Assembly: GCF_004785795.1 (NCBI RefSeq) | Contig: NZ_SRRO01000001.1 | Span: forward strand, 1,364,001 to 1,428,000 | Reading direction: 5' to 3' | DNA: 64,000 bases | Origin: Nocardioides eburneiflavus | GTDB lineage: Bacteria > Actinomycetota > Actinomycetes > Propionibacteriales > Nocardioidaceae | Shown here: positions 1 through 64,000 of the stretch, piece by piece | Layout of the letters: each line of letters begins with the position of its first letter | How positions within the stretch are numbered: the first letter of the stretch is position 1 | Made by a program: the position numbers and the translations under genes | Notes under the pieces: generated by a model | The model's database searches: none | Told to the model about the DNA's origin: nothing | The model's input: the letters and a program-made list of their open reading frames with translations, nothing else

Positions 1-1424
1 GCCTCCTCGAAGGCCACGAGGTAGGCCTCGCGGTTGCCCTTGCCGGCGTACGCCCCGGCGCCGAGGTACTCGTCGACCACCTGGGCGAAGGGCGGGTGGA
101 ACTCGTCCGGTCCGATCTCGAAGGTGTAGCCGTAGCCGCCGGTCGCGTTGTAGGACCAGTCCTCGGTGGTGCCGGTCGTGTCGTAGAGCTCCCAGCCGTG
201 GATGTTGGCGTAGCCGTTCTGCGCGGTCATCCTCGCGCCGAGCTCCTTCATCGCCTCCTCGTCGGGGGCATCCCCGACGGGGAGTCCGTCGGGACCGATG
301 GTGGTCGGGTTCACCCCGTTGGGTCGGAGGACGAGGTTGGAGAAGGTGTGGTTGGAGATCATCATCGTGACCTGCCGGGTCGAGATGAGCTCGCGCACGT
401 TGCGGGTCTCCGGCTCGGAGAAGGGCGCGGCGCCCCGGTAGGTCGGGTCGGCGAACAGGTCGGAGGCACCTGGGCCACCCCACAGGCCGCCGTAGTTGCG
501 GTTGAGGTCGGTGCCGAGCAGGTAGCCGCCGGGGCTGGTCAGGCTGAACGCCGCGCAGGTCCCGTCGGGAGTGTCCTGTCCGTCGACCACGCGGCAGTTC
601 TTGCGCTTGTAGGCGTTGCCCGGAGTTCCCAGGATCGTCGCGGTGCCGCCGCCGTCGAGCTCGCGCAGGTCCACGAGCTGGCCGTCGGTGAACGACAGGT
701 GGAAGCCGTCGGGGTTGACCACCGGCACGACGACCATGCGGCCACGATCCAGCAGGCTGGTGATGCGCGGGTCGCCGGCTCGTGCGCCCTTGACCAGGTC
801 GACGGCGAACTCCATCGCGTGCTCGCCCGAGGGCCACTCGCGCGCGTGGTGCACGCCGAACATCGCGAACGTGGGTCGCCCGTCGCGGGACGCGACGTCC
901 TTCGCGATCTCGACGCCCAGCACGGTGCGGCCGTCGAGCGTCTTCTCCGGCAGGGTGAGCAGCCTCACCAGGCCGGGGTTGTCCGCGGCCATCGACGTCA
1001 TCTCGGCGTTGTAGTCGGCGAGGCTGCGGTAGGCGTCGCGGCCCGACGGGAGCGCCGTACGGATCCGCGTGGCCGCGAAGAGGTCGTCGAGCCGGTTGAT
1101 CTCGGCCTCGCGCCGGAGCAGGTCGGCGATCCGGACGTCCCAGGTGAACCCGGCGGCGCGCAGCGCGTCGCGGTCTGCGAGTGTGTGGAGCACGACCTCG
1201 ACGTAGTCGTGGCCGGCATGCTCGGTGAGGTCGAGCCCGAGCGACTGCAGGCGTGTCTTGTCGGCGCGGGTCGGCGTGTCGACGGTGACGAGCTGCGGGG
1301 CGAACGCCTCCGCCACGGCGGTCGTGCCGCCCTGGGCGGCGGTCGGCGCGGTCAGCGCCGCTCCCGCCAGGGCGAGCGCCAGGAGGGTTGCGCTCCGGCG
1401 GATCGTGGATGTGCGAACGGACAT
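1..1424 (-). CDS. M14-family zinc carboxypeptidase, secreted (3' end beyond window)
   Basis: Secreted metallocarboxypeptidase, cut by the window edge after 474 visible codons. The start is ATG at 1424, preceded by a good GGAGG ribosome site. Residues 1-30 form a signal peptide (RR, then an alanine/leucine-rich core ending near TAAQG). The M14 zinc site is visible as HHAREWPSGE (His and Glu ligands), followed by the third-ligand context SNHTF and a YTFEIGP stretch that fits the catalytic glutamate. An LGTDLNRNYG substrate-binding motif, typical of the family, is present. It would trim C-terminal residues from extracellular peptides. No operon partner is visible on this side. Family assignment is firm; substrate preference is unknown. 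Confidence 0.92.
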   Translation of the reverse strand, partial: MSVRTSTIRRSATLLALALAGAALTAPTAAQGGTTAVAEAFAPQLVTVDTPTRADKTRLQSLGLDLTEHAGHDYVEVVLHTLADRDALRAAGFTWDVRIADLLRREAEINRLDDLFAATRIRTALPSGRDAYRSLADYNAEMTSMAADNPGLVRLLTLPEKTLDGRTVLGVEIAKDVASRDGRPTFAMFGVHHAREWPSGEHAMEFAVDLVKGARAGDPRITSLLDRGRMVVVPVVNPDGFHLSFTDGQLVDLRELDGGGTATILGTPGNAYKRKNCRVVDGQDTPDGTCAAFSLTSPGGYLLGTDLNRNYGGLWGGPGASDLFADPTYRGAAPFSEPETRNVRELISTRQVTMMISNHTFSNLVLRPNGVNPTTIGPDGLPVGDAPDEEAMKELGARMTAQNGYANIHGWELYDTTGTTEDWSYNATGGYGYTFEIGPDEFHPPFAQVVDEYLGAGAYAGKGNREAYLVAFEE

Positions 1425-1524
1425 GGAAGTTCCTCCGGGGGTGACGAGCGGCGGGTCTCGCCGCACGCCCGTCCAACGGCCCACCCGTGGTCCGGGTCAC
1501 GCTGCACACGCGCACAAGCGGTAC

Positions 1525-1560
1525 GTGAGGCACGTTCCCGGCCTCGGGAACCTGCCTCAC
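1525..1560. repeat. Intergenic palindrome, GGGAAC type
   Basis: Arms GTGAGGCACGTTCCC and GGGAACCTGCCTCAC pair with one mismatch around a GGCCTC loop. It is followed by CACGCACCGCTCG-like sequence (1557-1570) that recurs at 50860-50874. There is no T-tract, so it is more likely a dispersed palindromic element than a simple terminator, although it lies just upstream of the carboxypeptidase start and beyond the end of the permease gene. Confidence 0.75.
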
Positions 1561-1594
1561 GCACCGCTCGGTGAGCGCGCAGCCGTACGCAGGG

Positions 1595-3313
1595 CTAGCG
1601 CGCCGGCGCGTTGCCCGGGATGTCGTCCGGGTCTCCGTACGGGTCCCCGTGGTGCGCGTGCTCGGCGAGGTCCTTCTGCACCCGCGGGTCGTCGGCGTCG
1701 GCGAAGTAGTCGAACGGGATCGTCTCGTCGCGGCCGTTGGACACGCTCGCCGCCCGCAGGGCGAACGTCAGCAGGGTCGCGACGACCACGTTGATGACGA
1801 ATGCCGTCATCGCGATGTAGCCCATCTCGCCGATGCCGGGGATGTTGTCGAGCGAGCCGCCGAACGCCTTGCCGGTGACGGGGTTCTTCACGTTGTAGGC
1901 CCCGACCGTGCCGTAGATCATGCCCACGGCCCAGCCGACGAGCAGGCCGTAGCGGTGGAACCAGCGCGTGAACAGGCTGAACACGATCACGGGGAACGTC
2001 TGGAGCATCCAGATGCCGCCGAGGAGCTGGAAGTTGATGGCGTTCTGCTTGTCCAGCGTGAGCACGAAGACCAGCGCGAACGCCTTGACCAGCAGCGACA
2101 TCAGCTTGGAGACCTTGGCCTCCTGCGCCGGGGTGGCGTCCTTGTTGAGCCACTCCTTGTAGATGTTGCGGCTGAACGTGTTGGCCGCGGCGATCGACAT
2201 GATCGCGGCCGGCACGAGCGCGCCGATCGCGATCGCGGCGAAGGCCACCCCGGCGAACCACGCCGGGAACATGTCCTCGAACAGCTGGGGGATCACGAGC
2301 TGCGCGTTGGGCTCGCCGTCGAGGCCGATCGGCTGCGTGCCGGCGGCGATCGCCACCCAGCCGAGCAGCGCCAGCAGGCCGAGCACGAACGAGTACGCCG
2401 GCAGGATCGCGGCGTTGCGCCGGATCGTGTTGCGCGAGTTCGACGACAGCGACGCGGTGATCGAGTGCGGGTACATGAACAGTGCCAGCGCCGATCCGAG
2501 AGCCAGGGTGGCGTACGCCCAGCCCTGGCCGACGCCGGGGATGAACGCGCCGTTCGGCTTGCCTGTGGCGCCGTTGGTCGCCGCCATCTTGTCCTCTGCC
2601 GCACCGAAGATCGCCTCCCAGCCGCCGACCTGGCCGGGCAGGTAGATGACCGCGACGATGATCACGAGATAGATGAGGATGTCCTTGACGAACGCGATCA
2701 CCGCAGGTGCGCGCAGGCCGCTGGAGTAGGTGTAGGCCGCGAGCAGCGCGAAGGCGATGAACAGCGGCGCGTCCTTGGCGACGATGTTGTCGCCGCCGCC
2801 GAGACCGGCCACCTCGAGCACCGCCTGGATGCCGACGAGCTGGAGCGCGATGTAGGGCATCGTCGCGACGAAACCGGTGACCGCGACGGCCAGCGACAGG
2901 CCGCGGTCGTCGTAGCGGCCGCGCACGAAGTCGGCCGTCGTGACGTAGCCGTGGCGGTGGCTCACCGACCACAGCCGCGCCATGAAGATGAAGATGATCG
3001 GGTAGAGCACGATCGTGTAGGGGACGGCGAAGAAGCCCGCGACCGAGCCGAGGGCGAACATCGCCGCCGGCACGGCGACGAACGTGTACGCGGTGTAGAG
3101 GTCGCCGCCGAGCAGGAACCAGGTGATCCAGGTGCCGAACTTGCGGCCGCCCAGCCCCCACTCCTCGAGCGACTCCAGCGAGTCGGCCTGCTTGAAGCGG
3201 CTCGCCATGAAGCCGGCGACGGTCACCAGCGCGAAGAGCGCGATGAGCACCGACAGCGCGATGCCGTTGATGCCGTCGGTGTCGGCGGCAAGCACCGTGA
3301 CCTGCGGCGTCAT
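1595..3313 (-). CDS. Sodium:solute symporter (SSS family), monocarboxylate-permease-like
   Basis: A 572-residue integral membrane protein with about 13 hydrophobic segments, the expected size of SSS transporters. The N-terminal half carries the family's conserved stretch WGLGGRKFGTWITWFLLGGD and later GYVTTADFVRGRYDD. The C-terminal tail (from about residue 535) is hydrophilic and acidic. The sequence style resembles MctP/ActP-type acetate and monocarboxylate permeases, but the substrate cannot be read from the sequence. It overlaps the upstream DUF3311 gene by ATGA at 3310-3313, so the two are co-translated. Small DUF3311 membrane proteins are standard partners of this permease type. Confidence 0.88.
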   Translation of the reverse strand: MTPQVTVLAADTDGINGIALSVLIALFALVTVAGFMASRFKQADSLESLEEWGLGGRKFGTWITWFLLGGDLYTAYTFVAVPAAMFALGSVAGFFAVPYTIVLYPIIFIFMARLWSVSHRHGYVTTADFVRGRYDDRGLSLAVAVTGFVATMPYIALQLVGIQAVLEVAGLGGGDNIVAKDAPLFIAFALLAAYTYSSGLRAPAVIAFVKDILIYLVIIVAVIYLPGQVGGWEAIFGAAEDKMAATNGATGKPNGAFIPGVGQGWAYATLALGSALALFMYPHSITASLSSNSRNTIRRNAAILPAYSFVLGLLALLGWVAIAAGTQPIGLDGEPNAQLVIPQLFEDMFPAWFAGVAFAAIAIGALVPAAIMSIAAANTFSRNIYKEWLNKDATPAQEAKVSKLMSLLVKAFALVFVLTLDKQNAINFQLLGGIWMLQTFPVIVFSLFTRWFHRYGLLVGWAVGMIYGTVGAYNVKNPVTGKAFGGSLDNIPGIGEMGYIAMTAFVINVVVATLLTFALRAASVSNGRDETIPFDYFADADDPRVQKDLAEHAHHGDPYGDPDDIPGNAPAR

Positions 3314-3615
3314 CGGTCCTCACCGACCTTGTGGGTGGTCTTGCCGCGGGCCGAGAGGGTCAGCTTGTAGGCCGTCCAGGTCAGCGCCGAGCAGATGAAG
3401 ACCCAGAGGAACTGGTACCAGAAGAAGAACGGGAAGCCGAGCACCACTGGCTCGACCTTCGCGTAGTGCGGCACCCAGAGGAGCACGACGATGGGGATGA
3501 GGAGCAGGACGGCTGCGAGCGCCATCTTGCCCTTGTCGGTCGGAGGGACGCCCGGGTCATCAGGGCGCGACTGAGGAGGTGTGTTCCCGGAATTCACCCG
3601 CGCGACCTTACTCAC
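3310..3615 (-). CDS. DUF3311 small membrane protein, permease partner
   Basis: A 101-residue protein with two hydrophobic segments (about residues 31-49 and 62-84) and the conserved GFPFFFWYQFLWVF core of DUF3311. This family is usually encoded immediately before an SSS-type permease, as here, and is thought to act as a small subunit of the transporter. The N-terminal 28 residues are hydrophilic. The GTG start at 3615 has no clear ribosome site; a GTG at 3597 is possible. Translation is coupled to the permease by a 4-base overlap. Confidence 0.85.
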   Translation of the reverse strand: MSKVARVNSGNTPPQSRPDDPGVPPTDKGKMALAAVLLLIPIVVLLWVPHYAKVEPVVLGFPFFFWYQFLWVFICSALTWTAYKLTLSARGKTTHKVGEDR

Positions 3616-3645
3616 GACGTGACGGTCGTCATCCCTCCCTGCGGG

Positions 3646-3687
3646 TGACGCGACCAGCGGTCGGTCTGACGCGACGAGCGGTCAGAG
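3646..3687. repeat. Tandem 21-bp direct repeat
   Basis: Two adjacent 21-base units beginning TGACGCGACCAGCGG (3646-3666) and TGACGCGACGAGCGG (3667-3687) lie between the DUF3311 gene and the DUF3151 gene. The second covers the DUF3151 stop codon. Possibly a duplication; no function can be assigned. Confidence 0.6.
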
Positions 3688-4104
3688 CAGCTGGTCCGCC
3701 GCGGTCGCGCTCGAGTCGCGCAGGAAGGTCGAGCAGCGCTCCCACTCGGCCGTCTCGCCGATCGCGCGAGCGGCGACGGCGAGGAGCGCCAGCGAGCGCA
3801 GGAAGCCGCGGTTGGGCTCGTGCTCCCACGGCACCGGGCCGTGGCCCTTCCAGCCGTTGCGGCGCAGCTGGTCGAGCGAGCGGTGGTAGCCGACCCGGGC
3901 GTAGGCGTAGACGGTCACGTCGTCCGCGCCGGCCTGCTGGGCCTGGGCGGCCATCGCCGCCCACGCGGCGGGCGACTCGGGGTGGCGGCGTACGACCGCT
4001 GCCGGGGCGTCACCGCTTGCGAGCTCGGCGTCGGCGGGGTCGGCGGGGAGGTGGGTGGGCGGGGGACCGGCCATCAGGTCGCCGCCGAAAGGTCCGGAGG
4101 TCAT
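3682..4104 (-). CDS. DUF3151 family protein
   Basis: A 140-residue soluble protein of the actinobacterial DUF3151 family. Its recognisable parts are the repeat-like helices AWAAMAAQAQQAG...YAYARVGYHRSLDQLRRNGWKGHGPVPWEHEPNRGFLRSL, with the conserved GWKGHGPVPW segment. Function is unknown across the family; the alternating alanine-rich helices suggest a TPR-like helical fold. A TAGGGT hexamer ends 6 nt before the ATG at 4104, so the transcript is probably leaderless. The neighbours look unrelated. Confidence 0.82.
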   Translation of the reverse strand: MTSGPFGGDLMAGPPPTHLPADPADAELASGDAPAAVVRRHPESPAAWAAMAAQAQQAGADDVTVYAYARVGYHRSLDQLRRNGWKGHGPVPWEHEPNRGFLRSLALLAVAARAIGETAEWERCSTFLRDSSATAADQLL

Positions 4105-4110
4105 GGACCA

Positions 4111-4116
4111 ACCCTA
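4111..4116 (-). promoter_or_regulatory. -10 element of the DUF3151 gene (leaderless)
   Basis: TAGGGT read on the minus strand, ending 6 nt from the ATG at 4104. That distance puts the transcription start at or next to the start codon. Confidence 0.5.
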
Positions 4117-4141
4117 GGCGTGGGTCCGCCACACTTCGGTC

Positions 4142-4606
4142 ATGGCCCAGACCTTCACCACCGAGATCCAGGCGCGCTACCGCGACATCAACCTCGCCGG
4201 GCACGTCGACAACGTCGAGGCCGTACGGGTGCTCGACGAGGCCCGGTACGAGTTCCTGAGGTTCGCGCGGCTCCCGGGCCTGCCCGACGGGGCGGCCGGC
4301 CTGCTCCACGGGGTGGACGCCGGGGTCTCCGAGCTCGTGGCCTCGCAGACGATCGAGTACCACTCGGAGATGCGGTTCGTGCCCTACCAGCCGTTCCTCG
4401 CCTCGCTGTGGGTGTCGCGGATCGGCCGGTCCTCGTTCACCGTCGCCGCCGAGCTGCGGGTCGAGGCCGGCGGCGGCCCGGCCGCGGTCTGGGAGTGCGT
4501 CAACGTCCTGTGGGACCACCGCGCGCAGTCGGCATGGTCGGTCAGCGACGCCGTGCGCGCCGACCTCGAGCAGTACGCCGGGGACCCGGTGGCCTTTCGG
4601 CGCTGA
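4142..4606 (+). CDS. Hotdog-fold acyl-CoA thioesterase
   Basis: A 154-residue single-domain 4HBT-type hotdog protein. The N-terminal RYRDINLAGHVDNVEAVRVLDEAR matches the thioesterase active-site helix, including the aspartate in RYRD and the asparagine of HVDN. The IEYHSEMRFVPYQPF strand is also typical. It would hydrolyse acyl-CoA to free acid and CoA in the cytoplasm. It is divergent from DUF3151, with only 37 bp between starts. Chain-length specificity is not visible. Confidence 0.85.
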   Translation: MAQTFTTEIQARYRDINLAGHVDNVEAVRVLDEARYEFLRFARLPGLPDGAAGLLHGVDAGVSELVASQTIEYHSEMRFVPYQPFLASLWVSRIGRSSFTVAAELRVEAGGGPAAVWECVNVLWDHRAQSAWSVSDAVRADLEQYAGDPVAFRR

Positions 4607-4632
4607 CCCGAGCCCCCGCTGCCCCGGCGGCG

Positions 4633-4692
4633 GTCGAGCGGACCTACGTCCGCTCGACGCACGCCATGGCGTACGTCAAGCGTCCACAGCGG
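4633..4692. repeat. Left 60-bp inverted repeat bounding the AbiEi/DUF559-like gene
   Basis: Reverse-complement of this segment matches 5896-5955 at 53 of 60 positions by hand alignment. The outer end is itself a palindrome: GTCGAGCGGAC, loop CTAC, GTCCGCTCGAC at 4633-4658. It lies between the thioesterase stop and the stop of the enclosed gene. Confidence 0.85.
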
Positions 4693-4714
4693 TGTCATGG
4701 TCCGCGCAACCACA

Positions 4715-5767
4715 TCAGGCAGCGGTACCCACGTCAGGCACCCAGAGACGTGGCGAGCGTCGCCGCGGATTGGCCTGCGCGAACCGGCTCTGCTGCGGCG
4801 TCGGCTCACGACCGAACCGGGCCTCTGTGACGTCGTACTCCCGGCGAAGGCGATCACGAGCCCTGTCCCGGGCGGGACCGAAGCAGTCCGCCCAGACGAT
4901 CCGAGACATGCCGAAGCCTTCGGCGCAGATGTCCGTACGACGAGCCTGCTGCTTCCACACGACGGCATCCGCCGACTCGGACGCGACGCCCCCTTCCTCG
5001 ACGGGGACGAGCTTCAGCCTGCCTTCGCACTCGAACAAGTGGCGTCCGACGCGGATGTCGCACCAGACGGTCCGGCCTCCGGTGAGGCGCACCGCGAACT
5101 GGGTCTCCGTGACACCAATGTCCAACGACGCCACGAGCTCCCTGCCCAAGGTCTCGAGCACGGACTCGGCACCGGCGTCGGAGTCGGCGAGGGCCGCGCG
5201 CGCCTGAGCGATGTGCGGGTGGTGACGCATCCGCTCGAGCTCGGCCTCGAAATCGGGGTACGGGACGCCGAGTTGTCGTGCAGAGTCGATGGCCACCAGG
5301 CCGTGCCGGTAGCCGTGCCACCGCGCGATGTCGATGGCCGTACGGGCATACGACGTGGCCACCAGGTCGCCGACGCGCTGCACGCACAGCGACTGCAGGT
5401 CTCGATGTCGGGTGAGGCCGCTGTTGGTGCGCGTTCCGCGCGGTCCGTAGAGCGTGAGGTGGCTCGCGGGCGACGGCGGGTCGAGTGTGTCGATGGCGAG
5501 CAGCCTGGCCGCGGAGTCGTGGCTGAGGACGGCTGGGCGTCGGCTCGACAGGGCGGCGGCCCTGTCCTTGAGCATCCACCGGGCTCGAGCGTCCAGCTGC
5601 GCCAGTAGGGCGCGTTCGCAGTAGGTGCCACGCCGAACGACAGCCCATTCGCCGTCCGGTCTCGTCAAGGCCTTGATCTCGCGATCGGTGTAGCCGGCGC
5701 GCAGGGCCTGGCTGCGGGTGAAGATCCACCCCTGACGGGCAGCGACAGCGACGAGTGCAGGTCTCAT
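4715..5767 (-). CDS. AbiEi-like N-terminus + DUF559/PD-(D/E)XK-like C-terminus protein
   Basis: 350 residues. Residues 1-50 (GWIFTRSQALRAGYTDREIKALTR...WAVVRRGTY) form the winged-helix module seen in AbiEi-type antitoxins. The C-terminal third (about 195-300) looks like a restriction-endonuclease fold: a GAESVLETLGREL helix, then Asp237, Glu246, Glu248 and Lys252 in CDIRVGRHLFECEGRLK, which fits D-x(n)-E-x-x-x-K nuclease chemistry. Such proteins are common in Nocardioides genomes and are annotated only by domain. No AbiEii toxin gene lies next to it, so a classical toxin-antitoxin pair is not supported. The flanking inverted repeats suggest the gene belongs to a discrete DNA unit. DNA binding and cleavage are inferred. 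Confidence 0.7.
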   Translation of the reverse strand: MRPALVAVAARQGWIFTRSQALRAGYTDREIKALTRPDGEWAVVRRGTYCERALLAQLDARARWMLKDRAAALSSRRPAVLSHDSAARLLAIDTLDPPSPASHLTLYGPRGTRTNSGLTRHRDLQSLCVQRVGDLVATSYARTAIDIARWHGYRHGLVAIDSARQLGVPYPDFEAELERMRHHPHIAQARAALADSDAGAESVLETLGRELVASLDIGVTETQFAVRLTGGRTVWCDIRVGRHLFECEGRLKLVPVEEGGVASESADAVVWKQQARRTDICAEGFGMSRIVWADCFGPARDRARDRLRREYDVTEARFGREPTPQQSRFAQANPRRRSPRLWVPDVGTAA

Positions 5768-5895
5768 GGCGTCGACGATCGTCCTGTGCGACGAGTTGGC
5801 ACCAGCGTGCGGGCTGGTCGGTGTGGACGACCTGCTCGGAACGCACCCTGTGGATGATCAGCGGACAGGAATCTGGCTAGAAGGGCGCTCGACGT

Positions 5896-5955
5896 CCGCC
5901 GTGGACGCCTGGCGTACGGCATGGCGTACGTCGAGCGGACGATGGTCCGCTCGAC
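5896..5955. repeat. Right 60-bp inverted repeat bounding the AbiEi/DUF559-like gene
   Basis: Mirror copy of 4633-4692. The outer end is the palindrome GTCGAGCGGAC, loop GATG, GTCCGCTCGAC at 5930-5955; the inner part shares GTGGACGC and CATGGCGT blocks with the other copy. It lies 129 bp upstream of the enclosed gene's start and just past the stop of lysS. Confidence 0.85.
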
Positions 5956-5988
5956 CCGCCGAGCGGTCGGCGGGAGGAAGGCGTCGCG

Positions 5989-7716
5989 TCAGGCGCCGAG
6001 CAGCCGCCGCACCTTCTCGGGTCCGAGTGCCACCACGAGTGTAGGCAGGCGCGGGCCCCGCTCGGCGGAGACGAGCAGCTGGTAGAGCAGCCGGAAGAAG
6101 TCCTTCTGGTCGGCCTTCACCTGGTCGGTCGGCGGGTCGTCGAGCCCGAGGCCGCGCGCGACCTTGGGCACGCCGTAGACGACGCTCGTGGCGGCGTCGA
6201 GGTCGAGGTCGTCGGGCAGGCGGTCGAGGAAGATCCGCAGCCAGAGCTCCTCGTCCTCGCCCAGCGAGCCGAGGCGGTCGGCGTCGGGCTCGTCGCGCAC
6301 GGTGGTGCGTTCGTCGGCGGGCACGTGCTCCGCGGTCCACTGCATGGCCTTGGACAGGCGCGGCTCGAGGTCGGCCACGGAGTCGTGCGGGAAGCCCGAC
6401 GACTCCATGACGCGCGAGATGAGCTCGGCCGAGCCGGCGGTGACGTCGGCCACCGACGAGAGGGTGCGGAAGGGGACCGGCACCGCCGGCGTGGGCAGCC
6501 GGCCGGCGGACGCGGTCTCGGAGGCGCGGTGCCAGGCGAGGGTGGCGACGTCGGACTTCGCGGGGTCCGCGGCCTTGCGGCCCAGGGCGTCCCACTCGTC
6601 GTAGAGGCGGACCACCGCGGGGCCGAAGTCGATGTCGAAGGCCTGCGTCGGCGCGCGCCGGACGTAGAGCCAGCGCAGCATCGGCGCCTCGAGGATCCGC
6701 AGCGCGTCGGTCGCGGTCGGCACGCCGCCGGCCGACGAGGACATCTTCTGCACCCCGGCGAACCCGACGAACGCGTAGATCACCCGGGCCGGTGCGCGCC
6801 AGTCGAAGATCGAGGGGGCGATCTCGGTGCCGACGGTGTAGGACGAGCCCGGCGTCATGTGGTCGCGGCCCGCGGGCTCGAAGTTGACCGACTCGTAGGC
6901 CCAGCGCATCGGCCAGTCGACCTTCCACACGAGCTTGCCGTCGGTGTCGCTCGACAGGTCGGTGGTGCCCTCGAAGCCGCACGAGGAACAGGTGTAGGAC
7001 AGCGTCGTGGTGGCCTCGTCGTACGCCGTGGTGGTGACGGTGTCGCGTCCGCACTCGCGGCAGAAGGGGCGGTAGGGGAATCGGGCGATCGCGTCGGCCG
7101 AGGAGGCCGCGGTCGGGTCGCCCTCCTCGTCGTCCTCGTTGGCGACCGAGTCGGCGAGGTCGGCGGCCTCCTGCGCGGACGCGTCCTCGCCGGCCGTGAC
7201 CTTCTTGGTGCGGTGCTTGGCGAGCACGGCCTCGATCTCGTCGCGGCGCGAGACCGCGAGCAGGACCTGGTCGCGGTAGGCGCCGGACGTGTACATCTCG
7301 GTCTGGGAGATCTCCTCCATCTCCACCCCGAGCTCGCGCAGCGCCTCCTGCAGCGGGGCCTTGAAGTGCTCGGCCCAGCTGGGGTGGCACTCCCACGGGT
7401 CGGGCACCGCGCTCAGGGGACGGCCGATGTGGTCGGCCCACTCGGCCGGCACGCCGGCCGGCACCTTGCGGAACCGGTCGAAGTCGTCCCACGAGTGCAG
7501 GTGGCGCACCGGCACGCCGCGGCGCCGCAGCTCCTCGGCCACGAAGTGGGGGGTGATGAACTCGCGGAGGTTGCCGAGGTGGATCGGGCCGCTGGGGGAG
7601 GCCCCGGAGGCGACGGTGACCAGGTTCCCCTCGCCGGCGTGGCGTACGGCGTCGTCCGCCGCGCGCGTCACCCAGTCGACCGGCTCGCCCTGTCCCTGTC
7701 GTCCACCTCTCGCCAT
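5989..7716 (-). CDS. lysS: Lysyl-tRNA synthetase, class I
   Basis: A 575-residue class I (archaeal-type) LysRS that charges tRNA-Lys with lysine. The Rossmann nucleotide-binding motif appears as GASPSGPIHLGN (HLGN at 46-49) and the second signature as KMSSS at about residue 324. A CxxC...CxxC zinc-ribbon-like insert (CRECGRD...CSSCGFEG) sits between them. The start at 7716 (MARGGRQGQ) is chosen because a TAGCCT hexamer ends 7 nt upstream; an in-frame ATG at 7824 would add a non-conserved leader. Class I LysRS is found in part of the actinobacteria, while others use class II. No operon partner is visible. Confidence 0.93.
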   Translation of the reverse strand: MARGGRQGQGEPVDWVTRAADDAVRHAGEGNLVTVASGASPSGPIHLGNLREFITPHFVAEELRRRGVPVRHLHSWDDFDRFRKVPAGVPAEWADHIGRPLSAVPDPWECHPSWAEHFKAPLQEALRELGVEMEEISQTEMYTSGAYRDQVLLAVSRRDEIEAVLAKHRTKKVTAGEDASAQEAADLADSVANEDDEEGDPTAASSADAIARFPYRPFCRECGRDTVTTTAYDEATTTLSYTCSSCGFEGTTDLSSDTDGKLVWKVDWPMRWAYESVNFEPAGRDHMTPGSSYTVGTEIAPSIFDWRAPARVIYAFVGFAGVQKMSSSAGGVPTATDALRILEAPMLRWLYVRRAPTQAFDIDFGPAVVRLYDEWDALGRKAADPAKSDVATLAWHRASETASAGRLPTPAVPVPFRTLSSVADVTAGSAELISRVMESSGFPHDSVADLEPRLSKAMQWTAEHVPADERTTVRDEPDADRLGSLGEDEELWLRIFLDRLPDDLDLDAATSVVYGVPKVARGLGLDDPPTDQVKADQKDFFRLLYQLLVSAERGPRLPTLVVALGPEKVRRLLGA

Positions 7717-7723
7717 GCGCGCA

Positions 7724-7729
7724 AGGCTA
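7724..7729 (-). promoter_or_regulatory. -10 element of lysS (leaderless)
   Basis: TAGCCT on the minus strand, 7 nt before the ATG at 7716. It supports the shorter start for lysS. Confidence 0.5.
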
Positions 7730-7889
7730 TCGGTGGGTTCGGCGGTGCCGATGACCGGCGCCGGAGCCGTCCCCCGCGGCGGCTCCGACGCCATCTGCTC
7801 CTGTGGAGCTGCCCGGCCGCACACCCCCGCGGCGGCACCGGCGCCTCAGTATCCGTTGGCCGTTGGCTGCCACGCGGGTCGTGAGTGCC

Positions 7890-7909
7890 GGTGGCACTAA
7901 ACTGCCACC
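7890..7909. promoter_or_regulatory. -10 and inverted repeat upstream of the HTH regulator
   Basis: GGTGGCA (7890-7896) and TGCCACC (7903-7909) form a perfect inverted repeat enclosing the -10-like TAAACT at 7898-7903. It abuts the ATG at 7910. The geometry suggests an operator at a leaderless promoter, possibly autoregulatory. Confidence 0.45.
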
Positions 7910-8899
7910 ATGTCGGGCGACCCCTCCTCCGTGCTCGCCGCCCTCGGTCTCGATCGCAGGGCCGAGCGCCTCTACTTCCAGCTGGCCCCGGTGTCCGGGC
8001 ACACGGTGGCGGGGGTGGCGCAGCTCGTGCAGACGCGCCCGGAGCAGCTGCTGCGCGACATGGGTCCGCTCGTCGAGCGCGGGCTGGTGGTGCTGAACGA
8101 CGAGCGGCTCCACGTGCCGCCGCTGGCGGAGGCGGTCTCCGAGCTCGTGCTGCGCCAGGCCCGCTCGGCGGCCTCGTCGGCCACCGTGCTGGCCGGTCTC
8201 TCCAGCGCCGTGCCGCACCTCGTCGCCGCGGCGACGCGGCCCGACCGCGAGGACGTCAGCGAGGTCCAGCCGCTCGACGGCGAGCTGAGCTCGGGCGGGA
8301 ACCCGCTGGACCTGCTGCGCCTCATGCTCCGCACCAGCCGCGGCGACATGCTGTGGCTGCGGCCCGACGCCTGGGCGATGCCGCGCGAGTCGCTCGTCAG
8401 TGAAGTCCTGGCGGAGGCGATCGCGACCGGGCGTCGCTCCCGGGCGATCTATCCCGTGCGCGCGCTCAGCGAGGCGCCCGACGCGCTGCGCGCACGCGCC
8501 CTGCTCGGTGAGCAGGTGCGCGTGATCTCCGAGCTGCCCACCCGCATGTTCATCCTGGGCGAGACCCACGCGGTGCTGCCCGAGCCGATCGGCTTCGCCG
8601 ACGAGCCGCGGGTGCACGTGCGGCAGCGCTCGATCGTCGCGGCGCTGACCCTGTGGTTCGAGTCCCTGTGGGCGCGTGCCGCTCCCGTGCCGGAGCTCGA
8701 GTCGGGCGACGCGGACCCCGACGGTCGCCAGTTCCTCCTCGAGCAGCTCATGGCAGGCGCGACCGACGAGGTGATCGCGCGCAAGCTGGGCATCGGCCTG
8801 CGCACGGTGCGCCGCCGGGTCGCCGCCCTCATGACGGAGCTGGGCGTCGACACCCGCTTCCAGGCGGGCGTGGAGGCGGTCCGCCGCGGCTGGCTCTGA
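7910..8899 (+). CDS. Helix-turn-helix transcriptional regulator (TrmB/LuxR-like)
   Basis: 329 residues. The N-terminus (about 8-65, ALGLDRRAERLYFQLAPVSGHTVAGVAQLVQTRPEQLLRDMGPLVERGLV) looks like a TrmB-type winged helix. The C-terminus (about 270-325, LLEQLMAGATDEVIARKLGIGLRTVRRRVAALMTELGVDTRFQAG) is a LuxR-type HTH. The middle could be a ligand or signal-sensing domain. This layout is common among orphan actinobacterial regulators with unknown effectors. It is divergent from lysS with 193 bp between starts and convergent with the lipid kinase. An inverted repeat overlaps its own -10. Confidence 0.8.
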   Translation: MSGDPSSVLAALGLDRRAERLYFQLAPVSGHTVAGVAQLVQTRPEQLLRDMGPLVERGLVVLNDERLHVPPLAEAVSELVLRQARSAASSATVLAGLSSAVPHLVAAATRPDREDVSEVQPLDGELSSGGNPLDLLRLMLRTSRGDMLWLRPDAWAMPRESLVSEVLAEAIATGRRSRAIYPVRALSEAPDALRARALLGEQVRVISELPTRMFILGETHAVLPEPIGFADEPRVHVRQRSIVAALTLWFESLWARAAPVPELESGDADPDGRQFLLEQLMAGATDEVIARKLGIGLRTVRRRVAALMTELGVDTRFQAGVEAVRRGWL

Positions 8900-8910
8900 C
8901 GCGCTCTGCG

Positions 8911-9822
8911 TCAGGGCAGGATCATCGAGTACGCCGCGCGCTCGAGGCGCCAGCTGCGGCTGCGCTCGGGGCCGGAGACCTCACCGTCGGCCGACAGCCA
9001 GAACTCGTCGCCGCTGACCTTCACCGACGTGCCGCGCAGGCTCAGCACGTCGTCGCGCTCCTCGTGCTCGCCCTTGCGGAGCCGGGCCACGTAGCCGAGC
9101 TTGGCCATCGGCTTCACGGCGCGGGAGATCATCACGTCGAGCAGCCCGTCCTCGGTGTCGGCGTCGGGGTTGAGCTCGGTGCCGCCGCCGACGTTGCCGC
9201 CGTTGCCGATCGCGACCATCAGGACCGGACGGTCGACGTCGTTGACGACGCGGCCGTCGATCTCGACCCGCATCCGCCAGCTCGGCGGGTGGAAGGCGGA
9301 CAGCGCGGCGCCGATGGGATAGCCGAGCTTGCCGAGGTTGACCTTGCCGACGCCGACGGAGCCGAGCCGACCCTTCCACCTCGCGCCCTTGCGGCTGGCC
9401 TGCGCTCCGACCCCGACGTGGACGTTGTTGACCACCACGTTGCCGACCTCGTCGACGAGCAGGTCGACGCCGCGCGGCTCCCCGTCGAGGACGAGGCGGG
9501 CGGCGTCGGCGACCTCGAGCGGGATGTCGTTGCTGCGGGCGAAGTCGTTGCCGGTGCCCATCGGCAGGAGGCCGAGGGTGGTGTCGGCGAGCTCGTGGCG
9601 CTTGTGCAGCGCCGTGACGACCGCGTGCAGGCTGCCGTCGCCGCCGGCCACCACGACCGTACGACCGCCGGCGCGGTGCAGCACGCCGTCGAGCTCACCC
9701 GGGTTGGACGTCTTGGCGACCTCGACCGACGCCTGCTCCCGCAGCACGGCGAGCGCCTCGGCGAGTCGCTCCTCGTCGGACGTGCCGGCCTCGGCGTTGG
9801 TGATGACCAGCAGGGCGCGCAC
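8911..9822 (-). CDS. Diacylglycerol/lipid kinase family protein
   Basis: A 303-residue cytoplasmic lipid kinase. The DAGK catalytic domain fills the first ~130 residues and shows the nucleotide-binding [10 protein letters not shown] and GTGNDFAR motifs. The C-terminal lobe contains [28 protein letters not shown], typical of YegS/DgkB-type enzymes. It would phosphorylate a diacylglycerol-like lipid with ATP. The GTG start at 9822 is supported by a TAGCGT hexamer 8 nt upstream; longer in-frame extensions are not family-like. The lipid substrate is not known. Confidence 0.87.
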
Positions 9823-9830
9823 GAGCCGAA

Positions 9831-9836
9831 CGCTAG
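9831..9836 (-). promoter_or_regulatory. -10 element of the lipid kinase gene (leaderless)
   Basis: TAGCGT on the minus strand, 8 nt before the GTG at 9822; it supports that start. Confidence 0.45.
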
Positions 9837-9920
9837 CCCACGGGGTCACGGCCGCGTCCCACCCCTGGGGACGCGCGCGGGCGGGCGTACGGCCCGGGTG
9901 CGGTAGCGTGGCGTCGCAAG

Positions 9921-9946
9921 AGCCCCGGTGCCTTGTGCCCGGGGCT
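9921..9946 (+). terminator. Leader hairpin upstream of purA (possible attenuator)
   Basis: AGCCCCGG and CCGGGGCT pair around a short loop and are followed by TTTCGCATT. It lies about 45 nt before the purA ATG and just downstream of a -10-like TAGCGT (9904-9909). It could terminate or attenuate transcription within the purA leader. Without conserved-sequence data it may equally be a terminator for upstream readthrough. Confidence 0.45.
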
Positions 9947-9991
9947 TTCGCATTCCTGGACCACCTGCCGAAGAGACAGAGGAGGGCTGAG

Positions 9992-11278
<1,287 letters not shown>

Positions 11279-11281
11279 GCC

Positions 11282-12037
11282 GTGATCCAGCCAGTGCGGG
11301 ACCACCTGCTGCGGGTCGCGGGGCCGCACCGCACTCCGGCGCTCAACGCGCAGCTGGCCGGCCTGCTTGCCCTCGTCGCGGGGATCCTCAACTCCGTGGG
11401 CTTCGTGGCCGTCGCGGTCTACACCTCGCACATGACGGGCATCACCGCGACGCTGGCGGACCACCTGGTCCTCGGCGGCGCCGGGGTCGTCGGCACGGCC
11501 CTGCTGGCGCTGGTGTCGTTCGTGGGCGGCTCCATGGTCTGCGCCTGGTTGTTCAACTGGGGCCGCCGCCGTGGCCTGCGGGGCAGGTACGCCCTGGTCC
11601 TCGTCGTGGAGGCCCTGCTGATCCTCTGCTTCGGGCTCCTGGCCGACCGCGTGCGGTGGACGCACGACACCCCGCTCTTCGTGGCGGTGCTGTGCTGCAC
11701 GATGGGGCTCCAGAACGCGATCATCACCAAGATCTCGGGCGCGCAGATCCGTACGACGCACGTGACCGGCATGATCACCGACATCGGGATCGAGCTCGGC
11801 AAGCTGACCTACGTGCCACGGACGCCCGGCCTCCCGCCGGTCAGCGCCGACCGGGCCAAGCTCGGTCTCCTCGCCTCGCTGGTCACCCTGTTCTTCGTCG
11901 GCGGCGTCCTCGGGGCGCTCGGCTACCCCCGGTTCGGCTTCGTCACCCTCGTCCCACCGGCGCTGCTCCTCCTCGCGGCGGCCGGTGCACCGGTGCTCGC
12001 CGACATCCGCCGAGGCTGGAGGGGAGCGTCGGGCTGA
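11282..12037 (+). CDS. YoaK/DUF1275 family membrane protein
   Basis: A 251-residue membrane protein with six or so hydrophobic segments. The ALVAGILNSVGFVAVAVYTSHMTGITATLAD start and the GLQNAIITKISGAQIRTTHVTGMITDIGIELGK segment are diagnostic of DUF1275. Function is unknown; a transporter-like role is often supposed. The GTG start at 11282 lies 3 nt after purA, so it is probably co-transcribed, but the functional link is unclear. Confidence 0.85.
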   Translation: MIQPVRDHLLRVAGPHRTPALNAQLAGLLALVAGILNSVGFVAVAVYTSHMTGITATLADHLVLGGAGVVGTALLALVSFVGGSMVCAWLFNWGRRRGLRGRYALVLVVEALLILCFGLLADRVRWTHDTPLFVAVLCCTMGLQNAIITKISGAQIRTTHVTGMITDIGIELGKLTYVPRTPGLPPVSADRAKLGLLASLVTLFFVGGVLGALGYPRFGFVTLVPPALLLLAAAGAPVLADIRRGWRGASG

Positions 12038-12067
12038 GGCACGTGGTCCCTGCGGGCAGCGCGCCGA

Positions 12068-12073
12068 TAGGCT
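12068..12073 (+). promoter_or_regulatory. -10 element of purD (leaderless)
   Basis: TAGGCT ending 8 nt before the purD GTG at 12082. Confidence 0.45.
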
Positions 12074-12081
12074 CGACGCCC

Positions 12082-13368
12082 GTGAAGACCCTCGTGATCG
12101 GAACCGGCGGCCGCGAGCACGCGCTGGCACTGGCCCTCTCCCACGACCCGGCGGTGACCGAGGTGCACGCCGCGCCGGGCAACCCCGGCATCGGCGAGGT
12201 CGCCACCCTCCATGACGTGGACCCGATGGACGGCGTCGCGGTCGCCGCCCTCGCGACCTCGATCGGCGCTGACCTGGTGGTCGTGGGCCCCGAGGCGCCG
12301 CTCGTCGCCGGGGTCGCCGACCCCCTGCGCGACGCGGGCATCGCGGTCTTCGGGCCGTCGCGGGCGGCCGCGCAGCTCGAGGGGTCGAAGGCCTTCTCCA
12401 AGGACGTCATGGCGAGGGCCGGCGTGCCGACCGCGGGGTCGCGGACCTGCACGACGCCCGAGGAGGTGGCGGCCGCGCTCGACGCCTTCGGCGCGCCCTA
12501 CGTCGTCAAGGACGACGCGCTCGCCGCAGGCAAGGGCGTCGTCGTCACCACCGACCGCGCCGAGGCGCTGGCCCACGCGGCGGGGTGCGAGCGGGTGGTG
12601 GTCGAGGAGTTCCTCGACGGCCCGGAGTTCTCCCTCTTCGTCGTCTGCGACGGCACCGTCGGCCGGCCGCTGCTGCCGGCGCAGGACTTCAAGCGCATCT
12701 TCGACGGCGGTCGCGGTCCCAACACCGGAGGCATGGGCTCGTACGCCCCCCTCACCTGGCTGCCCGAGGGCGTGGTCGACACCGTGATGACCGACGTCGT
12801 CGCCCCCACGCTGGCCGAGATGCAGCACCGGGGCGCACCGTTCGTGGGCTGCCTGTACGTCGGGCTGGCCCTCACTGAGGCCGGCCCCCAGGTCATCGAG
12901 TTCAACTGCCGCTTCGGCGACCCCGACGTCCAGCCCGTGCTCGCCCTGCTCACCTCCCCCCTCGGCGCGCTGCTCCGCGCGGCCGCCGACGGCGACCTGT
13001 CGAGCGTCCCCGAGCCGACCTTCGCCGACGGCGCCGCGGTGTCGGTCGTGATGGCCAGCGCGGGCTACCCCGAGGGCTCCAGCACGGGCGACGTCGTCGT
13101 CGGCACCGAGACCCTCGCGTTCGAGGACGACGTCGACGTCATCCACGCCGGCACGGCGCGGGTTTCGACAGGCTCAACCGGCGAGGGAAGCCTGGTCACC
13201 GCCGGCGGCCGGGTGCTCGCCGTCCGCGCGGTCGGCACCGACGTCGCCGACGCCCGCGCCAAGGCGTACGAGGGGGTCTCCTCGATCAGCTTCCCCGGCG
13301 CCCAGTGGCGCCGCGACATCGCCGCCGAGCCGCTCGGGGTCGTGGAGGGCGCGGCGTCGCGTGGCTGA
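12082..13368 (+). CDS. purD: Phosphoribosylamine-glycine ligase
   Basis: A 428-residue ATP-grasp enzyme for the second step of purine synthesis (phosphoribosylamine + glycine + ATP to GAR). Visible features: the N-terminal VIGTGGREHALA, the ATP-grasp segments YVVKDDALAAGKGVVV and FNCRFGDPDVQ, and GRGPNTGGMGSYAP. Unusually, a GGTTTCGACAGGCTCAACC element lies in frame at 13161-13179. It encodes about ten extra residues (RVSTGSTGEG) between the conserved IHAGT and LVTAGGRVL, a surface loop in the family. A TAGGCT hexamer 8 nt upstream of the GTG suggests a leaderless mRNA. Confidence 0.96.
   Translation: MKTLVIGTGGREHALALALSHDPAVTEVHAAPGNPGIGEVATLHDVDPMDGVAVAALATSIGADLVVVGPEAPLVAGVADPLRDAGIAVFGPSRAAAQLEGSKAFSKDVMARAGVPTAGSRTCTTPEEVAAALDAFGAPYVVKDDALAAGKGVVVTTDRAEALAHAAGCERVVVEEFLDGPEFSLFVVCDGTVGRPLLPAQDFKRIFDGGRGPNTGGMGSYAPLTWLPEGVVDTVMTDVVAPTLAEMQHRGAPFVGCLYVGLALTEAGPQVIEFNCRFGDPDVQPVLALLTSPLGALLRAAADGDLSSVPEPTFADGAAVSVVMASAGYPEGSSTGDVVVGTETLAFEDDVDVIHAGTARVSTGSTGEGSLVTAGGRVLAVRAVGTDVADARAKAYEGVSSISFPGAQWRRDIAAEPLGVVEGAASRG
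13161..13179. repeat. Interspersed repeat-like 19-mer inside purD
   Basis: GGTTTCGACAGGCTCAACC, with GGTT/AACC ends. I recall this string and close variants as frequent intergenic repeats in Nocardioides and relatives, but could not verify that here. In this window it occurs once, in frame inside purD. Confidence 0.6.
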
Positions 13369-13392
13369 GCGCCGTTCGCGGTCGGGTCCGAC

Positions 13393-13911
13393 GTGGGGGT
13401 CCGCGAGGTCCTGCACGGCCTCGAGTGGGCGTGGTGGGACGAGCGCGTGGTCGGTGACGACGGCGTGGTGCTCGCGACGGTCAAGGCCGACGGCACGCCG
13501 ATGACCTTCCCCGAGCACCCGGTGCCGCACCCGTGGGGCCACCTCGACGCCTGGACCGGCACGAGCGTGCTGAAGCTGCGCCGGTCCGACGACTGGTACT
13601 CGGTGTGGAAGTTCTTCGACGGCGACGGTGCCTTCCTGAACTGGTACGTCAACTTCGAGACCCCCGTCCTGCGCACCATCGACGGTGTCGACGTCAACGA
13701 CCTCCAGCTCGACATCGTCATCGCCCCGGACGGCGAGTGGCGGTGGAAGGACGTCGAGCACCTGGCCCCGAGCATGTCCGGTGCCCGGATCACCGCGGAC
13801 GAGCTGCTCGCGACGCTCGACGCGGCCGCCGACGTCGCGGACCTCCTCGAGCGTGGTGACCGCTGGTGGGCGCCGTGGGACGACTGGTCCCTCGCGGATG
13901 GGACAATCTGA
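13393..13911 (+). CDS. DUF402 domain protein
   Basis: A 172-residue protein with the DUF402 core: DDWYSVWKFFDGDGAFLNWYVNFETPVLRT...VDVNDLQLDIVIAPDGEWRWKDVEHL. DUF402 proteins include nucleoside-diphosphatase-like and FomD-like enzymes that bind divalent metal through acidic residues such as those in DLQLDIV and DGEW. The GTG at 13393 is the only start after the in-frame stop overlapping the purD end. It ends 3 nt before purB, suggesting shared transcription. Exact function is unknown. Confidence 0.8.
   Translation: MGVREVLHGLEWAWWDERVVGDDGVVLATVKADGTPMTFPEHPVPHPWGHLDAWTGTSVLKLRRSDDWYSVWKFFDGDGAFLNWYVNFETPVLRTIDGVDVNDLQLDIVIAPDGEWRWKDVEHLAPSMSGARITADELLATLDAAADVADLLERGDRWWAPWDDWSLADGTI
13902..13907 (+). 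promoter_or_regulatory. -10-like element of purB
   Basis: GACAAT ending 7 nt before the purB GTG, inside the end of the DUF402 gene. Weaker match than the other leaderless promoters. Confidence 0.35.
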
Positions 13912-13914
13912 TCC

Positions 13915-15342
13915 GTGAGCCTCCCCAACGTCCCCAATGTGCTGGCCACCCGCTACGCCGGAGCCGACCTCGCCGACATCTGGTCGCCCGAGCACAAGAT
14001 CGTCCTCGAGCGCCAGCTCTGGGTCGCGGTGCTCAAGGCCCAGCGCGACCTCGGCATCGCCGTGCCCGACGGTGTCGTCGAGGCCTACGAGTCGGTCATC
14101 GACAAGGTGGACCTCGACACGATCTCCGCCCGTGAGCGGATCACCCGCCACGACGTGAAGGCCCGCATCGAGGAGTTCTCCGCCCTCGCCGGTCACGAGC
14201 ACATCCACAAGGGCATGACCTCGCGCGACCTCACCGAGAACGTCGAGCAGCTGCAGGTGCGCCGCTCGCTCGAGGTGGTGCGCGACCGCGCCGTCGCCGC
14301 CCTCGTCCGCCTCGGCCGCCTCGCCGCCGAGCACGAGGCCACCGTCATGGCCGGCCGGTCGCACAACGTGGCCGCCCAGGCGACCACGCTCGGCAAGCGC
14401 TTCGCCACCGTCGCCGACGAGATGCTCATCGGCGTCCAGCGGATCGAGGAGCTGCTCGCCCGCTACCCCCTGCGCGGCATCAAGGGCCCGATGGGCACCG
14501 CCCAGGACATGCTCGACCTGCTCGACGGCGACGCCGACCGGCTCGACGAGCTCGAGCAGCGCGTGGCCGCCCACCTCGGCTTCGACCAGGTGCTCTCCAG
14601 CGTCGGGCAGGTCTACCCGCGCTCGCTCGACTTCGACGTGGTGTCGGCCCTGGTCCAGCTGGTCAGCGGGCCCTCCAACCTCGCCACCACCGTCCGGCTC
14701 ATGGCCGGCCACGAGCTGGTCACCGAGGGCTTCAAGGAGGGCCAGGTCGGCTCGTCCGCGATGCCCCACAAGATGAACACCCGCTCCTGCGAGCGGGTCA
14801 ACGGCCTCGCCGTGGTCGTCCGCGGCCACCTCTCGATGGTCAGCGAGCTCGCCGGCGACCAGTGGAACGAGGGCGACGTCTCCTGCTCGGTGGTGCGCCG
14901 CGTCGCGCTGCCGGACGCCTTCTTCGCCACCGACGGCCTGTTCCAGACCTTCCTCACGGTGCTCGACGAGTTCGGCGCCTTCCCGGCGGTGATCCAGCGC
15001 GAGCTCGACCGCTACCTGCCGTTCCTCACGACGACCAAGGTGCTGATGGCCGCCGTACGCAACGGGGTCGGCCGCGAGGCCGCGCACGAGGCGATCAAGG
15101 AGGCAGCCGTCGGCACCGCGCTCGCGATGCGTGGGGGCCAGGCGGACAACGACGTGTTCGCCAAGCTCGCTGCCGACGAGCGGCTCGGGCTGACCCGCGA
15201 GCAGATCGACGCGCTCGTCGCCGACCCGATCGAGTTCACCGGCGCCGCCGTCGCCCAGACCCGCGCGGTCGTCGCCCGGGTCGAGGCGCTCGCCGCGCGC
15301 CACCCCGACGCCGCGGCGTACGTCCCCGGCGCGATCCTCTGA
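13915..15342 (+). CDS. purB: Adenylosuccinate lyase
   Basis: A 475-residue fumarase/aspartase-superfamily enzyme that cleaves SAICAR to AICAR and adenylosuccinate to AMP, releasing fumarate. The superfamily signature GSSAMPHKMNTRSCERVNGL lies at about residue 280. An N-terminal region with KGMTSRDLTENVEQLQ and the AGRSHNVAAQATTLGKR substrate segment are typical of the longer actinobacterial PurB. The GTG start follows the DUF402 stop by 3 nt. The 3' end is convergent with the MFS gene, with a palindrome between them. Confidence 0.97.
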   Translation: MSLPNVPNVLATRYAGADLADIWSPEHKIVLERQLWVAVLKAQRDLGIAVPDGVVEAYESVIDKVDLDTISARERITRHDVKARIEEFSALAGHEHIHKGMTSRDLTENVEQLQVRRSLEVVRDRAVAALVRLGRLAAEHEATVMAGRSHNVAAQATTLGKRFATVADEMLIGVQRIEELLARYPLRGIKGPMGTAQDMLDLLDGDADRLDELEQRVAAHLGFDQVLSSVGQVYPRSLDFDVVSALVQLVSGPSNLATTVRLMAGHELVTEGFKEGQVGSSAMPHKMNTRSCERVNGLAVVVRGHLSMVSELAGDQWNEGDVSCSVVRRVALPDAFFATDGLFQTFLTVLDEFGAFPAVIQRELDRYLPFLTTTKVLMAAVRNGVGREAAHEAIKEAAVGTALAMRGGQADNDVFAKLAADERLGLTREQIDALVADPIEFTGAAVAQTRAVVARVEALAARHPDAAAYVPGAIL

Positions 15343-15390
15343 CCTTCCAGTCCCTTTGGTGCGGTTCTCGGCCGCTGCAACGGGCCGGAA

Positions 15391-15429
15391 CCTCGGGAAC
15401 CACCGGGTAGCCGGTGGTTCCCACCGAGG
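15391..15429. repeat. Palindrome between convergent purB and MFS genes
   Basis: CCTCGG-GGAACCACCGG pairs with CCGGTGGTTCC-CCGAGG around a short GTA-containing loop. It could serve as a bidirectional terminator. It shares GGGAACC half-sites with the palindromes at 1525 and 21014. Confidence 0.7.
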
Positions 15430-15435
15430 CCTGCC

Positions 15436-16878
15436 TCAGTCCCCGCGCCGCCAGGACCGCACGGCGGCGGCGAGGGCCGCGGACAGCACGAGGAGCGCTG
15501 TGAGGAGGGCCGCCCGGGCGGCCACCGGCGCGGACGAGACGGCGTCGACGGCCTGGTAGACGGTCATCAGGAGCGCGGCGCCGAGGGCGGAGCCGATCCG
15601 CTGCCCGGTCTGCAGCGCGCCACCCGCCGCGCCTCCCATCTGCGGCGGGACCTCGGCGAGGGTGAGGGTGAAGTTGGGGGAGATCACCCCGCCGCCGCCG
15701 ACCCCGGCGAGCAGCATCGCCGGTGCGAGCGTCCACCACAGCCGGTCGGTCGGCTGGGTCACCAGCACGGCGGCGAGCGCGGTGCCGGTCATCATCACGC
15801 CGAGTGCGACCAGCGTGACGCGGCGCCCGATCCGGCCCACGAGCCTGCCCGCCAGCGGTGACGTGGTCGCCGCGCCGACGGCGAAAGGCGTCATCAGCAG
15901 CGCCGCCCCGAGCGGCGAGAACCCCTCGCCCTCCTGCAGGTGCACCGACAGCACGAGGAAGATCCCGGTGAAGCCGGTGAAGTAGAGGGTGCCCACGAGC
16001 AGGCCGTTGGCATAGCCGGGCAGGCCACGCAGCAGCGACACGTCGAGCAGCGGCGGTCGCCCGCGGCGTACGGTCTGGCGCTCCCACCGGACGAACGCCC
16101 ACGCCAGCACCGGGAGGGCGAGCAGCCCCACCAGCGGCGGGCCGGCGCCGCCCTCGAGGCTGATCAGCGGGTAGAGGACCGACAGCACCGCGAGCCCGAG
16201 CAGCAGCGCACCGACCAGGTCGACGCGCGGGTCCCTCTCGGCCTCCGCGCCCACGTCGTTGTCCGGCACCAGCCGGCGGATCAGCACCAGCGCGACCAGC
16301 CCGATCGGCACGTTGATGAGGAAGAGCGACCGCCACCCGTCCTCCTCGCCCAGCAGCGCGATCAGCGCCCCGCCGATCAGGGGGCCCGCGGCCGAGGCGA
16401 CGGCCACGGTGAAGCCGAACATCCCGAACGCCCGGCCGCGCTCGGGCCCCCGGAAGAGCTGCTGGATGAGCCCGGAGTTCTGCGGCGTCAGCAGTCCCGC
16501 GCTGGCGCCCTGCGCCAGTCGGGCGACGACGATCCAGGCCGCACTGGGCGCCAGCCCGACCGCGGCACTGGAGCCGACGAAGCCGATGAGGCCGATCGTC
16601 ATCATCCGGCGACGGCCGTGCGCGTCGCCGAGGCGCCCGCCGGCGACCAGCGTCACGCCGAAGGCCAGCGCGTAGCCCGACACCACCCACTGGATGGTGG
16701 CGGTGCTGGTCTCGAGCCCGGCGCGGATCGAGGGTACGGCGACGTTGACGATCGTGACGTCGAGGAGCGACATGAAGCCCACGACCAGCGAGACGGCGAG
16801 CACCCGCCAGCGGCGGGGGTCGGGGACGTACGCCTCCTCGTCCCGGGAGGCGGCGTCCGTGTGCTCGCGCTGGCTCAT
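15436..16878 (-). CDS. MFS drug exporter, DHA2 (14-TM) family
   Basis: A 480-residue multidrug-type exporter driven by proton exchange. The N-terminal motif LLDVTIVNVAVPSI is diagnostic of DHA2 (EmrB/QacA) proteins, and GGRLGDAHGRRRM is the MFS loop 2-3 motif. About 14 hydrophobic segments are visible. It starts at ATG 16878 and is divergent from the acylphosphatase gene with only a short gap. No local regulator is adjacent. The substrate is unknown. Confidence 0.88.
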   Translation of the reverse strand: MSQREHTDAASRDEEAYVPDPRRWRVLAVSLVVGFMSLLDVTIVNVAVPSIRAGLETSTATIQWVVSGYALAFGVTLVAGGRLGDAHGRRRMMTIGLIGFVGSSAAVGLAPSAAWIVVARLAQGASAGLLTPQNSGLIQQLFRGPERGRAFGMFGFTVAVASAAGPLIGGALIALLGEEDGWRSLFLINVPIGLVALVLIRRLVPDNDVGAEAERDPRVDLVGALLLGLAVLSVLYPLISLEGGAGPPLVGLLALPVLAWAFVRWERQTVRRGRPPLLDVSLLRGLPGYANGLLVGTLYFTGFTGIFLVLSVHLQEGEGFSPLGAALLMTPFAVGAATTSPLAGRLVGRIGRRVTLVALGVMMTGTALAAVLVTQPTDRLWWTLAPAMLLAGVGGGGVISPNFTLTLAEVPPQMGGAAGGALQTGQRIGSALGAALLMTVYQAVDAVSSAPVAARAALLTALLVLSAALAAAVRSWRRGD

Positions 16879-16914
16879 CGCCGACAGCCTTGCACCCGAG
16901 GCATGATCGGGGTC

Positions 16915-17184
16915 ATGAAGGCGATCCAGGCGCGGGTGAGCGGGCAGGTGCAGGGCGTCGCGTTCCGCTGGCACACCCAGGAGCGGGCGCAGCAGCTCGG
17001 CGTCACGGGATGGGTACGCAACGAGGTCGACGGCACCGTGCTGGTGCACGCCGAGGGCGAGGACGACGCCGTCGACGCCCTGGTGGAGTGGTGCCGCCAC
17101 GGCCCACCGTCGGCGAGGGTGCGCGACGTCGCGGCCCGCGACGCGGCGGTGACAGGCGCCTCGAGGTTCGAGGTCACCGGCTGA
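16915..17184 (+). CDS. acyP: Acylphosphatase
   Basis: An 89-residue single-domain enzyme that hydrolyses acyl phosphates such as acetyl phosphate. The conserved loop GQVQGVAFRWHTQ contains the catalytic arginine, and GVTGWVRNEVDGTV the catalytic asparagine. Length is exactly that of the family. ATG 16915 is preferred; an in-frame ATG at 16903 would add four residues. The start is divergent from the MFS gene. Confidence 0.93.
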   Translation: MKAIQARVSGQVQGVAFRWHTQERAQQLGVTGWVRNEVDGTVLVHAEGEDDAVDALVEWCRHGPPSARVRDVAARDAAVTGASRFEVTG

Positions 17185-17261
17185 CGGGGGACGCCCACGT
17201 GGCCGGGATCTCGTCCCCGTCGGCTTCACCCCGCCGGCCCGGGCGCCCGACACTGATGGAC

Positions 17262-17810
17262 ATGAGCGCCCCCGTGACCGTCTCCGTCACCCGCCACGTC
17301 GACCCCTCCCACACCACGCAGATGCTGGCGTGGATGCAGGCGGGCACGTCGATGGCGGAGAAGTTCGACGGCTTCCTCGGCTCCGGCTGGGTGCGGCCGA
17401 GCACAGACTCGCCCGACTGGCACATGCTGTACCGCTTCGCCGACGCCGAGTCGCTCGCCGCGTGGGAGGCGTCCCCGCAGCGGGCCTGGTGGCTCGAGGC
17501 CGCTGCCGGTGACGTGGAGGAGTCGCGTCGCGAGCGGCGTACGGGCATCGAAGGGTGGTTCGACGAGCCGGCGTCGGTCGAGCTGCTCAGTGCCGCACCG
17601 GCGGCGCCGCCGCGGTGGAAGCAGATGGTGGTCATCTTCCTGGTGTTCCTGCCGCTGAGCCTGGTGGCGAACTTCGTCGCCTCGCGGACGATCGCCGGCT
17701 GGCCGCTCGTCCCCCGGGTGGTGCTGGTGACCACGGTGATGACGCCCCTGATGACGTACGTCTTCCTGCCGTGGATCACCCGGCGGATGAGCTGGTGGCT
17801 GCACCGCTGA
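17262..17810 (+). CDS. ABM-domain protein with C-terminal membrane segments
   Basis: A 182-residue protein. Residues 1-100 (VSVTRHVDPSHTTQMLAWMQAGTSMAEKFDGFLGSGWVRPSTDSPDWHMLYRFADAESLAAWEAS) resemble an antibiotic-biosynthesis-monooxygenase-like ferredoxin fold. The C-terminal ~70 residues contain two hydrophobic segments followed by a basic tail. This fusion is known from actinobacteria as a protein of unknown function. An ATG at 17256 is an alternative start. The substrate and partner are not visible. Confidence 0.75.
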   Translation: MSAPVTVSVTRHVDPSHTTQMLAWMQAGTSMAEKFDGFLGSGWVRPSTDSPDWHMLYRFADAESLAAWEASPQRAWWLEAAAGDVEESRRERRTGIEGWFDEPASVELLSAAPAAPPRWKQMVVIFLVFLPLSLVANFVASRTIAGWPLVPRVVLVTTVMTPLMTYVFLPWITRRMSWWLHR

Positions 17811-17839
17811 GACCTGGCGGGTCCCCGCGGCCATCTCGG

Positions 17840-17845
17840 TAGGCT
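17840..17845 (+). promoter_or_regulatory. -10 element of purC (leaderless)
   Basis: TAGGCT ending 6 nt before the purC GTG at 17852. Confidence 0.5.
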
Positions 17846-17851
17846 CAGCGC

Positions 17852-18757
17852 GTGGCAGCCGAGCTGAACATCCCCGCAGCCCCCGTCATCGAGGGCACCA
17901 CCCACCTCCACTCCGGCAAGGTCCGTGACCTCTACCGGATCGACGCCGGTGAGCACGAGGGCCGGTTGCTGATGGTCGCCAGCGACCGCATCTCCGCCTA
18001 CGACTTCGTGCTCGACACCACGATCCCGGACAAGGGCGAGATCCTCACCCGGATGTCGCTGTGGTGGTTCGACGAGCTGTCCGGCCTCGTGGGCAACCAC
18101 GTCGTCTCGACCGACGTGCCGGCCTCTGTCGCGGGGCGGGCCGTGGTCTGCGAACAGCTCGACATGTTCCCCGTGGAGTGCGTGGCCCGTGGCTACCTCA
18201 CCGGCTCCGGGCTGCTCGACTACCGGCGTACGGGTCAGGTCTGCGGCATCGCGCTGCCCGCCGGCCTCCAGGACGGCAGCCGCCTCCCCGAGCCGATCTT
18301 CACCCCGGCCACGAAGGCCGACCTGGGCGACCACGACGAGAACGTCGACTACGAGGCGGTCGTCGAGGCGGTCGGCGACGACGCGGCCGCCGAGCTGCGG
18401 ATGCTCACGATGGAGGTCTACGACAAGGCCCACGGCCTCGCCCGCGACCGGGGCATCATCCTGGCTGACACCAAGCTCGAGTTCGGCCGCCGGCCCGAGA
18501 CCGAGGGAGGGGCGACGATCCTCGCCGACGAGGTCCTCACCCCCGACTCGAGCCGCTTCTGGCCGGCCGCGGACTGGCAGCCGGGCCGCGCGCAGGAGTC
18601 CTACGACAAGCAGATCGTGCGCGACTGGCTCACCGGTGAGTCCGGCTGGGACCGCACCTCCGGCGAGGCCCCGCCCCCGCTGCCCGAGGCCGTCGTCGAG
18701 CGCACCCGCGCGCGCTACGTCGAGGCGTACGAGCTGCTCACGGGGGAGTCGTTCTGA
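17852..18757 (+). CDS. purC: SAICAR synthetase
   Basis: A 301-residue enzyme that ligates aspartate to CAIR with ATP. The family motifs [12 protein letters not shown] near the N-terminus, [36 protein letters not shown], and ADTKLEFG are intact. It is of the long form common in actinobacteria. A GTG start with TAGGCT 6 nt upstream implies a leaderless mRNA. Its TGA stop overlaps a possible CTG start of the next gene. Confidence 0.97.
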
Positions 18758-19194
18758 CCACGCGCCGCTTCAGCGCGGACGTCGAGCTCCCGCACTCGGC
18801 GGAGCGGGCCTTCACCTACCTCGTGGACCCCCGCAACCGAGCGGCGTGGCAGTCCAGCCTGCTGTCGGTCGACGTGCCGGCCGACGAGGAGCCCCACCTC
18901 GGCCAGGCCTGGAGCGAGCTCACGGCGGTCGGTGTCCGGCCGCACCTCGTCGTCACCGAGTTCGTGCCGTTCCGCACGTGGGCCGAGCGCGGCACGTGGC
19001 GGGGTGTCGAGGCCACCCTCCGGCTGCGCTTCACCGCGCGCGGCACGGGCTGCCGCGTGCAGGCCGAGGGAGAGGCGACCGGGACCGGGGTGTACGCCGT
19101 CGCCGCGGCCACCTCGGGGCTGCTGGCGGGCCGCGCGATCGCGGCAGACCTCCGAAAGGCCGGTCGCCTCATCGGGGAGCGAACGGACGGGTGA
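18754..19194 (+). CDS. SRPBCC (START-like) family protein, probable CTG start
   Basis: About 146 residues of the polyketide-cyclase/START-like fold. The domain begins right at the purC stop: codons after CTG 18754 read [31 protein letters not shown], the expected first strand and helix. No ATG, GTG or TTG in this frame lies between the upstream purC sequence and GTG 18823, and the latter would delete the first strand. A GGGGGAG ribosome site sits 5 nt before the CTG, and CTGA overlaps the purC stop, so coupled CTG initiation is the best reading. The ligand is unknown. Confidence 0.65.
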
Positions 19195-19213
19195 CTGCCC
19201 CCACCACCCTGAG

Positions 19214-19219
19214 TAGGTT
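19214..19219 (+). promoter_or_regulatory. -10 element of the acyl-CoA ligase gene (leaderless)
   Basis: TAGGTT ending 6 nt before the ATG at 19226. Confidence 0.5.
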
Positions 19220-19225
19220 GGCCGT

Positions 19226-20800
19226 ATGCCGAACCTCTCCTCCCTCCTCGAAGGCTCCGCACAGGCCTACCCCGACCGTACGGCTGTCGTGCTGGGGGAG
19301 ACCCGCCTGACGTACGCCCAGGTCGACGCCGCCGCCAACCAGGTCGCCAACCTGCTGGTCTCGCGCGGGATCGAGCCGGGCGACAAGGTCGCGCTGAGCT
19401 GCCCGAACCTGCCGTACTTCCCGATCATCTACTACGGGATCCTCAAGGCCGGGGCGACCGTGGTGCCGCTCAACGTCCTGCTCAAGGGCCGCGAGGTGGC
19501 CTACCACCTCGACGACAGCGACGCGAAGGCGTACTTCTGCTTCCAGGGCACGCCCGAGCTCCCCATCGGAGCCGAGGGTCACGCGGGCTTCGAGCAGACC
19601 GACTCGTGCGAGCACTTCTTCCTCATCACCGCCGACCCGGCGGCCGCCTCGCCCATCGAGGGCACCGAGACGCTCGGCCAGGCGCTGCAGGGACAGTCGC
19701 CGACCTTCGAGACGCGTGAGGTCGACGGGGACGACACCGCCGTCATCCTCTACACCTCCGGCACCACCGGCCAGCCCAAGGGCGCCGAGCTGATGCACCG
19801 CAACATGATCTCCAACGCGATGGCCAGCGACGCGCTGTTCGGCGCCGACGCCGACCACCCCGACACCCTGCTGTGCGTGCTCCCGCTGTTCCACTCCTTC
19901 GGCCAGACCGTCATCCAGAACGCCGGCTTCGCCTTCGGCGGAACCGTCGTGCTGCTGCCGCGCTTCGAGGCCGGCCCGGCGCTGGAGCTGATGGACAAGG
20001 AGGGCGTCACGTTCTTCGCCGGCGTCCCGACGATGTACTGGGGGCTCCTCGGCGCCCTCGACGACTCGGGCGTCGACGTGAAGAAGCTCGCCGACACGAT
20101 GCGGGTCGCGGCCGCCGGCGGCTCCGCACTGCCGGTCGAGGTGCACAAGGAGTTCGAGCGCCGGTTCGGCGTCACGATCCTCGAGGGCTACGGCCTCTCC
20201 GAGACCTCGCCGGTGGCCAGCTTCTCGGTCTGGGGCGAGCCCGCGCGGGTCGGCTCGATCGGCAAGCCGATCCCGGGCGTGGAGATGAAGCTGATCAACC
20301 CCGAGCCGGGCGTGCGCGAGGACCTCGAGGACGGCGAGGACCCCGAGCACATGGTCGGTGAGATCGCGATCAAGGGCCCCAACATCATGAAGGGTTACTA
20401 CGGTCGCCCCGACGCCACCGCCGAGGCGATCGTCGACGGCTGGTTCCGCTCCGGCGACCTCGGCCGCAAGGACGCCGACGGCTGGTACTACATCGTCGAC
20501 CGCTCGAAGGACATGATCATCCGCGGCGGCTACAACGTGTACCCCCGGGAGATCGAGGAGGTCCTCCTCACGCACCCCGCCGTGTCGCTCGCGGCGGTGA
20601 TCGGCGTGCCGCACGAGAGCCACGGCGAGGAGATCAAGGCCGTCGTCATCCGCAAGGACGGGGCGACCGTGACCGAGGACGAGCTCGTCGCCTGGGGCAA
20701 GGAGCAGATGGCCGGCTACAAGTACCCGCGCATCGTGGAGTTCGTCGACGCCATGCCGATGACCGCGACCGGCAAGATCCTCAAGCGCGAGCTCAGCTGA
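19226..20800 (+). CDS. Long-chain fatty acid-CoA ligase (AMP-binding)
   Basis: A 524-residue adenylate-forming enzyme that activates a carboxylic acid to acyl-CoA with ATP. Core motifs: YTSGTTGQPKGAEL (P-loop), EGYGLSETSP, SGDLGRKDADGWYYIVDRSKDMIIRGGYNVYPREIE, and the catalytic lysine near the C-terminus in TATGKILKREL. The size fits FadD-type ligases. It starts as a leaderless transcript and ends overlapping a small membrane protein by one base (TGATG). Substrate chain length cannot be deduced. Confidence 0.92.
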   Translation: MPNLSSLLEGSAQAYPDRTAVVLGETRLTYAQVDAAANQVANLLVSRGIEPGDKVALSCPNLPYFPIIYYGILKAGATVVPLNVLLKGREVAYHLDDSDAKAYFCFQGTPELPIGAEGHAGFEQTDSCEHFFLITADPAAASPIEGTETLGQALQGQSPTFETREVDGDDTAVILYTSGTTGQPKGAELMHRNMISNAMASDALFGADADHPDTLLCVLPLFHSFGQTVIQNAGFAFGGTVVLLPRFEAGPALELMDKEGVTFFAGVPTMYWGLLGALDDSGVDVKKLADTMRVAAAGGSALPVEVHKEFERRFGVTILEGYGLSETSPVASFSVWGEPARVGSIGKPIPGVEMKLINPEPGVREDLEDGEDPEHMVGEIAIKGPNIMKGYYGRPDATAEAIVDGWFRSGDLGRKDADGWYYIVDRSKDMIIRGGYNVYPREIEEVLLTHPAVSLAAVIGVPHESHGEEIKAVVIRKDGATVTEDELVAWGKEQMAGYKYPRIVEFVDAMPMTATGKILKRELS

Positions 20801-20985
20801 TGCGCGCGCTCGGGATCGCGCTCGGCGTGCTGATGGTGGCCATGGGCGCGATCTGGACCTTCCAGGGCCTGGGCTACATCGAGGGCAGCGCGATGACCGA
20901 CCAGTCGATCTGGGCGGTCCTCGGCCCGATCCTCGCGGGCTTCGGGGTCGCGCTGGTGATCGTGGCGGCGCGCCGGCGGGAGTGA
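20800..20985 (+). CDS. Small two-helix membrane protein
   Basis: 61 residues, with two hydrophobic segments (about 3-24 and 39-55) separated by a short polar stretch and ending in an arginine cluster. Its ATG shares one base with the ligase stop, so translation is coupled. I do not recognise a named family; similar small proteins occur beside actinobacterial metabolic genes. Confidence 0.7.
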   Translation: MRALGIALGVLMVAMGAIWTFQGLGYIEGSAMTDQSIWAVLGPILAGFGVALVIVAARRRE

Positions 20986-21013
20986 CGTACGGCGTCACCT
21001 GAAATCGGCGGTC

Positions 21014-21068
21014 CTGGGGAACCAGGTGCAGGCCGATCCGCCGGATGCGCCTGCTTGTGGTTCCCCAG
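21014..21068. repeat. Palindrome left of the second DUF559-type gene
   Basis: CTGGGGAACCA (21014-21024) and TGGTTCCCCAG (21058-21068) are perfect inverted arms. An inner GCAGGC/GCCTGC pair and an ATCC/GGAT tip allow a long cruciform. It pairs in type with 22149-22201. Confidence 0.8.
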
Positions 21069-21133
21069 GCGTCGTCCTCCACAGCTGGACGCGCGAGCGC
21101 ATGCAGTGCAGTGCCAGCGGGCATGCCTCGCCC

Positions 21134-22147
21134 ATGTCCGGCTTCCACCCCCGCTGCCCGCCCCCGACCCGGCTCGTCCGTCCGGTCCGGGTCGACCCGG
21201 ACGGAGAATCCGGACCTCGCCGCGGAACTGCCGCCGGCCCGTCCTGGCGGACGACCAGCCATGGCTTCGTGGTCCCCGCCGACGTGCCGCAGACCGTCGA
21301 GCAGCGCATCCTCGAAGCGGCCGTACATCTTCCCGAGGGCGGGATGGTCACCGGCTGGGGTGCGCTCCGGCTCGCCGGTGCCGCCTACGTCGACGGCTTC
21401 GCCGGGCGGAAGCCACGACCGGTGCCGGTCCTGCTGCCGCACACCTCCCGCATCCGTGGACCGGGGGTCCTGGTCGAACGCACGCGGGGTCGGCTCCCGG
21501 ACCCGGTCGTCAGGCACGGTGTGCCATGCGCGCCCAGTGAGATCGCGCTGCTGCACGAGCTCAGGCGCGCATCGTCTGCGCGGGCGGCCGGGGTCATGGT
21601 CGACATGGCGCTCGCGGCGGGTGTCATCGACCTCGAGCGGGCACGTCACGTCGCCACGACGCGACGCCAGTCCCCCGCAGCGGCGTACGCCCTCGAGCGG
21701 GCGTGCGCCGGGTGCCGCTCGCCCAAGGAGTCGGAGATGCTGCAGGTCTGGGAGTCGGACGTCGGGTTCCCTCGACCGCTCATGAACCGCGAGGTGCTCG
21801 ACCTGTCCGGCCGGTTGCTCGCTGTCGTCGACCTGCTCGAGGTCGAGTCCGGCACCTACGGCGAGTACAACGGTGCCTCGCACCGCAACCGCGAGCGTCA
21901 GCGCCGTGACGAGGCGCGGGCGGACGCGCTGCGGGGCGTAGGGCTCGAGGGGTTCGTCCTCGTCGCGGGTGACTCCGAGCGCGTCTGGCGGGAGCGGATG
22001 GCCTCGGCTCGCGAGCGAGCGCTGTGGCTGCCTGAGGAGCGGCGGCGGTGGCGGCTGGGCGCCTTCGTCCCCGCACCGCCGTTGCCGGACACGGAGGAGG
22101 CCGCCCTCGACGCGATCATGCTCGAGCACTACCGCTCGCTGGAGTGA
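21134..22147 (+). CDS. DUF559-type PD-(D/E)XK nuclease-like protein
   Basis: 337 residues from ATG 21134; an in-frame ATG at 21026 lies inside the flanking palindrome and is less likely. The N-terminal half contains TVEQRILEAAVHLPEGGMVTGWGALRLAGA, an AbiEi-like helical segment. The C-terminal domain (about 195-290) has a SPKESEMLQVW helix, Asp233 in VVDLL and Glu243 in YGEYNG, followed by RQRRDEARADALRGVGLEGFVLV. This is the same D...E-x-[NE]-G pattern as the protein at 4715-5767. It is bracketed by palindromes sharing GGGGAAC half-sites. The nuclease role is inferred and no partner toxin gene is present. Confidence 0.7.
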   Translation: MSGFHPRCPPPTRLVRPVRVDPDGESGPRRGTAAGPSWRTTSHGFVVPADVPQTVEQRILEAAVHLPEGGMVTGWGALRLAGAAYVDGFAGRKPRPVPVLLPHTSRIRGPGVLVERTRGRLPDPVVRHGVPCAPSEIALLHELRRASSARAAGVMVDMALAAGVIDLERARHVATTRRQSPAAAYALERACAGCRSPKESEMLQVWESDVGFPRPLMNREVLDLSGRLLAVVDLLEVESGTYGEYNGASHRNRERQRRDEARADALRGVGLEGFVLVAGDSERVWRERMASARERALWLPEERRRWRLGAFVPAPPLPDTEEAALDAIMLEHYRSLE

Positions 22148-22148
22148 G

Positions 22149-22201
22149 TGGGGAACGACGTGCACCTGTTCGTGCCCGGGATGGCTGTCGCTCGTTCCCC
22201 A
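22149..22201. repeat. Palindrome right of the second DUF559-type gene
   Basis: TGGGGAACGA (22149-22158) and TCGTTCCCCA (22192-22201) are perfect 10-bp arms. The length and the GGGGAAC...GTTCCCC ends match the palindrome at 21014-21068. It begins 2 nt after the gene's stop. Confidence 0.8.
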
Positions 22202-22279
22202 GCCTCCCCGCAACCGATGGTCTAGACATGCGTGCTTCCACCGATGACGCCCCCGGCGGTCGCCCACCACGATGCCGCC

Positions 22280-23578
22280 ATGACGCGCATCCTCAGACAA
22301 CCAGCCCTAGCCATCGCAGCCACCGCTGCCCTCGTCGTCGGCCTCGCAGGTCCCGCATCCGCGGCCGTCACGGTCAGCGGATCCTCGGTGAACGGTGACG
22401 GCGCCAACGACTTCTTCTCGGTGCTCTGCTCGGGCGGCGTGCTCGGCGCCTCGGGCACCGCGACCACCGGCGACCCGTGTGCCACCCTCCAGAGCCTCGA
22501 CGTCGATCCCGGCGCGGGGACCGACACCCTCAACCTCTCGGCGGTGACCGCTGCGGCGTTCCCGGCGCTCCAGAGCATCTACGTCAACTCCGACGAGAGC
22601 GGCGTCAGTGAGGCCGACAACGTGACGGGCTCGCCGCTGGGCGACCAGCTGTCGGGCGACTTCCTCGACACGATCAGCGGCGGGGGTGGCGACGACATGA
22701 TCGACGGCGCCAACAGCGCCTCCGGCGGCGACGGCGACGACTCGTTCATGAACATCGACTCCATCGCCTCCGGAGGGGCCGGCGACGACCGGTTCATCCA
22801 GTTCACCTCGTCGGGCGGCATCGACGGCGGCCCGGGCACGGACTCCTGGGAGCTCGACTTCGACCAGGCCACGCTGGGCGTCGGTAACGTCACGGCCGCC
22901 TTCACCGTGAACGCCACGGGCCTGACGCTCAACGTCGATGGGATGCCGTCCGCGTCGGTGTCGGCCAGCGGGATCGAGCAGATGTTCGTCACCCTGCTGC
23001 GCCAAGGGACCCAGAGCTATGACGGATCGGGCTTCCCCGGCACCCAGCACGTACGCGGCGTGGCGGGACCGGACACCCTCACCGGAGGCGCCTTCGACGA
23101 CGCGCTGTTCGGCGGCAGCGGCGACGACACGGTCACCGGCGGTGCCGGCGCCGACGTCCTCAACGGCGGTCTAGGCAATGACACCATCCAGGCCCGCGAC
23201 GGCGTCGCGGACCGTGTCGACTGCGGTGACGGCACCGACACGGTCGTCGCCGACGCCGTCGACGCAGTGGTCGGGTGCGAGACCGTGCAGCTGCCGCCGG
23301 TCGTCACGCCGCCGCCGGTCGTGCCCCGGACGAGCAGCATCAAGGGCAAGAAGACCTACGCCAAGCCGGTCGTCGCGAAGTTCGGCTTCACCTCGCCGAC
23401 CGCAGGTGCGACCTTCCAGTGCAAGCTCGACAAGGGCAGGTGGAAGGCGTGCACGTCGCGCCACAAGGTCAAGACCGCCAAGCTCAAGGTCGGCAAGCAC
23501 AAGCTCCAGGTCCGTGCCGTGCTGGCCGGCGTGGCCGACCCCACCCCCTCGGTGAAGAAGTTCAAGGTCACCACCTGA
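22280..23578 (+). CDS. Secreted RTX/hemolysin-type calcium-binding repeat protein
   Basis: 432 residues. A signal peptide (1-29, ending AGPASAA) precedes a beta-roll region with nonapeptide repeats such as GGGGDDMIDG, GGDGDDS, GGSGDDTVTGGAGADVL and GGLGNDTIQ, which bind calcium between turns. After a proline-rich linker (QLPPVVTPPPVVP) comes a C-terminal beta-sandwich-like domain with two cysteines (FQCKLDKGRWKACTSRHK). It would be exported by Sec and lie outside the cell. No protease or lipase domain is seen, so the role may be structural. It stands alone, convergent with the DUF72 gene. Confidence 0.85.
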   Translation: MTRILRQPALAIAATAALVVGLAGPASAAVTVSGSSVNGDGANDFFSVLCSGGVLGASGTATTGDPCATLQSLDVDPGAGTDTLNLSAVTAAAFPALQSIYVNSDESGVSEADNVTGSPLGDQLSGDFLDTISGGGGDDMIDGANSASGGDGDDSFMNIDSIASGGAGDDRFIQFTSSGGIDGGPGTDSWELDFDQATLGVGNVTAAFTVNATGLTLNVDGMPSASVSASGIEQMFVTLLRQGTQSYDGSGFPGTQHVRGVAGPDTLTGGAFDDALFGGSGDDTVTGGAGADVLNGGLGNDTIQARDGVADRVDCGDGTDTVVADAVDAVVGCETVQLPPVVTPPPVVPRTSSIKGKKTYAKPVVAKFGFTSPTAGATFQCKLDKGRWKACTSRHKVKTAKLKVGKHKLQVRAVLAGVADPTPSVKKFKVTT

Positions 23579-23591
23579 CGCACGTCGAGGT

Positions 23592-24423
23592 TCACGCGCC
23601 CCCGGGTGGGATGCCCAACCGCTCCTGGAGGGCCATCGCGTCGAAGGGCGCGTGGACCTTGGCGTCGTTGTCGAAGTAGACGAAGACGTCGAGCCCGTCG
23701 GCCTCCCAGCCCCGCACCTTCTCCGCCCACCGGTCGAGCGCCGCGGCGGAGTAGTCGCTGGCGTAGAGCTCGGTGTCGCCGTGCAGCCGGACGTACGCCA
23801 CGTCGCTGGTCACCTCGTCGAACATCGGCCAGGTGCCGGCGGAGTCGGCCACCACCATCCCGATCCCGTGCGCACGCAGCAGCTCGCAGAACTCGGCCGT
23901 GCGGAAGGACTGGTGCCGCACCTCGAGGACGTGGCGCAGCGGGCGGTCCGCCGGTGTCGCGGTGTCGGCCGGCTCCTTGAGCTTCGACGCGTCGTGGTGG
24001 GCAGCGGCGTACGCCGCGGCGTCCGCGGTGGTGCGCGGCAGCAGGTCGAAGAACGCGGCGAGCCGGTCGGGGTGGAACCCGAGGTTGGGCGGGAGCTGCC
24101 ACAGGAACGGACCGAGCCGGTCGCCGAGCGACAGGACACCGCTCGCCAGGAAGGTGCCGAGCGGGGCCTCGACGTCGACCAGCTTCTTCATGTGGGTGAG
24201 GAAGCGCGGGCCCTTCACGGCGAAGACGAAGTCGGCGGGCACCTCCGCGGCCCACGCCCGCCAGCTCGAGGGTCGCTGCAGGGAGTAGAACGACCCGTTG
24301 ACCTCGACGGACGTGAGCCGCTCGCCCACGTGCGCGAGCTCGCGGCGCTGCGGCAGGCCGCGCGGGTAGAAGACCCCGCCGCCACCCGGCGTACCGCCAG
24401 CCGGAGATGCCGATGTGCGCCAC
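23592..24423 (-). pseudogene. DUF72 family gene with a frameshift near its start
   Basis: DUF72 proteins are TIM-barrel-like and begin IGxSGWxYxxW...FYPxGLPQRxEL. Here GTG 24423 (with GGGAGG 8 nt upstream) starts HIGISGWRYAGWRR. The continuation VFYPRGLPQRRELAHVGERLTSVEVNGSFYSLQRP is in another frame. One extra base, or two missing, in the G/C-rich run at 24374-24384 explains it. The remaining ~260 codons are intact and family-like, to a normal end at 23592. Either a recent mutation or an assembly error; codon use downstream shows no decay. Function of the family is uncertain. Confidence 0.8.
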
Positions 24424-24556
24424 CTGCCGTCCCTCCCGTCGCGAGCCTCCGTCCCACTGGCGTACCCGATGTCCACACAGCCGATGCCCCGGGTTTCGCC
24501 GACGGGTCACCGGGTATCCCTCACCTGACCGCGACGACGCGACCGGAGGACTGCCG

Positions 24557-24907
24557 ATGTACACCGTGCCCGAACAGCTCTCGGAGCTCGCCGGCACCTG
24601 CCTGAGCGCTTCGCAGGACGTCACCGACGCCTGGGCAGGCGCTCTCGGCGCCCTCGCCCTGGGCGCCGGCGCGGCCGGCAACACTGCCGGTGGCGGCAGC
24701 TTCCTGGGGGCCCATGCCACCGCGACCGAGTCGGCCGACCTGGCCCTCGGCCGCTGTGCGGCGGTGCTCGAGCAGGACATGGACGACCTCTACGCCGTCG
24801 CGTTCGACATGACCACCACCGACGAGACCACTGCAGCCACGCACCGGGCCGTTGCGGCTGGTCTCGACGGCGGAGCCCGACGGGCCGACGGCAGGACTCC
24901 GCGATGA
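24557..24907 (+). CDS. ESX/EspC-like small protein (type VII-associated)
   Basis: A 116-residue, mostly helical, alanine-rich protein. It aligns by eye with the 117-residue product of 31936-32289 (P..L.ELA, D.WA.AL, AHATATESAD/ASYADALADAG, AVLEQDMDDLY/ADALQMGIAGL). The size and pattern resemble EspC-type or WXG100-superfamily partners of type VII secretion substrates. It overlaps the next gene by ATGA, so the two are made together. No ESX core ATPase gene is in the window, so secretion is inferred. Confidence 0.6.
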   Translation: MYTVPEQLSELAGTCLSASQDVTDAWAGALGALALGAGAAGNTAGGGSFLGAHATATESADLALGRCAAVLEQDMDDLYAVAFDMTTTDETTAATHRAVAAGLDGGARRADGRTPR

Positions 24908-26664
24908 GCGGCGCCGGCGTCTGGGACCTTGCTGCGAGGCCGGACGCGCTCGACGCCGCAGCGCAGGCGTGGCTCGGGATGGCCGAGCGCGTGGACGAGG
25001 CCGCGACCTCGGTGAACAACCGTGCCAGTGGCGTGCTCGGCTCGTGGGAGGGCGAGAGCGCGACCTCGTACGACGCCCACCGACGGACGCTGGTGACCTC
25101 CGTCGACGAGGCCACCAACTCCGCGGCACGGGTGTCGACCGCGCTGCAGCGTGCCGCGGGCTCGCTGCGCAAGGCGCAGGCCGACCTCGACGCGTCCTGG
25201 GCGAGCGTCTCCGACATCCCCTCCGTCGTCGGAGGCGGGACCGTGACCTTCCAGCCACGTGACGACGCCGAGGCGACTCGCGCCCGTACGGCCATCGACC
25301 GCGCCGACGAGGTCCGGGCCAGGCTCGACGCCGAGCTCGCCGAGGACGCAGCCGCGTTGACCGCGGCCACCGAGCTCTGGGAGCAGACGGCCGCGCAGTG
25401 GGCGTCGATCGCGGACGGCAGCACCGACGGGTTCACCGTCCCGTCCGGGTCCGGTGACGTCGGGATCATCGTCGTCGGCGACCGCGTGATCGTGAACGGC
25501 ACCGACGGCGACGACGACATCTCGGTCACCGTCGACCCGGTCACCGGGGAGCAGACCGTCGTGGTCAACGGCGTCGCCCACACCGTCCCCGCAGGCCAGG
25601 AGGTCGTGGTCCGCGGCGGCGACGGCAACGACACGATCACGGTGCCGCACGGCGGCGGGATCAGCTTCACCCTGATCGGCAGCAGCGGTCGCGACGACCT
25701 CACCGGCGGCGACGGCGACGGCGACGACACCCTCCTCGGCCTCGACGACGACGACAACATCGACGCCGGCGCGGGCGATGATCGCGTGTCGGGCGGGGCC
25801 GGCCAGGACTACCTCAACGGGCAGGGCGGCGACGACCGGGTCTCCGGCGGCGAGGGACGCGACACCCTCTACGGGCTCGGTGACGACGACACCCTGAGCG
25901 GCGGCGCCGAGCAGGACTACCTCGAGGGCGGCACCGGCAACGACGCCCTGTCCGGTGGGCACGGCGGCGACGTGCTCTCCGGTGGCGACGGCGACGACAC
26001 CCTCCACGGTGGCGCCGGCGCCGACGTCTCCTACGCCGGGCGCGGCACCGACACCACCCACGGCGGCACCGGGCCCGACACCGCCAACAGCGAGGCCGGC
26101 GACGCCCATTACGGTGTCGAGTCCACCGTCACCATCGAGATCCCCGACGGCCTCGCCGGCATCCGCATCGAGGGGAGCCCGGAGTTCGTCGAGCGGGTCG
26201 AGGCCGACCTGCAGCTGCTCGCGAGCTCGCCCGAGGGCCAGCAGATGATCGCGAACCTCCAGCAGCACATCGAGGACGGCCCCGACACGCTGACCATCCG
26301 CGAGTACCACAACCCCGCCGACCCCGACAACAGCACGGCGTCGACCGACGGCACGAACTCCGTGATCAACTACAACACCCGGCTCGACGACTTCCGCGGG
26401 GCGCCGCCGGTGGTGGTGCTCTACCACGAGTTCGCGCACGTCTACGACTACATGAACGACACCTTCGACTCGACGACCTACTCCGGCGACGACACGACGG
26501 ACCACGGCATCCGGCAGGGCGAGCGCCAGGCCACCGGTCTGCCGATCGACCACGACCACGACCCGTCGACGCCCGAGGTCATCGACCCCGACCACGACCT
26601 CGGGCTCACCGAGAACGGACTGCGCGACGAGATGGGCCTGCCCGACCGTGAGCACTACGGCTGA
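24904..26664 (+). CDS. WXG-like + RTX + M91-type zinc metallopeptidase effector protein
   Basis: 586 residues in three parts. Residues 1-150 are a helical WXG-like module (SWEGESATSYDAHRRTL, WASVSDIPSV) related to the N-terminus of 32274-33485. Residues about 225-395 are RTX-type glycine/aspartate repeats (GGAGDDRVSGG style). The C-terminal domain has HEFAH at 508-512 and the closing block [17 protein letters not shown], matching the M91 (NleD-type) effector peptidase family. It is a plausible secreted proteolytic toxin or cell-surface protease. It is preceded by an EspC-like gene (4-base overlap) and followed by a lipoprotein gene (17-base overlap). The target is unknown. Confidence 0.75.
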   Translation: MSGAGVWDLAARPDALDAAAQAWLGMAERVDEAATSVNNRASGVLGSWEGESATSYDAHRRTLVTSVDEATNSAARVSTALQRAAGSLRKAQADLDASWASVSDIPSVVGGGTVTFQPRDDAEATRARTAIDRADEVRARLDAELAEDAAALTAATELWEQTAAQWASIADGSTDGFTVPSGSGDVGIIVVGDRVIVNGTDGDDDISVTVDPVTGEQTVVVNGVAHTVPAGQEVVVRGGDGNDTITVPHGGGISFTLIGSSGRDDLTGGDGDGDDTLLGLDDDDNIDAGAGDDRVSGGAGQDYLNGQGGDDRVSGGEGRDTLYGLGDDDTLSGGAEQDYLEGGTGNDALSGGHGGDVLSGGDGDDTLHGGAGADVSYAGRGTDTTHGGTGPDTANSEAGDAHYGVESTVTIEIPDGLAGIRIEGSPEFVERVEADLQLLASSPEGQQMIANLQQHIEDGPDTLTIREYHNPADPDNSTASTDGTNSVINYNTRLDDFRGAPPVVVLYHEFAHVYDYMNDTFDSTTYSGDDTTDHGIRQGERQATGLPIDHDHDPSTPEVIDPDHDLGLTENGLRDEMGLPDREHYG

Positions 26665-27337
26665 CCGGCGCCCGCGTCGGAAGGCGCTGGCGGCGCTGCT
26701 CGTGGGCATCCTGGTCGCCACCGGATGCGCCGACGCCCAGGAGGAGCCGTTGCGACCCACCTCGACCGACGGCGGTCCGTCCGAGCCAGCGCAGGACGTC
26801 CCGCGCCCCGACGTCACCTTCGACGTCGAGGTCTCGCCCGGGTCGGACGCCATCGCCGTCTCGTGGTCGCTGACCAACACCGGCGACGCGCCGCTGATGG
26901 TCGTCGACCGCGTCCCCCGCGCCTCCGGGGCGTCGGTGGCCTACGACCCGGAGGAGGCGTACGTCGTGGGCGGCGACGACGGCGCCGTGCAGGTCGCGCA
27001 GCGTCTCTACGACCTCCCCGAGACCGACCGGATGACGTGGGCGCGCCTGCCGCGGGCCGGTGCGACCGAGCTCGCGCCCGGCGACGTCCTGCGCAGGGAC
27101 CTGGCCGTCGAGCTCCCGCTGCGACGGTCCTCGCCGTGGGGCGACGACATCGGCCACGGCCCGATCGAGCTGCCCGACCCGGTCACGTCGGTGCAGTTCT
27201 GCCTCGGCGTGGTCGCCGGCGAGCCCGAGCCCTCGTGGGGCCTCGACCGCACCGACGGCGAGGTCCTCCTCAACCACGGCGGCGGCGCGGTGGCGGCCCA
27301 GCACGTCCTGTGCTCGGACCCGATCCCGCTCGACTGA
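26648..27337 (+). CDS. Lipoprotein encoded with the metallopeptidase effector
   Basis: 229 residues. A basic N-terminus ([11 protein letters not shown]) and hydrophobic stretch end in a lipobox VATGC, so it is a diacylglyceryl lipoprotein on the outer face of the membrane. The mature part looks like a beta-sandwich ([34 protein letters not shown]). Its start overlaps the effector gene by 17 nt. Its position suggests a role with the effector, for example immunity, anchoring or folding; that is inference. No named family recognised. Confidence 0.75.
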
Positions 27338-27348
27338 CCACGGCTCCC

Positions 27349-27354
27349 TAGGAT
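27349..27354 (+). promoter_or_regulatory. -10 element upstream of purSQ
   Basis: TAGGAT about 42 nt before the purS GTG at 27397. This leader carries an AGGAG ribosome site 6 nt before the GTG, so unlike other pur genes this mRNA is not leaderless. Confidence 0.4.
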
Positions 27355-27396
27355 GGGTCCCGCATCCGTCCAGCCCATGCAGTGCAGGAGCGCCCC

Positions 27397-27663
27397 GTGG
27401 CTCGTTACGTCGTCGATGTCATGCCCAAGCCCGAGATCCTCGATCCCCAGGGCAAGGCCGTCCTCGGCGCACTGCCGCGTCTCGGCTTCGCCGGGGTGAG
27501 CGACGTGCGCCAGGGCAAGCGGTTCGAGATCGAGCTCGAGGGCGAGCCGAGCGACGCCCTCCTCGAGGAGGTCCGGGCGATGGGGGAGAAGCTGCTCTCC
27601 AACCCGGTGATCGAGGACTTCGAGGTCCACCTGCAGGGCGAGCCCGAGGGCGAGTTCGCGTGA
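27397..27663 (+). CDS. purS: FGAM synthase small subunit
   Basis: An 88-residue subunit that bridges PurL and PurQ in the FGAM synthase complex. The [31 protein letters not shown] start and [13 protein letters not shown] motif are typical. The GTG at 27397 is chosen over one at 27382 because AGGAG lies 6 nt upstream. Its stop overlaps the purQ GTG (GTGA). Confidence 0.93.
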
Positions 27664-28328
27664 AGGTCGGCGTCGTCACCTTCCCCGGCTCGCTCGACGA
27701 CGTCGACGCGCGCCGCGCGGTCACGATCGGCGGCAACGACGCCGTCGCGCTCTGGCACGGCGACGACGACCTCCAGGGCGTCGACGCGGTCGTGCTGCCG
27801 GGCGGCTTCTCCTACGGCGACTACCTCCGCTGCGGGGCCATCTCGCGCTTCGCGCCGGTGATGACGTCGGTCGTCGAGGCGGCCGGCAAGGGCATGCCCG
27901 TGCTCGGCATCTGCAACGGGTTCCAGATCCTCTGCGAGTCGCACCTCCTGCCCGGCGCGCTCATCCGCAACGACCACCGCAAGTTCGTCTGCCGCGACCA
28001 GCGCCTGCGCATCGAGCGCGTCGACACCCCGTGGACGTCGGCCTACGCCCCCGGTGCCGAGCTCACCATCGTGCTCAAGAACGGTGAGGGCGGCTTCGTC
28101 GCCGACGAGCCCACCCTCGACATGCTCGAGGGGGAGGGGCGCGTCGTCGCGCGCTACCTCGACGACAACCCCAACGGCTCGCTGCGCGACATCGCCGGCA
28201 TCTCCAACGAGCGCGGCAACGTCGTCGGCCTGATGCCGCACCCCGAGCACGCCGTCGAGGACCTCACCGGTCCCGGCACCGACGGGCTCGGCTTCTTCAC
28301 CTCGCTCGCCTCCACCGTCTTCGCATGA
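27660..28328 (+). CDS. purQ: FGAM synthase glutaminase subunit
   Basis: A 222-residue class I glutamine amidotransferase that supplies ammonia to PurL for FGAR to FGAM. The nucleophile cysteine is in [10 protein letters not shown] and the His/Glu pair in MPHPEHAVE. The oxyanion motif [13 protein letters not shown] is intact. The GTG start overlaps the purS stop by GTGA. The purL gene is 5 kb downstream rather than adjacent. Confidence 0.96.
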
Positions 28329-28335
28329 GGACCTG

Positions 28336-28779
28336 ATGAGCCCTCGCCGCCTCCACCGCGGTGCCGCCGTCGCCGAGGCGATCACCTGGGCGCTGCTGCT
28401 GACCGGGATGTTCCTGAAGTACGTCACGGAGACCACCGAGCTCGGCGTACAGGTCTTCGGCATGGTGCACGGCGTCGTGTTCATCGCCTACTGCCTGGCC
28501 ACGGGGCTGCTGTCGGTCGACCAGCGGTGGCCGGTCAGCCGACTCGCCCTGGGGCTCGGCGCTGCGGTGCCGCCCTTCGCGACCGTGCCCTTCGAGCGGT
28601 ACGCCGAGCGCACCGGCCTGCTGGGTGACACGTGGCGGCTGCGCACCGAGACGCCGAGCGGGCTGCTCGAGAAGCTCGCCGCCTGGTTGCTCCGCCGCCC
28701 CGCGCAGGGTGCGCTCGTGGGTCTGGTCGCCGTGCTCGGCCTGACCGGCGTCGCGCTGCTCGTCGGTCCGCCGGTCTGA
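28336..28779 (+). CDS. DUF3817 family membrane protein
   Basis: A 147-residue membrane protein with about four hydrophobic segments, including EAITWALLLTGMFLKYV and MVHGVVFIAYCLATGLL, the hallmark of DUF3817. The function of this actinobacterial family is unknown. It begins 8 nt after purQ with a GAGG site and is probably co-transcribed with purSQ. It is convergent with the DUF1906 gene. Confidence 0.82.
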   Translation: MSPRRLHRGAAVAEAITWALLLTGMFLKYVTETTELGVQVFGMVHGVVFIAYCLATGLLSVDQRWPVSRLALGLGAAVPPFATVPFERYAERTGLLGDTWRLRTETPSGLLEKLAAWLLRRPAQGALVGLVAVLGLTGVALLVGPPV

Positions 28780-28789
28780 GGCCTTGACC

Positions 28790-30160
28790 TCAGCGACCCT
28801 GCTGCAGCTTGTTCCAGGTCCGCGGCGTCGCCACCCCGGACACCCCGATCCGCAGGCGTGACTGGTAGGTCCGCAGCGCCTTCTCGGTCTTCGCGTCGAA
28901 GACGCCGCTCGCCCGGAACCGTCCCGCGCCGGCCGCGTTGAGCGCCCGCTGCAGCCGGTGCACCGACTCGTCGACGGACCCGCGCTTGACCGTCGTACGC
29001 GGGCCGGCCGACAGCAGCGCGACCCAGTGCCGCTTCGCGAAGGTGTCGGTCGGCGTGAACTTCCGCGCCGCCTGCCAGGCCCGCGCCCCGGCGATCGTCG
29101 CGGCGTCGTACGCCCCGCTGATCGGGCCTGAGTAGGTGCCCTGCTCGGTGAGCAGGCACTGCAGCACCTTGACCCGGGTGGTCCTCGCCGACCCGGGGGA
29201 CAGCGCCGGGTACTTCCAGAAGCCGAGCCGGGTGCCCGGGCAGCGTCCCTCCGGCCGGGGGAGCGAGCCGGCACCGAGGTCGATGAAGTTGCTGTCGATG
29301 TTGATCGTGACGCCGCCCCACGTCTCGTTGTGGCCGCCGCGGAACTGCTTCATCCGACCGCCCGGTCGCCAGCCGTCCTCGGGGATGTAGGTCGTCGACG
29401 TGTTAGCGACGCCGTCCCAGCGGGCGATCCAGATGCGGTCCGGCAGGGCGAACTGGCCCGGACGCAGGCGGCGCGCGTCGTCGAGCATCTTGATGCCCGA
29501 GCTGGCGCTGGAGTAGAAGCCGGCCACGTAGCCCAGCGCCTTGATCCGGGTCACCCACGCGCTGGTGAACACGAGGGCCGACTCGCGGCAGTGGGTGTCG
29601 CCGAGGTTGAAGCCCTCGAGGTCGTACCAGATCGTGCTGCCCGGTCCGATGCCGTACGCCATCGCGTCGGCGGCGTTCTTGTCGGCCTCGGTCGCGCCCT
29701 GCGCGGCGGCGACGGCATAGCCGCCGGCGGGCTTGGGGCTGATCTTGAAGTCGTCCTTGTAGCGCGGGAACCGCGGCTGGCACGAGGCCTGCGGGCCCAG
29801 GGCGATCGGCAGCAGCCGCCACCCGCGGGCGACCTGGGCGGCGACCCAGGTGGGGCTGAGGTTGGGCTGCGACCGGCAGGCCCGCGAGTCGCCGGAGATG
29901 TAGATGCCGACGGCCGAGAACGGCGACTTCTTCCACCACCGGTCCATCGCCGCCTGGGTGGGGGCCAGGCACTGGTCGAAGCCGTAGCCGGTGAAGTCGC
30001 CCGGGGTGGCCAGCGCGACCTGGCGCTGGGAGGCGAGCTTGCGGGCGCTGGTGTCGGTCACGCCGGTGGCACCGGGCTCGCCCTCGGCAGCGGCGGGCGA
30101 CGACGCGTACGCGGGCACGACGAGGACGAGCGAGAGGGCAGCGAGGACGAGGCGACGCAT
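28790..30160 (-). CDS. Secreted DUF1906 glycoside-hydrolase-like protein with peptidoglycan-binding domains
   Basis: 456 residues. A signal peptide (1-25) precedes a DUF1906 domain, a TIM-barrel fold related to GH25-like hydrolases. Its markers are GYGFDQCLAPTQAAMDRWW, VGIYISGDSRAC and IWYDLEGFN. Two C-terminal peptidoglycan-binding-like repeats follow (VKVLQCLLTEQGTYSGPISGAYDAAT and VHRLQRALNAAGAGRFRASGVFDAKTEKALRTYQ). It would act on or bind the cell wall. ATG 30160 has a GGAG site. Catalytic residues were not verified. Confidence 0.85.
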   Translation of the reverse strand: MRRLVLAALSLVLVVPAYASSPAAAEGEPGATGVTDTSARKLASQRQVALATPGDFTGYGFDQCLAPTQAAMDRWWKKSPFSAVGIYISGDSRACRSQPNLSPTWVAAQVARGWRLLPIALGPQASCQPRFPRYKDDFKISPKPAGGYAVAAAQGATEADKNAADAMAYGIGPGSTIWYDLEGFNLGDTHCRESALVFTSAWVTRIKALGYVAGFYSSASSGIKMLDDARRLRPGQFALPDRIWIARWDGVANTSTTYIPEDGWRPGGRMKQFRGGHNETWGGVTINIDSNFIDLGAGSLPRPEGRCPGTRLGFWKYPALSPGSARTTRVKVLQCLLTEQGTYSGPISGAYDAATIAGARAWQAARKFTPTDTFAKRHWVALLSAGPRTTVKRGSVDESVHRLQRALNAAGAGRFRASGVFDAKTEKALRTYQSRLRIGVSGVATPRTWNKLQQGR

Positions 30161-30259
30161 CGGTGGCTCCAAGCGGGACGAGCAGCAGGCGGGAGCCCAG
30201 AGAACCACACTAGTCACACGAGTCACAGGGGTTCGCCGCAACTACAGGGGTGTAGTTCG

Positions 30260-30658
30260 TCAGTCGCTCTGCGGCACTTCGTCGAAGAGGAAGTTGCCCT
30301 TGGCCTCCTCCTCCTCCTCGATGAGCTCCTCGAAGGCCAGCGCCAGGTCGTCCTGGTGCTCCTCGACCATCTTCGTCAGGTGGCCCTGGAGGAGCGCGCC
30401 GTTGGGCGACTCCCCGGAGAAGACGCTCTCCCAGGTGTCCTCGCCGCCGCGGATCTTCTCGACGAGCGTCTTCATGTCGTCGCCGAGATCCCCGGACGCA
30501 GCCTGCTCCTCGAGCGCTTCCTTCTCCTCGTCGCTCAGGAGGGGGCGGGCGTTCATCTGGTCGACGGTCGCCTGGAGGTCGGCCAGGCTGGCGGCCAGGT
30601 CCTCGCGGGCCGCGCTGATGGCGGCCAGGATCTCGGCCTGGCTGCGGGGGTCGTCCAT
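30260..30658 (-). CDS. Acidic helical protein encoded with an ESX-like substrate
   Basis: 132 residues, strongly acidic and helical (EEKEALEEQAASGDLGDDMKTLVEK, ALAFEELIEEEEEAKGNF). It follows the ESX-like gene on the same strand by 10 nt, so they form an operon. No named family recognised. Its charge and position would suit a dedicated chaperone or adaptor for the upstream protein, which is inference. Confidence 0.65.
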   Translation of the reverse strand: MDDPRSQAEILAAISAAREDLAASLADLQATVDQMNARPLLSDEEKEALEEQAASGDLGDDMKTLVEKIRGGEDTWESVFSGESPNGALLQGHLTKMVEEHQDDLALAFEELIEEEEEAKGNFLFDEVPQSD

Positions 30659-30668
30659 GGAGCGGATG

Positions 30669-31763
30669 CTAGGCCGTGGCGACGACGGGCGCGACCGGTG
30701 CAGCGGGAGCGGTCGGCCGGCCGACCGTCGGCGTGGTGATCGAGGCCGGGTCGCGCGTGACGCTGTTCGGCGCGCCGGTCGAGGTCGGGGCGGTGGGCGT
30801 CGACACCGGCGCCGTGTCGCCGTCGAAGAAGTTCTTCACGGTCTCGATGAAGGACTTCACCTGCTGGAGGATGTTGATGAGCTTCATGATCGCCTGGTAG
30901 GCCTTCATCACGGCCTGGAAGGCCTGGAAGACGGCCTGCACGACGCGGGCCCAGCCGACGCCGGGGATGCTCATCGTGGCCAGCGCCGACGACACGGTCT
31001 GCACGGCCGACTTCACGCACTGCACCACCGACAGGGCGGTCTGCCAGGCGTCGCGGCAGATCTGCACGATGTTCTGGCCCATCTGGATGAGCTGGCCCGC
31101 CTGGGTGTCGAGCGAGCCGACCCAGGTGCCGATCTGCTTGATCGCGGCATCGGACGTGGACCCCTGCCAGGTGCGGGTGATGGTCTGGCCGCCGCTCTGG
31201 AGGTTGGCCGCCACGCCCTTCATCGAGGTGCCGAGGGCGCCGAACGACGAGCCCTGGGTCGAGGCGCCGACCACGTCGCCGCCGATCTTCTCGGCGAGCT
31301 CGGCGCGGATGTCGAAGCCGGTGAGCATGCGCACCAGGTCGCACACCGTGTCGTAGGGGAAGCCGAGGCTGATCTGCGGGAGGCTGGTCTCGGTCGGGGC
31401 GGCACGCCGGATGGTGGTGTCGGCGACGTCCCAGAAGCTGGTCGAGCCGTCGCGCCCGTCGATGCCGGTGGCGTTGTGGCGGCGCACGATGCCGTCCTCG
31501 GTGAGCGTGAAGTCGCGGGCGGTCGCGCGCAGCGCCTCCGCGTGGTCACCCATGCCGGTGCCGTTGTCCTCGAGCGACTGGTGCACCGAGGGCAGCAGGG
31601 AGTTGTAGGCGCCCACCATCGTCTCGAGGATCGGGCCGAAGTCGGTCTGGACCAGGCTGTGCCCGCCGTTGCGAGCGATGCCCGTCAGGTCGTCGCTGGC
31701 GCGCTGGACCTGGGCGGACCACGCGTCCAGCTCGGAGAGGTCGACGGTCATCACGGCGTTCAT
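30669..31763 (-). CDS. WXG100/EspC-like large helical protein
   Basis: 364 residues. The first ~100 resemble a type VII substrate hairpin, with LRATARDFTLTEDGIV close to the export signal pattern of aromatic plus acidic residues. A middle helical region contains TRTWQGSTSDAAIKQIGTWVGSLDTQA, a second W-x-G hairpin. From about 230 to 325 there are amphipathic and hydrophobic helices (ALATMSIPGVGWARVVQAVFQAFQAVMKAYQAIMKLINILQQV). A Pro/Thr-rich tail ends the protein. ATG 31763 has an AGGAG site. It is divergent from the EspC-like gene at 31936 and shares its locus. Confidence 0.6.
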   Translation of the reverse strand: MNAVMTVDLSELDAWSAQVQRASDDLTGIARNGGHSLVQTDFGPILETMVGAYNSLLPSVHQSLEDNGTGMGDHAEALRATARDFTLTEDGIVRRHNATGIDGRDGSTSFWDVADTTIRRAAPTETSLPQISLGFPYDTVCDLVRMLTGFDIRAELAEKIGGDVVGASTQGSSFGALGTSMKGVAANLQSGGQTITRTWQGSTSDAAIKQIGTWVGSLDTQAGQLIQMGQNIVQICRDAWQTALSVVQCVKSAVQTVSSALATMSIPGVGWARVVQAVFQAFQAVMKAYQAIMKLINILQQVKSFIETVKNFFDGDTAPVSTPTAPTSTGAPNSVTRDPASITTPTVGRPTAPAAPVAPVVATA

Positions 31764-31935
31764 CGCGGCTCCTGAGGGTCCGAGAGGCGGGGCGTTGCTG
31801 GCTGACTTCCCCGATCGGCGACCGGCGAAACCGCCCGCCGCCGACTTGTTCGCCCACAGGTCGCGTACGGAGGTGTTTGGCCCGGGCGCGCGCGGGTATC
31901 GCGCTGATGTGGGCGGAAACGCGAAGCGATCCCTG

Positions 31936-32289
31936 ATGCAGGTCGAGCCGGCCAGGCTGGTCGAGCTGGCGGCCTCCTCCGAGCACGTCCTCGACGCGAT
32001 GCGCCACGACTGGGCCCTCGCCCTCGACGAGCTGTCCGGGGCCTGCGGCGTGCTGGGCGACAACGCCGGCACGGTCAACCTCGCCGCCTCCTACGCCGAC
32101 GCGCTGGCCGACGCCGGCGAGGTCGTGACCTCGCTCGCCGACGCCCTCCAGATGGGCATCGCCGGCCTCGTCGACGCCGCACAGGACGCCGTACGCGCCG
32201 ACGACGCCGTGGCGGCCGAGCTCGCCCGGGCCTCCCGCTCGCTGGACGAGGGACCGTTCGGCTCGACCCCGGGATGCGGGGGGCGCTGA
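31936..32289 (+). CDS. ESX/EspC-like small protein, second locus
   Basis: 117 residues, paralogous by eye to the 116-residue product of 24557-24907, with the same position before a WXG-like protein. The first half is PARLVELAASSEHVLDAMRHDWALALDEL; the second contains ASYADALADAGEVVTSLADALQMG. It overlaps the next gene by 16 nt. GTG starts upstream are possible. Confidence 0.55.
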   Translation: MQVEPARLVELAASSEHVLDAMRHDWALALDELSGACGVLGDNAGTVNLAASYADALADAGEVVTSLADALQMGIAGLVDAAQDAVRADDAVAAELARASRSLDEGPFGSTPGCGGR

Positions 32290-33485
32290 CCGTGCCGGCC
32301 AACCCGTGGGAGCTGCGCGCCGACGTGCGGCCGCTCGAGGCCGCCGCCGAGCGCTGGAGCGAGCTCGGCGCCCTGATGGCGCGCCGCGGCGACGACCTCG
32401 TCGAGGCTGCTCGACGTGCCACCGAGGGCTGGGACGCGGCGGCCGCCGAGAGCTTCGCCGAGCACCGCCGCGAGGTCCTCGCCAACCTCGACCGGTTCAC
32501 CTCGCTCGCCGCGCAGATCTCCAGCTCCCTGCGGGCCGTCAGCGCGGTCTTCACCTCCTCGCAGAAGGAGCTCGACCAGGCGTGGACCACCGTGGCGATG
32601 GTCCCCCACGAGAAGGTCGGCGAGTCGCGCCACCTCGTCTTCAGGCCGTCCGAGGACGACGACCGCAGCAAGGTCGCGCGCGGGCAGGCCGAGACCGAGG
32701 AGATCCGCCGGCGCCTCACCCTGGCGCTCGACCAGGAGAGCGCCCGGCTCCGCTCGGCGCGAGCCGAGCTCGTCACGGTGCGCACCGAGCTGATGACGCT
32801 GACCAGCGGCCGGTTCCCCGGCATCCTCGGCCCCGCCCACGAGGTGTCCGGCGTCGGCTCCGGGCCCGGGTCGACCTCCGTGCGCGGGGCCTCCCAGGCA
32901 GGCGTGTCCGCCCTGCCACCGATCGCCCCCCTCTCGGTGTCCATGCCGGACCTGACCGGGATCTCCTCGTCCGGCCCGAGTCCGTACGCCCCGGCTGCTG
33001 CTGCCGCGGCCCTGCGCGGTGCTGCGGCCAAGCGGGCGAGCCAGACGACGGCCCCGCCCATCGGTGGGATGGGCGCCGGGGCCGTGGCCGCCCGAGCGGG
33101 CGCGATGTCGCGGGGGATGGCGAGTGGGCGCAGCGGACCGTCGCGGATGCCCACGCCACGGCTCGAACGCACCTCGTCCGAGGAGTCCGCCGCGCGCGCC
33201 GCCCGCGACAAGGAGGCCGTCAAGGAGGCGGCCAGGGAGGCCAAGCGTGCCGCGCTCGAGGAGAAGCGCGCCGAGCGCGCGGCCCGCAAGGCCGAGCGGG
33301 AGGCCGAGCGCGAGAAGGCCCAGCACCACGACGAGGTTGAGCTCGACACCGAGCTCCTCGACACAGGCGACGACGTCGCCGGGACCGACCACGTCGACGG
33401 CGCTGACCTCGCTCCGCGACGGCCGGTCATCGAGGTCGTCCACGAGCCGGCGCCCGACGCGGACCACGGCGGCGGTCGCCGGTAG
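32274..33485 (+). CDS. WXG-like N-terminal module with long charged coiled-coil tail
   Basis: 403 residues. Residues 1-150 align by eye with the N-terminus of the metallopeptidase protein at 24904: PW-L, AAAERW, GWDAAAAESFAEHRREVLANLDRFT, ELDQAWTTVAMVP, and FRPSEDD. A Gly/Ala/Ser-rich linker (about 180-280) leads to a charged coiled coil (295-345; EAAREAKRAALEEKRAERAARKAER style) and an acidic tail. There is no catalytic domain. It could be a structural or scaffold version of the effector module. Its end lies 10 nt before purL. Confidence 0.6.
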   Translation: MRGALTVPANPWELRADVRPLEAAAERWSELGALMARRGDDLVEAARRATEGWDAAAAESFAEHRREVLANLDRFTSLAAQISSSLRAVSAVFTSSQKELDQAWTTVAMVPHEKVGESRHLVFRPSEDDDRSKVARGQAETEEIRRRLTLALDQESARLRSARAELVTVRTELMTLTSGRFPGILGPAHEVSGVGSGPGSTSVRGASQAGVSALPPIAPLSVSMPDLTGISSSGPSPYAPAAAAAALRGAAAKRASQTTAPPIGGMGAGAVAARAGAMSRGMASGRSGPSRMPTPRLERTSSEESAARAARDKEAVKEAAREAKRAALEEKRAERAARKAEREAEREKAQHHDEVELDTELLDTGDDVAGTDHVDGADLAPRRPVIEVVHEPAPDADHGGGRR

Positions 33486-33488
33486 ATT
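33483..33488 (+). promoter_or_regulatory. -10 element of purL (leaderless)
   Basis: TAGATT ending 6 nt before the GTG at 33495, overlapping the stop of the previous gene. Confidence 0.5.
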
Positions 33489-33494
33489 GGCGCC

Positions 33495-35825
33495 GTGCCC
33501 GACACGAGCGCTCCGCAGTCCGCATCCCCCGCCAACGCCGGCCTCACGACGTCCGGCGCGACCGGCACCCTCGACACGGTGGCACTCGCGGCCACCGACG
33601 CCGAGCGCGAGCAGCCGTGGGCCGACCTCGGGCTGAAGGCCGACGAGTACGCCCGGATCCGCGAGATCCTCGGCCGTCGCCCGACCAGCTCGGAGCTGGC
33701 GATGTACTCGGTGATGTGGAGCGAGCACTGCTCCTACAAGTCCACCAAGGTGCACCTCAAGCAGTTCGGCGAGATCCCCCAGGAGACGCCGGTCGGCAAG
33801 ATGCTGGCCGGCATCGGCGAGAACGCGGGCGTGCTCGACATCGGCCAGGGCTACGCCGTGACCTTCAAGGTCGAGAGCCACAACCACCCGTCCTTCGTCG
33901 AGCCCTACCAGGGTGCGGCCACGGGCGTGGGCGGCATCGTGCGCGACATCCTCGCGATGGGCGCCCGCCCGGTCGCGGTGATGGACCCGCTGCGCTTCGG
34001 CCCGCTCGACGCTCCCGACACCGCGCGCGTGCTGCCCGGGATCGTCGCCGGCGTCGGCGGCTACGGCAACTGCCTCGGCCTGCCCAACATCGGCGGCGAG
34101 GCCGTCTTCGACGAGACCTATGCCGGCAACCCGCTGGTCAACGCGCTCTGCGTCGGCGTGCTCCGCCACGAGGACCTCCACCTCGCCAAGGCGTCCGGCG
34201 CCGGCAACCAGGTGGTGCTCTACGGAGCCCGTACGGGCGGTGACGGCATCGGCGGTGTCTCGGTGCTGGCCTCGGAGACCTTCGACGAGACGGGCCCGGC
34301 CAAGCGCCCGAGCGTGCAGGTGGGCGACCCCTTCATGGAGAAGCTGCTCATCGAGTGCACGCTCGAGCTCTTCGCCGCCGGCGTGATCGCCGGCATCCAG
34401 GACCTCGGCGGCGCCGGGCTCTCGTGCGCCACCTCCGAGCTGGCCTCGGCGGGTGACGGCGGCATGCACGTCGAGCTCGACCGGGTGCCGCTGCGCGACT
34501 CGACGCTCGCTCCCGAGGAGATCCTCATGAGCGAGTCGCAGGAGCGGATGATGGCCGTCGTCGAGCCCGCCGACGTCGACGCCTTCATGGCGATCTGCGA
34601 CAAGTGGGACGTCGAGGCCGTCGTCGTCGGGGAGGTCACCGACACCGGGCGCCTCCACATCGACTGGCACGGCGAGCGTGTCGTCGACGTGCCCCCGCGG
34701 TCGGTGGCCCACGACGGCCCGACCTACCACCGCCCGTACGCCCGCCCGGACTGGCAGGACGCCCTCCAGGCCGACGGTGCCGAGGCGCTGGCCCGTCCCT
34801 CGTCCGGTGCGGAGCTGCGCGAGACCCTGCTGCGCCTGGTCGCCTCCCCGAACCTGTGCGACAAGTCGTGGATCACCGACCAGTACGACCGCTACGTCCA
34901 GGGCAACACCGTCCTTGCGCAGCCGGCCGACTCCGGGATGGTCCGCGTCGACCCCGAGACCGACCTCGGTGTCTCGGTCTCCACCGACTGCAACGGCCGC
35001 TTCGCCAAGCTCGACCCCTACACCGGGGCTCAGCTCGCCCTGGCCGAGTCCTTCCGCAACGTCGCCACCGGTGGTGCCCGCCCGCTCGCGGTCTCCGACT
35101 GCCTCAACTTCGGCTCGCCCGAGGACCCGGCGGTGATGTGGCAGTTCGCCGAGGCCTGCCGCGGCCTCAAGGACGCGTGCCTCGAGCTCGGCATCCCCGT
35201 CACCGGCGGCAACGTCAGCCTCTACAACCAGACCGGCGAGACGGCGATCCTGCCGACCCCGGTGGTCGCCGTCCTCGGCGTCATCGACGACGTCACCCGG
35301 CGTACGCCCACCGGCTTCGTGGCCGAGGGGGAGCGGGTGTACCTGCTCGGCGAGACCCGCGAGGAGCTGTCCGGCTCGGAGTGGGCCCACGTCGTCCACG
35401 ACCACCTCGGCGGCCTGCCTCCGGCGCTCGACCTCGCCGCCGAGCAGGCGCTCGCCTCGCTGCTGCAGGACGCGGCGCGCGACGGCGTGGTCACCAGCGC
35501 CCACGACCTCTCCGACGGCGGCCTCGCGCAGGCGCTCACCGAGTCGACCTTCGCCCGCGACATCGGCGTCTCGGTGTCGCTCGCCGCGGTCTCGGACGAC
35601 GCGTTCGTCGCGCTCTTCTCCGAGTCCACCGCCCGCGTGCTGGTGACGGTGACCGACGAGCAGGCCGACGCGCTGGTCGCGCTCGCCCAGCGCCACGGCG
35701 TACCGGTCGTCCCCCTCGGCCGCACCGGCGGCGACACGATCTCGGTCGAGGGCGCCTTCGACCTCCCGGTCGCCGAGGCCAAGGCCGCCTGGCGCGCGAC
35801 GCTCCCGGCGGTCCTCGGCTCCTGA
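33495..35825 (+). CDS. purL: FGAM synthase large subunit
   Basis: A 776-residue small-type PurL (used with PurS and PurQ), the ATP-dependent amidination of FGAR. Family segments: [61 protein letters not shown], and the second half [16 protein letters not shown]...[13 protein letters not shown] ~40-residue low-complexity N-terminus precedes the conserved domain. The start is the GTG with TAGATT 6 nt upstream. It is not in an operon with purSQ here. Confidence 0.97.
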
Positions 35826-35849
35826 GTCTTCACGCCAGTGCCGACCCTG

Positions 35850-35899
35850 GGACTCGAGCCACGTCGTGGAGTTCCCGTGCCACCGGGTGACTCGAGGAC
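35850..35899. repeat. Imperfect palindrome after purL
   Basis: GGACTCGAGCCAC (35850-35862) and GTGACTCGAGGAC (35887-35899) pair at 10 of 13 positions, around a spacer with CCACGTCGTGG (35859-35869) and CCCGTGCCACCGGG hairpins. It lies just after purL in the 181-bp gap before the lipoprotein gene. The adjoining GGACTCCA recurs in part at 40284-40362 and 52437-52489. Confidence 0.55.
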
Positions 35900-36006
35900 T
35901 CCATGATCTCGCGTGTCGGGCCAGAGGCATCCGTGACTGCCGAACCCACCACGCATCCGCTCTGGAGGGACTAGGTTGCGCTTGTCGCCGAGGGGGGAGC
36001 ACGCAC

Positions 36007-36540
36007 GTGGTGAACAAGGGTCGCCTGGGAACGAGGATGTTCGTCGCACTGTTCTTCACGGTCGCGACCCTGTCCGCCTGCAGTTCGATGACCGACGGTG
36101 GGACGACCATCACCGCGGACGAGCTGGCGCAGCAGGAGGAAGAGCCCCACGGGGCGGGGGCGAAGCACCAGCAGCAGCGGCAGAGGAAGAAGAAGACTTC
36201 CGCGCGATCGACGGCGACGAATGCGGACCTCGACGCGTACGTCGCCTCGGCCGAGAAGGCGCTCCGCGAGATGTTCGGTGGGACGTTCAGGAAGATCTAC
36301 TCGGAGATCGACATCGTGCCGGTCTACCCGAACGGCATCGCATACGACTACACGTTCCGGGCAGCGGTCGACCCGGCGCTCGCCAGGCCCCAGCTGGACA
36401 GACAGGCGCCCACGTTGCGGACGCAGGCTCGAACCGTGGTCGTTCCGGAGATGGAGAGGATGGGCTTCGCCAGCCCGACCGTGACCTACACCTACCGCAA
36501 TCCCGACGGCTCCGTCGTGTGGACCCGCCGGTTCTCCTGA
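36007..36540 (+). CDS. Lipoprotein with DUF-type C-terminal domain
   Basis: 177 residues. A basic N-terminus and hydrophobic core end in the lipobox TLSAC, so it is a surface lipoprotein. A long charged linker (EEEPHGAGAKHQQQRQRKKK) leads to a small alpha/beta domain (YVASAEKALREMFGGTFRKIYSEIDIVPVYPNGIAYDYTFRAAVD) of a kind seen in actinobacterial and firmicute lipoproteins of unknown function. GTG 36007 has a GGGGGAG site 7 nt upstream. TAGGTT at 35972-35977 is a plausible -10. Confidence 0.75.
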   Translation: MVNKGRLGTRMFVALFFTVATLSACSSMTDGGTTITADELAQQEEEPHGAGAKHQQQRQRKKKTSARSTATNADLDAYVASAEKALREMFGGTFRKIYSEIDIVPVYPNGIAYDYTFRAAVDPALARPQLDRQAPTLRTQARTVVVPEMERMGFASPTVTYTYRNPDGSVVWTRRFS

Positions 36541-36587
36541 CCGGGCAGTCGCCGGGGACCGTACAGCGGCCCTCGGCGTCTGCCCGG
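36541..36587. repeat. Palindrome between convergent lipoprotein and ABC genes
   Basis: CCGGGCAGTCGCCG (36541-36554) and CGGCGTCTGCCCGG (36574-36587), 14-bp arms with one mismatch, directly after the lipoprotein stop. Possible bidirectional terminator or dispersed palindrome. Confidence 0.65.
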
Positions 36588-36601
36588 CCCTAGGCCGCGC
36601 C

Positions 36602-37354
36602 TCAGCTCGAGCGCTGCATCGCGCGTACGCCGACGAGCAGGCCGACGGCGGCGACGACCGCAGCGCCCGCGGCACCCTCAGCGATCACGTCGGCCGGCCA
36701 GGTGCCGGCGAAGAGCGCGCGAGCCGCGTCGACGACGTACGTCATCGGGTTGAGCATCGACACGACCTCGAGCCAGCGGGGTGCACCGTCGATCGGTAGC
36801 AGCACGCCGGCGGTGAGCAGGGCCGGGAAGAGCAGCGTCTGCTGGATCGTCCAGAACATCCAGTCCTGGCCCTTCGAGGCCAGCGCGAGGGCGAAGGACA
36901 GGGCGCCGACGCCGACGCTGAAGACCGACAGGATCACCGCCGCGACCAGGACGCCGCCGAGGTGGAGGTCGAAGCTGAACGGCGTCACGACCGCGACGAT
37001 GAGCGCGACCTGCATGAGCATGGGCACGACCTCCTTGAGGGCGCGGCCGACGAGCAGAGCGGGACGACCGAGCGGTGACACCAGCTGCCGCTCGTGCGAG
37101 CCGGACTGCATCTCCTCCATCAGGTTCGCGCCGGTGAACGACGCCCCCATCAGCGCGGTCATCGCGACGATGCCGGGCACGAACCACTGGAGCGCGGACC
37201 CGCCGCCAGTGGCCATCTCGGGCAGCAGGGGCGCGAACAGCCCGAGGAAGACCAGCGGCTGGATCATCGCGAACACCACGGCCATCGGCTCGCGCCACAC
37301 GGGCTTGAGCTCGCGGTTCATCACGTTCAGGGTGTCGGACACGAAGGTGCTCAT
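36602..37354 (-). CDS. ABC-2 type transporter permease (DrrB-like)
   Basis: A 250-residue permease with six hydrophobic segments, of the ABC-2 family. It has the conserved cytoplasmic GSHERQLVSPLGRPALLVGRALKEVVP segment (the E-loop that contacts the ATPase) and VSMLNPMTYVVDAARALF near the C-terminus. With the adjacent ATPase it forms an exporter of the daunorubicin-resistance type. Its ATG overlaps the ATPase stop (ATGA). Confidence 0.9.
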   Translation of the reverse strand: MSTFVSDTLNVMNRELKPVWREPMAVVFAMIQPLVFLGLFAPLLPEMATGGGSALQWFVPGIVAMTALMGASFTGANLMEEMQSGSHERQLVSPLGRPALLVGRALKEVVPMLMQVALIVAVVTPFSFDLHLGGVLVAAVILSVFSVGVGALSFALALASKGQDWMFWTIQQTLLFPALLTAGVLLPIDGAPRWLEVVSMLNPMTYVVDAARALFAGTWPADVIAEGAAGAAVVAAVGLLVGVRAMQRSS

Positions 37355-38376
37355 GCTGCGACCTCGCTCTCGGTGCGGGCGGACTCGTCGGTGGGGGACT
37401 CGGTGGACTGCGCCTCGCGCAGGCTGCGACCGGTCAGGTCGAGGAAGACGTCGTCGAGCGTCGGCCGGGCGACCTCCACCCGCGCCGGCGGTACGCCGTC
37501 CGCGGCCAGGTCGGCGAGCACCTCGCCGACGATGGCAGAGCCGTCCTTGACCCGGAGGTCGACCGTGGTGCCGTCGGCGTCGACGCGCGAGTCGGGTACG
37601 CGCTCCAGCCGGGCAGCGGCCCGCCCGGCGTCGGCGGCCGAGGCGAAGCCGAGCCGGACCAGGTCGCCGAGTCCGCTCTTGAGCCGGGCGGCGGTGTCGT
37701 CGGCGATCACCCGGCCGTGGTCGACCACGACCACGCGGCCGGCGAGGGCGTCGGCCTCCTCGAGGTAGTGGGTGGTCAGCACGACGGTGCTGCCGCTCTC
37801 GGCGTGCAGGCGACGGATGAGCTCCTGGAGGTTGGCGCGGTTCTGCGGGTCGAGCCCGGTCGACGGCTCGTCGAGGAAGAGCACCCGCGGCACGTGCACC
37901 AGCCCCATCGCGATGTCGAGACGGCGACGCTGGCCGCCGGACAGGGAGGAGACCTTGCGGTCGGCGACCGCGGCGAGGTCGAGGTCCTCGACCAGCCGGG
38001 CCGCACGCTCGCGCGCCTCGACCCGCGAGAGCCCGTGGGCCCGTCCCTGGCTGATCAGCTCGTCGCGGCCGAGCTGGCGGTGTCCCGCCCCGTTGCCCTG
38101 GCCGACGAATCCGATCGCGCGGCGTACGTCCTGCTGCCCCGTGACGACGTCGTGCCCGGCGACGCTCGCCGAGCCGGACGTGGGCGGGATGAGGGTGGTG
38201 AGCATGCGCAGCGTCGTCGACTTCCCGGCCCCGTTGGGGCCCAGGAAGGCGACGAGCTCGCCCTGCCCGATCTCGAGGTCGAGGCCCTGGACGGCCTCGA
38301 CGGTCTGCTTGCGCGACGTGAAGTGGCGGGTGAGGCCACGGGTCACGATCGCCGGTCCGGAATGAGTGGTTGTCAT
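37351..38376 (-). CDS. ABC transporter ATP-binding protein (DrrA-like)
   Basis: 341 residues. Walker A is GPNGAGKSTTLRML, the signature is LSGGQRRRLDIAMG, Walker B is VLFLDEPSTGLD, and the H-loop is TTHYLEEAD. The C-terminal ~90 residues (DLAADGVPPARVEVARPTLDDVFLDLTGRSL) are typical of DrrA-type drug exporters. A TAGCGT hexamer 7 nt before the ATG 38376 suggests a leaderless mRNA. It is divergent from a WYL regulator with 63 bp between starts, which may sense the exported compound. Confidence 0.92.
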   Translation of the reverse strand: MTTTHSGPAIVTRGLTRHFTSRKQTVEAVQGLDLEIGQGELVAFLGPNGAGKSTTLRMLTTLIPPTSGSASVAGHDVVTGQQDVRRAIGFVGQGNGAGHRQLGRDELISQGRAHGLSRVEARERAARLVEDLDLAAVADRKVSSLSGGQRRRLDIAMGLVHVPRVLFLDEPSTGLDPQNRANLQELIRRLHAESGSTVVLTTHYLEEADALAGRVVVVDHGRVIADDTAARLKSGLGDLVRLGFASAADAGRAAARLERVPDSRVDADGTTVDLRVKDGSAIVGEVLADLAADGVPPARVEVARPTLDDVFLDLTGRSLREAQSTESPTDESARTESEVAA

Positions 38377-38383
38377 GGAGCAG

Positions 38384-38389
38384 ACGCTA
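38384..38389 (-). promoter_or_regulatory. -10 element of the ABC exporter operon (leaderless)
   Basis: TAGCGT on the minus strand ending 7 nt before ATG 38376. Confidence 0.45.
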
Positions 38390-38400
38390 GGGACCAATCA

Positions 38401-38415
38401 GGTCAGGTCCTGACC
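38401..38415. promoter_or_regulatory. Palindromic operator candidate between exporter and WYL regulator
   Basis: GGTCAGG-T-CCTGACC, perfect 7-bp arms, in the 63-bp divergent region. It lies over the -35 region of the WYL gene (-10 TATTCT at 38427-38432) and 12 bp from the exporter's -10 on the other strand. A natural site for the WYL regulator to control both genes. Confidence 0.5.
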
Positions 38416-38439
38416 GCATTGACATCTATTCTGGACGAC

Positions 38440-39387
38440 ATGAGCACGAGCGAGCGGATGCTGCGGCTGCTGTCCCTGCTCCAGACCCACCGCTACTGGC
38501 CGGGGCCGGAGCTGTCGGAGCGGCTCGAGGTGAGCGCGCGGACGCTGCGTCGCGACGTCGACCGGCTGCGCGAGCTCGGCTACACCGTCGATGCCGTTCG
38601 CGGCGCGGCGGGCGGCTACCAGCTGCGGGCCGGCGGCTCCCTTCCGCCGCTGCTTCTGGAGGACGAGGAGGCGGTCGCGATCGCCGTCGGGCTGCGGACG
38701 GCCGCGACCTCAGCGGTCTCGGGCACCGACGACTGGTCGGTGCAGGCGCTCTCCAAGGTCCTCTCCCTCATGCCGCCGCGACTGCGCCGCCAGATGGACG
38801 CGGTCGCCAGCCAGACCGAGTCGCCGGGCCCGTGGGAGGGCGCCCCCGTCTTCGACGCGGCGGTCCTCACCACCCTGGCGCAGGCCTGCCGCGACAGCGA
38901 GGTGCTCCGCTTCGACTATGCCGCCCGCGAGGCGGAGGTGACCCACCGCCGGGTCGAGCCCCTGCGCCTGGTCTCGCTCGGACGCCGGTGGTACCTCGTG
39001 GCGTACGACCGCGACCGGGCGGACTGGCGGAGCTTCCGCCTCGACCGCATCGCCGCCCCTGAACCCACCGGCCAACGGTTCCGCGCGCGCGACCTGCCGG
39101 CCGACGACGCCCTCACCTTCGTGCAGCAGGGCATCCGCCGCATGCCCCAGCGCTACGCCGTACGCGTCCGCGTCGCGACGGCCGCCGACGACCTCGCCGC
39201 CCGGATCGGCCGTTGGGGGACGGTGAGCGCGGACGGGGAGGGGTGCGTGCTGGAGATGAACGTCGACGACCTCGACTGGCCGGTGATGGTGCTGGCCGGC
39301 TCGGGCGCGGAGTTCGTCGTCGACTCGCCGCCCGAGCTGGCCGAGAAGGTCGCCGAGGTGGCGGCCCGCTTCTCGCGCGTCGGCTAG
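38440..39387 (+). CDS. YafY-type HTH + WYL domain transcriptional regulator
   Basis: 315 residues. The N-terminal HTH (ERMLRLLSLLQTHRYWPGPELSERLEVSARTLRRDVDRLRELGYTVDAVRGAAGGYQL) is DeoR/HTH_11-like. The WYL domain follows (about 140-225; RVEPLRLVSLGRRWYLVAYDRDRADWRSFRLDRI), then a C-terminal WCX-like extension. Such proteins sense ligands or nucleic acids and often control the divergent gene. TATTCT ends 7 nt before the ATG, so the mRNA is probably leaderless. Confidence 0.9.
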   Translation: MSTSERMLRLLSLLQTHRYWPGPELSERLEVSARTLRRDVDRLRELGYTVDAVRGAAGGYQLRAGGSLPPLLLEDEEAVAIAVGLRTAATSAVSGTDDWSVQALSKVLSLMPPRLRRQMDAVASQTESPGPWEGAPVFDAAVLTTLAQACRDSEVLRFDYAAREAEVTHRRVEPLRLVSLGRRWYLVAYDRDRADWRSFRLDRIAAPEPTGQRFRARDLPADDALTFVQQGIRRMPQRYAVRVRVATAADDLAARIGRWGTVSADGEGCVLEMNVDDLDWPVMVLAGSGAEFVVDSPPELAEKVAEVAARFSRVG

Positions 39388-39444
39388 GCAACCGGCGCGG
39401 CGGTGCCGACCCAGCCATCGGCCCGACGGCACCGAACCCCGGTC

Positions 39445-40281
39445 ATGCGCCGCCGCACGCTGCTCGCGGTCCCCGCCCTGGGGCTCGTCCCGGCCGCCCT
39501 GCTGAGCGCCTGCTCCGACGAGCCCGCCCCGGGCCGGGGCGACGAGGCACCGGGCGGGTCACGGCAGGATGGTGCCGTGCGGATCACCTACGGCACCGAC
39601 CCGTCCCAGCTCGTCGCGCTCCACCGGCCCTCAGGCGCTTCGCGTGGCGTGGTGGTCGTCATCCACGGCGGCTTCTGGAAGTCCGCCTACGACCACACCC
39701 TCGGCACGCCCCTGGCCCGCTCGCTGGCCGAGCAGGGCTGGACCGCGTGGAACATCGAATACCGGCGCGTCGGCAACGGCGGCGGGACGCCGGAGACCTT
39801 CGACGACGTGGCCGCGGCGATCGACGCGCTGGCCGACGTCGACGACCTCGACCTCTCCACCGTCGTCACCCTGGGCCACTCGGCAGGGGGACACCTCGCG
39901 GTCTGGGCGGCCGGGAGGCCCGACCCCGCCGTACGCGTCACGCACACGATCTCCCAGGCCGGCGTGCTGGACCTGGTCGCCTCCGAGCGCGCCGGTCTCG
40001 GGGGAGGCGCGGCCGCCTCGCTGCTCGGCCACACGCCCGGTCCCGACGACGCGCAGTGGGACCCGCGGCAGCAGGTCCCGCTCGACGTGCCGGTGTGGGC
40101 GGTCCACGCCCCCGACGACGACACGGTCCCGTTCGCCCAGGCCACGGCGTACGTCGACGCGGCCACGGCCGCCGGCGCGGAGGCCACGCTCGTCGAGGTC
40201 ACCGGCGGCCACTTCGGCGTCATCGATCCCTCGTCCCCGGCATGGACCGCGCAGCTCGAGGTCCTCGACACGATCGGGTGA
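39445..40281 (+). CDS. Exported alpha/beta hydrolase (formamidase/esterase-like)
   Basis: 278 residues. The N-terminus MRRRTLLAVPALGLVPAALLSAC has a twin-arginine-like start and a lipobox, so it is probably a lipoprotein. The hydrolase core shows HGGFWKSAYD (oxyanion hole), GHSAGGH (nucleophile serine), PDDDTVPF (aspartate) and GGHFGVI (histidine). The HGGFW motif resembles kynurenine-formamidase-like esterases; the substrate is unknown. No operon partner. A long palindrome follows the stop. Confidence 0.85.
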   Translation: MRRRTLLAVPALGLVPAALLSACSDEPAPGRGDEAPGGSRQDGAVRITYGTDPSQLVALHRPSGASRGVVVVIHGGFWKSAYDHTLGTPLARSLAEQGWTAWNIEYRRVGNGGGTPETFDDVAAAIDALADVDDLDLSTVVTLGHSAGGHLAVWAAGRPDPAVRVTHTISQAGVLDLVASERAGLGGGAAASLLGHTPGPDDAQWDPRQQVPLDVPVWAVHAPDDDTVPFAQATAYVDAATAAGAEATLVEVTGGHFGVIDPSSPAWTAQLEVLDTIG

Positions 40282-40283
40282 GC

Positions 40284-40362
40284 ACCGTGCAGGCAGTTCG
40301 GACCCTGGGCCCGCGACTCCACGCTCAGCGCCCGCCGACCTGACGCGAACTGCCTGCACGGT
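40284..40362. repeat. Long-arm palindrome with 45-nt spacer
   Basis: ACCGTGCAGGCAGTTCG (40284-40300) and CGAACTGCCTGCACGGT (40346-40362) are perfect 17-bp arms. The large spacer makes a classical terminator unlikely. The spacer contains GACTCCA, as near 35897 and at 52463-52469. Confidence 0.8.
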
Positions 40363-40369
40363 GTCGGTC

Positions 40370-40375
40370 TAGCCT
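40370..40375 (+). promoter_or_regulatory. -10 element of the sterol-carrier-like gene (leaderless)
   Basis: TAGCCT ending 6 nt before GTG 40382. Confidence 0.45.
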
Positions 40376-40381
40376 CGGGTC

Positions 40382-40717
40382 GTGCCCGCCCGCCTCAAGG
40401 TCCTGACCCCCGCCCAGCTCGCCACGGCCCACGAGCACGGCGACACCAAGGTGCTGGTCAAGCACTACCTCGCCGTCCTCGAGTCTCGCGCGCCCGGCCG
40501 CTCGGTCGAGGTGCGGGTGCCTCCGTTTTCGGCGGTGCAGGCCGTGCCGGGCGTGCGTCACACCCGCGGCACCCCGCCGGCCGTCGTCGAGACCGACGCC
40601 GAGACCTGGCTGGCGCTCGCCACCGGGCGTACGACCTGGGCCGAGGCGCTCGACTCCGGTGCGGTGGTCGCGAGCGGCGAGCGGACCGACCTGTCGCCCT
40701 ACCTCCCGCTGGGCTGA
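40382..40717 (+). CDS. Sterol-carrier-protein-like (SCP2/MDMPI-C-like) protein
   Basis: A 111-residue single domain. The pattern RSVEVRVPPFSAVQAVPGVRHTRGTPPAVVETDAETWLALATGRTTWAEALDSGAVVASGERTDLSPYLPL matches the small actinobacterial SCP2-like proteins: acidic strand, then ETWLALATGR, then a helix and SGxR. It binds a lipid or hydrophobic ligand in the family; its role here is unknown. GTG start, probably leaderless. Confidence 0.78.
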   Translation: MPARLKVLTPAQLATAHEHGDTKVLVKHYLAVLESRAPGRSVEVRVPPFSAVQAVPGVRHTRGTPPAVVETDAETWLALATGRTTWAEALDSGAVVASGERTDLSPYLPLG

Positions 40718-40781
40718 GCGAGGCTGACCCACCCCGCAGGGCAGGGGTGCCCTTGAGCGTCGACTTCCGGTACGAAGGAGC

Positions 40782-43198
40782 ATGGCGACCCTCACCGATG
40801 ACCAGGTCAGGAGCTCGATCTCTGGTTCCGTGCGGCCAACTACATCTCCGTCGGCCAGATCTACCTGCTCGACAACCCGCTCCTCGAGCGACCCCTCGAG
40901 CGCGACGACATCAAGCCGCGCCTGCTCGGTCACTGGGGCACCACGCCGGGCCTGAATCTCGTCTGGACCCACCTCAACCGGCTGATCCGCGAACGCGACG
41001 TCGACGCGATCATCCTGTGCGGACCGGGCCACGGCGGCCCCGCCGCGGTGGCCAACGCCTGGCTCGAGGGCACCTACTCCGAGGTCTTCCCGGCCATCGC
41101 GCGTGACGGTGACGGGATGGCGCGACTGTTCCGCCAGTTCTCCTTCCCCGGTGGCATCCCGAGCCACGTCGCTCCCGAGACCCCCGGATCCATCCACGAG
41201 GGAGGTGAGCTCGGCTACGTCCTGTCCCACGCCTACGGCGCCGCCATGGACAACCCCGACCTCGTCGTCACGGCGGTCGTCGGCGACGGCGAGTTCGAGA
41301 CCGGTCCGCTGGCAGCGAGCTGGCACGCCAACAAGTTCGTCGACCCGGTCCACGACGGAGCGGTGCTGCCCGTCCTGAGCCTCAACGGCTGGAAGATCGC
41401 CAACCCGACGATCCCCGCCCGCATCCCCCGCGACGAGCTCGAGAGCCTGCTGCGCGGCTACGGCCACCACGTCATCACCGTCGAGGGGGACGACCCCACC
41501 GACGTCCACCGGCAGATGGCCGCCGCCCTCGACGAGGCGCACGACATGATCCGCGACATCTGGCGGGCCGCCCGCGAGGACGGCGACCTCGAGCGCCGGC
41601 AGTGGCCGATGATCCTGCTCGTCACCCCGAAGGGATGGACCGGGCCGGCCGAGGTGGACGGCAAGCCGGTGGAAGGCACCTGGCGCGCGCACCAGGTGCC
41701 ACTGGCGGGCACCCGCGAGAACGACGAGCACCGCGCCCAGCTCGAGGAGTGGCTGCGGTCCTACCGGCCCGACGAGCTCTTCGACGCCGAGGGCAGGCCG
41801 GTCGAGGCCGTACGCGCCAACGCGCCGTCGGGCACCCGGCGGATGGGCGCCAACCCCCACGCCAACGGCGGGCTGCTCAAGCGACCGCTCCGGCTCCCCG
41901 ACTGGCGCGACAGCGCCGTGGCCGTCGAACGCCCCGGCGCCTCGGTCCACGAGCCGACCCGTGTCCTCGGGCAGTGGCTCGTGGGGGTGGTGCGCGACAA
42001 CGACACCACCTTCCGGATCTTCGGGCCGGACGAGACCGCCTCCAACCGCCTCGACGCGGTCTACGAGGTGACCGACAAGGTGTGGTCGGCCGACCTCCTC
42101 GCCCTCGACGAGCACCTCGCCCGCTCGGGCCGGGTGGTGGAGATCCTCTCCGAGCACACCTGCCAGGGCTGGCTCGAGGGTTACCTGCTGACCGGCCGGC
42201 ACGGCCTCTTCAGCTGCTACGAGGCCTTCATCCACCTCGTCGACTCGATGCTCAACCAGCACGCCAAGTGGCTCAAGACCACGCGCGAGATCGAGTGGCG
42301 CCCGCCGATCGCCAGCCTCAACTACCTGCTGAGCTCCCACGTGTGGCGCCAGGACCACAACGGCTTCTCCCACCAGGACCCCGGCTTCATCGACCACGTC
42401 GTCAACAAGAAGGCCGAGGTGGTGCGCGTCTACCTGCCACCGGACGCCAACACCCTGCTGTCGACGATGGCCCACTGCCTGGAGAGCGAGCACTACGTCA
42501 ACGTCGTGGTCTCGGGGAAGCAGCCGAGCTTCGACTGGCTCGACGCCGAGCAGGCCGACCTGCACTGCGCCCGGGGCGTCGGCATCTGGGACTGGGCGTC
42601 CAACGACGACGGCGACCCCGACGTGGTCGTCGCGGCCGCGGGCGACGTGCCGACGCTGGAGGCACTGGCCGCGGTGTCGCTGCTGCGCGAGCACCTGCCC
42701 GACCTGCGGATCCGCTTCGTCAACGTCGTCGACCTCATGCGCCTGCAGGACGAGGCCGAGCACCCCCACGGGCTCAGCCACCGTGACTTCGACACCGTCT
42801 TCACCACCGACAAGCCGGTCATCCTCGCCTACCACGGGTATCCGTGGCTGATCCACCGGTTGACCTACCGCCGCACCAACCACGACAACATCCACGTGCG
42901 CGGCTACAAGGAGGAGGGCACCACCACCACGCCCTTCGACATGGTGATGATGAACGACACCGACCGCTACCACCTGGTGATGGACGTCATCGACCGCGTG
43001 CCCGGGCTCGGTCCGCGGGCCGCGTCGGTGCGTCAGCTGATGACCGACACGCGGCGGCGCGCGCGGCAGTGGACGCGCACCCACGGTGACGACCTGCCCG
43101 AGGTGCGCGACTGGCGTTGGGACGACGACGCCGACCCAGACCGCGGCGGCTCGCCGTCCACGACGGCCGACGCCGACACCGGCGCGGACAACCTCTAG
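40782..43198 (+). pseudogene. Phosphoketolase gene with a -1 frameshift near codon 9
   Basis: Xylulose-5-phosphate/fructose-6-phosphate phosphoketolase, which cleaves sugar phosphate to acetyl phosphate with thiamine diphosphate. ATG 40782 (AAGGAG just upstream) reads MATLTDDQV. The conserved continuation [49 protein letters not shown] starts in another frame at 40811, so one base is missing near 40803-40811. The rest is intact to the TAG at 43196. GPGHGGPA and TPKGWTGP motifs are present. Restored length would be about 805 residues, normal for the family. Without correction the first in-frame start is ATG 41048, which would lack the first ~90 residues. Confidence 0.85.
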
Positions 43199-44328
43199 GA
43201 CGCGCCGCGGTGGAGCACGGCACGGGTCGCGTCGGCGATGGCGAGCTCCTCGTCGGTCGGCACGACCAGCACGACGACGGCGGAGGTGTCGGTCGAGATG
43301 GCCCGCACTGCCTTGGAGTCGGCCTCGTTGCGGGCAGCGTCGACCTCGATACCGAGCCGCGCGAGCCCGGCGAGCGCGTCCGCCCGGAGTCGGGCTGAGT
43401 TCTCGCCTACTCCGGCGGTGAACACGACGGCGTCCGCCCCGCCGAGCGCGGCGTGGTAGGCGCCGACGTACTTGCGCACCCGGTGGCAGTAGACACCCCA
43501 CGCCAGCCGGCAGGCGTCGTCGCCGTCTTCCAGACCGGCCTCGAGGTCGCGGAAGTCCGAGCGCCCGGTCAGTCCGGTGATGCCCGAGTGGTGGTGCAGC
43601 AGGTCCTCCAGCGCGTCGGTGCCGAGGCCCTCGTGCCGGGCGAGGTGCACCAGGATGCCCGGGTCGAGGTCGCCGGCGCGCGAGCCCATCACCAGTCCCT
43701 CGAGGGGGGTCAGGCCCATCGAGGTGTCCACCGGTCGACCCGCGTCGATCGCGGCGGCGGAGGCGCCGTTGCCGAGGTGGAGCGTGACCAGCCGCAGGTC
43801 GTCGCGACCGAGGTGGGCGGCGGCCCGGGCGGCGACGTACTCGTGGCTGATGCCGTGCGCGCCGTAGCGGCGTACGTCGTGCCTGCGTGCGAGGTCGCGG
43901 TCGATCGCGTAGGTCGCGGCGTGGTCCGGGAGGTCGGCGAAGAACCCGGTGTCCATCACGACGACGTGCGGCACGTCGTCGAGCCACGACATCGCCGCCT
44001 CCAGCGCCGCGAGGGCGGGCGGGTTGTGGAGGGGCGCGAGCGGGACGGCGTTGCGGACCGCCTTGAGGACGTCGTCGTCGGCCACCGTGGGCGTGGTCAG
44101 TCGTGGGCCGCCGTGGACGATGCGGTGGCCCACGGCCACCAGGCGCTCGTCGTCGACGCCCGCGCGACGCAGGTCCTCGGTCACCTTCGCGAGCGCCCGC
44201 GCGTGGTCGTCCTCCCCGGTCAGCCGGTCGACCGAGCCCTTGACCGCGACGGAGCCGTCCGGACCGACCACCTGGTACTTGAGCGACGACGACCCCGCGT
44301 TGAGCACCAGCACCTGGTCGCGGTCCAT
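43195..44328 (-). CDS. ackA: Acetate kinase
   Basis: A 377-residue enzyme that converts acetyl phosphate and ADP to acetate and ATP. Motifs: [73 protein letters not shown]. It ends convergently with phosphoketolase, the two stops sharing CTAG (43195-43198). Together they form the phosphoketolase-acetate branch. TAGGGT 7 nt before ATG 44328 suggests a leaderless mRNA. Confidence 0.95.
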
Positions 44329-44335
44329 GCGACCC

Positions 44336-44341
44336 ACCCTA
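44336..44341 (-). promoter_or_regulatory. -10 element of ackA (leaderless)
   Basis: TAGGGT on the minus strand ending 7 nt before ATG 44328. It lies 23 bp from the divergent GNAT -10. Confidence 0.45.
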
Positions 44342-44364
44342 GGACCGGACCCGAGCGCGGGGAC

Positions 44365-44370
44365 TAGCCT
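44365..44370 (+). promoter_or_regulatory. -10 element of the GNAT gene (leaderless)
   Basis: TAGCCT ending 7 nt before ATG 44378. The divergent starts are 49 bp apart, so the two promoters must overlap. Confidence 0.45.
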
Positions 44371-44377
44371 CCGCACC

Positions 44378-45184
44378 ATGCACGTGAGCTCGCTCGGCTT
44401 CCGCACCGACCTCGCCCTGCTGGCCGACTCCGGCAGCGTCGTCGAGGACCGGGGCACCCACCTCGTCGTGCGATCGCCGGAGAACCCGTCCTACTTCTGG
44501 GGCAACTTCCTCCTCCTCGCCGAGCCGCCGGTGCCCGGTGGCGAGAAGGAGGTCGTGGCTGCGTTCCACACCGAGTTCCCGCAGGCCGACCACGTCAGCA
44601 TCGGCATCGACGTCGCCGACCTGACCGACGAGTCGAGGGCCGCCTTCGAGGCCGCGGGCCTGACGGTCGACGTCGCGACGGTGCTGACCGCGCAGCGGCT
44701 CGACCCCCCGCGCGAGGTCGAGGCCGACGTCCGCGCGCTCGAGGGCGAGGACGACTGGGAGGCCCGCGCCCGCCTCAGCCAGCAGCTCTACCCGAGCACG
44801 TCGGAGCAGGCCTTCATGACCTACGCCCGGCAGAAGAACGCGCAGGAGCGACGCCTCGTCGACGCCGGCCGCGGGCAGCGCTTCGGCGCCTTCGTCGACG
44901 GCGCACTCGTCTCGACCGCCGGCGTCTTCGTCACCCAGGAGGGGGTCGCCCGCTTCCAGAGCGTCGAGACCCACCCCGACCACCGGCGCAGGGGTCTCGC
45001 CACCGCCGTCGTGCACGCGGCCGGGCAGCACGCCCTTGACCGACTCGGCGTCCACACCCTCGTCATCGTCGCGGACACCGACGGCGACGCCATCGGGATC
45101 TACCGCCGCCTCGGGTTCGCCGACGCCGAGCGGCAGCTGATGATGGAGAAGCGCAGCGGCGAGTGGGCCGGCCTCGACGGCTGA
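44378..45184 (+). CDS. GNAT family N-acetyltransferase
   Basis: 268 residues. The C-terminal GNAT domain shows the acetyl-CoA loop VETHPDHRRRGLATAVVHAAGQHAL and the IYRRLGFADAERQLMME end. The N-terminal ~120 residues (SYFWGNFLLLAEPP...VSIGIDVADL) are a second, degenerate GNAT-like half, as in a group of actinobacterial two-lobed acetyltransferases. The substrate is unknown. Confidence 0.88.
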   Translation: MHVSSLGFRTDLALLADSGSVVEDRGTHLVVRSPENPSYFWGNFLLLAEPPVPGGEKEVVAAFHTEFPQADHVSIGIDVADLTDESRAAFEAAGLTVDVATVLTAQRLDPPREVEADVRALEGEDDWEARARLSQQLYPSTSEQAFMTYARQKNAQERRLVDAGRGQRFGAFVDGALVSTAGVFVTQEGVARFQSVETHPDHRRRGLATAVVHAAGQHALDRLGVHTLVIVADTDGDAIGIYRRLGFADAERQLMMEKRSGEWAGLDG

Positions 45185-45231
45185 CGGCGACCCCCGCTCC
45201 TCGTCCGCCCCGTCACGGCTCCCTGTGACGG

Positions 45232-45289
45232 TTGACACCAGCGCGCCCGTCTGCGATCGTCAGTTGTCCGTACAGGTTGTACGTACAAC
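45232..45289 (+). promoter_or_regulatory. Promoter and tandem operator boxes of the sugar-acid operon
   Basis: A -35 TTGACA (45232-45237) and a weaker -10 GATCGT (45255-45260) with 17-bp spacing. Two palindromic boxes follow at the expected transcription start: TTGTCCGTACAG (45264-45275) and GTTGTACGTACAAC (45276-45289, perfect). Box centres are 13 bp apart. These are the best candidates for sites of the operon's GntR regulator. Confidence 0.6.
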
Positions 45290-45309
45290 ATCCGACAAGG
45301 GACACCCCC

Positions 45310-46344
45310 ATGACTGACACCATCCCGGAGCGGGAGATCGCGCCGCTCTACCAGCTGATGAACCGCATCCCCGGCGGGCTGATGCTCATCCCGCTCGTCA
45401 TCGGCTCGCTCCTCGGCACCTTCGCCACCGGCTTCCTCGAGATGGGCTCGTTCACCACGGCCCTGTTCCAGCAGAGCGCGCTGCCGCTCATCGCCCTGCT
45501 GATCTTCGCCACGGGCACCCAGGTGACCCTCAAGACCAGCGGTCCGGTCGTCGCCACGGCCGGCGTGGTGCTGCTCTGCAAGAGCATCATCCCCGCCACG
45601 ATCGTGATCCTGCTCGGCCAGGTCGTCGGCATCGACGGCATCCTCGGCGTCTCGATCCTCGCCCTGCTCGTGGCTGTCGACAACAGCAACGGAGGGCTCT
45701 GGCTCGCGTTCACGGGACGCTACGGCGACAAGCGCGACCGCGGTGCCTACATCGCCTCCGCGCTCAACGACGGCCCCTTCTTCTCCATGCTGTTCCTCGG
45801 TGCCTCCGGTCTGGCCGACATCCCGGTCAGTGCCATGGTCGCCGCGGTGATCCCGTTCCTCCTCGGCATGCTGGTCGGCAACCTCAACCCGCACTGGCGC
45901 GAGGTTCTTCGGCCGACCCCTGCCATCGTCATCCCGTTCTTCGCGCTCGCTCTCGGCACGGGCATCGACCTCAACAACATCGTCAAGGGCGGTCTGAGCG
46001 GCCTGGTCGTCGGTCTCGTCGTCGCACCGGTCACCGGCCTGTTCGTCTACCTCGGGTACCGCTTCCTGCTGCGGCGCGGCTACCGCTCCGGCATCGGCTT
46101 CGCGGCCGGCACGACGGCGGGCAACGCCATCGCGACCCCCGCGATCATCGGTCTGGCCGACCCGAAGTTCCAGCCGTTCGTCGAGACCGCCACCGCCCAG
46201 GTCGCGGCGTCGGTGCTCGTCACCGCGATCATCGCCCCCACCCTGGCCTCGCTCGCGCTCAAGCGCGAGGGCGGGCTGCTCTCGGAGGAGGAGATCGAAC
46301 GCCTCGACGACATGGACCTGGGCGTCAAGGAACCTCAGCTGTGA
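45310..46344 (+). CDS. KdgT-family sugar-acid permease
   Basis: A 344-residue permease with about ten hydrophobic segments, of the 2-keto-3-deoxygluconate permease family (MNRIPGGLMLIPLVIGSLLGTFATG near the start, ATGTQVTLKTSGPVV, VDNSNGGLWLAFTGRYGDKRD). KdgT-like transporters accompany DUF1537 kinases in four-carbon sugar-acid operons in other bacteria. Its stop overlaps the kinase GTG (GTGA). Substrate is probably a C4 acid sugar (threonate or erythronate type). Confidence 0.88.
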   Translation: MTDTIPEREIAPLYQLMNRIPGGLMLIPLVIGSLLGTFATGFLEMGSFTTALFQQSALPLIALLIFATGTQVTLKTSGPVVATAGVVLLCKSIIPATIVILLGQVVGIDGILGVSILALLVAVDNSNGGLWLAFTGRYGDKRDRGAYIASALNDGPFFSMLFLGASGLADIPVSAMVAAVIPFLLGMLVGNLNPHWREVLRPTPAIVIPFFALALGTGIDLNNIVKGGLSGLVVGLVVAPVTGLFVYLGYRFLLRRGYRSGIGFAAGTTAGNAIATPAIIGLADPKFQPFVETATAQVAASVLVTAIIAPTLASLALKREGGLLSEEEIERLDDMDLGVKEPQL

Positions 46345-47471
46345 GGGTCCTCGTGCTCGCCGACGACCTGACCGGGGCGGGCGACACCGTCGTGTCGTTC
46401 GCCCGGTCGGGCTGGCTGTCGCTGCTCTCGCTCAGCGGCGGCTGGCGCCACGAGCCGGAGGAGGACGCCGTCGCGGTCACGCTCGACAGCAGGCGCGACC
46501 CGCGTGCCGAGCGGGTGACAGCCCGCGCGGTCGGCGACCTCGACCCCGAGCTGCTCTACGTCAAGATCGACTCCACCGTGCGGGGCCGCGTCGCCGAGCA
46601 GGTACGCGGCGCTGTCGCCGGTCGCCGGCGTTCGCGTCCGGCCGCGTACGCCGTCCTGTGCCCGGCCTACCCCGCGATGGGCCGGACGGTCGAGGACGGT
46701 CACGTGCTCGTCCACGGTGCTCCCGTCCACCACGGCGCCGCGGGAGAGGACCCGGTCACCCCCGTCACGGAGTCCGACCTGCGGGTGCTGGTGCCCGGCG
46801 CCGTCCTCGTCGACGGCGAGGACCTGACAGCGGCGATCCGCGAGGCCGGCGAGCGCGGCGAGGTCGTCGTGGTCGATGCCCGCGACCAGGCGGACCTCGA
46901 CCGGATCGCCGCCGCCGTCGCGGAGATCGGTCCCGACGCGGTGCCGGTCGGCTCGGCCGGCCTCGCGGTCGCGCTGGCCCGCGTGTGGCGTACGTCCGAG
47001 CCGTCGAGGCCGAGCCGTGTCGAGGTCCCGGCCGACAGTCGGAGCCTCGTCCTCGTGTCGTCGCTGCACCCGGTCGCCCGCGAGCAGGTGGCCGAGCTCA
47101 AGGCACGGGCCGAGCAGCTCGGCGTCGACCTCCTCGTCACCGACCCCGCCCGCATCGACGGCGCCGCCGAGCAGCGCGCCCGCGACCTCGGCGCGGAGGC
47201 TGCCGCGGCCCTGTCGGGCGGCGAGGGTCTCCCGGCGTACGGCCTGCTGGTGCTGGTGGGCGGCGACGGTGCGGCCCAGACCCTGCTCGCGCTGGGTGCC
47301 ACCGGCATCCGCGTGGTGGACGCACCCGTCGAGGGCGTCCCCCTCGGCACCCTGGTGGGCGGCACCCACGACGGCCTCCCCGTCGCCACCAAGGCAGGCG
47401 GGTTCGGCGACCCGCACACCCTCACCCAACTGATCGGTGCCGTGCGCGGCGCCCAAGGAGCACGTTCATGA
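46341..47471 (+). CDS. Four-carbon acid sugar kinase (DUF1537 family)
   Basis: A 376-residue kinase. The N-terminal domain starts VLVLADDLTGAGDTVVSFARSG with the ADDLTG signature; YVKIDSTVRGRV is the substrate region. The C-terminal nucleotide-binding domain shows GGDGAAQTLLALG and GGFGDPHTL. DUF1537 proteins (DtnK, DenK, OtnK) phosphorylate D-threonate, D-erythronate or their oxo derivatives. It overlaps both neighbours (GTGA and ATGA), so it is tightly coupled to the permease and dehydrogenase. Confidence 0.88.
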   Translation: MRVLVLADDLTGAGDTVVSFARSGWLSLLSLSGGWRHEPEEDAVAVTLDSRRDPRAERVTARAVGDLDPELLYVKIDSTVRGRVAEQVRGAVAGRRRSRPAAYAVLCPAYPAMGRTVEDGHVLVHGAPVHHGAAGEDPVTPVTESDLRVLVPGAVLVDGEDLTAAIREAGERGEVVVVDARDQADLDRIAAAVAEIGPDAVPVGSAGLAVALARVWRTSEPSRPSRVEVPADSRSLVLVSSLHPVAREQVAELKARAEQLGVDLLVTDPARIDGAAEQRARDLGAEAAAALSGGEGLPAYGLLVLVGGDGAAQTLLALGATGIRVVDAPVEGVPLGTLVGGTHDGLPVATKAGGFGDPHTLTQLIGAVRGAQGARS

Positions 47472-48502
47472 GCAGCCTTCCCGTCCTCGGCATCACCCTC
47501 GGCGACGTCGCCGGCATCGGGCCCGAGACGACCCTCCGCACCCTGCTGGAGCACCCCGACCTCCGTGAGGAGTGCATCCCCGTGGTGGTGGGCGACGCCG
47601 GTGCGCTGCGCCGCGTCGCGCCGCTGCTCGGGATCGACCCCGGCGTGGTGGTGACGCTCGACCACCCCTCCGCCGCGACCAACGACCCCGGCCTGGTCGA
47701 GGTCGTGCAGGTGGGCGAGCCGATGGAGGAGGTGCCGCTCGGCGAGCTCAGCGCCGTGGCCGGCGACGGGTCCTACCGCTTCGTCGTCGCGGCCTGCGCC
47801 CTCGCCAAGGCGGGAGCCATCGACGGCATCGTGACCGCGCCGCTCAACAAGGCCGCGATGCACGCCGGCGGTCACAAGTACCCCGGCCACACCGAGCTGC
47901 TCGCCGAGCAGTTCGGGGTCGAGAACTTCTCCCTCGTGCTGTCGGCCGGGGACCTCTACTTCTTCCACCTGACCACCCACGTCTCGCTCACGCGCGCCAT
48001 CGCCGACATCACCCCCGAGCGCGCCGACGACGTGCTCGACCTGGTCCACGCGTTCTCACGTGCGATGGGCAGGCCCGACACGCCCGTCGGGGTCGCGGGT
48101 CTCAACCCGCACGCCGGCGAGAACCGACTCTTCGGCGACGAGGACGCCGACGTGCTCGAGCCGGCCGTCGCCCGCGCCCGCGAGCGGGGGATCGACGCCC
48201 ACGGTCCGCTGCCGGCCGACGCGCTGATCCCGCAGGCCGTCCGCGGCAAGTGGGAGCTGGTCGTCGTCTGCTACCACGACCAGGGGCACGCGCCGTTCAA
48301 GGCGGTCTACGGCGACGACGGGGTCAACATCACCGTCGGGCTCCCCGTCGTCCGGGTCTCGGTCGACCACGGAACCGCCTTCGACATCGCCGGCAAGGGC
48401 ATCGCCCGCGAGGCCAGCCTCGTGCTCGCCACCCGACGGGCGGCGGCGCTCGCGCCGGGCTGGGACGCCGTCTGGAGGACGGCCCAGCGGGTCGACGCCT
48501 GA
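47468..48502 (+). CDS. PdxA2-type 4-phospho-sugar-acid dehydrogenase
   Basis: A 344-residue member of the PdxA family (NAD-dependent dehydrogenase-decarboxylase). The conserved GITLGDVAGIGPE, TAPLNKAAMHAGG(H)KYPGHTELLAE, HVSL and CYHDQGHAPFK segments are present. Next to a DUF1537 kinase it should act on 4-phospho-D-threonate or -erythronate (PdxA2) rather than in vitamin B6 synthesis. The product would be dihydroxyacetone phosphate. It overlaps the kinase by ATGA. Confidence 0.88.
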   Translation: MSSLPVLGITLGDVAGIGPETTLRTLLEHPDLREECIPVVVGDAGALRRVAPLLGIDPGVVVTLDHPSAATNDPGLVEVVQVGEPMEEVPLGELSAVAGDGSYRFVVAACALAKAGAIDGIVTAPLNKAAMHAGGHKYPGHTELLAEQFGVENFSLVLSAGDLYFFHLTTHVSLTRAIADITPERADDVLDLVHAFSRAMGRPDTPVGVAGLNPHAGENRLFGDEDADVLEPAVARARERGIDAHGPLPADALIPQAVRGKWELVVVCYHDQGHAPFKAVYGDDGVNITVGLPVVRVSVDHGTAFDIAGKGIAREASLVLATRRAAALAPGWDAVWRTAQRVDA

Positions 48503-48531
48503 GCGGGGCGCCGGGCTCACGGTCGCGCCCC

Positions 48532-48537
48532 TAGAGT
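48532..48537 (+). promoter_or_regulatory. -10 element of gntR (leaderless)
   Basis: TAGAGT ending 7 nt before GTG 48545, the preferred start (an in-frame GTG at 48536 overlaps this element). Confidence 0.45.
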
Positions 48538-48544
48538 GACGGCC

Positions 48545-49339
48545 GTGAGCGAGCGTCCCGCCCCCCTGCACGCACAGGTCGAGAGCGCCCTCCGCGAGCG
48601 GCTCGACAGCCGCGACCTGCGTCCGGGTGACCTCTTCCCGAGCGAGGCGGCACTCCAGGCGGAGTTCGACGTCTCGCGCTCGGTGGTGCGCCAGGCGCTC
48701 GCGACCCTGGAGGCGGAGGGCCTGATCCGCAAGGTGCGGGGCAAGGGCTCCGTCGTCGCCGAGCACCGCGAGGTGCATCGCGACGTGCGCCGCTCGGGAC
48801 TGCGGCTGGAGGCCGACTCGGACGGCCGTGTCACCACCCGCGTCGACGCGTACGACGTCGTGCCCCGCCCCGACCACCTGGTCTCCATCCCGGGCGACCG
48901 CGTCCTCCAGCTCGGGCGCGTGCGCTCGGTGGGCGGCGTCGTGCTCAGCTACATCCGGACCTGGCTGCCGGCCGACGTCGCCGACGTGATCTCGCGCGAC
49001 GACCTCACCGACGCCTCGCTGCACCAGCTCCTCGCCGACCGGCTGGGTCGCCACGTGGTGGGCGGTCACAACCAGGTGCGCGCCGTCCCGGCGACGACGT
49101 CGCTCGCCGACCGGCTCGGCGTCGCCGTCGGTGCGCCGCTCCTCCTGCTCGAGGGGCGCAGCGTCGACCTCGACGGTGTGGCCCTGGAGGAGTTCTCCAC
49201 GTGGCACCGGGGCGACCTCGCCGCGTTCGACGTCGAGGCGGTGCCGCCGTCAGCCCGCGACGACGCCTCGCACGAGCGGATCGAGCGACTCACCCGCACG
49301 GCTCGCGAGCTGCTGGCGGAGCTCGAGACCCTCCGCTGA
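48545..49339 (+). CDS. GntR/HutC-type transcriptional regulator
   Basis: 264 residues. The N-terminal GntR HTH (LHAQVESALRERLDSRDLRPGDLFPSEAALQAEFDVSRSVVRQALATLEAEGLIRKVRGKGSVV) is followed by a UTRA ligand-binding domain (about 90-235). It follows the sugar-acid operon and has its own promoter. It likely binds the TTGTACGTACAA boxes upstream of the permease and is released by a pathway sugar acid; this is inference from position. Confidence 0.88.
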   Translation: MSERPAPLHAQVESALRERLDSRDLRPGDLFPSEAALQAEFDVSRSVVRQALATLEAEGLIRKVRGKGSVVAEHREVHRDVRRSGLRLEADSDGRVTTRVDAYDVVPRPDHLVSIPGDRVLQLGRVRSVGGVVLSYIRTWLPADVADVISRDDLTDASLHQLLADRLGRHVVGGHNQVRAVPATTSLADRLGVAVGAPLLLLEGRSVDLDGVALEEFSTWHRGDLAAFDVEAVPPSARDDASHERIERLTRTARELLAELETLR

Positions 49340-49371
49340 GGGCCAGCCTCGCCTGCGCCCGGGCATGCTCC

Positions 49372-49377
49372 TAGGGT
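49372..49377 (+). promoter_or_regulatory. -10 element of the M20 peptidase gene (leaderless)
   Basis: TAGGGT ending 6 nt before ATG 49384. Confidence 0.45.
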
Positions 49378-49383
49378 GACGCC

Positions 49384-50730
49384 ATGACTGTCGACATCCC
49401 CGCTCGTCTCGCCGAGGTCATGCCCGGCATCCGCCGTGACCTCGAGGACCTCGTCCGCATCGAGTCCGTCAGCGCCGACCCGGCCCGCGCCGGCGAGGTC
49501 GAGCGCAGCGCCGAGGCGACGCGCGACCTCTTCGCCGCCGAGGGGTTCGAGTGCGAGATCGTCCGCGCGTACGACGGCGCACCCCCGGCCGTGATCGCGA
49601 AGAAGGCAGGCCCCGAGGGCGCACCCACGGTCCTGCTCTACGCCCACCACGACGTGCAGCCCGAGAACGACCACGCCGACTGGGACTCCCCGCCGTGGGA
49701 GCCCACCGAGCGCGGTGACCGGCTCTACGGCCGCGGCGCGGCCGACGACAAGGCCGGCATCGCCGCCCACCTCGGCGCCGTCCGGATCTTCGGCGACGAC
49801 CTCCCGGTCAACCTGGTGATGTTCATCGAGGGGGAGGAGGAGGTCGGCTCCGACACCCTCGTCGAGCTGCTGAACACCTACAAGGACCGCCTCGAGGCCG
49901 ACGTCATCGTCATCGCCGACTCCGGCAACTGGGACATCGGCGAGCCCGCCCTCACCACGAGCCTGCGCGGCCTGGTCCGGATGGACGTCGAGGTCCGTAC
50001 GCTCACCCACGCCGTGCACAGCGGCATGTGGGGCGGCCTCGTGCCCGACTCGATCATGACCCTGAGCCGCGTCATCGCCAGCCTCAACGACGACGCCGGC
50101 AACGTCGCGATCGAGGGCCTCCACTCCGGCCCGGCCGCCGAGGTCGAGTACCCCGAGGCCCGCCTGCGCGCCGAGTCCGGCGCCGCCGAGGGCATCGAGT
50201 GGATCGGCTCCGGCTCGGTCGTCGAGCGCCTGTGGACCAAGCCGTCGATCAGCATCACCGGCTTCGACGCGCCCAAGGTCGACGGCGCGTCCAACACGCT
50301 CGTCCCCACCGCGCGCTGCCGCATCAGCATGCGCATCGCCCCGGGTGACACCACGGCCAACGCGGTCAAGTGCCTCCAGGCGCACCTCGAGAAGCACACC
50401 CCGTGGGGCGCGACCCTCACCACGACGGTCGTCGACACAGGCGAGGCCACCCAGATCGACGCGAGCGGGCCGGCGTACGACGCCGCGCGGGCCGCGTTCG
50501 CCGAGGCCTGGGACGGCACCGCCCCCGTCGACATGGGCGTCGGCGGGTCGATCCCGTTCATCGCCGAGTTCCTCGAGGCGTTCCCGCAGGCGAGCGTGCT
50601 GGTCACCGGTGTCGAGGACCCCGACACCCGCGCCCACGGCGCCAACGAGGGCCTCCACCTCGCGGAGTTCGAGAAGGTCGTCAAGGCCGAGGCGCTGCTC
50701 CTGCGGAACCTGGGCGAGCTGCCCCGCTGA
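49384..50730 (+). CDS. M20-family metallopeptidase (dipeptidase)
   Basis: A 448-residue di-zinc M20 peptidase. The first metal site is in LLYAHHDVQPEN, the bridging aspartate in GRGAADDKAGI, and the catalytic glutamate in FIEGEEEVGS. A dimerisation domain (about 195-300) follows and the last ligand is in RAHGANEGLH. Of the DapE/ArgE/CNDP-type group usually annotated as dipeptidase. Specificity not determined. Confidence 0.92.
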   Translation: MTVDIPARLAEVMPGIRRDLEDLVRIESVSADPARAGEVERSAEATRDLFAAEGFECEIVRAYDGAPPAVIAKKAGPEGAPTVLLYAHHDVQPENDHADWDSPPWEPTERGDRLYGRGAADDKAGIAAHLGAVRIFGDDLPVNLVMFIEGEEEVGSDTLVELLNTYKDRLEADVIVIADSGNWDIGEPALTTSLRGLVRMDVEVRTLTHAVHSGMWGGLVPDSIMTLSRVIASLNDDAGNVAIEGLHSGPAAEVEYPEARLRAESGAAEGIEWIGSGSVVERLWTKPSISITGFDAPKVDGASNTLVPTARCRISMRIAPGDTTANAVKCLQAHLEKHTPWGATLTTTVVDTGEATQIDASGPAYDAARAAFAEAWDGTAPVDMGVGGSIPFIAEFLEAFPQASVLVTGVEDPDTRAHGANEGLHLAEFEKVVKAEALLLRNLGELPR

Positions 50731-50743
50731 TCCCTCTCGAGCG

Positions 50744-50876
50744 GTGAGCCACATTTCGGCCGACCAGGACGTGGCTCACCCACCGCCCCGCGGGCGTGGC
50801 GTCGGCGGACACGCCTGTCGGCGGTGCCACAGCCACATTCCCGACCTGCGGAAGGTGTCTCACGCACCGCTCGCGC
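50744..50876. repeat. Pair of related palindromes in opposite orientation (BIME-like)
   Basis: First: GTGAGCCAC (50744-50752) and GTGGCTCAC (50771-50779), perfect arms, preceded by CGAGCG. Second: AGCCACATTCCC...GGAAGGTGTCT (50831-50860), imperfect, ending CACGCACCGCTCG (50861-50873). The second, reversed, begins CGAGCGGTG as the first does. This is the layout of bacterial interspersed mosaic elements. The CACGCACCGCTCG end also occurs at 1558-1570. Confidence 0.65.
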
Positions 50877-50905
50877 GGGTGAGGACCCTCCTTCGGAGCG
50901 CTCGG

Positions 50906-50911
50906 TAGCGT
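50906..50911 (+). promoter_or_regulatory. -10 element of the SRPBCC gene (leaderless)
   Basis: TAGCGT ending 7 nt before ATG 50919. Confidence 0.45.
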
Positions 50912-50918
50912 GACGGGC

Positions 50919-51392
50919 ATGGCGACCTTCCGTGCCCGTGACCGCTCCTCGGCGGTGCTCCGTTCGCCCCGCAGCGAGGTCTGGGCGGCCCTGACCGACG
51001 CGGACCTGATCGCCCGGATGACCCCGTACGTCACCTCGATCGACGTGGACGGCGACCGGTGGACGTGGCGGATGGGCACCATCCCCGTGCTGCACGTCTC
51101 GGTGGCTCCCACCTTCACCGAGGTGATGGAGCTCGAGCCCGAGGAACGGATCCTGTTCAGCCACGATCCCGGCAAGCCCGACGAGATGACGGCCGTCGAG
51201 GGCACCTACGAGCTGGCGGACCACCCGGACGGCGGCACCGAGGTGAGCATCGACCTGGAGATCAGCACCCGGCTGCCGCTGCCCGGCCTCGCGCGACCGG
51301 CGGTCGAGCGGGTGATGGCCGGCGTGGTCAAGCACATGGGCGCGGTCTTCTCACGCAACCTCCTGAAGCACCTCGGCGAGCAGGCGGCATGA
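50919..51392 (+). CDS. SRPBCC (START-like) family protein
   Basis: 157 residues of the START/PYR fold (SSAVLRSPRSEVWAALTDADLIARMTPYVTSI at the start, then MELEPEERILFSHDPGKPDEMTAVEGTYELADHPDGGTEVSIDLEIS, then a C-terminal helix). It probably binds a hydrophobic ligand. The stop overlaps the ATG of the NAD-binding protein (ATGA). Confidence 0.85.
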   Translation: MATFRARDRSSAVLRSPRSEVWAALTDADLIARMTPYVTSIDVDGDRWTWRMGTIPVLHVSVAPTFTEVMELEPEERILFSHDPGKPDEMTAVEGTYELADHPDGGTEVSIDLEISTRLPLPGLARPAVERVMAGVVKHMGAVFSRNLLKHLGEQAA

Positions 51393-52429
51393 GGGTCCTC
51401 GTCCTCGGCGCCACCGGCTACATCGGGTCCCGGCTGGTGCCGCACCTCCTCGAGCACGGCCACGACGTGGTGGCCGCCTCGTCGTCCCCTCCGCGCCCGG
51501 ACCGCTTCGGCTGGGACGACCGCGTCCACGCGATCCGGTGCGACGTCACCGACCCCGCCGCCGTCCTCGCGGCGGTCGACGGCGTCGACGCCGTGGTCTA
51601 CCTCGTCCACTCCCTCGACCGCAGCGACTTCTCCGACCGCGACCGCGTGGGCGCCGAGACGGTGGCGGCCGTGGTGCGGGAGGCGGGCGTACGCCGCGTC
51701 GTCTACCTCTCCGGCCTGGTGCCCGACGTCCCCGAGGCCGACCTCTCCGCGCACATCTCCTCGCGGCTCGAGGTGGAGCGCATCCTGCTCGGTGCCGCCG
51801 ACGGGTCCGTGGCGTTGCGGGCCGGGGTCGTGATCGGCGCCGGGTCCACGTCCTTCGAGATCATCCGCCAGGTCGCGACCCTGTTCCTCGTCCAGCCCGT
51901 GCCGACCTGGATGGACAGCAGCGTCCAGCCGGTGGCGGTCTCCGACGTCCTCCGCGCGGTCGACGACGCGCTTGCCGACGACGGTCCGCGGGGCGCGGTC
52001 GACGTCGGCGGCCCCGACGTCGTCGCCTACCCCGACCTGATGCGCGTGGTCGGGGGCGAGGCGGGGCTGTCCCGGCTCCGGGTCCCCCTCCCGGTCGCCC
52101 CCACCGGGCTGGTCGGGCTCGCGACCGCCCTCACGACCACCGCGCCCTTCCACACGGTGACCGCGCTGATCGAGTCGCTGCGCCACGACATGGTGTGCCG
52201 TCCCGGGCACGCGTGGGAGCCGCGCTCGGGCGGTCGGCTCCTCGGCGTCGAGGAGGCCGTGCGCCGTGCGCTCACCCCGAGGTACGCCGGCCCCGAGGGT
52301 GCCCTGCCGTCCGACCCCGCGTGGGCCCGCGGCAACCCGGTGCTCGACGTCCTCCCCCTGCCGGCGGCGGGTCGTACGGCTGCCCGGCTCGCGCTCCACC
52401 GGGTGCTGGCCCTGATCCCCGGCGCCTGA
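51389..52429 (+). CDS. NAD(P)-binding SDR-like protein (NmrA/NDUFA9-like)
   Basis: 346 residues with an N-terminal Rossmann motif VLVLGATGYIGSRLVPHLLEHGHDV and YLSGLVPDVPEADLSAHISSRLEVERIL. The atypical SDR group includes ubiquinone-biosynthesis and complex I accessory proteins. The C-terminal ~90 residues are less conserved. Coupled to the SRPBCC gene by ATGA; the pair may act on one lipid or quinone-like substrate, which is inference. Confidence 0.82.
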   Translation: MRVLVLGATGYIGSRLVPHLLEHGHDVVAASSSPPRPDRFGWDDRVHAIRCDVTDPAAVLAAVDGVDAVVYLVHSLDRSDFSDRDRVGAETVAAVVREAGVRRVVYLSGLVPDVPEADLSAHISSRLEVERILLGAADGSVALRAGVVIGAGSTSFEIIRQVATLFLVQPVPTWMDSSVQPVAVSDVLRAVDDALADDGPRGAVDVGGPDVVAYPDLMRVVGGEAGLSRLRVPLPVAPTGLVGLATALTTTAPFHTVTALIESLRHDMVCRPGHAWEPRSGGRLLGVEEAVRRALTPRYAGPEGALPSDPAWARGNPVLDVLPLPAAGRTAARLALHRVLALIPGA

Positions 52430-52436
52430 CCGATGT

Positions 52437-52489
52437 CTGAGGACGTGACGGTCGGCGATCCGGACTCCAGAGCTCCACGACGTCCTCGG
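52437..52489. repeat. Palindrome upstream of purF
   Basis: CTGAGGACGT (52437-52446) and ACGTCCTCGG (52480-52489) pair at 9 of 10, with a 33-nt spacer containing GGACTCCA. Like the elements near 35850 and at 40284, it has arms separated by a long GACTCCA-bearing spacer or flank. Confidence 0.55.
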
Positions 52490-52534
52490 ATACCGGGGGC
52501 TGGGCGTGGGTGCGGCGATCGGGCCGCGCGCCCG

Positions 52535-52540
52535 TAGACT
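52535..52540 (+). promoter_or_regulatory. -10 element of purF (leaderless)
   Basis: TAGACT ending 7 nt before GTG 52548. Confidence 0.5.
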
Positions 52541-52547
52541 GCGGGTC

Positions 52548-54092
52548 GTGCCCTACCAGACGAGCAGGCGGACGGGCGGCGACGGCCGTCTGACCACGGC
52601 ACTCGACCCCCAGGACCAAGGGCCGCAGGACGCCTGCGGCGTCTTCGGGGTCTGGGCCCCCGGCGAGGACGTCGCCAAGTTGACCTACTTCGGGCTCTAC
52701 GCCCTCCAGCACCGCGGGCAGGAGTCGGCCGGCATCGCGGTCAGCAACGGGCGCCAGATCCTGGTCTACAAGGACATGGGCCTGGTGTCGCAGGTCTTCG
52801 ACGAGTCCACGCTCGAGTCGCTGAAGGGCCACCTCGCCATCGGCCACTCGCGCTACTCCACCACCGGCGCCTCGACGTGGCAGAACGCGCAGCCGACCTT
52901 CCGGCCCACCGTCGACGGCTCCATCGCGCTGGGCCACAACGGCAACCTCATCAACACCCACGAGCTGCGCGAGATGGTCACCGCGCTCCCCGACCCGGAC
53001 GGCGAGCTCCCGCTGCAGGCCCGCGACGTGGAGACCTCCACCAACGACACCGGCCTCGTCACCGCGCTGCTGGCGCACCACCCCGACACCACGCTCGAGC
53101 AGCGCGCGCTGGAGGTGCTGCCGCTGCTGCGGGGGGCCTTCTGCTTCGTCTGGATGAACGAGGGCACCCTCTACGCCGCCCGCGACCCGCAGGGCATCCG
53201 CCCGCTGGTCCTCGGCCGCCTCGACCGCGGCTGGGTCGTGGCCAGCGAGGACGCCGCGCTGGCCACCATCGGCGCGAGTGTCGTGCGTGAGGTCGAGCCC
53301 GGCGAGATGGTCGTCATCGACGAGAACGGCCTGCGCTCGCACACCTTCGCCGAGCCCGACCGCAAGGGCTGCGTCTTCGAGTACGTCTACCTCGCCCGTC
53401 CCGACGCGACGATCAGCGGCCGCAACGTGCACGAGGCGCGCGTCGAGATGGGGCGGCGCCTGGCCCGCGAGTTCCCGGTCGAGGCCGACCTGGTCATGCC
53501 GGTGCCGGAGTCCGGCACGCCGGCCGCCTCGGGCTACGCCGCCGAGTCCGGCATCCCGTTCGGGCAGGGCTTCGTCAAGAACGCCTACGTCGGTCGCACC
53601 TTCATCCAGCCCAGCCAGACCCTGCGCCAGCTCGGCATCCGTCTCAAGCTCAACGCCCTCGAGCACATGATCCGCGGCAAGCGCATCGTCGTGGTCGACG
53701 ACTCCATCGTGCGCGGCAACACGCAGCGTGCCCAGGTGCGGATGCTCCGGGAGGCGGGCGCCCTCGAGGTCCACGTACGGATCTCGAGCCCGCCGGTGAA
53801 GTGGCCGTGCTTCTACGGCATCGACTTCGCGACCCGCGCCGAGCTCATCGCCAACGGCCTCACCCCCGAGGAGATCGCCGCCAGCGTCGGGGCGGACAGC
53901 CTCGGCTACATCTCGCTGGAGGGCATGGTGGAGGCAACCGGGCAGCCGGCCGACCGCCTCTGCCGGGCCTGCTTCACCGGCGAGTACCCGATCGAGCTGC
54001 CCGACGAGAGCCTGCTCGGCAAGCACCTGCTCGAGGCGACGCTCCAGTCGCCGACGATGGGCCGTGCCCTGCCGGTCCTCAACAACCCGTGA
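52548..54092 (+). CDS. purF: Amidophosphoribosyltransferase
   Basis: A 514-residue enzyme for the first step of purine synthesis (PRPP + glutamine to phosphoribosylamine). Cys30 of QDACGVFGVWAP should become the N-terminal nucleophile after propeptide removal. The glutaminase ALQHRGQESAGIA and the PRPP loop IVVVDDSIVRGNTQR are present. Cysteines in KGCVFEY, KWPCFYG and LCRACFTGEYP fit the 4Fe-4S cluster of the Bacillus-type enzyme. Start GTG 52548. purM follows 37 nt downstream. Confidence 0.97.
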   Translation: MPYQTSRRTGGDGRLTTALDPQDQGPQDACGVFGVWAPGEDVAKLTYFGLYALQHRGQESAGIAVSNGRQILVYKDMGLVSQVFDESTLESLKGHLAIGHSRYSTTGASTWQNAQPTFRPTVDGSIALGHNGNLINTHELREMVTALPDPDGELPLQARDVETSTNDTGLVTALLAHHPDTTLEQRALEVLPLLRGAFCFVWMNEGTLYAARDPQGIRPLVLGRLDRGWVVASEDAALATIGASVVREVEPGEMVVIDENGLRSHTFAEPDRKGCVFEYVYLARPDATISGRNVHEARVEMGRRLAREFPVEADLVMPVPESGTPAASGYAAESGIPFGQGFVKNAYVGRTFIQPSQTLRQLGIRLKLNALEHMIRGKRIVVVDDSIVRGNTQRAQVRMLREAGALEVHVRISSPPVKWPCFYGIDFATRAELIANGLTPEEIAASVGADSLGYISLEGMVEATGQPADRLCRACFTGEYPIELPDESLLGKHLLEATLQSPTMGRALPVLNNP

Positions 54093-54129
54093 CCCGCACC
54101 GACCAGCACGCCGTCACCTGAGGAGCTCC

Positions 54130-55209
54130 GTGACCGACCACAGTGCCCGCACCGAAGGGGCCTACGCCGCCGCCGGGGTCTCCATCGAGGCGGCCGACCG
54201 TGCCATCGACCTGATGAAGGGGTGGGTCGAGAAGGCCCGACGCCCCGAGATGATCGGCGGGCTGGGCGGCTTCGCGGGCCTCTTCGACGCCTCGGCCCTC
54301 ACCCGCTACGAGCGCCCGCTGCTCGCGACCTCGACCGACGGCGTCGGCACCAAGGTCGCGATCGCGCAGCTGATGGACGTCCACGACACCATCGGCTTCG
54401 ACCTGGTCGGCATGGTCGTCGACGACCTCGTCGTCTGCGGCGCCGAGCCGCTGTTCATGACCGACTACATCGCGTGCGGCCGCGTCGTCCCCGAGCGCAT
54501 CGCGGCCATCGTCAAGGGCATCGCAGAGGCGTGCGTCGTGGCAGGCTGCGCGCTGATCGGCGGCGAGACCGCCGAGCACCCCGGCCTGCTCGACCCCGAC
54601 GACTACGACGTCGCCGGCGCCACGACCGGCGTGGTCGAGGCCAGCAGGCTGCTCGGCCCCGGTCGCGTACGCCCCGGTGACGTCGTGATCGCGATGGAGG
54701 CCAGCGGCCTGCACTCCAACGGCTACTCCCTGGTGCGCCACGTGCTGCTCGAGAAGGCCGGCTGGACCGTCGACCGCCAGGTCGACGACTTCGGCCGCAC
54801 CCTCGGCGAGGAGCTGCTCGAGCCGACCCGGATCTATGCCAAGGCCTGCCTCGACCTCGCCGACCGCACCGAGACCCACGCGATGTCGCACATCACCGGC
54901 GGCGGGCTCGCCGCCAACCTCGAGCGGGTGCTCCCGGAGGAGCTGTCCGTCCGCATCGACCGCTCGACGTGGACGCCGCAGCCGGTCTTCGACGTCGTGC
55001 GCCGCGTCGGCGACGTGAGCCAGCCCGACCTCGAGGCGACCCTCAACTGCGGCGTCGGCATGGTCTCGCTCACCGCTCCCGAGTCCGTCGACACGGCCGT
55101 CTCCGTGCTCGCCGGCCACGGCATCCGGGCCTGGGTCGCGGGCGAGGTGCGCGCCGACGAGGAGCACGGCGGCCGGGTGCTGCTGGAGGGCCAGCACCCC
55201 GGCTGGTGA
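54130..55209 (+). CDS. purM: AIR synthetase (phosphoribosylformylglycinamidine cyclo-ligase)
   Basis: A 359-residue ATP-dependent cyclase of FGAM to AIR, paralogous in fold to PurL. Conserved parts: YAAAGVSIEAADRAIDLMKGWV, LLATSTDGVGTKVAIAQ, DDLVVCGAEPLFMTDYIACG, CALIGGETAEHPG, and SHITGGGLAANLERVLPE. GTG 54130 with AGGAG 4 nt upstream; transcription probably shared with purF. Confidence 0.97.
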   Translation: MTDHSARTEGAYAAAGVSIEAADRAIDLMKGWVEKARRPEMIGGLGGFAGLFDASALTRYERPLLATSTDGVGTKVAIAQLMDVHDTIGFDLVGMVVDDLVVCGAEPLFMTDYIACGRVVPERIAAIVKGIAEACVVAGCALIGGETAEHPGLLDPDDYDVAGATTGVVEASRLLGPGRVRPGDVVIAMEASGLHSNGYSLVRHVLLEKAGWTVDRQVDDFGRTLGEELLEPTRIYAKACLDLADRTETHAMSHITGGGLAANLERVLPEELSVRIDRSTWTPQPVFDVVRRVGDVSQPDLEATLNCGVGMVSLTAPESVDTAVSVLAGHGIRAWVAGEVRADEEHGGRVLLEGQHPGW

Positions 55210-55365
55210 CGAGATTCGGTACTTCGACCGCGAAATGCCGGGCCTTGGTGTGCGGGAACACCCACCGCTCAGGTAGCGTTGTCCCCACGATATGTAACCG
55301 ATCAGACCGGGCGCGTCGGGCGGCTCTCCGACGGCCCCGGCCAAGTGTGCGAGGGGGTCGACCCT

Positions 55366-55554
55366 ATGGGGCGCGGCCGAGCGAAGGCGAAGCAGACGAA
55401 GGTTGCCCGCGACCTGAAGTACCGTACTCACGAGACGGACTTCGGTGCGCTGGCGAAGGAGCTGCACGGAGAGGACTCTCACTCCACGAGTGAGGTCGAT
55501 CCCAGCGAGGACGAGTGGTCGGACTACGCCGACCCCCGTCGGCGCGCAGACTGA
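55366..55554 (+). CDS. DUF3073 family protein
   Basis: A 62-residue, charged, probably disordered protein. MGRGRAKAKQTKVARDLKY at the start and YADPRRR at the end are diagnostic of DUF3073, widespread in actinobacteria and of unknown function. ATG 55366 follows a GAGGGGG site. A hairpin terminator lies 19 nt after the stop. A -10-like TAGCGT upstream (about 55274) is possible. Confidence 0.87.
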   Translation: MGRGRAKAKQTKVARDLKYRTHETDFGALAKELHGEDSHSTSEVDPSEDEWSDYADPRRRAD

Positions 55555-55573
55555 CTGATCGCACCTGATCACC

Positions 55574-55593
55574 CCGCCCGGGCAACCGGGCGG
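55574..55593 (+). terminator. GCAA-loop hairpin after the DUF3073 gene
   Basis: CCGCCCGG and CCGGGCGG, a perfect 8-bp stem with a GCAA tetraloop, 19 nt past the stop. No strong T-tract. Confidence 0.6.
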
Positions 55594-55622
55594 TGAGGTC
55601 TGTCAGTGCGCCCTGACGACGG

Positions 55623-55768
55623 CCGAGTGGGCGCGTCCTGGCGCGACAGAGGCCCCGAGGCGGCGCGTCCTGGCGCGATCGAGACGCCGAGTCGGCGCAT
55701 CCTCACGCTGAGAGGTGTGAGGATGCGCCGACTCGGGGCTGCCGGTGTGCGAGGACGCGCCGACTCGG
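55623..55768. repeat. Five-unit palindromic array (three direct, two inverted)
   Basis: Units of about 23 bp based on CCGAGtCGGCGCgTCCT: forward at 55623-55645, 55655-55677 and 55687-55709, reverse at 55715-55736 and 55747-55768. Units 3 and 4 form a perfect 20-bp stem (55687-55706 with 55717-55736) around a 10-nt loop. It lies between the DUF3073 gene and the end of the dehydrogenase gene. Not CRISPR-like: spacers are short and unequal and orientation flips. Confidence 0.8.
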
Positions 55769-55770
55769 CG

Positions 55771-56862
55771 TCAGCGCAGGTGGATGCCGCGCAGGCGGCC
55801 GACCTCGCGCATCCGGCGCTCGGCCAGGCGGTCGGCCGCCTCGGCGGTGGTGACGCCGTCGGCCGTGGCGAGCTCGAACACCTTGCGGGTGGTCTCGAAG
55901 ATCCCCGACGCGCGCTGCTGGGCGCGCTCGAAGGAGAAGCCCTCGAGCTCGTCGGCGACCTGGATGACGCCGCCGGAGTTCACGCAGTAGTCCGGGGCGT
56001 AGAGGATGCCGCGCTCGTCGACCTGCTTCTCGATGCCCGGGTGGGCGAGCTGGTTGTTGGCCGCGCCGCAGATGATCGACGCGCGCAGCACCTCGAGCAC
56101 CTCGTCGCTGATGGCGCCGCCCATGGCGCACGGGGCGTAGACGTCGATCTCGCTCGCGACGAGCTCGTCGGTGGAGGCGACGGCCTGCACCTGCGGGAGC
56201 TGGGCGCGGATCGCCTCGACCGACGGTGCGTGCACGTCGGTGACGACCACGTGGGCGCCGTCCTCGATGAGGTGGCGGACGAGGTGGCGACCCACCTTGC
56301 CGACGCCGGCGACGCCGACGGTGCGGCCGGCGAGGCTGGGCTCGCCCCAGACCTGCTCTGCCGCGGCGCGCATGCCCTGGAAGGTGCCGTACGCCGTCAG
56401 CACCGAGCTGTCCCCGGCGCCACCGTGGGCCACGGTGCGGCCGGTGACGAAGTCGCACTCCCTGGCGATGTGGTCCATGTCCTCGCTGAACGTGCCCACG
56501 TCGCACGCGGTGAAGTAGCGACCGTTGAGCGACTGGACGAAGCGGCCGTAGGCGCGCAGCAGCGCCTCGGTCTTCAGCTCGGCCGGGTCACCGATGATGA
56601 CGGCCTTGCCGCCGCCCAGGTCGAGGCCTGCGAGCGCGTTCTTGTAGGACATGCCGCGCGAGAGGTTGAGCACGTCGACGATCGCGTCGTCCGTGCTGGC
56701 GTAGGGGTAGAACCGCGTCCCGCCGAGCGCAGGGCCGAGGGCCGTGGAGTGGATGGCGATGATGGCGCGGAGGCCGGTCGCGCGGTCGTTGCACAGGACG
56801 ACCTGCTCGTGCTCGCTGCCGAGCTCGAAGACGTCGACGCCGGACGTGGGTGCTCCAGACAT
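55771..56862 (-). CDS. Valine/leucine-type amino acid dehydrogenase
   Basis: A 363-residue Glu/Leu/Phe/Val dehydrogenase family enzyme. [12 protein letters not shown], the lysines of [19 protein letters not shown], and the NAD-binding [16 protein letters not shown] are clear, and [13 protein letters not shown] near the C-terminus binds cofactor. It oxidatively deaminates a branched-chain amino acid, closest in style to Streptomyces Vdh. ATG 56862 has an AAAGGA site. It is convergent with DUF3073 across the palindrome array. Confidence 0.92.
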
Positions 56863-56966
56863 GCTCTCGGATCCTTTTCTGGTGGGTGCGGCCGCGGGGT
56901 GTGCGGACCTGGTCAGCGCGGTCGAGGGGTGGTGACCGCCGTCACCCTCAGGGTAGTCCCGTGGGG

Positions 56967-58298
56967 TCAGCCGGACCGCATCACCACGAGGTCTCCGTGC
57001 GTGCCGTAGCCGAGCAGCTTCCCGCCCGTCGCCCGGCCGTCGAAGGTGACCATCAGCCAGCCGTCGTCGACTCGTGCGAGGCTCGGCCACGGCAGGTTGG
57101 TGGGGTAGGGCGCGTCGAGCGTGCCGATGTCGGTCATCGCGAGGTCGTACGCCGGGAAGCGCGCACGCTGGCCGCGTCGGGAGTCGCGGCCGTCGCTCGC
57201 CAGCACCACCAGCCGTCCGCCGACCTCGACGAGGGTCGTGCCCTCGGTCGAGCAGCGGTCGGTCGCAGCGCCGAGCAGCCGCAGGTCGTCCAGGTCCTCG
57301 CCTGCCGCGAGAGCGGGGTGGAAGTCGAAGAACCGTCGAGCGCTCACGAAGCCGACGAGCCAGCGCCCGTCCCGGCGCACGAGGTGCGGGTCCCAGGTGG
57401 CGATGGAGTCGAGGCCGTCGGTCGGCAGCGGGAGCTCGCGGGTGTCGAGGACGTGGGTGCCGCGCAGCACGTCGACGGTGGCCGGCGGCTCGGCGAGGGT
57501 AACCCGCAGTCCCGCCGGCTCCCGCCGGCCCTCGCGGGTGGTCGGCTTCTCGAAGTCGCCCCAGGTGCTCGTCGCGACGAGCCAGCCGTCGGCCGTGCGG
57601 ACCACGTGGGTGGCGTGGTCGCCGAAGACGCCGGGCCGGTCGGGGCGCCGGAAGAACAGGTCGCCGGTGTGCTCGACCTCGAGGGCGACGGGGTCGAGGC
57701 GCCACACGCTCGTGTGGGCGGTGTCGAAGAACCCCGGCCCGGCCGAGGTGGCCGTCAGCCACAACGCCCCGTCCGTCCGCAGCGGGGTGCCGTCCTCGGT
57801 GGTGACGAACCGTACGTCGCGCAGCCCGAGCTGACCGAAGCCGCCGCCGACCCCGCCCCCGGTCGGCAGCTCGAGGACGAGGTCGGCGAGCACCGCCGCG
57901 TCGCGCGTGTCGACCAGGTCGCGCAGGTCGTGCCGGGCTCGGGCCACCCAGCCGGACGCCTCGCGGCTCCACGCGGTCACGTGGGTGCCGGTCAGGGTCA
58001 GGCCGAGCCCGGTCGGCTCCACGGCACGGTGGAAGCGCCGGCTCCGCAGCTCCTGCGTGTCGCGTCCGCGCGTGAGGGTCAGGCAGATCGAACCGTCGTC
58101 GAGGGATGCGTCGACGCGGTGATCGGCGAGGTGCAGCGCGAGCCGGGCGCGGTCGGGGGCCGCGGAGGTCGCGGCGACGTACGGCGCCGCGGCGGGCAGT
58201 GCGAAGAGGCCGCCCGTGCTCTCCTCCACGAGGACCGAGCCGGGTGCGACGAGGTCGACCGGACGCAGGCGGCGGACGACCTCGAGGCGTGGGAGCAC
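56967..58298 (-). CDS. Hypothetical protein, possible beta-propeller
   Basis: 443 residues from GTG 58298 (GGGAGGA 7 nt upstream). It has many repeated W/D-rich strands such as [43 protein letters not shown] and [12 protein letters not shown]. These suggest a five-bladed propeller like that of arabinanase/GH43-type proteins, but catalytic residues cannot be assigned. No signal peptide is evident. I do not recognise a named family. It is downstream of tRNA-Phe and its terminator on the same strand. Confidence 0.7.
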
Positions 58299-58343
58299 CG
58301 CACCATCCTCCCGGTCGCCGGGAGAGCGCGGGAGGCGGAGCAG

Positions 58344-58382
58344 CAGAAGGGCCCCGATCGGGACGTGATCGGGGCCCTTCTG
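58344..58382 (-). terminator. Strong terminator after tRNA-Phe
   Basis: CAGAAGGGCCCCGATC (58344-58359) and its reverse complement (58367-58382) form a perfect 16-bp stem with a 7-nt loop, 7 nt from the 3' end of the tRNA. Confidence 0.85.
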
Positions 58383-58388
58383 TGCTTG

Positions 58389-58462
58389 TGGGCAGGGGCG
58401 GGGTCGAACCGCCGACCTATCACTTTTCAGGCGATCGCTCGTACCAACTGAGCTACCTGCCC
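58389..58462 (-). tRNA. tRNA-Phe (anticodon GAA)
   Basis: 74 nt, acceptor GGGCAGG paired with CCTGCCC, discriminator A, D-arm GCTCAGTTGGTACGAGC, anticodon loop CTGAAAA, T-arm GGCGG-TTCGACC-CCGCC. CCA is not encoded. A TATTCT -10 (58474-58479, minus strand) lies just upstream. Confidence 0.96.
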
Positions 58463-58473
58463 AAGCGGGGTCG

Positions 58474-58479
58474 AGAATA
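58474..58479 (-). promoter_or_regulatory. -10 element of tRNA-Phe
   Basis: TATTCT on the minus strand, 11 nt from the mature 5' end. Confidence 0.5.
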
Positions 58480-58509
58480 CATGAGCCCGGCGGTAGGGGT
58501 GGAATCGGC

Positions 58510-59838
58510 TCAGGCGGGGTCCCGGACCGGCAGCTCCACCCAGAACGACGAGCCGACTCCTGGCGTGGACTCGCCACGCACCGCCCCGCCGTCACGCTCG
58601 GCGATGGTGCGGGCCATCGACAGGCCGAGGCCGCTGCCCGGGACCTCGGGGCCGGCGTAGCGGACGAACGGCTCGAAGACGTGCTCGAGCTGCTCCGGCG
58701 TGAGGCCCGGGCCGTTGTCGCGCACGATGATCCGCACCATCTCCTGGCCGCTCTCGCCGAGCAGGCGCTGCGTCGACAGGTCCACGGTGCCGCCGTGCGG
58801 GTGGTGGTGGGCGATGGCGTTGCCGACGAGGCTCGTCAGCACCTGGCGTACGCCCGAGGGGTGCGCGCGCACCGTGGCGACGGGATCGACGTCGATGTAC
58901 ATCTCCACGGCCGCTGTCTGGGCAGGAGTCCGGTGCCAGTGCGCCACGTCGGCGACGGCGTCCGCGACCAGGACCTCCTGCCGCTCGTCGTCGCTGGAGA
59001 GGGTGCGCCCGGCGCCGAGGAGGCTGTCGACGACGTCGAGCACCCGCTCGCAGGCGCGCATCATGACCGGCCCGTCGCGGAGCACGCCGGCCGAGACGGG
59101 GTCGTCCGGGGTCTGGCCGGCCTCGTCGACGAGCACCTCGGCGTAGCCCAGGATCGCCGACAGCGGCGTACGCAGCTCATGGCCGACCGAGCCGAAGAAG
59201 TGCTGGTAGGCCGTCTGGGCCTCGGTGCCCGCCTCGATCGCCTCCGCGAGCGAGCGGCGGGACTGCTCGAGGGCGAGCCGGGCGATGATCGCGGCGTTGA
59301 GCAGCTTGAAGTCCTGCACGAAGGTGTCCGGCCACGGGCCGGTCCGCGTGCTGATGGCCGACAGGCTGCCGTACATGTCGCCGCCGGAGGTGTACGCCGA
59401 CGCGACGAGGCTGTGGATGTCGCTGCGTGCGAGCTCCGAGCGGTCCTGGTCGGCCTCGTCGGGCAGGAGGTCCCGGTCGAGGATCGCCACGATCTCGCCG
59501 GAGCGTGCGAGCCGGGACAGCCATGGCATGGTGAGCGCCGCCTCGGGTCCCGCGCCGGGGGGCGGCAGGAGGCTCAACGTCGAACCCGGATCCGTCCACT
59601 CCCGGATCCACGCGCGAGCGCCCAGCCCCTTCCAGCCACGGGTGTCCTCGGGCTGGAACCGGGTGAGCACCGAGAGGACGACGTCGACGCGATCATGGGA
59701 CAGCAGGTGGCGTGCGGCGAGGTCGACCGCCTCGTCGACCCCGAGGTCGCCGGCCAGGATGGTGACCGCGTGGCCCGTCGCCTCGCGAGACGTCGTGCCA
59801 GTGGCCGATGCGTCCTGCAGCGCGGGGTGGAGGATCAC
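58510..59838 (-). CDS. Sensor histidine kinase coupled to a P450 gene
   Basis: 442 residues. The N-terminal ~190 residues are a sensory region (MEDS- or GAF-like: VTILAGDLGVDEAVDLAARHLL...SLVASAYTSGGDMYGSLSAIS) with no membrane segment, so it is cytosolic. HisKA has the phospho-accepting His220 in GSVGHELRTPLSAILGYAEVL. HATPase_c shows VGNAIAHHHPHGG, VRDNGPGLTPEQLEHVFEPFVR and GSGLGLSMAR. The GTG start overlaps the P450 stop (GTGA), so it is translated with the P450. No second receiver is fused. Confidence 0.9.
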   Translation of the reverse strand: MILHPALQDASATGTTSREATGHAVTILAGDLGVDEAVDLAARHLLSHDRVDVVLSVLTRFQPEDTRGWKGLGARAWIREWTDPGSTLSLLPPPGAGPEAALTMPWLSRLARSGEIVAILDRDLLPDEADQDRSELARSDIHSLVASAYTSGGDMYGSLSAISTRTGPWPDTFVQDFKLLNAAIIARLALEQSRRSLAEAIEAGTEAQTAYQHFFGSVGHELRTPLSAILGYAEVLVDEAGQTPDDPVSAGVLRDGPVMMRACERVLDVVDSLLGAGRTLSSDDERQEVLVADAVADVAHWHRTPAQTAAVEMYIDVDPVATVRAHPSGVRQVLTSLVGNAIAHHHPHGGTVDLSTQRLLGESGQEMVRIIVRDNGPGLTPEQLEHVFEPFVRYAGPEVPGSGLGLSMARTIAERDGGAVRGESTPGVGSSFWVELPVRDPA

Positions 59839-60956
59839 GGTGACGTCTCCGATCTGGCGGTGGCGGTGAACCGGCACGGCACGGGGCTGATACCCCGACT
59901 CTGGTCGATCCGAACGTCCTCGCTCAACGTCATTTCGTGCTTCGCTCCCCAGGAGGCCAGGCGCACCAGCACCGCCATGCCGAGAGTACGCCCGGGGCAG
60001 GCGTGCGGCCCGGCACCGAACGGCAGCCACGCACCCGGGCGTCTCGTCGCGTCCTGCCAGCGGCCGGGGTCGAAGTCGCGAAGGCTGTCGGGCGCGCCGG
60101 GCACCAGCGAGTCCAGCCGCCCGAGGAGCAGCGGGCTGACGAACACCACCCGGCCCGAGGGGACGGCGGTGCCCCCGAGGTCGACCTCCCGTGTGGTCAC
60201 GCGAGCGGTCAGCCACGTGGGCGGAGTCAGGCGCAGCGTCTCCCACACGGCGTGCACGGGGTCGACCGAACGGGGGTGCTGGGCGAGCCACGCCAGCAGG
60301 AAGGAGCCGGCCGCGATCGGGACCTGGATGCCGGCCGCCAGCATCGTCGCGAGCTGCTGGGCGGTCCGGTCCTCGCCCGGGAGTCGGGACAGCGCCGCGT
60401 CGAGGAGGTCCTCCAGCGCGATGCGCGTGGCGTGCTCCGTACGGCGGATCCTGCTCCAGCGTCGTGGCCGTCGGTGGGCGGCGATCACGGGGCCGAGGGC
60501 GTCGATCCACGCCAGGACGTGGTCCGCGACCGCGTCCCGGCGGGCGTCGTCGAGCCCGGGGAGGACGGCAGCGGTGGTCGAGCGCGCCACGGGCCGGCGC
60601 AGGAGCACCATGGCGTCGTACGGCTCGCCGAGGCTGTCGCGGGCGTGGTCGCCGAGCGCGGCCGCCCACTCCGCGTCGAAGACCGCCACGCCGCGAGCCA
60701 CCTCGTCGGGGGAGACGGGAGCGAACACGGTGTGGCCCGAGCGGGTCTCGCCGCGGCTGCCCGACAGGTCGCCCGTGCGGTTGACGTTGCCGGGGAAGTC
60801 GAACGCCTCCGGGTCGGTCAGGACCTGGCGCGCCTGTTCCAGGCTCGTGGCGAGCCACGGACCGCCCGGTCCGAGGGCGGCTGCGCCGTCCCGTGGGGCC
60901 GAGAGGACAGCGCCGAGCTGGCCGCCGGCCGACTCGACGCTGTCCATGTGACTCAC
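59835..60956 (-). CDS. Cytochrome P450 with atypical I-helix
   Basis: 373 residues. The heme motif LPFGAGPHACPGRTLG gives Cys320; the ExxR motif is Glu239-Thr-Leu-Arg242 (WETLRL). The I-helix reads ATMLAAGIQVPIAAGS, so the usual acid-threonine pair that delivers protons for O2 cleavage is replaced by Gln-Val. The region before the I-helix is short. No P450 reductase or ferredoxin gene is nearby. GTG 60956 or ATG 60947 may be the start; neither has a clear ribosome site. It is coupled to the histidine kinase. The substrate is unknown; a small ORF lies 31 nt upstream. Confidence 0.88.
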   Translation of the reverse strand: MSHMDSVESAGGQLGAVLSAPRDGAAALGPGGPWLATSLEQARQVLTDPEAFDFPGNVNRTGDLSGSRGETRSGHTVFAPVSPDEVARGVAVFDAEWAAALGDHARDSLGEPYDAMVLLRRPVARSTTAAVLPGLDDARRDAVADHVLAWIDALGPVIAAHRRPRRWSRIRRTEHATRIALEDLLDAALSRLPGEDRTAQQLATMLAAGIQVPIAAGSFLLAWLAQHPRSVDPVHAVWETLRLTPPTWLTARVTTREVDLGGTAVPSGRVVFVSPLLLGRLDSLVPGAPDSLRDFDPGRWQDATRRPGAWLPFGAGPHACPGRTLGMAVLVRLASWGAKHEMTLSEDVRIDQSRGISPVPCRFTATARSETSP

Positions 60957-60987
60957 AGGGGAGTGGTCACTCTCGAGTGCCGACGCG

Positions 60988-61074
60988 TCAGCGCGGCGGC
61001 GCCGGCCGCCAGGCGTACGGCATGTGGTTGACGGCCCGACGGGCCTCGATGCGGGTGCGGATGCGGTTCATCAT
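60988..61074 (-). CDS. 28-codon small ORF upstream of the P450
   Basis: From ATG 61074 (GGAG 7 nt upstream) to TGA. The product starts MMNRIRTRIEARRAVNH, is strongly basic, and continues MPYAW, ending in a proline-rich tail. It lies between the receiver gene and the P450 on the same strand. A Tyr-x-Trp in a short peptide beside a P450 recalls biarylitide-type precursors, whose P450s cross-link aromatic residues. The ORF is short enough to be accidental; confidence comes from the ribosome site, strand and position. Confidence 0.45.
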   Translation of the reverse strand: MMNRIRTRIEARRAVNHMPYAWRPAPPR

Positions 61075-61170
61075 GGGGTTTCTCCAGGGTGGGTTGGTAC
61101 GTGCGCCAGGTAGGCGCACGGAGGGACACGCCGCGGAGTTCTGCACCCGGTGTTGCTCTCAGGGACGGGC

Positions 61171-61563
61171 TCAGGACTCCATGTCGCGGAGTGTCTCGGC
61201 AATGAGATCGGTCAGTTGCTGGATTCGCAGCGGCTTCTGCATGACCGTCGTGATGCCGAGTTCTTGGAGGACGGCACGGTGCTCGCCGGCCCAGGCGCTG
61301 ATGACGACGATCCGCAGGCCCGGGGCGACGTCGGGGTGCGCGCGCAGCCAGCGCACGACGTCGACGCCCGTCATGCGCGGCATCGTCAGGTCGAGGAGCA
61401 TCACGTCGAAGGTCTCTGCCTGCAGTGTCTCGACCGCCTCCTGCCCGTCCACGGCGGTCCCGGCGTCATGGCCGGCCCGCTCGATCAGACGGCAGAAGAC
61501 ATCGCGGATGTCCTCGTTGTCGTCGACGACGAGGAAGCGCAGATGACGCCCTTCGCTGCTCAC
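61171..61563 (-). CDS. Stand-alone receiver-domain response regulator
   Basis: A 130-residue CheY-like receiver with no output domain. The phospho-acceptor aspartate is in DVMLLDLTMPRMTG, the acidic pair in LVVDDNED, and the lysine in VMQKPLR. It likely pairs with the histidine kinase 1.3 kb downstream on the same strand. GTG 61563 has TAATCT 6 nt upstream, so it is probably leaderless. The output is not evident. Confidence 0.9.
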   Translation of the reverse strand: MSSEGRHLRFLVVDDNEDIRDVFCRLIERAGHDAGTAVDGQEAVETLQAETFDVMLLDLTMPRMTGVDVVRWLRAHPDVAPGLRIVVISAWAGEHRAVLQELGITTVMQKPLRIQQLTDLIAETLRDMES

Positions 61564-61569
61564 GGGGCA

Positions 61570-61575
61570 AGATTA
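61570..61575 (-). promoter_or_regulatory. -10 element of the receiver gene (leaderless)
   Basis: TAATCT on the minus strand, ending 6 nt before GTG 61563. It may drive the receiver, small ORF, P450 and kinase. Confidence 0.5.
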
Positions 61576-61657
61576 GTCAAAGAGGGTGGCAACTTTCTGC
61601 GGTCTCGCAGATTTGCCCTGCTTTGCCTCGTCGTGGATGTGGTTCGCGGCCGGCGGG

Positions 61658-61688
61658 TTGGGAGGGGGGCGCTCGCTGGCCCTATGCT
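61658..61688 (+). promoter_or_regulatory. Promoter of tRNA-Glu
   Basis: TTGGGA (61658-61663), 19-bp spacer, TATGCT (61683-61688), ending 36 nt before the tRNA. Confidence 0.45.
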
Positions 61689-61724
61689 GGGCGCTGCTCT
61701 CCCGGGCCTGCCCGGGGCGAGCTG

Positions 61725-61797
61725 GCCCCCATCGTCTAGCGGCCCAGGACCCCGCCCTTTCACGGCGGTAGCGCCGGTTCGAATCCGGTTGGGGGTG
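61725..61797 (+). tRNA. tRNA-Glu (anticodon TTC)
   Basis: 73 nt, acceptor GCCCCCA with TGGGGGT (terminal G-U, usual for this tRNA), anticodon loop CTTTCAC in a CCGCC/GGCGG stem, T-loop TTCGAAT. CCA not encoded. Confidence 0.96.
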
Positions 61798-61822
61798 CGA
61801 TCCGGCCCGGGGTCGACGCCGA

Positions 61823-61853
61823 TTGGGTGTCGCCGAAGGCCATGGGTTAGAGT
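61823..61853 (+). promoter_or_regulatory. Promoter of tRNA-Asp
   Basis: TTGGGT (61823-61828), 19-bp spacer, TAGAGT (61848-61853), the same design as the tRNA-Glu promoter. Confidence 0.45.
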
Positions 61854-61892
61854 TCCACCCGCTTCACCAGCAACACCCAGCACCACACATCT

Positions 61893-61966
61893 GGCCCCGT
61901 AGCGCAGTTGGTTAGCGCGCCGCCCTGTCACGGCGGAGGCCGCGGGTTCGAGTCCCGTCGGGGTCG
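61893..61966 (+). tRNA. tRNA-Asp (anticodon GTC)
   Basis: 74 nt, acceptor GGCCCCG with CGGGGTC, anticodon loop CTGTCAC in a CCGCC/GGCGG stem, T-loop TTCGAGT. CCA not encoded. Confidence 0.96.
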
Positions 61967-61978
61967 CAGACGCATGAC

Positions 61979-62014
61979 GACATCAGGGTGAGCCGCCAGG
62001 CTCACCCTGATGTC
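61979..62014 (+). terminator. Terminator after tRNA-Asp
   Basis: GACATCAGGGTGAGCC and its reverse complement form a perfect 16-bp stem with a GCCA loop, followed by ATTTCG; 12 nt after the tRNA. Confidence 0.9.
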
Positions 62015-62057
62015 ATTTCGAACCCGATGTCATGGCAGGCGGCTTCGACGTCGCTCC

Positions 62058-62063
62058 TAGGCT
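62058..62063 (+). promoter_or_regulatory. -10 element of the mini-zincin gene (leaderless)
   Basis: TAGGCT ending 6 nt before ATG 62070. Confidence 0.45.
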
Positions 62064-62069
62064 GGCACC

Positions 62070-62423
62070 ATGCCCATCGACCTGGACCCCGCCGAGTTCG
62101 ACGCGATGGTCGGGCGGGCGCTCGACGGACTGCCCGACGACCTGGCCAGGCTCGTGGACAACGTCGTCGTGCTGGTCGAGGCCGAGGCACCCGAGGACGA
62201 CCCCGACCTGCTCGGGCTCTACGACGGGCTGGCGCTGACTGAGCGGCCGGCGAACCACGCGGGCATGCTGCCCGACCGCATCCTGCTCTTCCGGGGTCCG
62301 CTCCTCGACATGGCCGACACAGTGGAGGACCTCGAGGACGAGGTGCGGATCACCGTCGTCCACGAGGTGGCCCACCACTTCGGCTTCGACGACCGTCGCC
62401 TCCACGAGCTGGGCTGGGGCTGA
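62070..62423 (+). CDS. Minimal zinc metallopeptidase-like (zincin) protein
   Basis: A 117-residue protein. The C-terminal VRITVVHEVAHHFGFDDRRLHELGWG is the HExxH...D zincin site of the small actinobacterial metallopeptidase-like family (Zincin_1/DUF1025). The N-terminus PAEFDAMVGRALDGLPDDLARLVDNVVVLVE is also typical. Function unknown. Confidence 0.85.
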   Translation: MPIDLDPAEFDAMVGRALDGLPDDLARLVDNVVVLVEAEAPEDDPDLLGLYDGLALTERPANHAGMLPDRILLFRGPLLDMADTVEDLEDEVRITVVHEVAHHFGFDDRRLHELGWG

Positions 62424-62448
62424 CCGAGACCCCCGCGCGAGCTGCCGC

Positions 62449-63390
62449 TCAGCCCACCTGGCTCGTGGACGGGGTCGCCGGCGGAGCGCTGCCGGACCAG
62501 GGCCGGGACGCGGCGCCGTCGAGCTGGTGGACCAGCTCGCCGAGCAGCCAGCCGTGCAGCGCGCGCTGGCGTGGCGTACGGGCGATCGACAACAGCCGCT
62601 CGGCCCTGCAGAAGGCGTCGGCGACGTCGAACATCTCCGTCATCGTCACCAGGATCGGACCCGCCTCGCGTGCCATCGGGAAGGTCACGTCGACGCGAGG
62701 CAGCCCCCGCGCCTCCGCCTCGCGGATCTGCTCGTCGAACGCCTCGGGGAACTGGCGCTCGAAGTTGGCGAACATCGCCGTGAGGTCACCGGCGAGGGGA
62801 TAGTCGGACTGGTGCGAGAGCGACAGCAGGCGCAGCTCGCGGCGCAGCTCGCTGTACTGGCGGGCGAGCGAGGCGTAGAGGGGGACGTCGATCCCCCTCA
62901 GGCGGACCTCGACGGTCGCGTCGCCGGTCGGCCGCTCCGGAGGCGATGGGGCGGGTTCGAGCCGGTCGATGACCCACTCGACCGAGTTGGACTCGCTCAT
63001 CTCGGGCGCGGGCTCGAACCACACGATCTTGCCGTCGGACTCGATGGTGGCTCCCCAGGCGAGCGCGCACTGGGCGACCATGGAGAGCCCGCGGCCGAAG
63101 GTGAGCAGCAGGTCGAGGTCGTCGCTCTCGACACGGCTGGGCGGCTCCGGTGGCCGGGTCGACCCGTCGACGACCTCGATGCGGGGGTGCGAGGCCGTGC
63201 CGCGCACGCGGACCTTGTAGGGGGCGGAGGCGTGGAGGAGCGCGTTGGCGACCAGCTCGGAGACGCCGAGCTCGGCGCACTCGACGAGGTCCGGGCGCTC
63301 GAGACGCTGGCAGATGTCACCGACCCACCGACGCGCGTCGGCCGCTGCGCGCGGCGAAGACGCCAGCGTCAACTCGGAGCTCAGCGGCAC
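62449..63390 (-). CDS. HATPase-containing anti-sigma-like regulatory protein
   Basis: 313 residues. The N-terminal HATPase_c_2 fold (about 1-120) shows ECAELGVSELVANALLHA (N box) and a G-rich LTFGRGLSMVAQCALAWGA, as in serine-kinase anti-sigma factors. The C-terminal ~190 residues are helical with no recognised domain. It may bind ATP and regulate a stress sigma factor. GTG 63390. A GGTTT-15-GGGCAAT element upstream resembles a stress-sigma promoter. Confidence 0.8.
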   Translation of the reverse strand: MPLSSELTLASSPRAAADARRWVGDICQRLERPDLVECAELGVSELVANALLHASAPYKVRVRGTASHPRIEVVDGSTRPPEPPSRVESDDLDLLLTFGRGLSMVAQCALAWGATIESDGKIVWFEPAPEMSESNSVEWVIDRLEPAPSPPERPTGDATVEVRLRGIDVPLYASLARQYSELRRELRLLSLSHQSDYPLAGDLTAMFANFERQFPEAFDEQIREAEARGLPRVDVTFPMAREAGPILVTMTEMFDVADAFCRAERLLSIARTPRQRALHGWLLGELVHQLDGAASRPWSGSAPPATPSTSQVG

Positions 63391-63434
63391 TGGGACTCTT
63401 TTCGAGGGGGGGTGGACAGTCCAGTGGGGCCATG

Positions 63435-63461
63435 ATTGCCCATGCACAGGTGGTTCAAACC
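63435..63461 (-). promoter_or_regulatory. Possible stress-sigma (SigB-type) promoter
   Basis: On the minus strand GGTTT (63457-63461), 15 bp, GGGCAAT (63435-63441), one base from the GTTT...GGGTAA-type consensus. It drives the HATPase gene 45 nt downstream. A GGTGGTT/AACCACC inverted repeat at 63449-63473 overlaps it. Confidence 0.35.
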
Positions 63462-63603
63462 TCGACAACCACCATAGTTTCTCGGGAGGCTGGGTAGTGG
63501 TGTGAGCAAGCAGACGCCCCCGGCGTTTCGCGCCGCGATCCGGCCAGGAGGACAATGGCCCTGAGCGGAGCACCGACGCACCTACGACCCACAGGAGCAC
63601 CCC

Positions 63604-64000
63604 ATGACGTCGACGCAGGCAGCCCGTCACAAGGTCGTGGTGATCGGGTCCGGCTTCGGCGGTCTCTTCGGCACCAAGGCGCTGCGTCGCGCCGACGTCG
63701 ACGTCACCGTCATCGCGAAGACCACGCACCATCTCTTCCAGCCGCTGCTCTACCAGGTCGCGACCGGCATCCTCTCCGAGGGCGAGATCGCCCCGCCGAC
63801 CCGCGAGGTGCTCAGCGGCCAGGAGAACGCCCGTGTGATCCTCGGCGAGGTCACCGACATCGACCTGACCGCGAAGACCGTCACCTCGCGCGTGCTGGGC
63901 CGCGAGACCACGACGTCGTACGACTCGCTGCTCGTGGCCGCGGGTGCGAGCCAGTCCTACTTCGGCAACGACCACTTCGCCGAGTTCGCTCCCGGCATGA
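63604..64000 (+). CDS. ndh: Type II NADH dehydrogenase (5' part)
   Basis: Window ends after 132 codons. ATG 63604 has an AGGAG site. The N-terminal FAD-binding VVVIGSGFGGLFGTKALRRADVDVTVIAKTTHHLFQPLLYQVATGILSEGEIAPPTRE is characteristic of NDH-2, which passes electrons from NADH to quinone without pumping protons. The rest lies beyond the edge. Confidence 0.92.
   Translation, partial: MTSTQAARHKVVVIGSGFGGLFGTKALRRADVDVTVIAKTTHHLFQPLLYQVATGILSEGEIAPPTREVLSGQENARVILGEVTDIDLTAKTVTSRVLGRETTTSYDSLLVAAGASQSYFGNDHFAEFAPGM

What the first reader, a model, noticed from the sequence alone, without database searches (positions are those of the whole stretch)
4633..5955. A DUF559/AbiEi-like gene is enclosed by 60-bp inverted repeats that are themselves palindromic
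Seen directly: 4633-4692 and 5896-5955 are inverted repeats (53/60 by hand), each with a GTCGAGCGGAC palindrome at its outer end, and they enclose one gene only. Known: REP-associated transposase genes are bracketed by inverted palindromes, but those enzymes are Y1 HUH proteins. Here the gene is a winged-helix plus PD-(D/E)XK-like protein with no toxin partner. Inference: it may recognise or disperse its own flanking palindromes, or be cargo of an unrecognised element.
Basis: partly seen in the sequence, partly recalled or inferred. Interest (0 to 1): 0.8.

Follow-up and report, generated by a model that had tools for sequence, protein, structure and literature searches.

The report
Nuclease gene family bracketed by palindromes
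A soil-bacterium gene for a predicted DNA-cutting protein sits between two matching hairpin-forming DNA repeats, many of its relatives in other actinobacteria do the same with their own versions, and copies of such repeats are scattered through genomes, so it may be a previously unrecognised kind of system that spreads short palindromes.

Summary
The 61-nt arms (89% complementary) bracket one 350-aa gene. The protein joins an AbiEi-like DNA-binding half to a Vsr/homing-endonuclease-like PD-(D/E)XK fold with conserved active-site residues. Ten close orthologues (window included) sit at the same lysS locus between copies of the same repeat, weakly so in one (G005). Of 109 homologue loci examined in Nocardioides, 95 are bracketed by inverted repeats, many of them palindromic, against 1 of 87 control genes. 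In other actinobacterial genera 17 of 27 loci are bracketed. In 14 of 14 genomes where two bracketed paralogues were fetched, each has its own palindrome. Palindromes of these types also occur as dispersed, mostly intergenic solo copies. One solo site is cleanly empty in four relatives; another lacks its palindrome beside the homologous gene in nine of nine. No Y1/HUH (RAYT) gene was found in the 5 genomes tested. Best reading: a REPtron-like system with an unrelated AbiEi-Vsr-type nuclease, in which the protein recognises its own palindromes and disperses or maintains them. Bracketing, co-diversification and dispersal are shown. Binding, cutting and copying are inferred.

The parts
4621..4710 (+). 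Copy 1 of the dispersed repeat (R1 type), on the 4HBT side
   Evidence: R1 covariance model 89.9 bits (this copy is in the model); inverted-repeat arm 4632-4692
4633..4658 (.). Outer palindrome GTCGAGCGGAC/GTCCGCTCGAC of copy 1
   Evidence: sequence; inverted repeat I3
4656..4677 (.). Second palindrome of copy 1 (GACGCACGCCATGGCGTACGTC)
   Evidence: sequence; inverted repeat I6
4715..5767 (-). Gene for the 350-aa AbiEi-like / Vsr-like nuclease protein
   Evidence: ORF; Pfam AbiEi_4 at residues 5-50, 25.8 bits; AlphaFold2 mean pLDDT 92.7
5177..5767 (-). Residues 1-197: AbiEi-like half (winged helix plus AbiEi C-terminal-like domain)
4820..5164 (-). Residues 202-316: PD-(D/E)XK nuclease-like domain; conserved E205, Q223, D237, E246, K252, R276
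5878..5967 (-). Copy 2 of the dispersed repeat (R1 type), on the lysS side, inverted relative to copy 1
   Evidence: R1 covariance model 86.4 bits (this copy is in the model); inverted-repeat arm 5896-5956
5930..5955 (.). Outer palindrome of copy 2
   Evidence: sequence
5911..5932 (.). Second palindrome of copy 2
   Evidence: sequence
4142..4606 (+). Flanking host gene: 4HBT thioesterase-like (not part of the element)
   Evidence: Pfam 4HBT_2
5989..7824 (-). Flanking host gene: class I lysyl-tRNA synthetase lysS (not part of the element)
   Evidence: Pfam tRNA-synt_1f, 371.6 bits

Best explanation
The window holds one member of a large actinobacterial family of palindrome-bracketed nuclease genes that works like a REPtron with an unrelated enzyme. 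The protein has an AbiEi-type DNA-binding half fused to a Vsr/I-Bth0305I-type PD-(D/E)XK nuclease. I infer that the AbiEi half binds the cognate palindrome, because AbiEi antitoxins bind paired inverted repeats, and that the nuclease nicks or cuts it or a hairpin/cruciform form of it. Repair or strand transfer then places copies of the palindrome, but rarely of the gene, at new intergenic sites. The two bracketing copies are the source and reference pair. The gene stays at one locus by vertical descent and is sometimes lost, possibly leaving a solo scar. Shown: the bracket, its generality, protein-palindrome co-diversification, dispersal of solo copies, a site filled in one species and empty in others, and conserved active-site residues. 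Inferred: binding, cleavage, and that this protein does the copying.
For: (1) Bracketing is a rule. 95 of 109 Nocardioides homologue loci score 40 or more, against 1 of 87 control genes; 97 of 110 reach 36 or more, one of which, L209, is discounted because of an N run. Elsewhere in the phylum 17 of 27 loci reach 40 or more, in 17 genera and 12 families (cross-genus null 99.9% = 33.9, n=684). (2) Palindromes are specific to their gene: within-locus arms are more alike than between paralogues in 14 of 14 genomes (median 62 v 19.5), and arm similarity rises with protein identity (shared descent adds to the latter). (3) Palindromes disperse. G000 has 22 R1 matches. R2 palindromes occur in 94 of 98 genomes with the gene and 24 of 49 without. 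In another family, G266 has 8 sites while 0 of 6 related genomes share the sequence. In G120, 12 solos are 62-66 of 68 identical to the bracket copy, with sharp ends. (4) Presence/absence: the L009 solo is missing with little sequence in its place in G092, G158, G105 and G117; R1 was found at this place in 2 of 12 relatives' loci. The L258 solo has no counterpart beside the homologous left-hand gene in 9 of 9 relatives. (5) The two halves of the palindromes covary (198 two-sided changes against 73 shuffled). (6) E205, D237, E246 and R276 are invariant in 106 members and K252 is present in 99%. Nuclease and AbiEi folds. (7) PF01797 found in 0 of 5 repeat-bearing genomes. (8) AbiEi binds two 23-bp inverted repeats (PMC7319586, abstract and passages).
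Against: No binding, cleavage or transposition has been measured. No consistent target-site duplication was seen around 21 R2 solos (one of 21 has a 10-nt flank match). Some genomes carry many palindromes with no homologue at E<=1e-20: 13 of 49 gene-lacking genomes have 6 or more R2 matches. G066, G067, G092 and G019 carry R1 without a close orthologue, so loss or action in trans must be assumed. 14 of 109 loci score under 40, and 8 of 27 outside the genus under 34. Only 100 of 192 arms have the clean GTAAC...GTTAC form. Genome counts are not corrected for shared ancestry, and the 87 control genes come from a crude caller. The nuclease assignment is by fold of a predicted model; a profile search found no credible sequence relative in the PDB.
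Confidence: 0.6

Rival explanations
1. Regulatory module: the protein is an orphan AbiEi-type repressor/nuclease. The upstream palindrome is its operator, the downstream one a terminator or second operator, and the scattered palindromes are further binding sites. Another, unknown activity spreads the palindromes.
For: AbiEi and Rv2827c bind inverted repeats in their own promoters (PMC7319586, abstract and passages). One arm lies upstream of the gene and co-varies with the protein.
Against: The same palindrome stands on both sides. By a crude caller 9 of 21 oriented solos lie between convergent genes and only 3 between divergent ones, so most are not at shared promoter regions. It leaves the dispersal and the conserved nuclease site unexplained.
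Confidence: 0.2
2. Homing-type selfish gene: a free-standing PD-(D/E)XK homing endonuclease invades a fixed intergenic site (lysS-DUF3151), and the palindromes are by-products of repair at its cleavage site.
For: Best nuclease-fold match is the homing endonuclease I-Bth0305I. In the lysS-defined clade of 23 genomes the close orthologue is present in 9 and absent in 14. Six of 20 distant homologue loci (L062-L081) also lie beside lysS and DUF3151, and one beside DUF3151 alone.
Against: Gene and lysS distances correlate (r=0.83), so spread between species at this site is not evident. Homing endonucleases do not usually come with dispersed cognate palindromes (recalled). 13 of those 20 loci show neither neighbour.
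Confidence: 0.12
3. Ordinary gene between two bidirectional terminators, or passenger between two copies of a REP/MITE family moved by some unrelated transposase.
For: Hairpins between convergent genes can terminate transcription (recalled). No assay exists. The R1 repeats are dispersed, so two could flank a gene by chance.
Against: Chance or passenger status does not give 95 of 109 bracketed homologues against 1 of 87 controls, nor a separate palindrome for each paralogue, nor the same arrangement with other sequences in 17 genera. No Y1 transposase in 5 of 5 genomes; other transposase types were not searched.
Confidence: 0.05

Closest known systems
REPtron / RAYT (TnpA-REP) with REP repeats
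   Same: A gene, mostly single-copy, bordered by palindromes whose relatives are dispersed through the genome (PMC3733652 and PMC8266576, passages).
   Different: RAYTs are HUH tyrosine enzymes and their REPs are 20-40 bp with a GTAG tag. Here the enzyme is AbiEi plus a PD-(D/E)XK fold; of the 100 clean GTAAC...GTTAC arms 86 are 68-70 nt, and the window's R1 type is different again.
Type IV TA antitoxin AbiEi (6y8q, Rv2827c)
   Same: N-terminal AbiEi_4 profile and overall fold of residues 1-197; AbiEi binds inverted repeats (PMC7319586).
   Different: No toxin gene beside it (neighbours are a thioesterase-like gene and lysS), an added nuclease domain, and palindromes on both sides.
I-Bth0305I homing endonuclease and Vsr
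   Different: Fused to an AbiEi half; stands alone between host genes; linked to palindromes.
TIRtrons / CGTC-tagged REPs
   Same: TIRtrons: an enzyme gene between inverted repeats, some of them repeated in the genome. CGTC REPs: palindromes with no dedicated transposase known (PMC3733652, passages).
   Different: TIRYTs are HUH enzymes, and CGTC repeats have no associated gene.

Membership tests
REPtron/RAYT | HUH Y1 tyrosine transposase encoded by the bracketed gene | tested here: not met
   Pfam on the protein gives AbiEi_4 only; PF01797 in 0 of 5 repeat-bearing genomes, control positive in 6 of 14
REPtron/RAYT | Gene bordered by palindromes that are also dispersed and extragenic | tested here: met
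   23 of 25 solos outside crude gene calls
REPtron/RAYT | GTAG tetranucleotide at one foot of the palindrome | tested here: not met
   no conserved GTAG at either end of the 36 R1 copies; many R2-type arms begin GTAAC. A3 was itself picked by the GTAAC pattern, so it is no independent test
Type IV TA (AbiE) | AbiEi-type antitoxin fold | tested here: met
   [not shown]
Type IV TA (AbiE) | Adjacent AbiEii/DUF1814 nucleotidyltransferase toxin gene | tested here: not met
   neighbours at the window locus are 4HBT and lysS; lysS and 4HBT or DUF3151 in 10 of 10 close orthologues. The rest of the genome was not searched for the toxin
DUF559 (PF04480) | Match to the Pfam profile | tested here: not met
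   absent at E<=0.001 for this protein and at E<=0.01 for 77 members
PD-(D/E)XK, Vsr/I-Bth0305I-like nuclease | Nuclease fold with conserved acidic/lysine site | tested here: met
   [not shown]
PD-(D/E)XK, Vsr/I-Bth0305I-like nuclease | DNA cleavage activity | not testable with these tools
   needs purified protein
Homing endonuclease | Lateral invasion of a fixed cognate site | tested here: inconclusive
   fixed site with empty relatives, but gene-lysS distance correlation 0.83 points to vertical descent
MITE / TIR transposon | Target-site duplication | tested here: not met
   mean longest flank repeat 3.2 against 2.9 for shuffled partners over 21 R2 solos; one of 21 has a 10-nt match. R1 solos not tested

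The most novel reading that the evidence does not exclude
A phylum-wide class of palindrome-dispersing systems, convergent with but unrelated to RAYT/REP, in which an AbiEi-type DNA-binding module fused to a Vsr/homing-endonuclease-type nuclease recognises and propagates its own roughly 50-110 nt palindromes through actinobacterial genomes.
Probability: 0.5. Interest if true: 0.92.

Novelty: new variant of a known kind. Interest (0 to 1): 0.85.

Why it matters
How bacterial palindromic repeats spread is poorly understood even for REPs (PMC8266576, abstract), and one large REP class has no known dedicated enzyme (PMC3733652, abstract and passages). A second, unrelated gene family tied one-to-one to its own dispersed palindromes would show that this lifestyle arose more than once. 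It would give proteins now named hypothetical or AbiEi-family antitoxin (names) a testable substrate: each gene's bracket names the DNA to try. It would also explain a REP-like repeat population in many Nocardioides genomes (118 of 147).

Tried and rejected
Rejected: (a) chance inverted repeat (null; control genes); (b) RAYT nearby or elsewhere (5 genomes only); (c) known structured RNA: Rfam at gathering scores finds only two tRNAs in the window; (d) plasmid-borne relatives: no plasmid match at E<=1e-5 with the window protein; phage records were not searched; (e) TSD-making transposon (R2 solos only); (f) DUF559 by profile.

Led nowhere: PDB sequence search with the family profile gave only two designed repeat-protein chains, E 0.033 and 0.83. 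NCBIfam gave nothing for this protein and one weak match to a single one of 77 members. Exact target-site definition failed because intergenic regions are too divergent between species. The genome-contig scan gave 3 loci. Literature: ten searches; three returned nothing. None returned a paper that, from title and start of abstract, links AbiEi or DUF559 genes with bracketing palindromes. The library lacks most subscription journals, so this is not proof of novelty. Papers opened: PMC3733652 and PMC8266576 (passages), PMC7319586 (outline with abstract, and passages); the others were seen in listings only.

Corrections on the way: one search failed on a missing file and was rerun. Strand choice was wrong for some loci and was replaced. 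An N run inflated L209, dropped. Notebook entry 6 counts 20 bracketed loci of 27 outside the genus; the listing gives 19 at 34 or more and 17 at 40 or more. Of 127 rows, 110 were fetched; 17, mostly low-scoring, were not. Of 54 rows outside the window's genome, 29 came with a locus and 27 were usable. A1 leaves out 2 of 38 R1 copies (both in L036); A3 uses 41 of 45 68-nt arms (both arms of L193 and L205 dropped). The G109 site in L257 and L332 is one site listed twice.

Full report
WHAT IS THERE. The arms at 4632-4692 and 5896-5956 are 61 nt, 89% complementary and 1203 nt apart. Each contains a palindrome with an 11-bp stem, followed by a second palindrome. They enclose one gene, 4715-5767 minus, 350 aa, between a 4HBT thioesterase-like gene and a class I lysS. 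The window is G000:C1:1364001-1428000.

THE REPEAT IS DISPERSED. In its own genome one search gives 16 BLAST matches. The covariance model R1, built from 36 copies, gives 22 matches. From the coordinates listed there I count 16 distinct copies (two brackets, two arrays of three, eight solos, the weakest single copies near 49 bits and one array unit at 35 bits) plus six antisense hits. Across 147 congeners 18 have a match at E<=0.001, four of them single and marginal.

SAME LOCUS, SAME BRACKET. Ten orthologues of 59% identity or more, the window's included, all sit next to lysS and near DUF3151 and carry R1 on both sides, although one arm is weak in G030 (36.6 bits) and both are weak in G005 (33.1 and 16.2 bits, the latter E 0.056). 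lysS identity defines a clade of 23 genomes (87% or more; the next is 76%). Nine have the close orthologue and all nine have R1, G143 only as its two brackets; of the 14 without, four have R1 and ten do not (Fisher p=0.0016, not corrected for ancestry). Of 11 of those 14 whose lysS-4HBT gap I printed, G163 (41 bp) and G098 (56 bp) are cleanly empty, G066 (70 bp) keeps a degenerate sequence that reads like a solo scar (R1 16 bits, E 0.04: tentative), G067, G074 and G096 hold another hairpin, and five hold other sequence of some 630-760 bp. Gene and lysS distances correlate (r=0.83), so descent at this locus looks vertical with losses. The two arms of one genome are 59-84% identical (mean 75%), against 67% for the same side between genomes.

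A GENERAL RULE. Scoring the best inverted pair between the 420-bp flanks of 110 homologue loci (110 of 127 rows), 97 reach 36 or more where 1.1% of random position pairs do. After dropping one locus with an N run, 95 of 109 reach 40 or more against 1 of 87 control genes. Many arms are themselves long palindromes. 100 of 192 arms have a clean GTAAC...GTTAC form, 86 of them 68-70 nt and 11 in the 105-109-nt bin. On 41 arms of 68 nt (40 distinct), 18 of 24 pairs show two-sided changes and 198 cells do, against 73 in shuffles. The outer pairs were partly selected for symmetry, the inner helix was not. R1 covaries too, less strongly: 27 cells against 10, pairs 5 against 4.0. A second homologue in the window's own genome (G000:C1:1512587) is bracketed by a different palindrome (score 98), while a third, partial one is not. 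Outside the genus, 32 of 296 genomes in the phylum draw, which includes the window's own, have a homologue at E<=1e-20. Of 27 usable loci from other genera (27 of 54 rows; two more were cut by contig ends), 19 score 34 or more and 17 score 40 or more, in 17 genera and 12 families. One pair is 56 of 56 identical. The pair in L241 partly rests on C-rich sequence.

CO-DIVERSIFICATION. In 14 of 14 genomes with two bracketed paralogues among the fetched loci, the arms of one locus are more alike than arms of the two loci (median 62 v 19.5). Over 4186 pairs of loci, arms score 40 or more in 97% of 30 pairs at 80% protein identity or more, and in under 0.1% of 1557 pairs below 40%. Part of the second trend is simply common descent; the paralogue test is the stronger one.

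DISPERSAL AND MOBILITY. It finds them in 94 of 98 genomes with the gene and 24 of 49 without; 10 or more matches occur in 76 of 98 and 8 of 49. The window's own genome has no R2 match; its type is R1. Of 21 R2 loci fetched among the best matches, 19 have no family gene within their 3 kb. By a crude GC3 gene caller 23 of 25 solos lie outside genes, 9 of 21 oriented ones between convergent genes; in the window 9 of 47 gene pairs are convergent. In G120 twelve solos are 62-66 of 68 identical to the bracket copy, with sharp ends; in G109 nine solos are 49-63 of 68. The R1 solo in L009 fills the gap between two genes whose conserved ends suggest convergence (the crude caller calls it tandem). In G092, G158, G105 and G117 the matched flanks are 10-43 bp apart where G000 has 107-143. 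R1 was found there in G012 and G022 and in none of ten other relatives' loci above 14 bits; several of the ten hold other sequence. An R2 solo of G120 has no counterpart in nine of nine loci matched by its left-hand gene; the right-hand side is mostly not conserved, so that is weaker evidence. In G266, of another family, the bracket palindrome has eight sites including the two brackets, and none of six related genomes has it. No consistent TSD was found around 21 R2 solos.

HOW IT MOST LIKELY WORKS. AbiEi antitoxins bind two 23-bp inverted repeats 3 bp apart (PMC7319586, passages), a geometry not far from these palindromes. I infer that the AbiEi half binds the palindrome and the Vsr-like half nicks or cuts it, and that repair or strand transfer copies it to new intergenic sites. 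This parallels REPtrons, where the enzyme gene is mostly single-copy, bordered by palindromes and without evidence of its own mobility (PMC8266576, passages). Here no Y1 gene was found in five repeat-bearing genomes. Which enzyme copies the palindromes is not shown.

LIMITS. Everything is association. Genome-level counts are not independent because of shared ancestry. Thirteen genomes without a homologue at E<=1e-20 have six or more R2 matches, which needs divergent homologues, past loss or another mover. Fourteen of 109 loci in the genus and 10 of 27 outside it score under 40. The literature check covers open-licence papers only.

Noticed in passing
lysS-4HBT intergenic region in G110, G017, G117, G007, G019 (L119-L122, L130): The same intergenic site that holds the AbiEi/Vsr gene in other species holds about 630-760 bp of other sequence there, resembling one small gene shared by these species; the site behaves like an insertion hot spot.
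   Followed up: no
G067, G074, G096, G017 at the same site: A different hairpin-like sequence (GGCAGTTCG...CGAACTGCC type) stands in the lysS-4HBT gap of these species, perhaps another repeat family.
   Followed up: no
G000:C1:4455952-4456227 (in L010) and G000:C1:3845198-3845474: R1 repeats in tandem arrays of three, about 93 bp apart.
   Followed up: partly
L041, L043, L046, L044: Some R1 copies continue into short tandem runs of about 20-22 bp (AGCGACCACGG...GTC and related), so the family has an internal satellite-like part.
   Followed up: no
[not shown]
   Followed up: no
G063, G080, G158, G017, G020 and 8 other genomes: Six or more R2 palindromes but no family gene at E<=1e-20; unexplained.
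   Followed up: no
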